A stretch of DNA of 33,914 bases from the NCBI RefSeq assembly GCF_000427965.1, contig NZ_KE386610.1, positions 2,114 to 36,027 on the forward strand, read 5' to 3'. The position numbers were made by a program, and so were the translations under genes. Positions 1 through 33,914 of this stretch are shown here, one piece after another (the stretch's first letter is position 1; each line of letters starts with the position of its first letter). The notes below the pieces were generated by a model. It was not told the DNA's origin. It did no database searches and was given only the letters and a program-made list of their open reading frames with translations. Origin of the DNA: Olivibacter sitiensis DSM 17696 (GTDB lineage: Bacteria; Bacteroidota; Bacteroidia; Sphingobacteriales; Sphingobacteriaceae).

Positions 1-28
1 TCAATGACAATCAATCAGTTGATTCAAA

Positions 29-81
29 ATTTAGAAATAAAAAATCCAAGCATGTTTGGCTTGGATTTTTTATTTCTAAAT
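29..81. terminator. Perfect long inverted repeat downstream of cas2, probable bidirectional terminator
   Basis: The two arms (29-51 and 59-81) are perfectly complementary over 23 bp around a 7-nt loop. The stem has a GC-containing core (ATCCAAGC / GCTTGGAT) flanked by A- and T-runs on both sides, so it could end transcription from either direction. It lies 110 bp beyond the cas2 stop and could separate the cas operon from whatever lies to the left, possibly the CRISPR array. No CRISPR repeat is visible in 1-190. Confidence 0.7.
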
Positions 82-191
82 GAATTTTCCCCATCCTATT
101 CTTACCTTTTACAAGCCCCACATGTTACAAAAGGCAGCATGTGGAAAACTTTTTCATAATAATATGCCATGCATAATGATATAAACTTGGT

Positions 192-524
192 TTAAAAAAG
201 TTCAAGTTGCTGTGGTGCATCCGGCCGCTTCCCAAGCTCTTTGCCGACAAACAGTTCGATGTCGCCAAACTGCTTGTCCGTAATCGTGAGTATTCCCACA
301 TGGCCTTTTTCAGGAAGCAGCCTCTTGACCCGCTTGATATGGACCTCGGCATTCTCGCGGCTGTTGCAATGGCGCAGGTAGATCGAAAACTGAAACATGG
401 TAAATCCATCCTGCATAATCTCCTTACGAAATTTTGCATGCGCCCTCCTATCCTTCTTTGTTTCGGTGGGTAGATCAAAGAATACCAGGATCCACAATAC
501 GCGATATTGGTTTAGACGGTTCAC
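192..524 (-). CDS. cas2: CRISPR-associated endonuclease Cas2 (type II-C)
   Basis: The 110-residue product is the usual Cas2 size. It opens with a hydrophobic first strand ending in FFDLP, the position of the conserved Cas2 aspartate, followed by a basic helix ([14 protein letters not shown]) and the [11 protein letters not shown] strand typical of the ferredoxin-like fold. Cas2 dimers bridge two Cas1 dimers to form the spacer-integration complex; the nuclease activity is dispensable for this. It is the last gene of the minus-strand operon, 27 bp after the cas1 stop, in the order cas9...cas1-cas2 normal for subtype II-C. No csn2 or cas4 is present, which supports II-C over II-A or II-B. Confidence 0.96.
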
Positions 525-551
525 ATTTTATCAGTTTTATGCTTCCCTTTC

Positions 552-1448
552 TCATAGCGTGGGATAATTTATCTTTCTGCTCACCCCTTCGAAACAGCGC
601 GCAAGAGAAGCCGTCGTCCTGGAAACACCAACAAGCAAAGGGCTGGTCATATCGTCAAACCGGACATCTACCTGGGGCACCTGAAGCAAGCGTGTTTTTA
701 GGGAGGTATCCAAGATCGTATAGTCGCCCTCCTCCGAGACGATTCCATAAACGACACGATCCACAAAGGGACGATATGGCTCCATAATGTCATCGGCCAG
801 GCAATAGGCATTGTACTTGTTGCGATGGAAAATCCCCAGGGTAGGCAACAAGCCCGAGGATACCAGACTTCTGGCCACAACCGCGCGTAGTATCGCATAG
901 CCGTAGTTCAACAGGTTGTTCGGCGGTTCTCCTGCCCGATGCCTATTGAATTCCATAAAGGCTCCAAAGATATTCTGCCAGTAATAGGCTGCGGCCCTAC
1001 CCTCATAATTATCCGGATCGCCCGACTTCACAGACCTGGACCAACGCAGCAAATTATCCGCAGGAATCCCGACTTCCTGCAGCACCTGTGCTTGATTATA
1101 TATCTTCTGCTGTATGGTTTGCTGCCACAATTGCTTCTTCAACGGAACAGAAGCTTCGATCTGGTACCTGAACCGCTCGGCCTGCGTATGGCCTCCGTCC
1201 AAGGGCAGAATGAGGCCCGTAGGCATATGGCTGCTATCGCAAGAAACAACCGCAACATTATTCTGCAACAACGCAGCAATACAGCCGTGCGAAATGGTGA
1301 TCTGCTGGTTTTCCAATACCACTACACCGACATCCTCAATGGGTACCGTACGATCTTCCTTTTCCTTGTCGGGAAAGGAAACCACCAGCTGGCTATTTTT
1401 ATGGTTCAAATAGGCCGGATTGGAGAACATCAAGGTACGTTTGATCAT
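552..1448 (-). CDS. cas1: CRISPR-associated endonuclease Cas1 (type II)
   Basis: The 298-residue protein is a typical type II Cas1, starting MIKRTLMFSNPAYL as in Bacteroidetes II-C homologues. It has the N-terminal beta-domain (about 1-75, with VPIEDVGVVVLE) and the alpha-helical catalytic domain containing NYGYAILRAVVARSL and LPTLGIFHRNKYNAYCLADDIMEPYRP. The latter holds the conserved His and the acidic metal ligands. Cas1 is the integrase that inserts new spacers together with Cas2. Its ATG is one base from the stop of the upstream RhuM-Fic gene, so its ribosome-binding site must lie inside that gene and translation may be coupled. Adaptation therefore depends on a transcript that also carries the RhuM genes. 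Confidence 0.96.
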   Translation of the reverse strand: MIKRTLMFSNPAYLNHKNSQLVVSFPDKEKEDRTVPIEDVGVVVLENQQITISHGCIAALLQNNVAVVSCDSSHMPTGLILPLDGGHTQAERFRYQIEASVPLKKQLWQQTIQQKIYNQAQVLQEVGIPADNLLRWSRSVKSGDPDNYEGRAAAYYWQNIFGAFMEFNRHRAGEPPNNLLNYGYAILRAVVARSLVSSGLLPTLGIFHRNKYNAYCLADDIMEPYRPFVDRVVYGIVSEEGDYTILDTSLKTRLLQVPQVDVRFDDMTSPLLVGVSRTTASLARCFEGVSRKINYPTL

Positions 1449-1449
1449 A

Positions 1450-2430
1450 TTATCGATTGTTGATAAGCTGTGTGATTAATTTGATCATCGGTTCTTTTTC
1501 TACGGGATCGCTTTGCGCCACTAATAACGCCAATGCCACTAAGGCGTTATCATTTATTTTTATTTCACCATCCCGCTTAAACCGATGTTTGTTCTTCTCC
1601 AAAAACCATATAAACATAAAGGCCCCTATGCGCTTGTTACCATCGGTAAAGGGGTGGTTCTTGATAATGAAGTAGAGCAAATGTGCCGCTTGTTCTTCTA
1701 TACTTGGATATAAATACTGACCTCCAAACGTCTGAACGATGCTCTGCAATGTTCCTTCGAAACTATTATCTTTTTCGTTGCCAAAAAGACCGGTAGCTTC
1801 CTTCTTTTCAATCAGCTGTCTTTTCAGTTCCAGAATAGCGGGTTTTGCTTCTTTGTAATCTATCTCATAAGTAATTTCATCACTCAGCCTATCAGTTTTT
1901 ATGGTATTACTATCGTATTGATTAAGCAACACGAAGCTTTGGGTATATTGGCTGATGATTTCGAGTAAGCCTTTGGCTTCTGTTATATTGGTATCTTCGC
2001 TAATAGATTTTTGGATAAGTTGTACGGTTTGTTGCAGTTCATCCAAGCGTTTTTGATTAATGGCATAGCCTTGCACAAGATACTCTTTCAAGCGTTGAGT
2101 AGCCCATTGACGGAATTGTGTTGCTCTTGTCGAATTTACTCTGTAACCAATAGATATAATCGCATCAAGATTGTAGTATTTAGTTTTTACGGATTGAGTT
2201 TTTCCTTGAATTGCACCATGTTGAGTGGTATGTTCCAAAATGGAACTGACCACTTCTTCACTTAGTTCACCAGATTTAAAAATATTGTTCAAATGCTTGG
2301 TAATTGCAGGACGTTGTGTTCCGAATAAAGATGCAATCTGTCCTTGCGATAACCACACCGTTTCCTCATCAAACTGTACTTCTACCTGCGTTTGATTATT
2401 TTCTGTTTGATATAGAATTATCTTGTCCAT
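1450..2430 (-). CDS. RhuM-family DNA-binding domain fused to a Fic/Doc domain
   Basis: The ATG at 2430 (MDKIILYQ) is chosen because the paralogue starts the same way (MSEIIIYQ); an upstream in-frame ATG would add 15 residues that do not fit the family. Residues 1-120 are a RhuM-type domain (VWLSQGQIASLFG, TTQHGAIQGK, YYNLDAIISIGYRV, ATQRLKEYLVQGY). After a helical linker comes a Fic domain with the full active-site motif HPFTDGNKR at about 259-267. Fic enzymes usually transfer AMP or another nucleotide monophosphate to proteins, and Doc phosphorylates EF-Tu; the substrate here is unknown. No standard inhibitory (S/T)xxxE(G/N) helix was recognised. It lies between cas9 and cas1 and ends one base before cas1, so it is co-transcribed with the adaptation genes. 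It may be a toxin-like passenger or an accessory defence gene. Confidence 0.88.
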   Translation of the reverse strand: MDKIILYQTENNQTQVEVQFDEETVWLSQGQIASLFGTQRPAITKHLNNIFKSGELSEEVVSSILEHTTQHGAIQGKTQSVKTKYYNLDAIISIGYRVNSTRATQFRQWATQRLKEYLVQGYAINQKRLDELQQTVQLIQKSISEDTNITEAKGLLEIISQYTQSFVLLNQYDSNTIKTDRLSDEITYEIDYKEAKPAILELKRQLIEKKEATGLFGNEKDNSFEGTLQSIVQTFGGQYLYPSIEEQAAHLLYFIIKNHPFTDGNKRIGAFMFIWFLEKNKHRFKRDGEIKINDNALVALALLVAQSDPVEKEPMIKLITQLINNR

Positions 2431-2863
2431 AGCGCAAATACGATTTGATTTGAAAAATAATTTGTTCCATTTCATTCAGACGTTTCTGATTGAGCGAATA
2501 TCCGTTCACAAGGTACTCTTTTAATCTTTGTGTAGCCCAAATACGGAACTGTGTGCCTTGCTTGGAGTTTACCCGATACCCAACAGAGAGAATGGCATCG
2601 AGACTATAATATTCGACATGTTTGGTTTGCATTTTCCCTTTCACAGCTCCGTGTTGAGTGGTTGTTGCATTTTTTGCAACAACCACTTCTTTCTGCAATT
2701 CACCAGAGTCAAAAACATTCTTTAAATGTCTTGAAATAACAGATTTATCCCGATCAAACAATTCTGCTATTTGATTAAGGGACAACCAAAATGTTTCATT
2801 CTCAAACTGAACTTCAATCTGAACATCGTTATCATTTTCTTGGTATATTATAATTTCACTCAT
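2396..2863 (-). CDS. RhuM-family protein, short form lacking the C-terminal effector domain
   Basis: The 155-residue product is a close paralogue of the N-terminal half of the next gene: FWLSLNQIAELFDRDKSVIS, TTQHGAVKGK, YYSLDAILSVGYRVN and ATQRLKEYLVNGYSLNQKRLNEM all have counterparts. It stops just after the linker begins, with a divergent tail, and its last 35 nt overlap the start of the Fic-bearing copy. This looks like a tandem duplication in which the upstream copy lost its C-terminal domain. It could be a decayed remnant, or a stand-alone DNA-binding partner that regulates or neutralises the Fic-bearing copy. A palindrome about 22 bp upstream is a candidate operator. Confidence 0.82.
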   Translation of the reverse strand: MSEIIIYQENDNDVQIEVQFENETFWLSLNQIAELFDRDKSVISRHLKNVFDSGELQKEVVVAKNATTTQHGAVKGKMQTKHVEYYSLDAILSVGYRVNSKQGTQFRIWATQRLKEYLVNGYSLNQKRLNEMEQIIFQIKSYLRYGQDNSISNRK

Positions 2864-2884
2864 GTCTTCTATCTTTTCATAGGT

Positions 2885-2899
2885 GTTCTAGTCTAGAAC
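2885..2899. promoter_or_regulatory. Palindrome upstream of the RhuM pair, candidate operator
   Basis: GTTCTAG-T-CTAGAAC is a perfect 7-bp inverted repeat around one central base. It lies about 22 bp before the start of the first RhuM gene in the 113-bp gap after the HIRAN gene. It could be bound by the RhuM proteins themselves, whose N-terminal domain is predicted to bind DNA. This is inference from position and symmetry only. Confidence 0.45.
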
Positions 2900-2976
2900 C
2901 AACCATTATATAACGCTTAAAATCAGCTTAAACTTCGCCTAATCGATAAACATCTGGCGCATCATCGGCACGGTTG

Positions 2977-3399
2977 TCAGCAAGCACTATCAATCAGTTT
3001 CTGAGTTGGGACGACCAGCTCGGCAAACACTTCTATGGCCAACCATTCCTGTGCATGACGTTGCAGATCTTTTTGGCTGACGTACGCCCTAAGTCCAACG
3101 CCCGAATCGAGCATATTGGCAATGACAATGTTTTCATAAGCGGCCAAATAACCTAAACGATACTCACCAAAATTTACCTGAACCGCAAAACTGTCATACA
3201 TATTGTCCTGCTCCCGGAAGAGCTGGACTTCATCCCCTTCTTTTATACTTTCTCTTATCTTCCGGAAATCATAATGCATCATCCCACGCAAATAATTGTC
3301 GTAGATTTTTACAGGCTTGGTCTGCAAAAAAGAGTTGGAAGGTAGGACTAATCCTCCTGCTCCCAAGCCTAATGATTTAAGGAAGTCGGTACGGTTCAT
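2977..3399 (-). CDS. HIRAN-domain protein encoded directly after cas9
   Basis: The 140-residue protein has a HIRAN-type core at about residues 35-130: GDEVQLFREQDNMYDSFAVQV, then YRLGYLAAYENIVIANML, then WLAIEVFAELV. HIRAN domains in other proteins (HLTF/Rad5, phage and CRISPR-linked proteins) bind DNA, in HLTF the free 3' end. The first 20 residues (MNRTDFLKSLGLGAGGLVLP) look like a twin-arginine leader but lack the second arginine, so the protein may stay in the cytoplasm. Only 11 nt separate it from the cas9 stop, so co-translation with cas9 is likely. A role in handling DNA ends made by Cas9 or taken up for adaptation is possible but is inference. Confidence 0.82.
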   Translation of the reverse strand: MNRTDFLKSLGLGAGGLVLPSNSFLQTKPVKIYDNYLRGMMHYDFRKIRESIKEGDEVQLFREQDNMYDSFAVQVNFGEYRLGYLAAYENIVIANMLDSGVGLRAYVSQKDLQRHAQEWLAIEVFAELVVPTQKLIDSAC

Positions 3400-3410
3400 G
3401 TCATCTCGAC

Positions 3411-6400
3411 TTAGTATTCTCCAACACTTATAATATCTCCCAAATGATTGATACGGACTTTGAAAATATCTTTTACTGCATTTAATCCTAATTGAGGCTT
3501 ATATACTATATCCTTTAGTTCTTTCTTCTCTTCAACCGTTGTTTCCAAATGATGTCTAAAAAAATAATTCTTCGAAGCAATCTTCTGCACCCTAAACAAA
3601 TTAGGACTAATCAATCTTTTATTTTGCGGATCCAACAAATCTATTTCCTTGGGATCAAATCCTGCTTTTTCATTTGGAAACACAAAATATTCATTCTGTT
3701 TCATGGTAAATAGAAATTGCCAACCCAATCCTTGATTGAATTGCCTGTCAATAACGGGTTCCCCTGCATTGACCAATTGGACGGCATCAAAGAGTGAGAC
3801 AACCCTTTCTTGAAGATTTCCTTTATCATCTCTGTAAATAGCAACATGGTGATTGTTTCCGGTGCTGACGAAGTCAACTGGGATTTTTCGGCCTTCATCA
3901 TCCAAGATAGGTTTGCCCAAATGATCTTTCTTGTAATGTAATGGTTCTGCATTTTTTACTCCCGAAATCGTTACCCTCTTAATACGGATTCCTTTTTCCT
4001 CGTTCAGCCAAATTGGATCTTTATCCAGATTGGAAAATGCCTTTTTAGGATCGTTTCCAAATGCCCCCAGTCGATTCAGCAAAACACGTTTTACATTAGC
4101 ATCCAATACCTTTTCGATAGTCTTCACATCCTTTAGGTTCTCAGGGGTAACGTCTTTTCTTATAGAGTAATCTTCTTCCAGCCAGCTGAGTTTAACGGTT
4201 TCGGGCAAAAGCTCGTTTTTCTCATCGTCGAGATAAATGGGATTCTTGCTCAATGCATTCTTACCTCCGAAAGCTTTTTTGGGATCGTTTCCGTTCTCTT
4301 GCAGGCGTTGCAACAACAACTTTCTGAACAAGGGATTGGCAACACGAACGATGGTTACCTCATCGAACTTCGTGCTGACTTTTTCTTCTTTGTTGACGTA
4401 GTACTGATACTTACCATAAACCGTTTCCTTATGCAATTGCCCTCTTGGTGTCAATTCAACCTTTACTTTTTCGCCGTTTTTGGTTTTTATCTTATTCTTG
4501 TTTTTGGTGACGACCTTGTTCTTCGCTTTGTGTGACACTAATACGTTTTCCAAGTGCACTTTGGCCTGCTCCCTGAAATTCGGGATGGGCAGATTGAACA
4601 CTCGTTTTTTATTGCCTTCGTCATCGTATTCCCAGTGCGTTTCCTTTTCTTCGATGCCTTTTATGTTTCTATATTCCTTGTGCAATTCGTTGTATCGGGC
4701 ATTGAGGTGATTCAGGTAATTGATATGCTGGTGCTTGGTGAAAGCTACAGTCAAGGCATCCATAGCGTGATGGCGATGGTCGTTGCGCTTTGTCCAATCT
4801 ACGATACGTTCCTTGAACGTGCCGTCTTTCTTTTCCACGAGTTCGGTCAACCCCAAGCTCTTGAACTTGCTGAAATTTAATTCCTGCATGATATTGACCA
4901 AACCCCAATCTTCACGTAGCCTGTCCGTAATACTGCCCGAAGTGGATACTACCGACCGAGTAATTTCATACAGCATACCTTTGGCTTTTTTGGCAATATA
5001 CTGGCTATCCCGCAAATCCCTCTCTATAAACCCGTCTCCGATATCGACAGCTTGCTTTAACAGTTTTTGATACTTTGCTTTGGAAATGCCTTCCTCCTTG
5101 TTCTTCAAGCCTAGTTGGTACAGGTGCTCAATGCGTGAGACGTATTCATTGAGTTGTAGGCCACCAAGCCTACTGCCCATATAGTCAAATGTGGTCAAGT
5201 TACCTTTATCCAGATTCGTGTGGCGATAGACAATGGTCTTGTTTGAAAAACTGTCGTCAAACAACCGTGATTGCGGCAGAATATGGTCGATGTCGATCTG
5301 TTTGCTAAACAGAATTTCTCGCGGAATATATGTATTCGTATATAAATCCTTGTAACCGTTATTCTTCAGCTCTTCATACAATCGGTAGCGGATGATGTCA
5401 TTTCTCGTAGGGTGCTTAACGCCAAACTCCATTTGCAATAATTTAAATATCTTTTCGTGGGCCGATTTTGCAGCGTTGATATTGACGGTCATTTCAGCAC
5501 GTTCTTTGGCATTCTTTTTCAGTTCACGTGCCAGCTCTATACGGATTTCATCAAATTTGAAATAGTTGACAATATCCCCATTCTCGTTTTTCTCACTGTT
5601 CTTCTCAATCAGGGCATTCACGACATTCACCATTTGGTTGAGAATTTTCTCCACCACAGGATTGCGCAAGCTGTTTTTTTTCAACAATTCCAATTTGTCT
5701 TTCAACGGACGGTTCTTGATTTCTTCTACCGTCAACGAATTTTTGGAATGCCGATACCCTGCTATTGCCGCCGCTTTGTCATACGAAACTTCCTTGATGT
5801 GCGGATACATCTGGCGCATGGCTTTGGTGCTCAAGTTTCCATAGTCATCCGATAACGGCACATTGGCCAAAATCCTAGCATGCTCTTGCTTAAAGCCGAA
5901 TTTTGTTTCCAATAAAGCGTATAGCTTTTCGTTTCCGCTGGGAGAATTATCACCTTCGTATGAATACAGCAAATGCCACAATGCATAGGACGCTTGCTGT
6001 TCAAATGCTTTTCCGTCCAATTCGGCATCAAATTCAAGGATTTCCGTATTGATGTTCAGGATTCCAAAAATACGACTTACCATTTCCTTGATTTCAGAAG
6101 CAGGAGCTTTCAATTCGGACACATCGATATCATCTTTGCCTTTCAATTTCAACAAATCCTCATCGTATCCTTCGATTTCCAATATCCTCAAATACGCGTC
6201 GTACAGGACTTTGCTAGTGCGATTGCCTTCCAGAATGGGATAGTTCAGCTCCCAATCTGCCGACCTGTAGCCTAAGACCTCCAACGCTTTACTAGCAGAC
6301 AAATTTCCTTTAATGTTCAACTCATCGAAAAGCGTTTGCCTGGCATACTTATCGAATGCAAAAATCTCCTGCTCCCCTTCAGGCAAAGAGGGCTGCCCTG

Positions 6401-7703
6401 TTGTTCTTACGGTTCGTTTTCGGCTTCCCTTTTTACGAACCAACACATTCTGCAACACTTGCCAAATCTTGAACTCCTGAAACAACGGCGAAGATTTAGG
6501 GGCAACCTTCAGACCTATGGTTTTCTTTTTCCCACCAATGGTTTTTTCCTGCGATTCAAATTCGCAAAAACTGATTAAGCCTTTTTGTGACTTGAGCTTT
6601 CGTTGATAGAAAATCACGATGTCGCGTATCTCGGCCTTCAGCTCATTGGTCAGTTCCAAATGATATTTGGATTGCTCTTTCCAAATAGCTTCAAACTCAT
6701 CCAGATAATCCTGACGATAAAACACTTGATTTTTCAGCCTTGTATGTGGATTGGCTTGTAATTGCTTGTACAGATACTGACCAACGGTCTCCTTATTAAA
6801 GTACAATTCCTTGCTCCTGTCGGAAATGGCTCCCAGATAACCGCTCGAACTGTTCAGGTTACTGTTGATTTCCGTAATCACATAAGCTACTTCCTCCTTT
6901 TCCAACTGCTGCGAAACGGACTCGCTTCTCCATTTATAGGCCTGCAATTTCTTTTCATCCCTGTTTCCCTTGTTTTCGGCGGTATTAAACCCATAAGTTC
7001 CCCAAAAGGCAGCGGAAGTCGCACGTTGTCCTTTTCCTTGCAGGTTTTTATAAAAATCGTCCGTAAGAATTTCGGGATAGAATTGCTTTTGAAATTTCCA
7101 GACCTTATCAAATTCCGCTTGCAGATCCGAGCGGTAAAAATCAGGGATATGCTTTTTTCCATCCTGCAATAATTGATAGGCCAATTGTCCAGGTGTAAGA
7201 TTTTCCTCATATAATCTTTTCGCCACGGCCATTCCGTCAATGGCCTGCCCTTCATCCTCATTCTTGGCCTTTCGGCTACTTTTATAACCACGCTTTTTAT
7301 TAATCGCCAAAAGCACACGCGCCAATTCCTCTTTTTCGATTTTCCCCGTAACAGCTTTCGATCGCAATCTCCAGGTTTCGTGCGTAGTATGTTTGCCGTC
7401 CTCCGCCAGTATCGTCTCGTTGGAAATGAAATTAGCTTTCAGCAATACATCTATCAGATTTTTCCTACGCAATTGATAACGATCAAGATTACGGCGCATG
7501 CCCCTCTTCAACGTTCTATCGGCATTTTCCGATACTGGTTTTCCTTTTTCGAAATTGCTCTGTTCATCCGTAGTCAATGGGTTTACACGGACACCTATTT
7601 GTACGATTTCAGATTGTTCAGGCGTATTGCCCTCAATGACGTGGGCAAAACCGATGGAAGTGGTGCCAAGATCAAGGCCGAGTATATTTTTATGAATATT
7701 CAT
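3411..7703 (-). CDS. cas9: CRISPR-associated endonuclease Cas9 (type II-C, long Bacteroidetes form)
   Basis: The 1430-residue protein is the RNA-guided DNA endonuclease of the locus, close in size to the long Bacteroidetes II-C Cas9s. RuvC-I is NILGLDLGTTSIGF with the catalytic Asp at 11. An arginine-rich bridge helix follows at about 63-87 (RTLKRGMRRNLDRYQLRRKN). RuvC-II is IRIELAREL with Glu at about 723, HNH is DIDHILPQS with His at about 807, and RuvC-III is HRHHAMDAL with His 979 and Asp 982. All catalytic residues are present, so the enzyme should be active. The C-terminal ~280 residues would be the PAM-interacting part. The promoter is predicted at 7729-7736 (TATTTTTG, minus strand). 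The upstream region is unusual: a crRNA-like RNA whose spacer resembles this promoter, and remains of another Cas9. Confidence 0.97.
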   Translation of the reverse strand: MNIHKNILGLDLGTTSIGFAHVIEGNTPEQSEIVQIGVRVNPLTTDEQSNFEKGKPVSENADRTLKRGMRRNLDRYQLRRKNLIDVLLKANFISNETILAEDGKHTTHETWRLRSKAVTGKIEKEELARVLLAINKKRGYKSSRKAKNEDEGQAIDGMAVAKRLYEENLTPGQLAYQLLQDGKKHIPDFYRSDLQAEFDKVWKFQKQFYPEILTDDFYKNLQGKGQRATSAAFWGTYGFNTAENKGNRDEKKLQAYKWRSESVSQQLEKEEVAYVITEINSNLNSSSGYLGAISDRSKELYFNKETVGQYLYKQLQANPHTRLKNQVFYRQDYLDEFEAIWKEQSKYHLELTNELKAEIRDIVIFYQRKLKSQKGLISFCEFESQEKTIGGKKKTIGLKVAPKSSPLFQEFKIWQVLQNVLVRKKGSRKRTVRTTGQPSLPEGEQEIFAFDKYARQTLFDELNIKGNLSASKALEVLGYRSADWELNYPILEGNRTSKVLYDAYLRILEIEGYDEDLLKLKGKDDIDVSELKAPASEIKEMVSRIFGILNINTEILEFDAELDGKAFEQQASYALWHLLYSYEGDNSPSGNEKLYALLETKFGFKQEHARILANVPLSDDYGNLSTKAMRQMYPHIKEVSYDKAAAIAGYRHSKNSLTVEEIKNRPLKDKLELLKKNSLRNPVVEKILNQMVNVVNALIEKNSEKNENGDIVNYFKFDEIRIELARELKKNAKERAEMTVNINAAKSAHEKIFKLLQMEFGVKHPTRNDIIRYRLYEELKNNGYKDLYTNTYIPREILFSKQIDIDHILPQSRLFDDSFSNKTIVYRHTNLDKGNLTTFDYMGSRLGGLQLNEYVSRIEHLYQLGLKNKEEGISKAKYQKLLKQAVDIGDGFIERDLRDSQYIAKKAKGMLYEITRSVVSTSGSITDRLREDWGLVNIMQELNFSKFKSLGLTELVEKKDGTFKERIVDWTKRNDHRHHAMDALTVAFTKHQHINYLNHLNARYNELHKEYRNIKGIEEKETHWEYDDEGNKKRVFNLPIPNFREQAKVHLENVLVSHKAKNKVVTKNKNKIKTKNGEKVKVELTPRGQLHKETVYGKYQYYVNKEEKVSTKFDEVTIVRVANPLFRKLLLQRLQENGNDPKKAFGGKNALSKNPIYLDDEKNELLPETVKLSWLEEDYSIRKDVTPENLKDVKTIEKVLDANVKRVLLNRLGAFGNDPKKAFSNLDKDPIWLNEEKGIRIKRVTISGVKNAEPLHYKKDHLGKPILDDEGRKIPVDFVSTGNNHHVAIYRDDKGNLQERVVSLFDAVQLVNAGEPVIDRQFNQGLGWQFLFTMKQNEYFVFPNEKAGFDPKEIDLLDPQNKRLISPNLFRVQKIASKNYFFRHHLETTVEEKKELKDIVYKPQLGLNAVKDIFKVRINHLGDIISVGEY

Positions 7704-7713
7704 AACTAAAAAA

Positions 7714-7767
7714 CTGTCAGTAAGATTACAAAAATAAAAAAATCTTCAGTAAGAAAAAATATTTGGA
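7714..7767 (-). promoter_or_regulatory. cas9 promoter region with two guide-seed-like sites
   Basis: Read on the minus strand, TATTTTTG (complement of 7729-7736) fits the Bacteroidetes -7 element TAnnTTTG. The -33 region is AT-rich with no clear TTTG. Two copies of CTTACTGA lie on this strand: complement of 7746-7753 (in the -33 region) and complement of 7717-7724 (near the start of transcription). The first is the end of a 22-nt segment (7746-7767) that nearly repeats the spacer-like part of the plus-strand RNA at 7907-7929. Both copies are followed by N-purine-purine-TTTTTT. Confidence 0.6.
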
Positions 7768-7792
7768 CATACAGAATCATTCTATACCTTTG
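7762..7792 (+). promoter_or_regulatory. Bacteroidetes-type promoter for the crRNA-like RNA
   Basis: TTTG (7762-7765), 19 nt, then TATACCTTTGC with TAccTTTG at 7785-7792 matches the TTTG-N19/20-TAnnTTTG consensus exactly. Transcription would start near 7798 and run right. The -33 TTTG lies inside the segment (7746-7767) that matches the RNA's own spacer-like part, so occupancy there could affect both this promoter and the divergent cas9 promoter. Confidence 0.65.
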
Positions 7793-7797
7793 CAGAG

Positions 7798-7979
7798 CGG
7801 GAGAGCCGGGTTAATACCTCTAACCACATTAGAGTTGCATGCAATGAGTTTAGCTTCATCTGCTATCTTTATACAATGCCTCGCTAATACAATTTTGGAG
7901 TGAAATTCCAAATATTTTTCACTTACTGAGTTGTGATTTGCTTTCTTTGGGGACTACCTAATATAGGTAGTCCTTTTTT
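7798..7979 (+). ncRNA. Predicted solitary crRNA-like RNA with cas9-promoter guide
   Basis: From the promoter above, the transcript would run about 180 nt to an intrinsic terminator: GGACTACCTA-ata-TAGGTAGTCC (7951-7973) followed by six T (7974-7979). At 7930-7945 lies GTTGTGATTTGCTTTC, which pairs with the tracrRNA anti-repeat (8167-8182) over 15 Watson-Crick pairs plus one G-U. The 16-mer also matches the start of Bacteroidetes II-C CRISPR repeats as I remember them. Directly 5' of it, where a crRNA carries its spacer, 7907-7929 is an imperfect copy of the cas9 promoter region (7746-7767, minus strand): identical except for CA in place of T in the middle, with an 8-nt perfect seed next to the repeat. 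The 5' ~100 nt contain short hairpins of unknown use. This resembles tracr-L, scaRNA and the CreR-type RNAs that repress cas genes by partial matching. Alternatives are a dead array remnant or a MITE. Confidence 0.6.
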
Positions 7980-8061
7980 GATTCAGCACTTCCAAATTAT
8001 ATTTAGCCAACGCCCGCCCTACCGAGTTCGTTCCCAAATCCAACCCTAATATTGTCTTCAT
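7954..8061 (-). pseudogene. 5' remnant of a second cas9 (RuvC-I motif only)
   Basis: From the ATG at 8061 the minus strand encodes MKTILGLDLGTNSVGRALAK followed by about eight more native-looking residues. It then runs into the terminator of the small RNA and stops after 35 codons. ILGLDLGTNSVG is the RuvC-I motif at the start of Cas9 proteins, with the catalytic Asp kept. The usual aromatic residue after SVG/SIG is Arg here. It differs clearly from the intact gene's N terminus (NILGLDLGTTSIGFAHV), so it is not a simple recent duplication of it. It starts about 105 bp from the tracrRNA gene. This suggests the tracrRNA once served, or still serves, a lost Cas9 that was replaced by the current one. 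Confidence 0.75.
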
Positions 8062-8117
8062 ATCATTTAGTTACCAGTTTAAGTCCTCCTAAGATAAGGA
8101 TAAAAATTATTCAAAAC

Positions 8118-8161
8118 TACGGTTTCCCGTATTGCAAGTACCAAAACATATATTATCTTTG
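8118..8161 (+). promoter_or_regulatory. tracrRNA promoter with palindromic operator-like site
   Basis: TAtcTTTG at 8154-8161 is a good -7 element, with ATTG at 8131-8134 at a 19-nt spacing as -33. TACGG-TTTC-CCGTA at 8118-8131 abuts the -33 element. It is the reverse complement of the TACGG-GAAA-CCGTA core found upstream of three other transcription units in this window. Transcription would start at or near 8167, the first base of the anti-repeat. Confidence 0.7.
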
Positions 8162-8166
8162 CTTAT

Positions 8167-8238
8167 GAAAGCAAATCACAATAAGGATTATTCCGTTGTG
8201 AAAACATTTAGCGCCTCGACTATCTTCGGGGCTTTTTT
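8167..8238 (+). ncRNA. tracrRNA of the type II-C system
   Basis: The 5' end GAAAGCAAATCACAAT is the anti-repeat for GTTGTGATTTGCTTTC. It is followed by AAGGATTATTCC and GTTGTGAAAAC, the layout of Bacteroidetes II-C tracrRNAs. The RNA ends in an intrinsic terminator: GCCTCGA (8213-8219) pairs with TCGGGGC (8226-8232) through one G-U, then six T (8233-8238). Its role is to pair with crRNA repeats for RNase III processing and to hold the guide in Cas9. It is transcribed away from cas9. It is the only anti-repeat I found in the window. Confidence 0.85.
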
Positions 8239-8343
8239 ATGCCCAAATGTTTCGTGAACGCTAGTAGCCAATTAATACGACGTGAACAAAACATTTAAGG
8301 CGGGGCAACTCGCCCTTATTTATCTCAACCTGGAGGTTTCCCT

Positions 8344-8481
8344 TTACAGTTTGACCAGCCATGTAACTATCAAACCAATAGCCAACGCGATAGTAACCAG
8401 GTCATACCATTCCAGTGCAATCTCTATTTCGGCTTCTTCTCCCCTTACAAAGGCCTTGATAAATTCAATAAGTTTTTTCAT
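8344..8481 (-). CDS. 45-residue single-pass membrane protein
   Basis: This short gene begins at the ATG complement of 8479-8481. A strong Shine-Dalgarno (AGGAGGG) directly upstream on the minus strand is unusual for this phylum and supports real translation. The product starts MKKLIEFIKAFVRGEEAEIE and continues with EWYDLVTIALAIGLIVTWLVKL, a charged amphipathic N-terminal part followed by one hydrophobic helix reaching the C terminus. Function is unknown; tail-anchored micro-proteins of this kind can be toxins or membrane regulators. It lies between the tracrRNA gene and two small secreted-protein genes. Confidence 0.6.
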   Translation of the reverse strand: MKKLIEFIKAFVRGEEAEIEIALEWYDLVTIALAIGLIVTWLVKL

Positions 8482-8502
8482 ACCCTCCTGTCATCGGCCA
8501 AT

Positions 8503-8748
8503 TTAAGGCCTGCATACCTTACACGCTTCATAGCCATTCTTGACGGCTTCCTTTTTGATCGTCTTAATCTTGCTCTTAGATAGGTAGCGGCAACCGTCAC
8601 GGTGGTATTTTGCTCCAGTGCGGGTGATGTATACGGTGGCTTCCTTCTGAAAGATAACCGATTCTTCATAAGGAAGTACGCGGGTTTCCGATGACAGCGG
8701 GTACAGCAGCCCCAAAAGCAGGGACAAATAGAGTAAGGTTTTTCGCAT
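8503..8748 (-). CDS. Small secreted protein with a Cys/His putative metal-binding motif
   Basis: The start at 8748 (MRKTLLYLSLLLGLLYPLSS) is chosen because it gives a classic signal peptide; a longer in-frame reading from 8832 buries it. The mature part (~60 residues) contains VYITRTGAKYHRDGCRYLSKSK, then GYEACKVCRP, a YHxxxCxxL...CxxC pattern that could bind one zinc. Similar short modules occur next to or fused to thermonucleases in Bacteroidetes, and a secreted thermonuclease lies 1 kb away. The next small gene is a diverged relative. Function unknown. Confidence 0.75.
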   Translation of the reverse strand: MRKTLLYLSLLLGLLYPLSSETRVLPYEESVIFQKEATVYITRTGAKYHRDGCRYLSKSKIKTIKKEAVKNGYEACKVCRP

Positions 8749-8815
8749 TTTTTTATTTAATCTATAGGTGATTCTCAGTATAAGTACTGCCTTTCCTATC
8801 GGGATCGGCCTTCTT

Positions 8816-9046
8816 TTAATCTTCCCATCCACATAAGGTTTTCCCTTCCTTCTTTGCTTTTTTCAGGGTCGTTTTCACCGATTTGTAACTACAATTGCTC
8901 AAGCCTCGGCAGTCAGCCGTGAGATGGTATTTTTTTCCTTTGCCACTACCGCAGAGGTAAACAGTATCTGCAAATTCATTGGCCGTCTTGGTACTGGTAC
9001 AGACGGTATTGAGGAACAGAAAGAGGAGTAATATGGGCGGCTTCAT
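8816..9046 (-). CDS. Small lipoprotein-like protein related to the preceding Cys/His protein
   Basis: The 76-residue product starts MKPPILLLFLFLNTVCTS; the hydrophobic stretch ending before a cysteine suggests a lipoprotein signal. The mature part, VYLCGSGKGKKYHLTADCRGLSNC then KKAKKEGKTLCGWED, keeps the YHxxxCRxLS pattern of its neighbour but ends with only one Cys. The two look like an old tandem duplication. They are 67 bp apart and read in the same direction. Confidence 0.7.
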   Translation of the reverse strand: MKPPILLLFLFLNTVCTSTKTANEFADTVYLCGSGKGKKYHLTADCRGLSNCSYKSVKTTLKKAKKEGKTLCGWED

Positions 9047-9115
9047 CTTTTTTTCAACTAACTATTTATCAACTTGCTTATCCCTCCAAAACTACTCCAC
9101 ATAGGCGCCCATTCC

Positions 9116-9170
9116 TTACGGGAAACCGTAATAAAGGAATTGTATTTATAAGCCTGTTTACCTAACTTTG
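9116..9170 (+). promoter_or_regulatory. Promoter of the VapBC-like pair with the shared palindrome
   Basis: TTACGG-GAAA-CCGTAA (9116-9131) is a perfect 6-bp inverted repeat around GAAA. Eight bases on comes a TTG (9140-9142), then after 20 nt TAacTTTG (9163-9170). The antitoxin ATG is at 9176, five bases past the -7 element, so the mRNA should be leaderless or nearly so. Confidence 0.65.
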
Positions 9171-9175
9171 CGTTT

Positions 9176-9376
9176 ATGGGAAAGTTGACATTAAATACAA
9201 AGCTGGAGTCCTTACCTCCTGACTTGAAAAAGGAAGTGAGCGACTTTGTGGACTTCCTCCTGAGCAAAACCAAATCTACCCCCAAAAAGCCTGCTAAATT
9301 TGGAAGTGCCCAGGGTAAGATCAAAATGAGTGCTGATTTTGACGAACCTTTGGATGATTTCAAAGACTATATGTAA
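9176..9376 (+). CDS. DUF2281/VapB-like antitoxin
   Basis: The 66-residue product has the usual DUF2281 form: an N-terminal helix pair (SLPPDLKKEVSDFVDFLLSK), a basic linker (TPKKPAKFGSAQGKIKM) and an acidic tail (ADFDEPLDDFKDYM) of the type that wraps a PIN-domain toxin. Its stop overlaps the toxin start (TAATG). The antitoxin should bind and block the toxin and probably co-regulate the promoter. The ATG at 9176 is the only sensible start. Confidence 0.85.
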   Translation: MGKLTLNTKLESLPPDLKKEVSDFVDFLLSKTKSTPKKPAKFGSAQGKIKMSADFDEPLDDFKDYM

Positions 9377-9759
9377 TGTCATACCTACTGGACACACATG
9401 CTTTTCTTTGGTTTATCAATGGTGATAAGCAACTTTCAGGGAAAGCGAGAGCATTGATAGAAAATCCGATACATGACCGTTATATTAGTACGGCCACATT
9501 TTGGGAGATGGCCATAAAACTCAATCTTGGCAAGTTACAACTGGACATATCATTCCGAGAATTATATCTTGAAATAGAGAAGAACGGCTTTAACCTACTA
9601 CCGATTACCATCGCACATACGGAGAGCTTAATATCATTGGAACTTTACCACCGAGACCCATTTGACCGAATGCTGATTAGTCAAGCTATGGTGGACAAAC
9701 TAACCATTATAACTGCGGACTCCAACTTTGAAAAATATAAGGTGAAACAGATCTGGTAG
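9376..9759 (+). CDS. vapC: PIN-domain toxin, VapC-like ribonuclease
   Basis: The 127-residue protein is a single PIN domain. The first acidic residue is in YLLDTHAFLWF, the second in TFWEMAIKLNLGK, and the C-terminal pair in HRDPFDRMLISQA and IITADSNFEKY. These together form the metal site of VapC-type RNases, which usually cleave tRNA or rRNA. It overlaps the antitoxin gene by one base, so the pair is translationally coupled. The strand is opposite to the surrounding minus-strand genes. Confidence 0.9.
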   Translation: MSYLLDTHAFLWFINGDKQLSGKARALIENPIHDRYISTATFWEMAIKLNLGKLQLDISFRELYLEIEKNGFNLLPITIAHTESLISLELYHRDPFDRMLISQAMVDKLTIITADSNFEKYKVKQIW

Positions 9760-9776
9760 TATTTGCTAAGCATACC

Positions 9777-10364
9777 TTACTCCGCCCAAAGCCCCAGTTT
9801 TTCTTGCCTTGCTGCCCGCTGCAATTCCACGAACAAATCCACATATTTCACATTGGGCAGATGGGTATCGACTACAGCGTATCCCTTGGCCACCAAATCG
9901 GCATTCAGGAACGTGCCGTCTTCCAGGTAGATATAGGCCAGCAAACGTTGATAGGGGTCTATTTTCCGCACGTCCAGTTCCAGCCGAACCCATTGGTACC
10001 CGGTAAGCTTGGCCACATATTCCTTAGCCTCTGCCGCAAAATAACCCTTTTTCTTGTGGGCAGAGTTGCGTATTTCCGGCGCATCTATGCCAATGAACCT
10101 TACTTTTGTTTTCTTGACACCATCATCCACCCAAAAGGTATCGCCGTCTATCACCTTGGTGACGTAGACAAGGCCCTTTTTCCATTTTCGGCGCTTTTCG
10201 CTATCGGTCGGCTCTTGGCTTTGCTTGTCATTTACGATATTAGTTGACCGGCCAGGATATGCGTCCCTATCCAGCCGCCTGTAGCAAGCGCCATTAACCA
10301 AACAGAATAGCACTACTAAAATTCTAAATTTCCAAGTCAAACCAAAGGGTTTATTTATTGACAT
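9777..10364 (-). CDS. Secreted or lipid-anchored thermonuclease (SNase family)
   Basis: The 195-residue protein starts with a basic, hydrophobic leader ending NGAC, a possible lipobox. The SNase domain covers about 75-195: VIDGDTFWVDDG, RFIGIDAPEIRN with the catalytic Arg and Glu positions, and PYQRLLAYIYLEDG with the second active-site Arg. Such enzymes cut single- and double-stranded DNA and RNA with Ca2+. Its start overlaps the end of the upstream vWA-like lipoprotein gene by 14 nt, so it is the last member of the six-gene operon. An envelope nuclease fits a role against incoming DNA or in nucleic-acid scavenging. Confidence 0.88.
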   Translation of the reverse strand: MSINKPFGLTWKFRILVVLFCLVNGACYRRLDRDAYPGRSTNIVNDKQSQEPTDSEKRRKWKKGLVYVTKVIDGDTFWVDDGVKKTKVRFIGIDAPEIRNSAHKKKGYFAAEAKEYVAKLTGYQWVRLELDVRKIDPYQRLLAYIYLEDGTFLNADLVAKGYAVVDTHLPNVKYVDLFVELQRAARQEKLGLWAE

Positions 10365-11268
10365 ACGTTTGAATGGCGTTATCTAGGTTGGAAGGTAAGT
10401 CGGCAGGCTTTATAACATAGTTTTCTATTTTCATGTCGGCAAGCCACTTCTCCCAATATGCCTTAATGACGTCTCCTTCAAAAGGGTTGCCTTTGGCTGG
10501 ATTGACCCCAAGAACTATGACTTCCAAATCGTCAAGATTGTCATTAGCCTTCACAAAACCATATCCTTTTTCATTGATCAAGTCATTGTATTTTGACGTA
10601 TTCAGCTTTAAGGCTCTAACGAGCTCGGGAGTAAGATAAGAGCTCTTATTTTCATCCATGAACTTGGAGTCTTGATGAAACATATATCCATCTGTGAGAA
10701 TAAAAAGAATATTCCTATGATCGGGCTTAATACAGTAATCATTGACTTTATTTTTGAAAAACCCCCAAATATCCGACCCTATATATTTCTTATCCTGAAT
10801 AGCTTGCTCGTAGATTTTTGTAGCAACGGAAGTGAATTGAGGCGACACCTTTTCAATTCCTGCTTTGGTAGCGTTGGCTTTAGTAAAAGACAATTTTAGC
10901 TCTTTTGCCAGGTTATCGATTTCCGCATCGAGCGGTTCCGGCTCGAAATATACCTGAATCTGGTCATTGATCTTGATGACTTGTTTAGATCTCAAATGCG
11001 CTTCAAATGCCTTGCCAATAGCTTCTATATAGCCTAGATCTCTTTTGTAGAACTCCATCGAGGGGCTGGGATATTTTATGGGATCTATCCTATCCGAAAG
11101 ATCCAGCAGGATACTGACATTTAGGTCTTCTTTTGATTTTGGTGTTGGTCCAGGTGACACACTCATGGGGCTGTTCCCATTCGTTCCTGTACCACACCCC
11201 TTAAGGCATAAACCAATCGCTAAACATAATAAGCCTAAACCAATTGCAAAAACAATTTTATTTCCCAT
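10351..11268 (-). CDS. vWA-like lipoprotein
   Basis: The 305-residue protein begins with a hydrophobic helix and LCLKGCGTGTNG, giving a lipobox-type cysteine near residue 25 and a low-complexity linker. From about residue 48 it resembles a von Willebrand A domain: NVSILLDLSDRI is in the first MIDAS position (DxSxR instead of the canonical DxSxS) and ILFILTDGYMF supplies the later TDG. The altered MIDAS means metal binding is uncertain. It starts 2 bp after the upstream gene ends and overlaps the thermonuclease gene. vWA proteins beside TerB-like proteins recur in Ter-type stress and defence neighbourhoods. Confidence 0.7.
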   Translation of the reverse strand: MGNKIVFAIGLGLLCLAIGLCLKGCGTGTNGNSPMSVSPGPTPKSKEDLNVSILLDLSDRIDPIKYPSPSMEFYKRDLGYIEAIGKAFEAHLRSKQVIKINDQIQVYFEPEPLDAEIDNLAKELKLSFTKANATKAGIEKVSPQFTSVATKIYEQAIQDKKYIGSDIWGFFKNKVNDYCIKPDHRNILFILTDGYMFHQDSKFMDENKSSYLTPELVRALKLNTSKYNDLINEKGYGFVKANDNLDDLEVIVLGVNPAKGNPFEGDVIKAYWEKWLADMKIENYVIKPADLPSNLDNAIQTYVNK

Positions 11269-11270
11269 GG

Positions 11271-12539
11271 CTAAGAGATTTTAGAGTAAACAACGTTTTG
11301 AAAGCTGGAATCTAATAGATTGAGTTTTTGTAAATGCTCGTTGGCGATCGATTCGCACTCCTCCAGCATTTTTTGCTGCGCCGATTGCGCTAACGCTATC
11401 TCGGAAGTTACGGCCTGAAACCAACCTTCCTTATATTGATTATGGTAGAGTAGATATTGCTTTAGGTTCATGATAAAGCCATCTATCACAGCCTGCAGCT
11501 CGGTGATTTTTCCCGTAATCTCTACGACCTTCTTCCTCAAGCTATTAATTTCATCCGTTATCTCATTCTTGCTCGTTTCGAGCCGTATCAGTTCCTCCAG
11601 TTTCGTTTTGATAAAACCCTTAATCTTATCTAAATTCTCATGTTCCTTCATGGTAATATCGAAAACTAATCCCCAAATAAGGTAAACTACAAAACCTGCG
11701 AAGATAATCATCCAAAATTCCGCTTCTCCCAAGGCTACTTTGAGATTGTAAGGAGCCGAATCCAGCGTCTTGTTGAACTCATAGATCTTTTTCTCTATTT
11801 GATAGGCCAACAGTGCATCAAACAGAAATGTAATGATGTATAGAGCCACCATCCTGAACGTGTTTTTTTTGCCTTTTTCTTTTTGCACCATGTGGATAAC
11901 GTAACCTAATCCCAAAAAGACCGATGGTATGGTTACCACCAAAACTCCTTCTAACCAACCGTCTTGCAATGCCTTGTTGAAAGCCTGCGCATCAAATATG
12001 GCGGCAGTAAGGCTATCATTTGAAAAATCCTTAAAAAAAGCTGAATAAGACGCCGAAATATAAAAGACAAATAAGTATACAGAAATAGGGAGCAGCAATA
12101 TAAGTCCGATGTAAAACTGGGCCTGGGGCTTCTTAGTAGAGTCCAATCCATATTTTGCCGGATGGTGTTTCACATCTTCAATTTCATGCTTAACGACATC
12201 TATTTTCTCTGAAACTTGTTGCCTCTTTTCTTCAAAAATGGCAATGGCTGCCTCCGTATTTTTCAACTCGCTTTGCTTGCGGCTTTTTTCTTCAACGTAG
12301 GGCTGCTTTAATTTGATTTGTTGGGCTTCTTGATCTCGACACTGCTGCTCAAAACTGGTATAGACGTTTTCCAGACAAGCTTTAAAATTCAAAGGACCTC
12401 CCATTGCCTTAAGTGCTGCACCATAACCGCTTTGGTAATAAGTAACCCTAACTTTCTGTTCATCTTGTTCCTCATCCACAAGAGCGGCACTTCCCCGTTC
12501 TTCCGGCTTCCTAGTGGCAAATAGTTTTTTGATTTCCAT
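11271..12539 (-). CDS. Four-TM membrane protein with two coiled coils, unknown function
   Basis: The 422-residue protein has a soluble N-terminal part with a long charged coiled coil (about 65-120). Four predicted membrane helices follow, centred near residues 150, 205, 235 and 280 (for example GLILLLPISVYLFVFYISAS and WMIIFAGFVVYLIWGLVF). A second coiled coil at about 300-360 contains LETSKNEITDEINSLRKKVV, followed by a helical tail. No enzymatic motif is visible. It sits 5 bp from the TerB-like gene and 2 bp from the vWA-like gene, so it probably forms the membrane anchor of a complex with them. Confidence 0.7.
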   Translation of the reverse strand: MEIKKLFATRKPEERGSAALVDEEQDEQKVRVTYYQSGYGAALKAMGGPLNFKACLENVYTSFEQQCRDQEAQQIKLKQPYVEEKSRKQSELKNTEAAIAIFEEKRQQVSEKIDVVKHEIEDVKHHPAKYGLDSTKKPQAQFYIGLILLLPISVYLFVFYISASYSAFFKDFSNDSLTAAIFDAQAFNKALQDGWLEGVLVVTIPSVFLGLGYVIHMVQKEKGKKNTFRMVALYIITFLFDALLAYQIEKKIYEFNKTLDSAPYNLKVALGEAEFWMIIFAGFVVYLIWGLVFDITMKEHENLDKIKGFIKTKLEELIRLETSKNEITDEINSLRKKVVEITGKITELQAVIDGFIMNLKQYLLYHNQYKEGWFQAVTSEIALAQSAQQKMLEECESIANEHLQKLNLLDSSFQNVVYSKIS

Positions 12540-12544
12540 GGTCT

Positions 12545-12943
12545 TTAATTTATTGAATCCAACACTTCATAAAGTTGCTTCTCTTGTTTTGCGCAGTCAA
12601 TGAGATAGTCGCATATACCTGTAATATTTTCTTCTAAAAATTCAAATGTCCGGCAATACTTTTTCAACAGGTTGTACTCGTCTTCCGTTACTTCCTTATC
12701 CACCCATATCATCACGGCTAAGTCATACAAATATTCTATCCTTTTTTCAACGGATACAGGCAGCTCCATACGCTGAACTGGATTTGTCAAAATATTATTT
12801 AACCGTTCTATACTGACACCTCTTTCTTTTGCAAAGAGATAGAGCAGTTTCATTTCCAACACATCGAAGTTTTCATCTGAACAGGCCATTTGATAGAGTC
12901 GCAAAAAGTGGCTTTGTAGTTCTAAACTAATTGTGGTATCCAT
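12545..12943 (-). CDS. TerB-like (tellurite-resistance fold) protein
   Basis: The 132-residue all-helical protein shows the two-fold TerB pattern: an acidic segment followed by a Glu-containing helix occurs twice, as CSDENFDVLEMKLLYLFAKERG and as VMIWVDKEVTEDEYNLLKKYC. TerB domains bind metal and occur in membrane-linked stress systems. It lies third in the operon, 5 bp before the coiled-coil membrane protein and 89 bp after the DUF4236 gene. Assignment rests on pattern, not on a search. Confidence 0.65.
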   Translation of the reverse strand: MDTTISLELQSHFLRLYQMACSDENFDVLEMKLLYLFAKERGVSIERLNNILTNPVQRMELPVSVEKRIEYLYDLAVMIWVDKEVTEDEYNLLKKYCRTFEFLEENITGICDYLIDCAKQEKQLYEVLDSIN

Positions 12944-13032
12944 ATGAGTATGTGTTTTATTTAATTTGGGTGATGCTTATATGCTCTTTTTTTGAATTCG
13001 GCCCTCGGAATTCTGTGTTCAAAAGGTAGGTT

Positions 13033-14160
13033 TTAAACTCCATTAAAGGGCTGTGCTCGTTTTATCATTGCTTGATAGTCTTTAAATACCTTACCAAACT
13101 CCTCGGCAAATTCGCAATTGCTGAATTCATACTCTTCATTCAATCCGGTATTGGTGCGCAAACGTATCTCGCCATAACGCACTACCGGAATTTGATAGTT
13201 GCCCTTAAACCGTCTATCGGGAGTGCCATTCTTATTGACCTTGACCCAAGTTTTGTCGATCACTTTCGAATCTTGTGGGACACTTTCCGTTTCCGTAAAC
13301 CGCACATAACTGTGCTGTAAATCAATTTCATCAAATCCAATGATGGCAAACTCAGATTTACTAGAATGCATGACGATAAAACTCGGATAGAAATAAAGAT
13401 CAGCTCCGTTCGCATTTTGAAAGTAAAGTGCTTCGAAAGATGATTTAATATCGGGAAGAGACTGTATTGCGAAACTCACCCTTCGCCTATTAACCACCGT
13501 ACTTGCCGACGAACGCGCAACAATCCTGTCTTGAAAATGGGCACTTGTTACGTCCCAAATCTTATGGCAGGTAGTCAACTTTTGAAATGCGTCTACCAAT
13601 ACATCGTATTTTTTCCGAAAACCCGAATCAAGTTCAACGTCCAGCTGTATATAGCATTTGTCAATTTGTTCTTGTGTCTGCTCAATAGCTTCTTTCTGGG
13701 CTTCTATATCGACTTTCAGATTTGCAGGAATAGTCTTTTTTATGAAACCATAAAGCAGTATATAACTCAACGTCAGTTTCATTTTTGACTTAGCAAGCAC
13801 CGATTGTATTTGCACCAAATCATGCTTTAACTCCTGGCGTTGTTGACGAGCCAATATTATTGCTTCTTTCATCCCTTGCATGTTCTGACTGGTTATTCCA
13901 TGAACATCCGCACTAAATATATTATCCAAGCGCTCTGCCTGCCAAACAGGATAATCTGGTTGCGGATTTGAATTGCCTGTCGGGAGTTTCTGCCTATTGT
14001 AAACACCCAACAAAGGCACACTGGTGTTCAAGTATGTTCCATTCCTACCAAAGGTCATGCTCGCCCCCTTGACCCCAATAGAAGTCGATATACCACTTCT
14101 GCTTAAGTTCAAATGAACACCCAGCATTATTTTTATTCGTCTACGGAAGCTCCAAGCCAT
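13033..14160 (-). CDS. DUF4236-domain protein
   Basis: The 375-residue product opens with the DUF4236 signature: MAWSFRRRIKIMLGVHLNLS, then RSGISTSIGVKGASMTFGRNGTYLNTSVP, a short all-beta Gly-rich domain. The middle (about 100-200) is helical and charged. The C-terminal part (about 225-375) is beta-rich with LYFYPSFIVMHSSKSEFAIIGF. The DUF4236 function is not established. It is the second gene of the operon, 41 bp after the HsdR-N-like gene. Confidence 0.75.
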   Translation of the reverse strand: MAWSFRRRIKIMLGVHLNLSRSGISTSIGVKGASMTFGRNGTYLNTSVPLLGVYNRQKLPTGNSNPQPDYPVWQAERLDNIFSADVHGITSQNMQGMKEAIILARQQRQELKHDLVQIQSVLAKSKMKLTLSYILLYGFIKKTIPANLKVDIEAQKEAIEQTQEQIDKCYIQLDVELDSGFRKKYDVLVDAFQKLTTCHKIWDVTSAHFQDRIVARSSASTVVNRRRVSFAIQSLPDIKSSFEALYFQNANGADLYFYPSFIVMHSSKSEFAIIGFDEIDLQHSYVRFTETESVPQDSKVIDKTWVKVNKNGTPDRRFKGNYQIPVVRYGEIRLRTNTGLNEEYEFSNCEFAEEFGKVFKDYQAMIKRAQPFNGV

Positions 14161-14201
14161 ATCTTTACATTTTAAATCTCTTGATTATCTTTCACCTACA
14201 C

Positions 14202-15269
14202 TTACCCATAATTCTCAATCGCCTGATGCAATTGGTTCCTATAGCCGTATATTTCATCCAAGCTATTCAACAAGATCTTCTCTCCCGCATCTTTCCCATT
14301 GTGAAACAATTCGAGGTACTTCTTTTGGGTATTAAAATGCAACCTACATATTGGCTTTCTATTGTTGTTGTCCAGCAGCACCCCAAAATAAGATTGCGTA
14401 TCCCGGCAGGAAATGCGCTCGACAGGGATTTTCTCCCGTGAGACAGCCTTCACGATATGAAAGCCCTCCAGTTCCTCTTCCGTGGTCACGATCTTTGGGA
14501 GATCATTGTTCTCATCGATGGGGTTGATCTTGCCTTCTTCTGGCTTCTCGATCTTATCGTTGATATGCAATGCCGATTTTAAGCGGTCGTTGATGGACTC
14601 ATTTATGGAGAGCATCAGCGCCTTTTTGGCATATTCTTTAAAGGCCACCATCCGATTGGCCGTTAATGGCTTGTCAAAAAATCGGTTGACCAAGAGCTTG
14701 ACCATCTCATCAGACGGACTATCCACTTCCTTTTCAAATTCCTTCCTGATAGCCTTGATGTACTTCAATGCTTCTGCCGAATCGAGGATGCTTTCGAGGT
14801 TGTAACTACTCTTGGTGAAGCTTTCGAGTACCTTGATGGAGTTGTCCTTCAAGTCCTCTATGTTAATGGTCAAAAAAGGTTTTTCATCCATGATGTTGGG
14901 TTTCTCCAGATCTGTATAGAAATTGTAGATCAGCCCATTGGTGAGCACGCCAAACCTTGCCTTGGACACGTGATAATAGCGATGCAGCTGGGAATTGTGC
15001 GCATCGGCATTTTCCTTCCAGTGCTTGCACTCGATAATCAATATGGGTTCACCATTTTTGCGGATGACATAATCCACCTTTTCGCCCTTTTTTGTACCTA
15101 TGTCCGAAATAAATTCGGGGATTACTTCCGTAGGATTAAAGATATCATATCCCAATATCTGGATAAAAGGCAATACAAAAGCATTTTTGGTGGCTTCCTC
15201 CGTATTGATCTGATCTTTCAGCCCGATGACCCGCTGATGGAGTTGCTCTAGTTTAAGTTTGATATCCAT
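14202..15269 (-). CDS. HsdR N-terminal-like (PD-(D/E)XK) nuclease-fold protein
   Basis: The 355-residue protein starts with a helical segment and TEEATKNAFVLPFIQILGYD, the opening of the type I restriction HsdR N-terminal family (HSDR_N_2). Next comes GEKVDYVIRKNGEPILIIECKHW, which supplies the Asp and the E-x-K of a PD-(D/E)XK site, then YYHVSKARFGVLTNGLIYNFYTD. There is no helicase domain and no hsdM or hsdS nearby, so it is not a classical type I enzyme. The C-terminal ~80 residues form a separate beta-rich module (FGVLLDNNNRKPICRLHFNT). It is the first gene of the operon and carries the shared palindrome in its promoter. Confidence 0.82.
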   Translation of the reverse strand: MDIKLKLEQLHQRVIGLKDQINTEEATKNAFVLPFIQILGYDIFNPTEVIPEFISDIGTKKGEKVDYVIRKNGEPILIIECKHWKENADAHNSQLHRYYHVSKARFGVLTNGLIYNFYTDLEKPNIMDEKPFLTINIEDLKDNSIKVLESFTKSSYNLESILDSAEALKYIKAIRKEFEKEVDSPSDEMVKLLVNRFFDKPLTANRMVAFKEYAKKALMLSINESINDRLKSALHINDKIEKPEEGKINPIDENNDLPKIVTTEEELEGFHIVKAVSREKIPVERISCRDTQSYFGVLLDNNNRKPICRLHFNTQKKYLELFHNGKDAGEKILLNSLDEIYGYRNQLHQAIENYG

Positions 15270-15294
15270 GGCTATTTTTCAATGTTTTACGTAA

Positions 15295-15339
15295 CAAAAA
15301 TAGCCAAGCCACCGCCACCATCCTTACGGGAAACCGTAA
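15295..15339 (-). promoter_or_regulatory. Promoter of the six-gene operon with the shared palindrome
   Basis: On the minus strand TATTTTTG (complement of 15295-15302) fits TAnnTTTG, 26 bp before the ATG at 15269. TTACGG-GAAA-CCGTAA (15324-15339), a perfect inverted repeat identical to the one at 9116-9131, covers or abuts the expected -33 position. The few bases to its left (CCATCC versus CCATTCC) are also alike at the two sites. It lies between this operon and divergent higBA. Confidence 0.6.
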
Positions 15340-15387
15340 AGCCGTATTTATTTCAAAAAATCCATGATGAAATATTTACACACCGCG

Positions 15388-15427
15388 CAAAATGTTACCA
15401 AAACGGTAACATTTTGTATATATTTGC
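15388..15427 (+). promoter_or_regulatory. higBA operator and -7 element
   Basis: CAAAATGTTACC (15388-15399) and GGTAACATTTTG (15405-15416) are a perfect 12-bp inverted repeat around AAAAC, a typical operator for the HigA helix-turn-helix dimer. TAtaTTTG follows at 15419-15426 and the higB ATG is at 15430. If this is the real -7 box, the start codon would lie at or even slightly before the transcription start, so the exact promoter is uncertain. Confidence 0.7.
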
Positions 15428-15429
15428 AC

Positions 15430-15747
15430 ATGCGGATCATCGCGGTAAAGACATTGAAAAATTACTGGGAGAAGTTTCCCCAAGTGGAGCAAGCCTTGCT
15501 ATCTTGGTATGAAGAGACAAGCACCACAGATTGGGCCAATCCTAATGAGCTAAAAGCGCAATATCGCAATGCCTCCGTACTGACTGACAAAAGAGTGATT
15601 TTTAATATCCATGGTAATGCATATAGATTAATAGTGGACATCGAGTACCGACTAAAGATTGTATTCATCGTTTGGTTTGGTACACATAAGGAGTATGACA
15701 AAATAGATGCAAAACAAGTGAGTTATGTTAAAACCGATAAGAAATGA
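15430..15747 (+). CDS. higB: HigB-type toxin (ribosome-dependent mRNA interferase family)
   Basis: The start at 15430 (MRIIAVKTLKNYWEKFP) matches HigB family N termini; a longer in-frame reading from 15364 would cross the operator. The 105-residue RelE-fold protein has NELKAQYRNASVL, KRVIFNIHGNAYRLIVDIEY and KIVFIVWFGTHKEYDKID, all hallmarks of the HigB_toxin family. It would cleave mRNA on the ribosome when free of HigA. It overlaps higA by 23 nt and has the toxin-first order usual for hig. Confidence 0.92.
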   Translation: MRIIAVKTLKNYWEKFPQVEQALLSWYEETSTTDWANPNELKAQYRNASVLTDKRVIFNIHGNAYRLIVDIEYRLKIVFIVWFGTHKEYDKIDAKQVSYVKTDKK

Positions 15748-16084
15748 GCAGCAGTATGAAGAAGCCCTTTTGCGGGTTTATACATTGATGCAGAAAGACA
15801 TAAAACCAGATTCCAAAACCTCTGACGAACTGGAGATTCTTTCCATGCTGATTAAGGCCTATGAAAACGAGCACTATCCCGTTCCTCAACCGAACCCGTT
15901 GGAAGCCATCAAGTTCAGGTTGGAACAGATGAACATGTCTGAAGCGGACCTATCAGAAATATTGGGCCACAGATCCAGAAAATCCGAAATCCTATCCGGA
16001 AAGAGAAAACTGAGCTTGGCCATGATCCGTAAGCTCACCGAAAAACTGCACATCCCGGCAGAAGTGCTTATTCAGGCATATTAA
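15725..16084 (+). CDS. higA: HigA-type antitoxin, XRE-family helix-turn-helix protein
   Basis: The 119-residue protein has a helical N-terminal half (EEALLRVYTLMQKD) and a C-terminal Xre-type helix-turn-helix: IKFRLEQMNMSEADLSEILG, HRSRKSEILSGKRKLSLAMIRKL, HIPAEVLIQ. It neutralises HigB and should bind the palindrome at 15388-15416. Its ATG lies inside higB, so translation is coupled. Confidence 0.92.
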   Translation: MLKPIRNEQQYEEALLRVYTLMQKDIKPDSKTSDELEILSMLIKAYENEHYPVPQPNPLEAIKFRLEQMNMSEADLSEILGHRSRKSEILSGKRKLSLAMIRKLTEKLHIPAEVLIQAY

Positions 16085-16119
16085 GATAATGGCGGCGTTG
16101 TGAGACAAATACTTAAAAG

Positions 16120-16782
16120 CTAGATAATCCCGATATCTTTGCAATAGGCTATCAGCTGCCCGTTATTGGAAACACCAAGCATTTCCCGCATTAGGTTGAG
16201 TCGCTTTTCCACGCTGCTTAAGCTGGACGGTCTGATATTCCGCTCTTGCAGGTAAACCGGGAAGTTTTTCTGCGGTATGCCTTCTACCAATAGCTCGATG
16301 ATGGCGAGATCCAACGTACTGAACTCATAGGTGTTTCTTTGCTGACCAGCCTTTTTGATATCCGGGGATATATAGCACTTCCCTTGGTAAACTACCTGAA
16401 TGGCCTGAGACAAATGTTCGGCGTCACGCCGGGCCTTGCGCACAAAACCATCGATGGCACATTCGCGGAAAAGACGGTCTACCTCGTCCGGCCTACCCTC
16501 GGCCGAAAATACGATGACTTTCAGTTCTGGCTGCACGGCCTTTGCCTCCCTCGCCAGTTCCTCGCCACCAGAGATGCGTTGAGGTTGATCCTCTTCAAAG
16601 GACAGGTCGGTGATCAGTAGGTCATAGGGCTGCCCCTGCTTTAACGCACTTTTTATCCACGTAAGTGCATCATCACAGTAGAATACGTATTTGGGGTCGG
16701 CAATGCCCAGTCTTTCGAGCGTGATACGCAAGGACATATTGGCAGCTTCTTGGTCTTCGGCAATCAGTACTTTCTTGAACAT
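16120..16782 (-). CDS. NarL/LuxR-type response regulator
   Basis: The 220-residue protein has an N-terminal receiver (VLIAEDQEA acidic pocket, LLITDLSF with the phospho-acceptor Asp at about 59, VIVFSAEG, and FVRKARR with the conserved Lys). The C-terminal helix-turn-helix (about 150-215) includes STLDLAIIELLVEG, IPQKNFPVYLQ and SSVEKRLNLMREMLG, a diverged LuxR/GerE type. It is the DNA-binding output of the kinase encoded immediately upstream (10-bp gap). It is a candidate for binding the palindrome shared by several promoters here, though nothing in the sequence proves it. Confidence 0.9.
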   Translation of the reverse strand: MFKKVLIAEDQEAANMSLRITLERLGIADPKYVFYCDDALTWIKSALKQGQPYDLLITDLSFEEDQPQRISGGEELAREAKAVQPELKVIVFSAEGRPDEVDRLFRECAIDGFVRKARRDAEHLSQAIQVVYQGKCYISPDIKKAGQQRNTYEFSTLDLAIIELLVEGIPQKNFPVYLQERNIRPSSLSSVEKRLNLMREMLGVSNNGQLIAYCKDIGII

Positions 16783-16792
16783 CTTTTTTAGT

Positions 16793-18460
16793 TTAAGACA
16801 ATGGGAATGAAATCTGAATTTTCAGTCCTTTTCCCTCCTCGCTGTCAAAAGTAATATGCCCACCGAGGCTTTCAATACGGTTTCCCGTATTCCGAAGCCC
16901 ATTGCCATACCGGAATGTTTCTGACAAACCTACACCATTGTCACTGTAGTGGATATATAGATGACCATCTCGTTGCTCAAACTTGACCACCACCAGACTG
17001 GCGCGGCTGTGTTTGCGCATATTGACCATCAATTCCCGCAGGATATGCTCTATTTCACTTTGGGTCTGCTCGGGCACATGTCCCCATACCTGACAGTCGT
17101 TGCCTGCAGGAACAATCTCCCTTGAATGGGATTGAAATGAATAGAGCAATTTGGCTATTTTCTGGCCGAAATCCGGCTGATCCGATGGCAGTCCTTCTTG
17201 TTCATAGGAAATATCACGGGACTTTTCATACATATATTCCAGTCGGTCTAATATATCCTCCCTATTGATATCCTCTTTATATTCTATCTCAGACATAACT
17301 TGGTACAATCCGTTGGCCACCACATCGTGTACTTTCTTGGAGGTTTTGAGCTTATGTTCCTTGATGCGGTTCTGCGCTTCCACCTCCAGACGTTGCTTGC
17401 GCCGCTTGTACCAATAAAAACCACTTACCGAAGCAAGCAAGGTCAACGCGATAACCATAGTGACCCGTATGCGCTGCTTATTGACCTCGTTCTGCAACCG
17501 TAAATTGTCCGCCTTGTTTTTTTCCACTTCATAGCGGATGAGCGCAAACTGGTTCTTGGCCGCACTGCGCGCCAGCTGCACGCTATCGCTCAGCTGTTGG
17601 TAGGTATCGAAATAGGATTTGACGGAATCAGGAGGACTGAGTTTGATTAAAAATTGTAGTGCTCCAATTTGGTCATCAGCGCTATTAAGTTTTTGGCCCA
17701 TTTCATACCATTGACGGGCATAAAACAAGGCTGAATCAGTTTGTTTTTCTGCGTAGTAATCAGCAAGATGAGCATAACTTGAATTTTGACCCCAAAGGTC
17801 ATTTTCGTTTTTGCGAATATTTAAAGCTTTTAGGAGATCACGTCTAGGATCAAACGTAGTTTTTTGGCGCCATTGTGCAGCAGCAACATTAGTCAAAGCA
17901 CGAGCATATTCCCTTTGATTTTTACTGCCTTTCCTTAGAATTAGTCGATATATAGCTAATGCTTTATCATAATTTCCATTTTGCTGATAGGCTCTAGCTT
18001 TGTTATTTAGATAGATTCGAGTATCCAAAGAATCATCTGAGAATTGAATTGCTGAATCATAAAATTCTATGGCTTTTTCATATTGGCCAAGCCTAAAAGA
18101 AGCTATACCTAAATTGTTCAAATTGGCCTTTAAGTATGTGCGATGTTCAGTATTATGCTCGCTCAAATAGGTCTTTGCCTGAATTGAGGTTTCAATACCA
18201 CCAAAATAATCGCTATTATCGGTTTGCGTGATAGCCATCTGAATTAAGCAGTTTGCCGCATTTAAACTATCTCGAAGTTCAATGAACACGTCTTTAGCTT
18301 TGTCGAAATAAAAAAAACTGCTATCCACCTTCCCTTGATCTAGGTAGTCAAACGCTCGATCATAATATAGATTTGACACCCCTGAACTTGTCTTAACACT
18401 ATCTCGATACGAACAAGAAAAAAAGAATAGAAGTAAAATGTATATAATCCGATCTTTCAA
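16793..18460 (-). CDS. TPR-containing sensor histidine kinase, lipoprotein-type leader
   Basis: The 555-residue protein starts MKDRIIYILLLFFFSCSYRD, a signal with a lipobox Cys. About residues 30-295 are tetratricopeptide repeats (for example RLGQYEKAIEFYDSAIQF, NGNYDKALAIYRLILRKG). A coiled segment follows, then one membrane helix (about 342-360). The dimerisation helix KKVHDVVANGLYQVM places the phospho-acceptor His near 378. The HATPase domain has ELMVNMRKHS, YSDNGVGL and GNGLRNTGNRIESLGG. This is the common Bacteroidetes LuxR-partner kinase. The signal sensed by the extracytoplasmic TPRs is unknown. Together with the response regulator it sits inside the defence island. Confidence 0.92.
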   Translation of the reverse strand: MKDRIIYILLLFFFSCSYRDSVKTSSGVSNLYYDRAFDYLDQGKVDSSFFYFDKAKDVFIELRDSLNAANCLIQMAITQTDNSDYFGGIETSIQAKTYLSEHNTEHRTYLKANLNNLGIASFRLGQYEKAIEFYDSAIQFSDDSLDTRIYLNNKARAYQQNGNYDKALAIYRLILRKGSKNQREYARALTNVAAAQWRQKTTFDPRRDLLKALNIRKNENDLWGQNSSYAHLADYYAEKQTDSALFYARQWYEMGQKLNSADDQIGALQFLIKLSPPDSVKSYFDTYQQLSDSVQLARSAAKNQFALIRYEVEKNKADNLRLQNEVNKQRIRVTMVIALTLLASVSGFYWYKRRKQRLEVEAQNRIKEHKLKTSKKVHDVVANGLYQVMSEIEYKEDINREDILDRLEYMYEKSRDISYEQEGLPSDQPDFGQKIAKLLYSFQSHSREIVPAGNDCQVWGHVPEQTQSEIEHILRELMVNMRKHSRASLVVVKFEQRDGHLYIHYSDNGVGLSETFRYGNGLRNTGNRIESLGGHITFDSEEGKGLKIQISFPLS

Positions 18461-18555
18461 TTAAATTCTGTTTTGATCCGAATTTAGCAAAAAAATGGAG
18501 AGTATTTAGCAAAAAAAATGCTAGGCATTTTCACCTAGCATTTTGAATCCGTTTT

Positions 18556-18729
18556 TTAGTTTTGTCCAGGCCTGGGTGGACGTGTTTGCCCCGTATCCCC
18601 ACCTGGATTTACACCACCATCATCACTATTGGTTGTAACGGTAGTACCATTATTGTTCGACAAATGACCGTTATCCTTACCCTTTGGGCATGCCAAGCCC
18701 ATTAATACGGCAAATATAATATGCCACAT
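18556..18729 (-). CDS. 57-residue secreted low-complexity peptide
   Basis: The product begins MWHIIFAVLMGLACPKGKDN, a short hydrophobic leader with a Cys that could be lipidated. The rest is a 35-residue Asn/Thr/Gly/Pro-rich tail (NNNGTTVTTNSDDGG, TGQTRPPRPGQN). No domain is recognised. It lies 95 bp upstream of the kinase gene on the same strand. Such peptides are common beside TPR-kinases in Bacteroidetes, but a role as ligand or lipoprotein partner is guesswork. Confidence 0.5.
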   Translation of the reverse strand: MWHIIFAVLMGLACPKGKDNGHLSNNNGTTVTTNSDDGGVNPGGDTGQTRPPRPGQN

Positions 18730-19101
18730 TTTTCAAAAAATTTAAAAGTTAAAAAGAATTGTAGGTCCCCGCACACCATGTGCGGGGCTTGCTACATTGC
18801 TTTTCAGAAGGCCTTCTGAATTTTTTGGGAAGTGGTGAGATTCCATCGCGGGAGCTGATAACTGCTTCCCAAACCGGCTACCAACCACCGCGACTTCTTC
18901 TCGTTTTGGAAATCGTTTCTTACATTTGGTTTTAGATTATTGTACCGCAGCTCGAATTGATTTCTGATACAAACATAGAAACGCATAAACAGCTATAAAT
19001 CAAAATACTCCAATATTTCCAATAAATCCGATACTATTCCGATTTTTCCAGTATAATTCCGTGAAATCGACATGATAAAGTTGTAAATGGGTATATAAAT
19101 C
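18730..19101. other. Gene-poor stretch with two strong hairpins
   Basis: CCCCGCACA-CCA-TGTGCGGGG (18767-18787), flanked by GTAG and CTAC that extend the stem beyond an internal loop, is followed 15 bp later by the perfect palindrome TTCAGAAGG-CCTTCTGAA (18803-18820) and six T. Read on the plus strand this looks like a small structured RNA with an intrinsic terminator, but I see no good promoter for it. The remainder is AT-rich. A 60-codon minus-strand reading frame here has no support. Confidence 0.4.
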
Positions 19102-19146
19102 TTTACGGGATTCCGTAAATTCCGATGGGTAAGGAGATTAATTTTG
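19102..19146 (+). promoter_or_regulatory. Promoter of the 19-kb membrane protein with a variant palindrome
   Basis: TTTACGG-GATT-CCGTAAA (19102-19119) is a perfect 7-bp inverted repeat of the same family as those at 9116 and 15324. TAatTTTG at 19139-19146 fits the -7 element, which puts the palindrome over the -33 position. The ATG at 19153 is six bases past the -7 element, so the mRNA is probably leaderless. The TTG at 19144 is part of the promoter and is not a convincing start. Confidence 0.6.
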
Positions 19147-19152
19147 AAGCCG

Positions 19153-20142
19153 ATGACACCTGATAAGTTTAGAGAGGCAATAATAGTTGCCTATAACGAG
19201 AATACGCCCGAAGGATTGGAACAACCATCACCGGGAGATTTGAAGAGATTTTTCCTATCGCTATTGGCCGAAGGATTGTCCAAAGAGGATACCGAGACTT
19301 TAACGAAATTTTTCAATCCCATTAACCAATATCCCGACCTAGAAACTGGCATCAAGCGCTATGAACTGGACAAGTTAAAACCGTTAAGAAAGTTTATAAT
19401 CGGTGAGACCGAGCAGCCCCGTGAAATTATCGTAAAGTTGCTGGCTATATTGATCGATTTCAAGCCTCGACCATATAGTAAATGGAAAGAGGAATGCCAG
19501 ATTATCCCCAAAGAGAATGATGAACTGAATCAATCCAAACAAAAATCAGATGTTTCTTCAAGCATTGTCTTCATAACAATAGAAGATGAACCTCTTGACG
19601 CACAAAAAATGCAAAACAGGGAAACCGAAATCCGAGAACGAGACAACACAACGGAAACTAAGGCAAAAATAGATGGGCAAGCTGTCGACCAATCCGCCAC
19701 CGTCAACATCACGAACACAAAGAAAACGCTACCAAATATCTATATAGAAATATTGAAGTCTAGATACAGAATAATCATTACCTATTCTTTGGGTATCCTA
19801 GTAGCCTGTAGCGGCTTGTTCTTCTATTTTCAGAAATCGAATAAGGGCTGCATGATCTGGACAGGCTATCAATATGAACGTACCTCTTGTGACAAACAGT
19901 CTGGCAAGCCGCCCATAGTGACCTATAATGACAGTTTGTATAAGCAAATGACAAGAATAGAAGATCCTAATACTCTTACGAAAAACGATATTGGAAGCAC
20001 CTGGTATGCAATCATACAGAAAGATAGCTTGGAATTCTATACTTCACCGGGATATCATCCGCTAAACCCGAATAAAAAGCTGAAACCGCTCACAGAGTAC
20101 ATCCTAAACAAGTACGTGAAGGAAAGCAAAAGCAAACTATAA
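19153..20142 (+). CDS. Single-pass membrane protein of unknown function
   Basis: The 329-residue product has a soluble N-terminal domain of about 115 residues: MTPDKFREAIIVAYNEN, SPGDLKRFFLSLLAEGLS, LKPLRKFIIGETEQPREIIV. A hydrophilic linker follows, then one membrane helix (IIITYSLGILVACSGLFFYF, near residue 215), then about 95 residues outside the membrane containing two Cys (GCMIWTGYQYERTSCDKQ). The topology is that of a signal transducer or anchor with a cytoplasmic helical domain. I do not recognise a family. It shares the palindromic promoter element with the six-gene operon, the VapBC-like pair and the tracrRNA. Confidence 0.75.
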   Translation: MTPDKFREAIIVAYNENTPEGLEQPSPGDLKRFFLSLLAEGLSKEDTETLTKFFNPINQYPDLETGIKRYELDKLKPLRKFIIGETEQPREIIVKLLAILIDFKPRPYSKWKEECQIIPKENDELNQSKQKSDVSSSIVFITIEDEPLDAQKMQNRETEIRERDNTTETKAKIDGQAVDQSATVNITNTKKTLPNIYIEILKSRYRIIITYSLGILVACSGLFFYFQKSNKGCMIWTGYQYERTSCDKQSGKPPIVTYNDSLYKQMTRIEDPNTLTKNDIGSTWYAIIQKDSLEFYTSPGYHPLNPNKKLKPLTEYILNKYVKESKSKL

Positions 20143-20220
20143 TTATTTGCCTGTAACATCAATAGTATGGAAATTAGAATAGATGTATAATATAGTGGTT
20201 AAAGGAAAGCTGGATCCAAT

Positions 20221-20306
20221 GTGTATAATTGATTCGACACCTTAATCAAAAAAGTGTATTTTATATTCGACACAAATAGATTATTTTTGTCGAATATAAA
20301 ATACAC
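20221..20306 (+). promoter_or_regulatory. Long inverted repeat enclosing the promoter of the AAA ATPase gene
   Basis: The arms 20254-20272 and 20288-20306 are perfectly complementary over 19 bp (GTGTATTTTATATTCGACA and its complement) and enclose TAttTTTG (20282-20289), a -7 element. The right arm ends two bases before the ATG. A third, imperfect copy of the left arm lies at 20221-20240 (GTGTATAATTGATTCGACAC). This is consistent with an autoregulated promoter and three half-sites for a dimeric repressor; the mRNA 5' end would also carry part of the right arm. Confidence 0.65.
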
Positions 20307-20308
20307 AT

Positions 20309-21508
20309 ATGGAAAGCCTGTTTTACTATAATGACGTTATGGCGGCCAATATCGGCTTGGATTTCAAACGCGCCCTATATGATGCCATTGACTGGGATCA
20401 AAAGATGATTGCCATAAGTGGTGCTAGAGGGGTTGGCAAAACCACGTTGATGCTCCAGAGACAAATAACGGCCATCGGCCTGGGCAGTCATTCACTGTAT
20501 GTATCCATGGATCATCCGTATTTTTATAACCATAACCTATTTGACCTGACAGATGAGTTTTACAAAATGGGCGGACGTTTTCTGTTCATAGATGAGGTGC
20601 ATAAATACGGTCAATGGTCAAGGGAATTAAAAGTGATGTACGATGTTTTTCCACAACTGAAAGTCGTGTTTTCCGCCTCTTCTGCTTTGGATATTTATCG
20701 TGGAGAGGCCGATTTGAGCAGGAGAGTATTCACTTATTCACTACCTGGCATGTCTTTCAGGGAGTTTCTTTCCTTTAAAAATAAATGGAGCAGCACTATT
20801 TTTTCGCTGGATGATGTACTGGAAAAACACCGTCAGCTGACAAATACGATGGTTGCCAACCAGGAATTACAGGTGCTTCCCTTATTTAAGGAATATCTCA
20901 AAAATGGCTATTATCCGTTCTCGGTCAATCAGCAGAAAGAAGATTATGTCATCAGGCTTAATCAGGTCATCAATACCATTTTGGATACGGATATGGCATA
21001 TGCAGACGGTTATACACCTGCCACGGCCATAAAGTTGAAGAAATTGCTGGCTGTACTTGCCGAGTCTGTACCTTTCCAACCCAATGTGGCGGAACTGGCC
21101 AGAAAACTAGGAATCAGTCGGGATAGCATTTACCAATACCTGAAATACTTAGAAAAGGCCCTGCTCATTACATCCCTGCATGCCAAGGGAAAGGGGATTT
21201 CATTGTTGCAAAAACCAGAAAAAATCTATCTGGAAAACACCAATCTGGCCTATGCCATAACAACTGAACCTGATATGGGAAATATCAGGGAAACGTTTGT
21301 GCTGAACCAACTCGTGAATAGCAAATATGAAGTCTATTACCCCAAAGAAGGTGATTTCATGATCGAAGATAAGGTAGTGGAAGTTGGGGGACGCCAGAAA
21401 AAAGGAAAACAAATAGCTTCGATTGACAAAGGATATATTGCAGCCGATGATATTCTTACGGGAGCAGGCAATAAGATACCGCTCTGGTTGTTTGGCTTCT
21501 TGTATTGA
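20309..21508 (+). CDS. AAA ATPase with DUF4143 C-terminal domain
   Basis: The 399-residue protein has Walker A (GARGVGKTT, about 38-46), Walker B (FLFIDE, 91-96) and a sensor-like stretch (VVFSASSALDI), then a DUF4143-type part with NVAELARKLGISRDSIYQYLKYLEKALLI, a winged-helix, and KIYLENTNLAYAI. Near the end EDKVVEVGGRQKKGKQ resembles the (D)-E-x-K core of a PD-(D/E)XK-like fold. This is the widespread 'ATP-binding protein DUF4143' family, common in accessory regions; its function is not established, with defence or DNA handling suggested. It is monocistronic. Confidence 0.88.
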   Translation: MESLFYYNDVMAANIGLDFKRALYDAIDWDQKMIAISGARGVGKTTLMLQRQITAIGLGSHSLYVSMDHPYFYNHNLFDLTDEFYKMGGRFLFIDEVHKYGQWSRELKVMYDVFPQLKVVFSASSALDIYRGEADLSRRVFTYSLPGMSFREFLSFKNKWSSTIFSLDDVLEKHRQLTNTMVANQELQVLPLFKEYLKNGYYPFSVNQQKEDYVIRLNQVINTILDTDMAYADGYTPATAIKLKKLLAVLAESVPFQPNVAELARKLGISRDSIYQYLKYLEKALLITSLHAKGKGISLLQKPEKIYLENTNLAYAITTEPDMGNIRETFVLNQLVNSKYEVYYPKEGDFMIEDKVVEVGGRQKKGKQIASIDKGYIAADDILTGAGNKIPLWLFGFLY

Positions 21509-21740
21509 TGCCCATCTTTAAGACCCAGCTTTAACTCGATGATCTTCGGTTATTGCATCGCAGAAGGCTTTGAAACAGATCAGAGACGCGGCTAATAGGG
21601 TGTATTGATGGCAGTTCAAACAGAAAAGTTTCATTCTTCCGCAAAAACTGGCTATATTTACACCCGTTGATGCAAGAGACTGGTTTTGCCGCTGGTCTGT
21701 TCGGCCTTTTATAAATGTTGTTGTCCTTGATTTTTTAGTG

Positions 21741-22212
21741 ATGCTGGTACCAAGAACTTATAGAACCCTATCAAAATTGCAACTAACTGCGCCCATCCTT
21801 ATACTTGCCGCTTTCCTGTTTTTTTCCTGTTCAAAATCTGATGACTTGCAAGAGCCAGAGCAGACGTATGCAGCGAGGGAGAAGGAATTCCTCAAAGCGT
21901 TTCGCGAAAAGGTGAGAGGCGATTGGAAAGTGGAAAGACTGGTTATTAAGAAGGGATATAAAACCCAAGCTACTGGGCTATCGCGGCGATGCTGACGATG
22001 CCGCATTTGAGGGAACAACGGGATTGGTCGAGTCTGCCTATTACATTCCCGTACCTATCAGCACCGATTCCCTGCCCGAGGAATACCGGTTCCTGGACAA
22101 GTACTTTTTTGGAGACAACTACAGGATGGTGCTGAGCGAAGATGGCCAAAGATGGATATGGAAGGGATTGAATAGGTATATCCGAGAAATGGAACTTACG
22201 AGGATAAAATAA
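21741..22212 (+). pseudogene. Small lipoprotein gene interrupted by a frameshift
   Basis: From the ATG at 21741 there is a lipoprotein signal (ILILAAFLFFSCSKSDD), then KEFLKAFREKVRGDWKVERLV and a premature stop at 21993-21995. In the neighbouring frame translation continues without interruption from about 21962 (KPKLLGYRGDADDAAF) through VESAYYIPVPISTDSLPEEY and RFLDKYFFGDNYRM to a stop at 22210-22212. One extra A in the AAAA run near 21959-21963 would explain the break, so it is either a real one-base insertion or a sequencing error. Restored, it would be a ~156-residue lipoprotein of the lipocalin-like size class, function unknown. Confidence 0.7.
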
Positions 22213-22268
22213 AAAAATAGGCATAATATTTATACATTTGCCTTTCAATAATTAATAGAATCCATATC

Positions 22269-22445
22269 ATGAAAGAACTAATTGAAAAAATTAGCACTGA
22301 GTTTGAAGCATTCAAGGCGGATGCGGACTTGCAAGCAGAAAAAGGAAACAAGGCTGCCGGAACAAGGGCACGTAAGTCTACCTTGACACTGGAAAAGCTT
22401 TTGAAGGAATTCCGCAAAACTTCTTTGGAAGAGTCCAAGAAGTAA
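22269..22445 (+). CDS. Histone-H1-like nucleoid protein
   Basis: The 58-residue product, MKELIEKISTEFEAFKADAD then EKGNKAAGTRARKSTLTLEK and LLKEFRK, is the short Bacteroidetes histone H1-like (Hc1-type) protein, which binds DNA non-specifically. It is short, Lys/Ala-rich and intact. A Rho-independent terminator follows 6 bp after the stop, so it is monocistronic. It is a core chromosomal gene, which suggests the island ends before here. Confidence 0.85.
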   Translation: MKELIEKISTEFEAFKADADLQAEKGNKAAGTRARKSTLTLEKLLKEFRKTSLEESKK

Positions 22446-22451
22446 AAAAGA

Positions 22452-22481
22452 AAAACCCCGCACCCTTCCATGCGGGGTTTT
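22452..22481 (+). terminator. Intrinsic terminator after the H1-like gene
   Basis: AAAACCCCGCA and TGCGGGGTTTT form an 11-bp perfect stem around CCCTTCCA, with T-rich sequence downstream. It directly follows the H1-like gene. Confidence 0.9.
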
Positions 22482-22625
22482 GTTGTTCTGGCTGCGCAGC
22501 CGGGACTTGGCAAAAACCTACCATTCCACCTCTCCGGGCACGTATCGACTGCCCCTATACAAAATACCGGCACACTTTTTATTCGAGGTATTTATGGTCT
22601 TTAACCGACCTTTTATAAATATCCT

Positions 22626-22876
22626 ATGTTAAAAACATCCAAGCAATTGTTACATGTTGCCTTGAGCATCGTCTTATTGGCAATGGCCTACTGCGGCTAC
22701 CGCGAAATCAAACTATCTCACCAACAGAAAGAGGTGATGGCGATACCTTCACGAGCGTAGCCACAAACAATACGGCGCTGCAGCCGGGCTTTATCGTGTT
22801 CTTGACATTTGTGCTATATGGCCTCACCCTCTCGGAGATCCTGAAGCGCATAACGGAGAAAAGTGCGGATGCATAG
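22626..22876 (+). pseudogene. Small two-TM membrane protein split over two frames
   Basis: Frame one starts at 22626 (MLKTSKQLLHVALSIVLLAM, one membrane helix) and stops at 22758-22760. Frame two is open across the middle and continues as SPTERGDGDTFTSVATNN, then QPGFIVFLTFVLYGLTLSEI, a second membrane helix, to a stop at 22874-22876. The two parts fit one ~83-residue two-helix protein broken near 22715. It could also be two overlapping small genes, but the second part has no good start. Confidence 0.5.
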
Positions 22877-22914
22877 CGCCCGGAGGCAAGCAGGCAAGGC
22901 TGCAATGGGCCGCT

Positions 22915-24036
22915 TTACCTCAAAAGCGTATGCTGGCTGGCGGTGAAGATGTCGCGCCATACCCTATTGATATCGGACGAAGGATCGGCACCATACATGC
23001 CCATATAAGGGAACAGGCGGAAGGCCATTTCCCTGGCTTCCTTTACCAATAGCCTGCTCTGCTGCCCCACCCGACCGAACAGGGCATTTGCCTCATGGCC
23101 ATCTGTCCCTAGCACCACTGCCTCCCACGACTGCCGTACCACCTCGTAAAATTTCGTCCGCAGGTCTGCCAACTGACCTACACAGGTTCCCAACAATTGC
23201 CATTCCAGGGCGGGCATTGGCGCATCATGGCCTAAAGCCATTTTTTTGCGCGCCATATGCTTTTGGCACAGTGATAGGAAATGCTGCACCATGCCCAAGG
23301 TATTGACGGCAAGGGTGGCCTCTGCAAATGGCAGAAAAGGGTATCGGTATATGAGATGGTCTATGGTGGCTGCCTCTGGCACCAGGTGAAAGCAGCGGTT
23401 TTTCGGGACTTTAGCTTGAGCAACTCGGAAGCTATGGCCTGCCGTGGCCACCAGGCCCATGGTATGCCAATCTGCGTTCAGAACCACTTCCCCCGGCAGA
23501 AAAAAGAACGAACGAACCAGCTCTCTCCCATCGCCATCCAATAGGGCTGTTCCATCATCCTGCACCAGGCGGCAATTGGCCGTGAAGACGCTAAGGTGGG
23601 GAGCACCGGTGGCATATTTCCAATCACCGCTTACGAGGTAGCCATCATCGATTAGCGCTGCCGTGCCGCTGGCCATGCCGCTCCCACCGAAGCACACCTG
23701 CCTGTTCTCGAACAAGGGCCCTGCCACCTCCTTTTCCAAGAAGCCTACGAACATGGTGGCACCGCTGCACAGGGTAACCGTCCAGCCCAGGCTGCCATCG
23801 ATGCGGGCCAGGTGCTCCTCCAGCTGCAGCGCTTCCACCAGGCCCAGCTCCAGGCCACCCAAACTTTTCGGGACGAACAGCTTGAACCATTTTTGCGCGT
23901 AAATGATCTCCAGCTGTCTGTCCGTAAGCGTCCCTTGCCTCTCCGCATCGGCCGCCTCATTGGCGAGCAGCGCTTCCAAGGCTACGGGTATCTTCACGGT
24001 ATCGGGTTCGCTCATGCTGTCCTTTGTGCTTGCCAT
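22915..24036 (-). CDS. Acyl-CoA-dehydrogenase-like flavoprotein (DszC/HpaH-type oxygenase family)
   Basis: The 373-residue protein has the acyl-CoA dehydrogenase layout: an N-terminal helical domain (LFVPKSLGGLELGLVEALQL, EHLARIDGSLGWTV), a beta domain (YLVSGDWKYATGAPHLSVFT) and a C-terminal helical domain ending SDINRVWRDIFTASQHTLL. This ending, and the absence of a clear catalytic Glu, fit the flavin-dependent monooxygenase branch better than true beta-oxidation enzymes. The substrate cannot be told. GC is higher than in the flanking island. It is 10 bp from the upstream protease gene and probably co-transcribed with it. Confidence 0.8.
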   Translation of the reverse strand: MASTKDSMSEPDTVKIPVALEALLANEAADAERQGTLTDRQLEIIYAQKWFKLFVPKSLGGLELGLVEALQLEEHLARIDGSLGWTVTLCSGATMFVGFLEKEVAGPLFENRQVCFGGSGMASGTAALIDDGYLVSGDWKYATGAPHLSVFTANCRLVQDDGTALLDGDGRELVRSFFFLPGEVVLNADWHTMGLVATAGHSFRVAQAKVPKNRCFHLVPEAATIDHLIYRYPFLPFAEATLAVNTLGMVQHFLSLCQKHMARKKMALGHDAPMPALEWQLLGTCVGQLADLRTKFYEVVRQSWEAVVLGTDGHEANALFGRVGQQSRLLVKEAREMAFRLFPYMGMYGADPSSDINRVWRDIFTASQHTLLR

Positions 24037-24046
24037 GGTTGAAATA

Positions 24047-27000
24047 TCATTTGCCCGTAGCCTTCAATAGCTCGTCGATAGCCTTGTCCAGCTGCACCGA
24101 CTGCCCACCGTAGCTCTCGCCCATGGGCCGATGGCTGTACACGTCCGGCTGCCGGGGGTTCAGCTCCATATCTTTCCCCTCGTGATCCGTAATCCTGGAA
24201 AAGGGCAAGCGGATACTCGAGCCATCCAGCAGCTGCGCGGCAGAGGTAAAAATGATCCATCCAGCGGTGGGCTCCCCTACCACCGTCCCCAGTTTCATGG
24301 CCTTATACCCTTCGGTGAAGTCTTCGGCATCGGAGAGGGAGTGCTGATTGATAAGCAGTACGGTGGGTTTCTGCAAAGCCCTTTGTCCCAGCTGCAAACG
24401 TGCGGGTGCGGCGGGCATGTCCCTACCTGTCATGGTCAGGTAGGGCCTACGCGCGAACACGTCTAGGGCGTAGGCGTTCACAAAGCCGCCGTTGTTGTTC
24501 CTGATATCGATGATGACGCCCTCCTTGGTGAGATTTTGGGCATCCAGGTCGATGTAAAGTTGTTCCAGGGCCTCGGCACTCATGTTGAGCATGTGCACAT
24601 AGCCCAGTCGTCCGTCGCTCTTCTGGGCCACATAGTCCCGCTGGCTGGCTACCCATTGCCGGTACCGCAATTGCTTCTCGGCCATTAGATTGACTGGCAG
24701 CAATGCTACTTCCTTGCCTGTCTGCAAGGTCAGGACCACCTTTTTGCCTAGTTTATTTTCCAGTAGTTGGCCGATATTCGTTCGGCTATCGAGCTGCTGG
24801 CCATCGATGGCCAGCAAGATATCCCCTACCCCGATGTTGCCCGCTATATCGGCAGGTCCACCAGCAACGATAGCGGACACTTGGAAGTGCCCTTTATCCA
24901 GGTATTCTTTCACATCAAAATCGAGCCCTAGCCGTGCCGTAGACGAACGTTGTCCCCCCGAGGCGGAGACGCCCATATGGGATGCGTTCAGCTCGCCCAC
25001 CATGAGGTTGAGCATGCGGCGAAGTTCTTCCGGCGTCTGCACGCCCTGCACCACCTCTTGATAGTTTTTCAGCACGCCGTTCCAATCGACACCATGAAAA
25101 TGGGGGTCATAAAATCCCTTATTGAGCACATCCCAAGTTTGGTAAACCAGCAGCTGCTTCTCCTGTTCGAAATCAACTTCCATTTGCACGTTGGTGGCCA
25201 AGGTCTTGGGCGTATGGTCGCCCGTCAGGTTGAGATACTGTATGCTGCCTCCTTGCAGATAGTACAGCTGCTTGTCGTCGGCCGTGAACTGCAAGGCATT
25301 CTTGCCTCCCCTGGCGCTCTGCAGCAGCTGCGGCCGCGGATTGTCCTGCGCCTCATCCAATGGATACAGAAAGAGCGATTGTTGCCCCAACTGATTGGTG
25401 GTAAAGGCCATTTTCTTGCCGTCGTGGCTGATGACGTAAGACCCAATGCTGACGTCAAATGGCAATAAGGTGAGCCTATCCCTGATATGTTCAAAGGCGA
25501 TCTCCACATTTGAGCTGTCTTTCTTATCGGCCGCTGTGCCCTTCGTTTTATCGGACTTGGCGGCATCGAACAGCTCATAGAAGGCGTCTTCTTTGAAAGC
25601 CTTTGTACCTGCTTTCAGCTCTATACGCGCTATTCGGGCATTCTCCGTCCTTTGGGAGGTGCCAAAATAAATGTATTTTCCATCGGCAGACCACTCAGGG
25701 CCATTGCCGAACGTATTGGCCAAAAAGCTTACTGGCTTGCTCTCGCCGCCTTGGCGTGGCACCACCCATATATTGCGAATGGCATTTTCGTCGTAATTGG
25801 CAAAGGCAAGCCACTGGTTGTCCGGCGACCAGGCAATGCTTTCGTTGCCGGAGAAGGACATCCTGCCTAAATAACCTTCATACAAAACCTGCTCGCGTTT
25901 GCTTTCCAAATCCAGCACGATCACTTGCTTGGTATTGCGCAGATAGGCCAGGTAGAGGCCATTGGGCGAAAGTACCAGCGAGCTGAGATCGCCTTTTTCT
26001 ACCGCTATCTCGCTGAGCTTCCGGGTAGAAAAATCATACTGCCACAGCTTGCCTCCCTCGGGCCCATAGCTCGTAAAAATAAGTTTCTTGCTATCCTTGG
26101 TCCATACGGGATTGGCCTCTATGGCCAGGGTATTGGTCACCCTGATGGCCTCGCCACCTGTCGTGGAAGAGGAGGCAAATAATTCGCCATGGGCAATAAA
26201 GGCCACTTTCTTCCCATCCGGGGAGACCCTCAGATTGCTAAAACCACTGTTCAGCTGCTCCAGATTGACCATCTCCCTATTCCCTACCCCTTTGAGCGTG
26301 ATGTTGACGGGGGCTGCCTGCTTTGTATTGGTATCGTACAACCAAATCTTGAAATCACGCTCGAAGGCTATTTTCCCTGCCTTATTGGCGATGGAGGGCC
26401 ACAGCACGCGCCCCGTCTTAAAATCTGTCAATGCCTGCTCTTGCCCTTGCAGATCGCTATACCATAAATTTTGATGGCCATTCTGGTCGGAAACATAGTA
26501 GAGCCCCTTACCATCGGCTGCCCACATGGGCCATACCTTTCTTGCTTTCCCTTGGCCCAGTGGCTTATAGGCCGATGGCGACAGCTTTTGCTTCAACTCC
26601 AGCAGCCACAGCTCCGTTTGGTCGAGGTGGCTGCTGCCCTTCCTCCACCATTGCCCTGCGGCCATGCCCCTTCCCACAAAGGCCAGGGTCTTGCCGTCGG
26701 GCGATTCGGCACCGTGATATTCCGTTGCATAGCGGTCGGCACTTAAAGGGAGTGGACTTCCGCCATCTACCGGCACTATCCAGATATCGTTCATTCCCGC
26801 TATATCGTTTGCCGATGAATGGAAATACAGGTACTTCCCATCGGCAGACCAGCCCGAGAGCTCCTCATACCCATCATCAAAAGTGATCCGCAAGAGCTTG
26901 CCCGTTCCCAGGGACAGGACATAGATATCGCCATTGCCAGTACGGGTGGAGACGAAGGCCAGCGACTTGCCATCGGGCGAGTATATGGGACGGGCATCGT

Positions 27001-27220
27001 AGGCTGGGTGCGACACCAATAGGCGTGCCTCGCCCCCACCTGCCGCCACGGTCCAAATATCGCCGCCAGACACAAAGGCAAGCTCCGTCCCATCCGGAGA
27101 GATGCCGGGATCGGCATATATCGATACCGTTGAACCTGTGGGTTGGGCATAGACACCGCCGGTGCTCAATACCACCATTGCTCCTGCAAGAAGGCTTGAC
27201 AATTTAGATTTCTTTTTCAT
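24047..27220 (-). CDS. Tricorn-like S41 peptidase with WD40-type propeller, secreted
   Basis: The 1057-residue protein starts with a signal peptide (LLAGAMVVLSTGGVYAQ). About residues 30-620 hold TolB/PD40 propeller repeats (ISPDGTELAFVSGGDIW, YSPDGKSLAFVSTRTGNGDI, WSADGKYLYFHSS). A PDZ domain lies near 760-850 (VGDILLAIDGQQLDSRTN). The S41 catalytic core follows with GVIIDIRNNNGGFV and INQHSLSDAEDFTEGY, which carries the nucleophilic Ser. The size and order match tricorn protease and its bacterial homologues, which degrade peptides. It is expected in the periplasm or outside the cell, and is a core-genome type of gene. Confidence 0.92.
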   Translation of the reverse strand: MKKKSKLSSLLAGAMVVLSTGGVYAQPTGSTVSIYADPGISPDGTELAFVSGGDIWTVAAGGGEARLLVSHPAYDARPIYSPDGKSLAFVSTRTGNGDIYVLSLGTGKLLRITFDDGYEELSGWSADGKYLYFHSSANDIAGMNDIWIVPVDGGSPLPLSADRYATEYHGAESPDGKTLAFVGRGMAAGQWWRKGSSHLDQTELWLLELKQKLSPSAYKPLGQGKARKVWPMWAADGKGLYYVSDQNGHQNLWYSDLQGQEQALTDFKTGRVLWPSIANKAGKIAFERDFKIWLYDTNTKQAAPVNITLKGVGNREMVNLEQLNSGFSNLRVSPDGKKVAFIAHGELFASSSTTGGEAIRVTNTLAIEANPVWTKDSKKLIFTSYGPEGGKLWQYDFSTRKLSEIAVEKGDLSSLVLSPNGLYLAYLRNTKQVIVLDLESKREQVLYEGYLGRMSFSGNESIAWSPDNQWLAFANYDENAIRNIWVVPRQGGESKPVSFLANTFGNGPEWSADGKYIYFGTSQRTENARIARIELKAGTKAFKEDAFYELFDAAKSDKTKGTAADKKDSSNVEIAFEHIRDRLTLLPFDVSIGSYVISHDGKKMAFTTNQLGQQSLFLYPLDEAQDNPRPQLLQSARGGKNALQFTADDKQLYYLQGGSIQYLNLTGDHTPKTLATNVQMEVDFEQEKQLLVYQTWDVLNKGFYDPHFHGVDWNGVLKNYQEVVQGVQTPEELRRMLNLMVGELNASHMGVSASGGQRSSTARLGLDFDVKEYLDKGHFQVSAIVAGGPADIAGNIGVGDILLAIDGQQLDSRTNIGQLLENKLGKKVVLTLQTGKEVALLPVNLMAEKQLRYRQWVASQRDYVAQKSDGRLGYVHMLNMSAEALEQLYIDLDAQNLTKEGVIIDIRNNNGGFVNAYALDVFARRPYLTMTGRDMPAAPARLQLGQRALQKPTVLLINQHSLSDAEDFTEGYKAMKLGTVVGEPTAGWIIFTSAAQLLDGSSIRLPFSRITDHEGKDMELNPRQPDVYSHRPMGESYGGQSVQLDKAIDELLKATGK

Positions 27221-27539
27221 ATAACTGTGCGATTATCACGAAGTCAAATATACGGCTTGTGCCTATTCATGTAGGTTTTGTAACAGATTTTTTGTCGATT
27301 GTATTTATCCGTTCGTCTATGGCTCTTTCCTTTTGACGATAAAAATGAGCTGTTCGTCTAAAACCTTATTATCGCATGCAACTATTTTCAGATAATTGCG
27401 TCATATAAACAAAAGCATGGCAGAAAGCGATAAACATCGGAAGCCATGCGAAATGGATTTTAAGCTGGCCGGCAACAAAAATTAAAAGAGTAAATCAAAA
27501 GGTATAACGGTTGGAAAACAACCATAGAAGATTAAAAAA
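27221..27539. other. Divergent intergenic region, 319 bp, no gene seen
   Basis: It separates the tricorn-like gene from the divergent 27540 gene and should hold both promoters. I see no strong TAnnTTTG element. GTTCGTCTA occurs twice (27311-27319 and 27352-27360), and GGTTG-GAAAA-CAACC forms a small hairpin just before the 27540 gene. No open reading frame is supported. Confidence 0.5.
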
Positions 27540-28133
27540 ATGAAAGCGTTCATCTTATCAGCAATCTTGGCCTCCGCCGTATTAAGCAGCCAAGCCGCTA
27601 CTGCCCCCATGCGTGGTATTCAAATGGAAAACGATGCCTACAATGAGGATCACAAGACCGTAAGCCAGTTGAAGGACAAACTGGAATTTCAAAAGAAAAG
27701 TGTGGAGACACTATGGCAACAATATGAAGCGGCGGTTTCTAAGGTAAAAAACACCAGGGGTAGCCATGCCGACCTGGATGCCGACTATGCCTACTTCACC
27801 AATTTGTACAAGGAAGACATCAAAAAAGGTTTTAACGTAGAAGAGGCTGAAAGGACATTGCAGGAACTGAAAAAAACTTATCAGGAAAAACATGCTCTGC
27901 GTAATGAAAAGGAGCAGGCACAGATATACCAGCTGAGCGTGCAGCTGGAGAAAAAACTGCAAAAGGAAAGTAAAGCGCTGAAAAAGATAAAAAGTAAAAA
28001 CAGCGATCTGATTGCCGAAGAGGTGGTTCCCCTAGTGGCAGAAATCGAAACTTATTTTTCCCAATCACTGGCCAAAGCGGAAGGACTGAAAATTGCGGCA
28101 TCAAAGCCTGGTAGCTACTACGCCAAGCTTTAA
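27540..28133 (+). CDS. Secreted coiled-coil protein of unknown function
   Basis: The 197-residue product has a signal peptide (FILSAILASAVLSSQAATA). The rest is a nearly continuous charged alpha-helix with heptad character: KTVSQLKDKLEFQKKSVETL, VEEAERTLQELKKTYQEKHA, LSVQLEKKLQKESKALKKIK. It resembles periplasmic coiled-coil or OmpH-like proteins only in general form. It is monocistronic and followed by a strong terminator. Confidence 0.75.
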   Translation: MKAFILSAILASAVLSSQAATAPMRGIQMENDAYNEDHKTVSQLKDKLEFQKKSVETLWQQYEAAVSKVKNTRGSHADLDADYAYFTNLYKEDIKKGFNVEEAERTLQELKKTYQEKHALRNEKEQAQIYQLSVQLEKKLQKESKALKKIKSKNSDLIAEEVVPLVAEIETYFSQSLAKAEGLKIAASKPGSYYAKL

Positions 28134-28182
28134 TGCAAAAATATTAAAAATCATGTGTGTTTGGTCGACTCCCAAGTCGACG

Positions 28183-28212
28183 GCGGTCCCCTCCCCGGGG
28201 GCCGCTTTTTTT
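28183..28212 (+). terminator. Intrinsic terminator after the coiled-coil gene
   Basis: GCGGTCCCC (28183-28191) pairs with GGGGGCCGC (28197-28205) through one G-U, followed by seven T. A smaller hairpin (TCGACT...AGTCGA) lies just upstream. Confidence 0.85.
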
Positions 28213-28214
28213 AT

Positions 28215-28541
28215 TTAGTGGGTAACGACTTTAAGGCCTACAATAGAGCCGATTAAGGTGACAAGAAAAAATAACCGCAGAAAAGTAGCGGGCTCTTTAA
28301 AAACCAATATCCCGACCAAAACGGTACCCACTGCGCCAATCCCCGTCCACACGGCATAGGCCGTACCAATCGGCAAAGTTTGGGTGGCCTTTATTAAAAG
28401 CCCCATACTGGCAGCCAGGGCAATCAGAAAGCCTGCGTACCACCAATACATTTCAGTGCCCGTGGTCTCCTTCGCCTTTCCTAAACAGAAAGCAAATGCT
28501 ACTTCAAATAAGCCTGCTATAACCAAAACAATCCAATTCAT
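28215..28541 (-). CDS. sugE: Small multidrug-resistance family exporter, guanidinium (Gdx/SugE) type
   Basis: The start at 28541 (MNWIVLVIAGLFEVAFAFCL) is chosen over one seven codons upstream because family members begin with this sequence. The 108-residue protein has four membrane helices and the essential Glu (GLFEVAF). GTAYAVWTGIGAVGTVLVG is the pattern typical of the SugE/Gdx branch, which exports guanidinium in exchange for protons. Gdx genes are often under guanidine riboswitches, but I see no such structure upstream. It stands alone. Confidence 0.88.
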   Translation of the reverse strand: MNWIVLVIAGLFEVAFAFCLGKAKETTGTEMYWWYAGFLIALAASMGLLIKATQTLPIGTAYAVWTGIGAVGTVLVGILVFKEPATFLRLFFLVTLIGSIVGLKVVTH

Positions 28542-28878
28542 TTCTCTTAACTTTTTTTGCAAAGGTCGGAAATGGGATTGAGGAAAATTTCACAAATGAT
28601 AAAAAATGAAGTTTTATTGTTTTTCGTGGCTGTCTTACCAAGGATTATTTGCTTTGTCACTTTCGCGAGGAACTCTTTCGGCTGTGGGTGCTTCAAAATG
28701 TATTTTTTCTCTGCCGAACGATAAGGGGCAACATCAATTTTTGTGTAACCACCGTAACCCAATTGGAACAGGGGAATTGTGCCAAGCCCAAAGCCGTTCT
28801 TCTATAAGTGCTTTGTCATAATTTCGGATAGCATCTCGAAAATGCGAGACCCTTAGTTAATTAGCGGTAGTATTTTTA
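28542..28878. other. Intergenic region of about 337 bp, no supported gene
   Basis: The sequence contains overlapping open frames on both strands of about 70 codons, but neither shows a ribosome-binding site or recognisable domain. The minus-strand frame (KHPQPKEFLAKVTKQIILGK) is Lys-rich and may be a repeated or degraded segment left by a rearrangement. A small inverted repeat (CATCTCGAAAATGCGAGA) lies at about 28832-28849. Confidence 0.4.
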
Positions 28879-29799
28879 TCAATTAAATGATTGTCTAAAC
28901 TCCAAGGGTGACATCTCGGTCTTTTTTTTGAATAATTTGCTGAAAGACTGCGGATATTCAAAACCAAACTGATAGGCAATTTCACTGACGGACAAATCTG
29001 TAGTGGTCAATACTTCTTTGGCTTTTTCTATTAAATGATTGTGGATATGCTGTTGTGTGTTTTGTCCTGTAAGGTTGCGAAGCATATCACTTAGATAATC
29101 TGCTGAAACATTTAATTCGCCAGAAACATATTGAACGGTTGGAAGCCCTGATTCCTGCAACTGTCCACTGTTGAAATAATTGGACAATAAACTTTCCAAT
29201 TTCATCAACAGATCGCTGCCTGCTGTTCTGCGGGTAATGAATTGCCGGTTGTAAAAGCGGTTGCAATAATTCAGCAGCAATTCGATGTGGGAAACAATGA
29301 CATCCTGGCTAAAACTATCGATAACCGAACGATATTCGTGTGCTATGTTTTGCATGATAGCCGTTACCACTTTTTCTTCATCGTCCGAAAGATGCAGGGC
29401 TTCATTGACGGTATACGAAAAATAACCGTATTCCTTTATTGCTTTTCCCAAAGGATAGTTCCTTATAAAATCTGGATGAACCACCAGCCAGTATCCCGAT
29501 AGCTTCAAGTTCTCAACGATATCGGTGGTGACCACCTGCATGGGTGAAAAGAAGGTCATTACGCCTTCATCAAAATCATAATACTGTTGTCCGTATTTCA
29601 TTTTGCCCTCAAAGTTCTTCTTGATGGCAATGCAATAGAAATTATAGGAAACACTCCGCAGGCTTTCATCGTCAAAGCATTTGATTTCCTCAAAATTGAT
29701 CACGCTTACCAATGGGTGCTTGGCCTTCGGCAATTCCAATAGCCGGTGCAATTCTGAAATCGAATGGATAATATACGGTTTATTGCTTTTATTCTTCAT
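28879..29799 (-). CDS. AraC-family transcriptional regulator
   Basis: The 306-residue protein has a variable cupin-like N-terminal half. The C-terminal AraC double helix-turn-helix (about 205-306) includes LNVSADYLSDMLRNLTGQNT and LSVSEIAYQFGFEYPQSFSKLFKK. It follows the SDR gene by 18 bp on the same strand, so it probably controls that gene and is co-transcribed with it. Confidence 0.9.
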   Translation of the reverse strand: MKNKSNKPYIIHSISELHRLLELPKAKHPLVSVINFEEIKCFDDESLRSVSYNFYCIAIKKNFEGKMKYGQQYYDFDEGVMTFFSPMQVVTTDIVENLKLSGYWLVVHPDFIRNYPLGKAIKEYGYFSYTVNEALHLSDDEEKVVTAIMQNIAHEYRSVIDSFSQDVIVSHIELLLNYCNRFYNRQFITRRTAGSDLLMKLESLLSNYFNSGQLQESGLPTVQYVSGELNVSADYLSDMLRNLTGQNTQQHIHNHLIEKAKEVLTTTDLSVSEIAYQFGFEYPQSFSKLFKKKTEMSPLEFRQSFN

Positions 29800-29817
29800 G
29801 TATGTAAAGATAAAAAA

Positions 29818-30651
29818 TCAGTCGAAATTGGTTGATAAGGTCAAATGCTTCCAGGCTTCAAACTCCTGCATTTCTTTTTCCCGATGTTCTTGTATGAGCT
29901 GATAGGTATCTGTTCCCAATAACAGGCGTAATGGCGGATTTTCCAACCCAACTATTTCGGTTAGTATCTTTACCAACTTTTCGGGGTCGCCAATTTGTTG
30001 TCCGCTGTATGCTGTCCACATTTTTTCTGCCTCGTCCAACCCATATACCGGAATCCTGTTTTTAGCAAATTGCATAGAGCCTTTGTCCATAAAATTAGTC
30101 CTGAATTGTCCCGGTGCTACCACCGTAACTTTTATGCCAAAAGCATCTACTTCCTGTGCCAACGCTTCGGACAGCCCGATTACGGCAAACTTCGCTGCGT
30201 TATAGCTTGTCGCATTGGCAAAACCCACATAACCCGCATTGGATGAAATATTGATGATATGCCCCGATTGCTGTTGCCTTAAATACGGCATTACATTCCG
30301 TATAACATTTACCGTACCGAAAAGATTGACGTCCACCGTTTGGCGGAACTCTGTGTCCGTCATTTCTTCCATGCTACCCACTAAAGAATAACCTGCATTA
30401 TTGACCACCACGTCCAATTTTCCAAATTTTTCAATGCTTTGCCGAACTGCATTTTTCACTTCTTTGTCGGATGTAATGTCCACTTTCAAAGGCAAAAAAT
30501 CCTTCTGATATGCTGTAATGGAAGTTTTTAAATCTTCGGTATTCCTCGAAGTAGCGACCACTTTATCGCCTTGTGATAATGCCAATCTGGTCAGTGCAAG
30601 CCCTAAACCTTTCGATCCTCCTGTGATAAACCACACTTTTTGATTGCTCAT
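29818..30651 (-). CDS. Short-chain dehydrogenase/reductase
   Basis: The 277-residue protein has the classical SDR features: the NAD(P)-binding TGGSKGLGLALTR, NNAGYSLVG (NAG motif), HIINISSNAGYVG with the catalytic Ser, and YNAAKFAVIGLSEAL with the Tyr-x-x-x-Lys pair. A basic residue after the first strand (TSRNTEDL) suggests NADP. The substrate is unknown. It is paired with the AraC regulator. Confidence 0.92.
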   Translation of the reverse strand: MSNQKVWFITGGSKGLGLALTRLALSQGDKVVATSRNTEDLKTSITAYQKDFLPLKVDITSDKEVKNAVRQSIEKFGKLDVVVNNAGYSLVGSMEEMTDTEFRQTVDVNLFGTVNVIRNVMPYLRQQQSGHIINISSNAGYVGFANATSYNAAKFAVIGLSEALAQEVDAFGIKVTVVAPGQFRTNFMDKGSMQFAKNRIPVYGLDEAEKMWTAYSGQQIGDPEKLVKILTEIVGLENPPLRLLLGTDTYQLIQEHREKEMQEFEAWKHLTLSTNFD

Positions 30652-30958
30652 GCTCTCCTATTTTTATGATTAATTAATCCATTTACCATTAAGTTTTTTA
30701 TCAAGGAGTTAAGGGGATTAAGCCTTTATCTTAATTTACCTAATGTCTTAATGGTTATTTGCAAAAGTCGACAAGTTCTAAAACTAAAAAGTGTCCAAAT
30801 CCTGTATGGTTGTATTCAAAACAAGGAATTTTTTTGTTCGTCGTGGACGTAGGTTAGTATGGGCGGGTATTTTTTAGCACAAAAGTTTAATAGAAGAACG
30901 AAAGCTGAACCTTGCACAAAGGTCCAATCGAAGCACTTGATGTTAGCGGTTCGGACAT
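30652..30958. other. Intergenic region of 307 bp holding one copy of a dispersed repeat
   Basis: No gene is supported. TTTTTTAGCACAAAAGTTTA (about 30870-30889), continued by ATAGAA, recurs almost exactly at 33553-33577 upstream of the second AraC gene. GTTAGCGGT at 30942-30950 has an inverted partner ACCGCTAA at 31716-31723, so the two flank the first flavoreductase gene. Confidence 0.5.
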
Positions 30959-31684
30959 TTATTCAAGTCCTTTTTTGACTGGATTCCAAAATGGCTTTGT
31001 TTTTATTTGTTTCGTGTCCCAATTCAGTTCTCGTCTGAAAAATTGGTTTAACGCAACACAAATTCTACTGTCGCCACCGATGTAAACTATTTTCCTACCG
31101 GTCATACCTAGAACAATTTCTTTAATCTTGCTCACAATACTTTCATAAGGATTTTGAGGCATTTCATAAAAGTCGAATGGCGTTGTTCCGTCAATGTCTG
31201 TGTATAATTCGTCTTTATGCTGGCTGTATAAAATACTTTCAACTTGCTTGTCTTTGGACAGATTTCGTCTAATCATATACAGATGAGATAATGCCGATAA
31301 ATCGCCAATCATTAAATAACTGTCAGCACTTTCGTCTAAGATGAAATTTCCTTTTTTCCACGTAAAATAGATTTTATCCCCTGCCTGACATTCTTCTGTC
31401 CATTTAGCACCTACACCTTTGCTGTGCGTGGCTATTGCCAAGTCAATAGTTCCGTTTTCCTTATCAATGTTCCACACAGAATAACTTCTAACAAAATCTT
31501 GCAGTGCAATACTTTCGTCTGACAAACCAATTCCTACCCGCAAAAAGTAGCCGGGAACAAATTCGGCATTTTTTATGCCGTTTCCTTTCACTTGGATTCT
31601 ATACACCGACTCCGATAATTTTTCTTTCTTCTCAATGGTGTTTTCCTTGAGAAGCCGTTGCAATATGTTTCTAATTATTCCCAT
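30959..31684 (-). CDS. Siderophore-interacting-protein-like FAD reductase
   Basis: The 241-residue protein shows an FAD-binding barrel with RSYSVW (the R-x-Y-S/T motif) and SKGVGAKWTEECQAGDKIYF for FAD phosphates. A Rossmann-like half follows with YLMIGDLSALSHLYMI and RKIVYIGGDSRICVALN. These fit the ViuB-type family that reduces ferric siderophores. It lies 82 bp after a second, diverged family member. An AraC regulator precedes both. Confidence 0.82.
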   Translation of the reverse strand: MGIIRNILQRLLKENTIEKKEKLSESVYRIQVKGNGIKNAEFVPGYFLRVGIGLSDESIALQDFVRSYSVWNIDKENGTIDLAIATHSKGVGAKWTEECQAGDKIYFTWKKGNFILDESADSYLMIGDLSALSHLYMIRRNLSKDKQVESILYSQHKDELYTDIDGTTPFDFYEMPQNPYESIVSKIKEIVLGMTGRKIVYIGGDSRICVALNQFFRRELNWDTKQIKTKPFWNPVKKGLE

Positions 31685-31766
31685 TTTTGTTTTGTTGTGT
31701 ATCGTTTGTTGCCTGACCGCTAATGGTTAGCAGCTGCCTTTATCCTTCTGTCGTGTCCGTCAGTTT

Positions 31767-32477
31767 TTACAATCCTTTCTTTCCTTCCAGCCAATAGCCC
31801 TGCGAATAAATATTTCCTTGCGTTTTGTCTTTTAACACTTTTCTGAATGCCTGAACGGACTTTACATTACCTGTTAATGCAAAATTGGCGGTGTCCCATT
31901 CATCTGTTTGAAATAAAGACAAATTGCTTATCCATTTTTCATTTCTAAATGAATTGTTTTTGGGGAACGTTGTATAATTTTCTAAACCTAAAAGTTCGGG
32001 AATATTTTTATTCACTTCTTCCAACTCAAAATAAAATTGAAATTGATGATTGTTCTTTTTCAATAACGGTAAAAGTGCAAACGCCACGCCCAACGAAGTT
32101 TCATCGCCAAAAAAGAATTGCCGTTTCACATTTTTTTCATACAACTTTTTCCCTCTTGGCGGACTGATAAACAATTTATCATTTAATTTGAGCGTGTCAA
32201 TGTATCTGCTTCCGACTCCGTTGCCGTGAATGTGAAAAATAATTTCAAAAATTTCCTTTTCCTTGTCGTGAAATGTAACTGTATAATTTCTAAACTCTGT
32301 CTCGCTAACACGCACAACGCTTGCGTAACCGATTTGAAAACTCCATTTTGATATATCGCCCTGAAAACGGATTTTTTTTATTTGTGAACTGATGTAAGAA
32401 GTTTCTAAAACTTTCACATTGGGCCGCATTGTATTTCCGAACAAATTACTAACCCATTTTGGTATGCTTGAAATCAT
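31767..32477 (-). CDS. Second siderophore-interacting-protein-like FAD reductase
   Basis: The 236-residue protein keeps the family outline: RNYTVTFHDKE (flavin motif), HIHGNGVGSRYIDTLKLNDK and FFGDETSLGVAFALLPLLKK. It is only distantly similar to its neighbour, so this is not a recent duplication. Both genes and the upstream AraC gene share a strand and probably form one regulated set for iron uptake or redox stress. Confidence 0.78.
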   Translation of the reverse strand: MISSIPKWVSNLFGNTMRPNVKVLETSYISSQIKKIRFQGDISKWSFQIGYASVVRVSETEFRNYTVTFHDKEKEIFEIIFHIHGNGVGSRYIDTLKLNDKLFISPPRGKKLYEKNVKRQFFFGDETSLGVAFALLPLLKKNNHQFQFYFELEEVNKNIPELLGLENYTTFPKNNSFRNEKWISNLSLFQTDEWDTANFALTGNVKSVQAFRKVLKDKTQGNIYSQGYWLEGKKGL

Positions 32478-32597
32478 TGTCTGCTACATTAAAATTTAAC
32501 GTAAAGGAACAATGAACTACAACCTCAAACAATGCAAGAAAAAGGTATGTATTGGACTAATCGTGGTTTATTGATGGTGGTTTGTTTTTTTATGGCA

Positions 32598-33476
32598 TCA
32601 ATGAGCTGAGGTTTTGTTTCTAAACGCCAAAGCTGTCATTCCGGTCACTTTGGTAAATAGACGTGAAAAATAAGGATAATCGTCATAACCCAAGTCGGTT
32701 GCAATTTCTTTTACAGATTTATTAGAATGATATAGCAAACGTTTGGCTTCTAAAATTATACGTTGCTGTATGTGATGTGAAACGGAAAAGCCAGTTGTGT
32801 TTTTCACACATTCGTTCAGATATGCAGTTGAAATGTTTAGTTGTTGAGCATATTCACCTGGTCGTTTGGCGCTAACAAAATTCCATTCCAATAATTCCTT
32901 AAACGCTTTGCTTACAATTTCGAATCGTGAAAGTTTGTCAAGCGGTTTTGATTGGGCTAAATATTGTGAAATCACAAGCCCAATTACGGTATTACAACTT
33001 CCGGTAAGCAACGAATGATATAATTTTTCATTTTTTCGTTCGGATAGTTTTATACAAAGAGATACAGCTTCGGAAATAACAGAAAATGCTTCTTTCTTTA
33101 ATGTCAGGGGGTTTGCGGGAGCAATGTCTCCCAATAATTTTAAATATTCAGGATTTAAGTTTTCGTTGCTGATTGCCCAGATACTTGCAATTGCGTTCCT
33201 GAACTCTAAAGTTCTATGCACTTGATTTTGATGAATAAAAATGACCGATGAAGGTTTCACTATGTATTTCTTGAAATCAATTTCAATAGTTGTTGTTCCT
33301 TTTTCTTGTAAGAAAAACAAATGGAAATCATCTCTGTGCGATTGTTTTATGCTGTTAAACTCCTCAAACTGCTCGTATAAATAAAAATCCTTACTCGACA
33401 TTTTTCCAATGAAAATGCCTGTGCCGAACATATTCGCAATAGAATTTACAGGTATGGAATTTGATTTTTTCGGCAT
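32598..33476 (-). CDS. AraC-family transcriptional regulator
   Basis: The 292-residue protein ends in an AraC domain: LNISTAYLNECVKNTTGFSV, SVKEIATDLGYDDYPYFSRL and FTKVTGMTALAFRN. The N-terminal half has a cupin-like segment (KYIVKPSSVIFIHQNQVH). It lies 120 bp upstream of the two flavoreductase genes on the same strand. The region is markedly AT-rich, unlike the 23-27 kb segment. Confidence 0.9.
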   Translation of the reverse strand: MPKKSNSIPVNSIANMFGTGIFIGKMSSKDFYLYEQFEEFNSIKQSHRDDFHLFFLQEKGTTTIEIDFKKYIVKPSSVIFIHQNQVHRTLEFRNAIASIWAISNENLNPEYLKLLGDIAPANPLTLKKEAFSVISEAVSLCIKLSERKNEKLYHSLLTGSCNTVIGLVISQYLAQSKPLDKLSRFEIVSKAFKELLEWNFVSAKRPGEYAQQLNISTAYLNECVKNTTGFSVSHHIQQRIILEAKRLLYHSNKSVKEIATDLGYDDYPYFSRLFTKVTGMTALAFRNKTSAH

Positions 33477-33550
33477 TGTTTATTTTCCCGTTCCAAATTT
33501 AGAAATAAATGTTCCCGATTTGCATTTGGTCGTGACTGACGAAGGGCGTT

Positions 33551-33577
33551 TTTTTTTAGCGCAAAAGTTTAATAGAA
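33551..33577. repeat. Second copy of the dispersed repeat seen at 30870
   Basis: TTTTTTTAGCGCAAAAGTTT (33551-33570) continued by AATAGAA matches 30869-30895 except for one base in the core and the length of the T-run. Both copies lie 75-230 bp upstream of minus-strand genes (AraC and SDR). It may be a promoter-associated element or the edge of a mobile segment. Confidence 0.55.
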
Positions 33578-33693
33578 ACACTACCGTTCAATGTAGCACA
33601 AATGTTCAATAGTGGCATTTCACCCGCCTATTGCCAATACGATGTGCCTGTTGCACAACTCAAAAATATAAAAATATTTAGTATCTTGTCCTT

Positions 33694-33914
33694 ATGCAAG
33701 GACGCAAAGAATTTACTCCACAGCTTTTTTATGAACTGAGCTTAGACCGGCTGGTTGCTCAGGACAATTTTTATCGTAAAGTAAATCGTGATTTGGATTT
33801 ACATTTTCTTTATCAATCAACACAACAATATTACGGTCATGAAGGTCAGCAGAGCATTGACCCTGTAGTTTTTTTCAAGATTTTGTTGGTTGGCTATCTG
33901 AATAATATCAACAG
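33694..33914 (+). mobile_element. IS1182-family transposase, 5' part, cut by the window end
   Basis: From the ATG at 33694 the frame reads MQGRKEFTPQLFYELSLDRL, VAQDNFYRKVNRDLDL and GQQSIDPVVFFKILLVGYLN, and stays open to the last base. This is the N-terminal DUF772 region of IS1182-type transposases. The left end of the element probably lies in 33640-33690, near GTTGCACAAC, but the inverted repeat cannot be confirmed without the right end. Confidence 0.9.

What the first reader, a model, noticed from the sequence alone, without database searches (positions are those of the whole stretch)
7746..7979. A solitary crRNA-like RNA whose spacer nearly matches the cas9 promoter: predicted guide for cas9 self-repression
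Seen: a consensus promoter (7762-7792), a spacer-like segment (7907-7929), a 16-nt CRISPR-repeat segment (7930-7945) complementary to the tracrRNA anti-repeat, and a terminator (7951-7979). The spacer-like segment equals the minus strand of 7746-7767 in the cas9 promoter except that CA replaces T in the middle; the last 8 nt (CTTACTGA) next to the repeat, the Cas9 seed side, are perfect. The match ends exactly at the repeat boundary. Known: tracr-L (II-A), scaRNA (II-B) and CreR-type RNAs repress genes through partial matches that allow binding without cleavage. Inferred: a one-spacer II-C equivalent that keeps Cas9 levels in check. I know of no description of this layout in Bacteroidetes II-C loci, but could not search.
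Basis: partly seen in the sequence, partly recalled or inferred. Interest (0 to 1): 0.95.

Follow-up and report, generated by a model that had tools for sequence, protein, structure and literature searches.

The report
Guide RNA that restrains its own Cas9
Next to a bacterial Cas9 gene lies a tiny stand-alone CRISPR RNA whose guide matches the switch region of that same Cas9 gene, and related bacteria carry different versions in which guide and target changed together, so the cell probably uses Cas9 to turn Cas9 down.

Summary
At 7746-7979 a consensus Bacteroidetes promoter precedes a short unit ending in one truncated CRISPR repeat and a terminator. The 8 nt before the repeat (CTTACTGA) occur twice before cas9; at the first site the match continues for 13 nt after a 1-nt bulge. 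Of 125 non-redundant loci, window included, 15 (14 without near-copy L154) have a stand-alone repeat whose seed matches the same locus by 8-11 nt; in eight, L154 aside, the target lies directly before cas9. No permutation of 20,000 reaches the own-locus match sum; NRRTWY follows 14 of 16 sites; the ten seeds tested, with NRRTWY, never occur before cas9 in the other 110 loci. In the homologous cassettes of window and L152, spacer and both targets changed together, and mismatches limiting the match are kept. Best reading: a II-C RNA that loads Cas9 with tracrRNA and represses cas9 and its own divergent promoter without cutting. It works like tracr-L and CreR, but is a separate one-repeat transcript in II-C, not seen described in the library searched. 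No expression data exist here. Three relatives link such a guide to a tRNA-like gene, possibly a type II CreTA.

The parts
7762..7792 (+). promoter of the mini-crRNA (TTTG 7762-7765, N19, TACCTTTG 7785-7792); its -33 box lies inside target site 1
   Evidence: the Bacteroidetes consensus TTTG/TAnnTTTG is recalled
7798..7979 (+). predicted mini-crRNA transcript (about 180 nt); start inferred from the promoter
   Evidence: whole cassette aligns with L152
7898..7924 (+). hairpin 5' of the repeat (arms 7898-7905 and 7917-7924), leaving ACTGA of the seed unpaired
   Evidence: fold of 45 nt, -7.1 kcal/mol, no shuffle control; arms checked
7907..7929 (+). spacer-like guide segment; CA 7920-7921 makes the bulge, seed CTTACTGA 7922-7929
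7930..7948 (+). truncated CRISPR repeat (first 19 nt of the 46-nt array repeat; 7930-7945 can pair with the tracrRNA)
7949..7979 (+). intrinsic terminator
   Evidence: stem 7949-7975
7746..7767 (-). target site 1 before cas9; seed target 7746-7753; PAM-side AGATTT 7745-7740
7717..7724 (-). target site 2, same 8-nt seed; PAM-side CAGTTT 7716-7711
   Evidence: counterpart of the second site of L152
7729..7736 (-). likely -7 box of the cas9 promoter (TATTTTTG)
3411..7703 (-). cas9, 1430 aa; subtype II-C is my reading, no caller was run
   Evidence: RuvC_III, HNH_4; TIGR01865; cas1 552-1448 matches the type II model TIGR03639
8163..8239 (+). tracrRNA; anti-repeat 8167-8182, promoter box TATCTTTG 8154-8161, terminator 8213-8232
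   Evidence: weak Rfam tracrRNA match, 22.3 bits against a gathering score of 70
7980..8061 (-). remnant of the 5' end of another cas9 (MKTILGLDLGTNSVGRALAKYNLEVLN)

Best explanation
The segment 7798-7979 encodes a one-spacer crRNA-like RNA. It pairs through its truncated repeat with the tracrRNA, loads Cas9, and guides it to one or two sites in the divergent cas9/mini-crRNA promoter region. Pairing is limited to an 8-nt seed, then a bulge, then at site 1 a 13-nt distal block, which should allow binding but not cutting. Bound Cas9 would cover the cas9 promoter (site 1 over its likely -33 region, a guide on site 2 over its likely -7 box) and the -33 box of the RNA's own promoter, so Cas9 and its guide shut themselves off together. 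Array crRNAs competing for Cas9 and tracrRNA would relieve the repression. Shown from sequence: anatomy, match, co-variation, conserved mismatch, common PAM-side motif. Inferred: transcription, processing, Cas9 binding, lack of cleavage, repression, competition.
For: Own-locus seed matches sum to 133 over 14 loci; 0 of 20,000 permutations of the regions reach this; cross-locus mean 5.6 nt. NRRTWY follows 14 of 16 own sites (14 of 14 in 12 loci, neither in L091 and L106), against 20 of 238 cross-locus best matches among the 12 and 450 of 15,528 positions. Ten seeds with NRRTWY: 0 occurrences within 300 nt upstream of cas9 in 110 loci without a mini-crRNA. Window and L152 cassettes align end to end (score 106, best of 100 shuffles 60): spacer C to T, both targets G to A. 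Both keep the A/T mismatch at position 9 and the CA-for-T bulge, then match 11/11 and 10/11 with different sequences at site 1. L038 to L042: AGATTAGTAT becomes ATATTAGTAT in guide and target. In six loci a 10-nt seed is followed by guide G against target T at position 11. The seed's PAM side lies 21-27 nt before a -7 box, exact or one base off, in six loci (L152 site 1, L010, L054, L055, L038, L074).
Against: No transcript, Cas9 binding or repression data. The PAM-side motif was read from the same sites, and array spacers gave no independent check (no hits). The loci are related, so the permutation count overstates independence; L010 and L054 share a seed. Seeds were sought anchored at the repeat, so their ending there is by construction; in L010, L055, L038 and L042 the next base (G) matches the repeat too. 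Single-locus p-values are modest in some (window 0.017, L152 0.053, L058 0.080, L043 0.099). The distal block is absent at site 2 of the window and L152 (7/11, p 0.13 and 0.21) and in seven other loci. The window's -7 box is only 9 nt from site 1, unlike the others; L042 has none within one mismatch; the full divergent promoter motif is found only in the window and L152. Several guides have their seed in a hairpin, which could hinder loading.
Confidence: 0.85

Rival explanations
1. The repeated 8-10 nt words are operators for a DNA-binding repressor; their position beside a repeat remnant is incidental.
For: The words occur as inverted and direct repeats around the promoter, e.g. L010 and L054, and twice in the window and L152.
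Against: The words are followed by the same PAM-side motif at 14 of 16 sites. The 5' hairpin arm in L055 pairs with the seed partly through G-U pairs, and with bulges in L038 and L042, while guide and target stay identical. Seed+motif is absent in 110 loci without the mini-crRNA.
Confidence: 0.05
2. The locus is a decaying CRISPR remnant: one repeat left after a cas9 replacement, with a promoter fragment duplicated beside it, without function.
For: A broken cas9 start lies beside it (7980-8061); such remnants also lie in L010 and L054. The long match in the window could be a recent duplication.
Against: Promoter, tracr-pairing bases and terminator look intact. Compensated changes and conserved mismatches across divergent loci are best explained by selection. 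Occurrence is spread over the cas9 tree (not tested formally).
Confidence: 0.05
3. The guide mainly regulates its own promoter or is a cargo/addiction guide (CreA-like); cas9 repression is a side effect of divergent overlap.
For: Target site 1 contains the -33 box of the RNA's own promoter. In L043, L087, L058, L091, L106 and L136 the target lies before the promoter of what looks like the guide's own transcript.
Against: Within the window's unit only short frames exist (20 aa or more: 46 aa starting inside the promoter, and 38 aa from the repeat on), none with a known toxin match sought. Site 2 lies 13-20 nt before cas9, away from the RNA's promoter. A search for CACTTACTGA+NRRTWY elsewhere in the genome found none, but it asks for 10 nt and would miss 8-nt targets such as the known two.
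Confidence: 0.1
4. The RNA is a crRNA-like sponge that competes for Cas9 or tracrRNA, as phage Racr RNAs are said to do, without needing its guide match.
For: The truncated repeat matches the tracr-pairing part. RNA anti-CRISPRs made of solitary repeats are published (PMC10651486, listing and start of abstract only).
Against: A sponge does not explain own-locus seed matches or compensated changes.
Confidence: 0.03

Closest known systems
tracr-L (type II-A, S. pyogenes)
   Same: Cas9 is guided to its own cas promoter by a short match (11 nt) and represses without apparent cutting (PMC8616872 passage)
   Different: tracr-L is a long form of the tracrRNA, a natural single guide; here a separate transcript carries a repeat and would need the tracrRNA
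CreR (type I and V-A in the review seen; I-B and I-E recalled)
   Same: crRNA-like RNA that sends the effector to its own cas promoter (PMC12737573 passages)
   Different: Other effectors; here Cas9, with one truncated repeat, a terminator and in half the loci a clear 5' hairpin
scaRNA (type II-B, F. novicida)
   Same: Degenerate-repeat RNA that acts with tracrRNA and Cas9 on DNA without cutting (passages)
   Different: Represses lipoprotein genes, not cas9; its 15-bp match lies in a 5' UTR
N. meningitidis scaRNA (type II-C)
   Same: II-C, CRISPR-associated small RNA bound by Cas9
CreTA / CreA
   Same: Guide from ectopic repeats repressing a promoter (PMC9458426 abstract and passages)
   Different: Cascade and a toxic RNA; no toxin recognised in the window, though the tRNA-linked relatives may be closer

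Membership tests
Type II-C CRISPR-Cas9 locus (Bacteroidetes) | cas9 and cas1 of type II, tracrRNA, array repeat that can pair with it | tested here: met
   the cas2-sized frame 125-478 matched no model; array partly masked
Type II-C CRISPR-Cas9 locus (Bacteroidetes) | no csn2 or cas4 | tested here: inconclusive
   none among the 9 proteins scanned; the other frames were not scanned
Autorepressing crRNA-like RNA (CreR in the wide sense) | stand-alone repeat outside the array | tested here: met
   C53:10043, away from the array copies at C53:1 and 77
Autorepressing crRNA-like RNA (CreR in the wide sense) | limited match to the own cas promoter, kept by co-variation | tested here: met
Autorepressing crRNA-like RNA (CreR in the wide sense) | represses cas transcription through the effector | not testable with these tools
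   needs an experiment
CreR proper | type I or V-A effector | tested here: not met
   Cas9
tracr-L | guide fused to the tracrRNA in one transcript | tested here: not met
   guide 7907-7929 and tracrRNA 8163-8239 each have a promoter motif and a terminator; no RNA data
CreTA | toxin gene or RNA under guided repression | tested here: inconclusive
   none recognised in the window; tRNA-like genes in L043, L087, L058, toxicity unknown

The most novel reading that the evidence does not exclude
Bacteroidetes II-C systems carry a whole layer of Cas9-guided self-control. One arm turns down cas9 itself (window, L010, L038, L042, L054, L055, L074, L152, perhaps L136). Another guards an odd tRNA-like gene placed between CRISPR elements (L043, L087, L058): tRNA and mini-crRNA look like one transcript, the seed matches just upstream of its promoter box, and loss of Cas9 would release the tRNA. 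That would be a type II CreTA with a tRNA-like toxin, keeping Cas9 from being lost or blocked.
Probability: 0.3. Interest if true: 0.9.

Novelty: new variant of a known kind. Interest (0 to 1): 0.78.

Why it matters
Guided autorepression is described for II-A (tracr-L) and for type I and V-A (CreR). A II-C version with its own one-repeat transcript would show that Cas9 self-control arose again by another route, in a large bacterial group. The natural guides show which limited pairings (8 nt plus bulge, or 10 nt plus a mismatch) evolution keeps, presumably for binding without cutting, and they predict a PAM-like motif, NRRTWY. Both predictions are directly testable.

Tried and rejected
Rejected: chance (permutations and no-guide loci); a generic promoter motif. 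A search for another genomic target found none, but it is weak: one search asks for 10 nt, one search is ungapped with 3 mismatches, and neither finds the known targets. A HIRVA peptide that I saw by eye in both the window leader and an L152 frame was not supported by tblastn. A first mask of 60 nt cut into the targets of L010 and L054 and was replaced by 45 nt.

Denominators: 131 loci were analysed; 6 duplicates were dropped to give 125, window included. Not analysed although fetched: the distant or fragmentary matches L019-L037, and L124, L137, L141, L142, L145, L156-L158, L171, L172. L086 and L113 have under 300 nt upstream; two loci lack the tracr motif (L086, L140). L154, near-copy of L074, was left out. 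Of 26 stand-alone repeat-like hits (at most 1 mismatch, within 1500 nt upstream of cas9), 15 have an own seed of 8 nt or more and 11 have 7 or less; by eye the 11 include tracr anti-repeats (L065, L072, L073, L143), coding matches and extra stretches in L038, L042 and L152. Further 2-mismatch hits between tracrRNA and cas9 (L111, L116, L132, one each more in L042 and L152) were judged incidental by eye and not scored. L058, L091 and L106 were added to after I saw them; the NRRTWY controls leave out L091 and L106, and one search did not test their two seeds. The tree used 113 proteins.

PAM by array spacers failed: one 957-nt piece, of 8401 nt printed from 5 arrays, against phages, and 4 spacer ends against viral contigs, no hits; 1626 spacers had been extracted. 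Rfam gave nothing at gathering threshold; four weak matches are.

Literature: 10 searches, seen as listings; passages. Shmakov et al. 2023 (stand-alone repeats, NAR) is not held; I recall that it reports mainly type I and V-A and could not check II-C. Workman 2021, Liu 2023 and Ratner 2019 were not read; they are known here through other papers or recall.

Full report
What is there. The window holds a type II locus: cas9 (3411-7703, minus; RuvC_III, HNH_4 and TIGR01865), cas1 (552-1448; type II model TIGR03639) and a tracrRNA on the plus strand at about 8163-8239. I call it II-C from its make-up; no subtype caller was run, and the cas2-sized frame matched no model. The array lies left of the window; its visible repeat is 46 nt, GTTGTGATTTGCTTTCTTTCTTTGAATTACTGATATTCGGAACAAC. 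Between tracrRNA and cas9, on the plus strand, is a small transcription unit: promoter 7762-7792, spacer-like 7907-7929, the first 19 nt of the repeat at 7930-7948, terminator stem 7949-7975. The repeat's first 16 nt can pair with the tracrRNA anti-repeat 8167-8182, the only other match in the window at up to 2 mismatches.

The match. The spacer equals the minus strand of 7746-7767 apart from CA for T after the first 8 nt, counted from the repeat. The same seed CTTACTGA also targets 7717-7724. Site 1 covers the likely -33 region of the cas9 promoter and the -33 box of the RNA's own divergent promoter; a guide on site 2 would cover the likely cas9 -7 box at 7729-7736 (the -33 assignment is by eye).

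Relatives. Related cas9 loci came from whole genomes (searches added none that I used) and genome contigs (best 80 of 551). In 100 of the 123 loci with a recognisable tracrRNA it lies 40-200 nt before cas9. Eight non-redundant loci have a stand-alone repeat on the opposite strand, 142-344 nt before cas9: window, L010, L038, L042, L054, L055, L074 (with near-copy L154) and L152. In all eight the seed matches the locus's own cas9 promoter region, on the cas9 strand, followed by a similar motif: AGATTATAGT|GAGTTT (L010, L054), TGAGTAGTAT|GGGTTC (L055), AGATTAGTAT|GAGTTT (L038), ATATTAGTAT|GAGTTT (L042), AGATTAGTAG|GAATTT (L074), CTTATTGA|TAGTTT twice (L152), CTTACTGA|AGATTT and |CAGTTT (window). 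L136 has the unit on the cas9 strand, with TTCTTATATAT|AGGTTC before that unit's promoter box, about 276 nt before cas9 and with the unit's terminator in between; whether this counts as a cas9 promoter is open.

Statistics. Over 14 loci the own-locus seed lengths sum to 133; none of 20,000 permutations of the regions reaches it. The loci are partly related, so this is not a clean probability. NRRTWY follows 14 of 16 own sites: 14 of 14 in 12 loci, but not L091 and L106 (TAAACG). Among the 12 it follows 20 of 238 cross-locus best matches and 450 of 15,528 positions. The motif was read from the same sites, so it is a description, not an independent PAM. In 110 loci without a mini-crRNA, ten seeds plus NRRTWY never occur within 300 nt upstream of cas9; the seeds alone occur 5 times in all.

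Co-variation. The window and L152 cassettes align end to end, score 106 against at most 60 in 100 shuffles. One base differs in the seed, and it differs in the spacer and in both targets. Both keep a mismatch (A/T) at position 9 and the CA-for-T bulge; beyond it the spacers match their own site 1 by 11/11 and 10/11 although the sequences differ (p 0.002 and 0.003); site 2 lacks this (7/11 in both). L038 and L042 show one compensated change. L010, L054, L055, L038, L042 and L074 share a 10-nt seed followed by guide G against target T at position 11, and no distal match. These limits are what binding without cleavage would need; this step is inferred from tracr-L.

Structure. The 45 nt before the repeat fold into a clear hairpin in 7 of 14 mini-crRNAs (window, L010, L054, L055, L043, L087, L091; -7 to -12 kcal/mol) and a weak one in the other 7 (-0.8 to -5.5); no shuffles were made. 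In L010, L054, L055, L043 and L087 it holds the seed to its end; in the window it leaves the last 5 nt free. It may time loading or mark a processing site; unknown.

History. In the window, L010 and L054 a broken start of another cas9 lies between tracrRNA and the mini-crRNA. The window's tracr-side DNA resembles L009 and L148 (79% over 218 nt and 88% over 125 nt). A likely reading is that cas9 arrived with its own promoter and mini-crRNA and replaced a resident cas9, leaving its first codons. Cas9 replacement and an insertion in the tracr-cas9 gap are proposed for F. psychrophilum (PMC10309648, passages). Mini-crRNAs are scattered over the cas9 tree (by eye).

A second class. In L043, L087 and L058 a tRNA-like gene (ARAGORN: Ile-UAU, Phe-GAA, Ile-UAU) is followed by a mini-crRNA; the seed matches just upstream of that unit's promoter box. 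The single-locus seed p-values are 0.099, 0.002 and 0.080. L091 and L106 have a guide that matches upstream of its own promoter with a 1-nt bulge and lie before a conserved 35-aa reading frame. These look like CreTA-type arrangements, but toxicity is unknown.

Known or new. Passages seen place CreR in type I and V-A and tracr-L in some II-A systems; the II-C scaRNA of meningococcus is reported as post-transcriptional. A structured-RNA survey found a Bacteroidetes II-C tracrRNA; the passages seen mention no cas9-repressing guide. Searches naming II-C with tracr-L, scaRNA, stand-alone repeats or autorepression listed no paper whose title or abstract start describes this layout (one search listed 15 of 203), and Shmakov 2023 is not held. 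I file it as a new variant of a known kind.

Noticed in passing
L043, L087, L058 (about 120-440 nt upstream of cas9): tRNA-like gene plus mini-crRNA and terminator; seed (ATAAATCA or GATATAAATCA) matches just upstream of the unit's promoter box; the upper anticodon stem looks mismatched by eye. Possible type II CreTA.
   Followed up: partly
L091 -535, L106 -498 relative to cas9: mini-crRNA whose guide matches upstream of its own promoter with a 1-nt bulge, PAM-side TAAACG, followed by a conserved 35-aa reading frame (97% identical; no Pfam match).
   Followed up: partly
G000:C1:38949-38994 (L004 1501-1546): Lone CRISPR repeat copy, 37 of 46 identical to the array repeat (best elsewhere in the window 25), directly before a DUF2683-YoeB toxin-antitoxin pair; no seed match within L004.
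   Followed up: partly
window 7980-8061; also L010 and L054: Broken cas9 start between tracrRNA and mini-crRNA, unlike the current cas9 start: sign of cas9 replacement.
   Followed up: partly
L152, L038 (similar DNA by eye in L042, L074): DUF3800 gene between tracrRNA and mini-crRNA (Pfam for L152 only), with a shared stretch GGATCGGGGTGTCCCCAATCGGAAT plus terminator-like run before it in L152 and L038; L038 and L042 also have an inverted repeat copy there.
   Followed up: no
window 1450-2863 and 2977-3399: RhuM/Fic-type genes between cas1 and cas9 and a HIRAN protein after cas9; a HIRAN-like frame lies before cas9 in L079 and L132 by eye.
   Followed up: no
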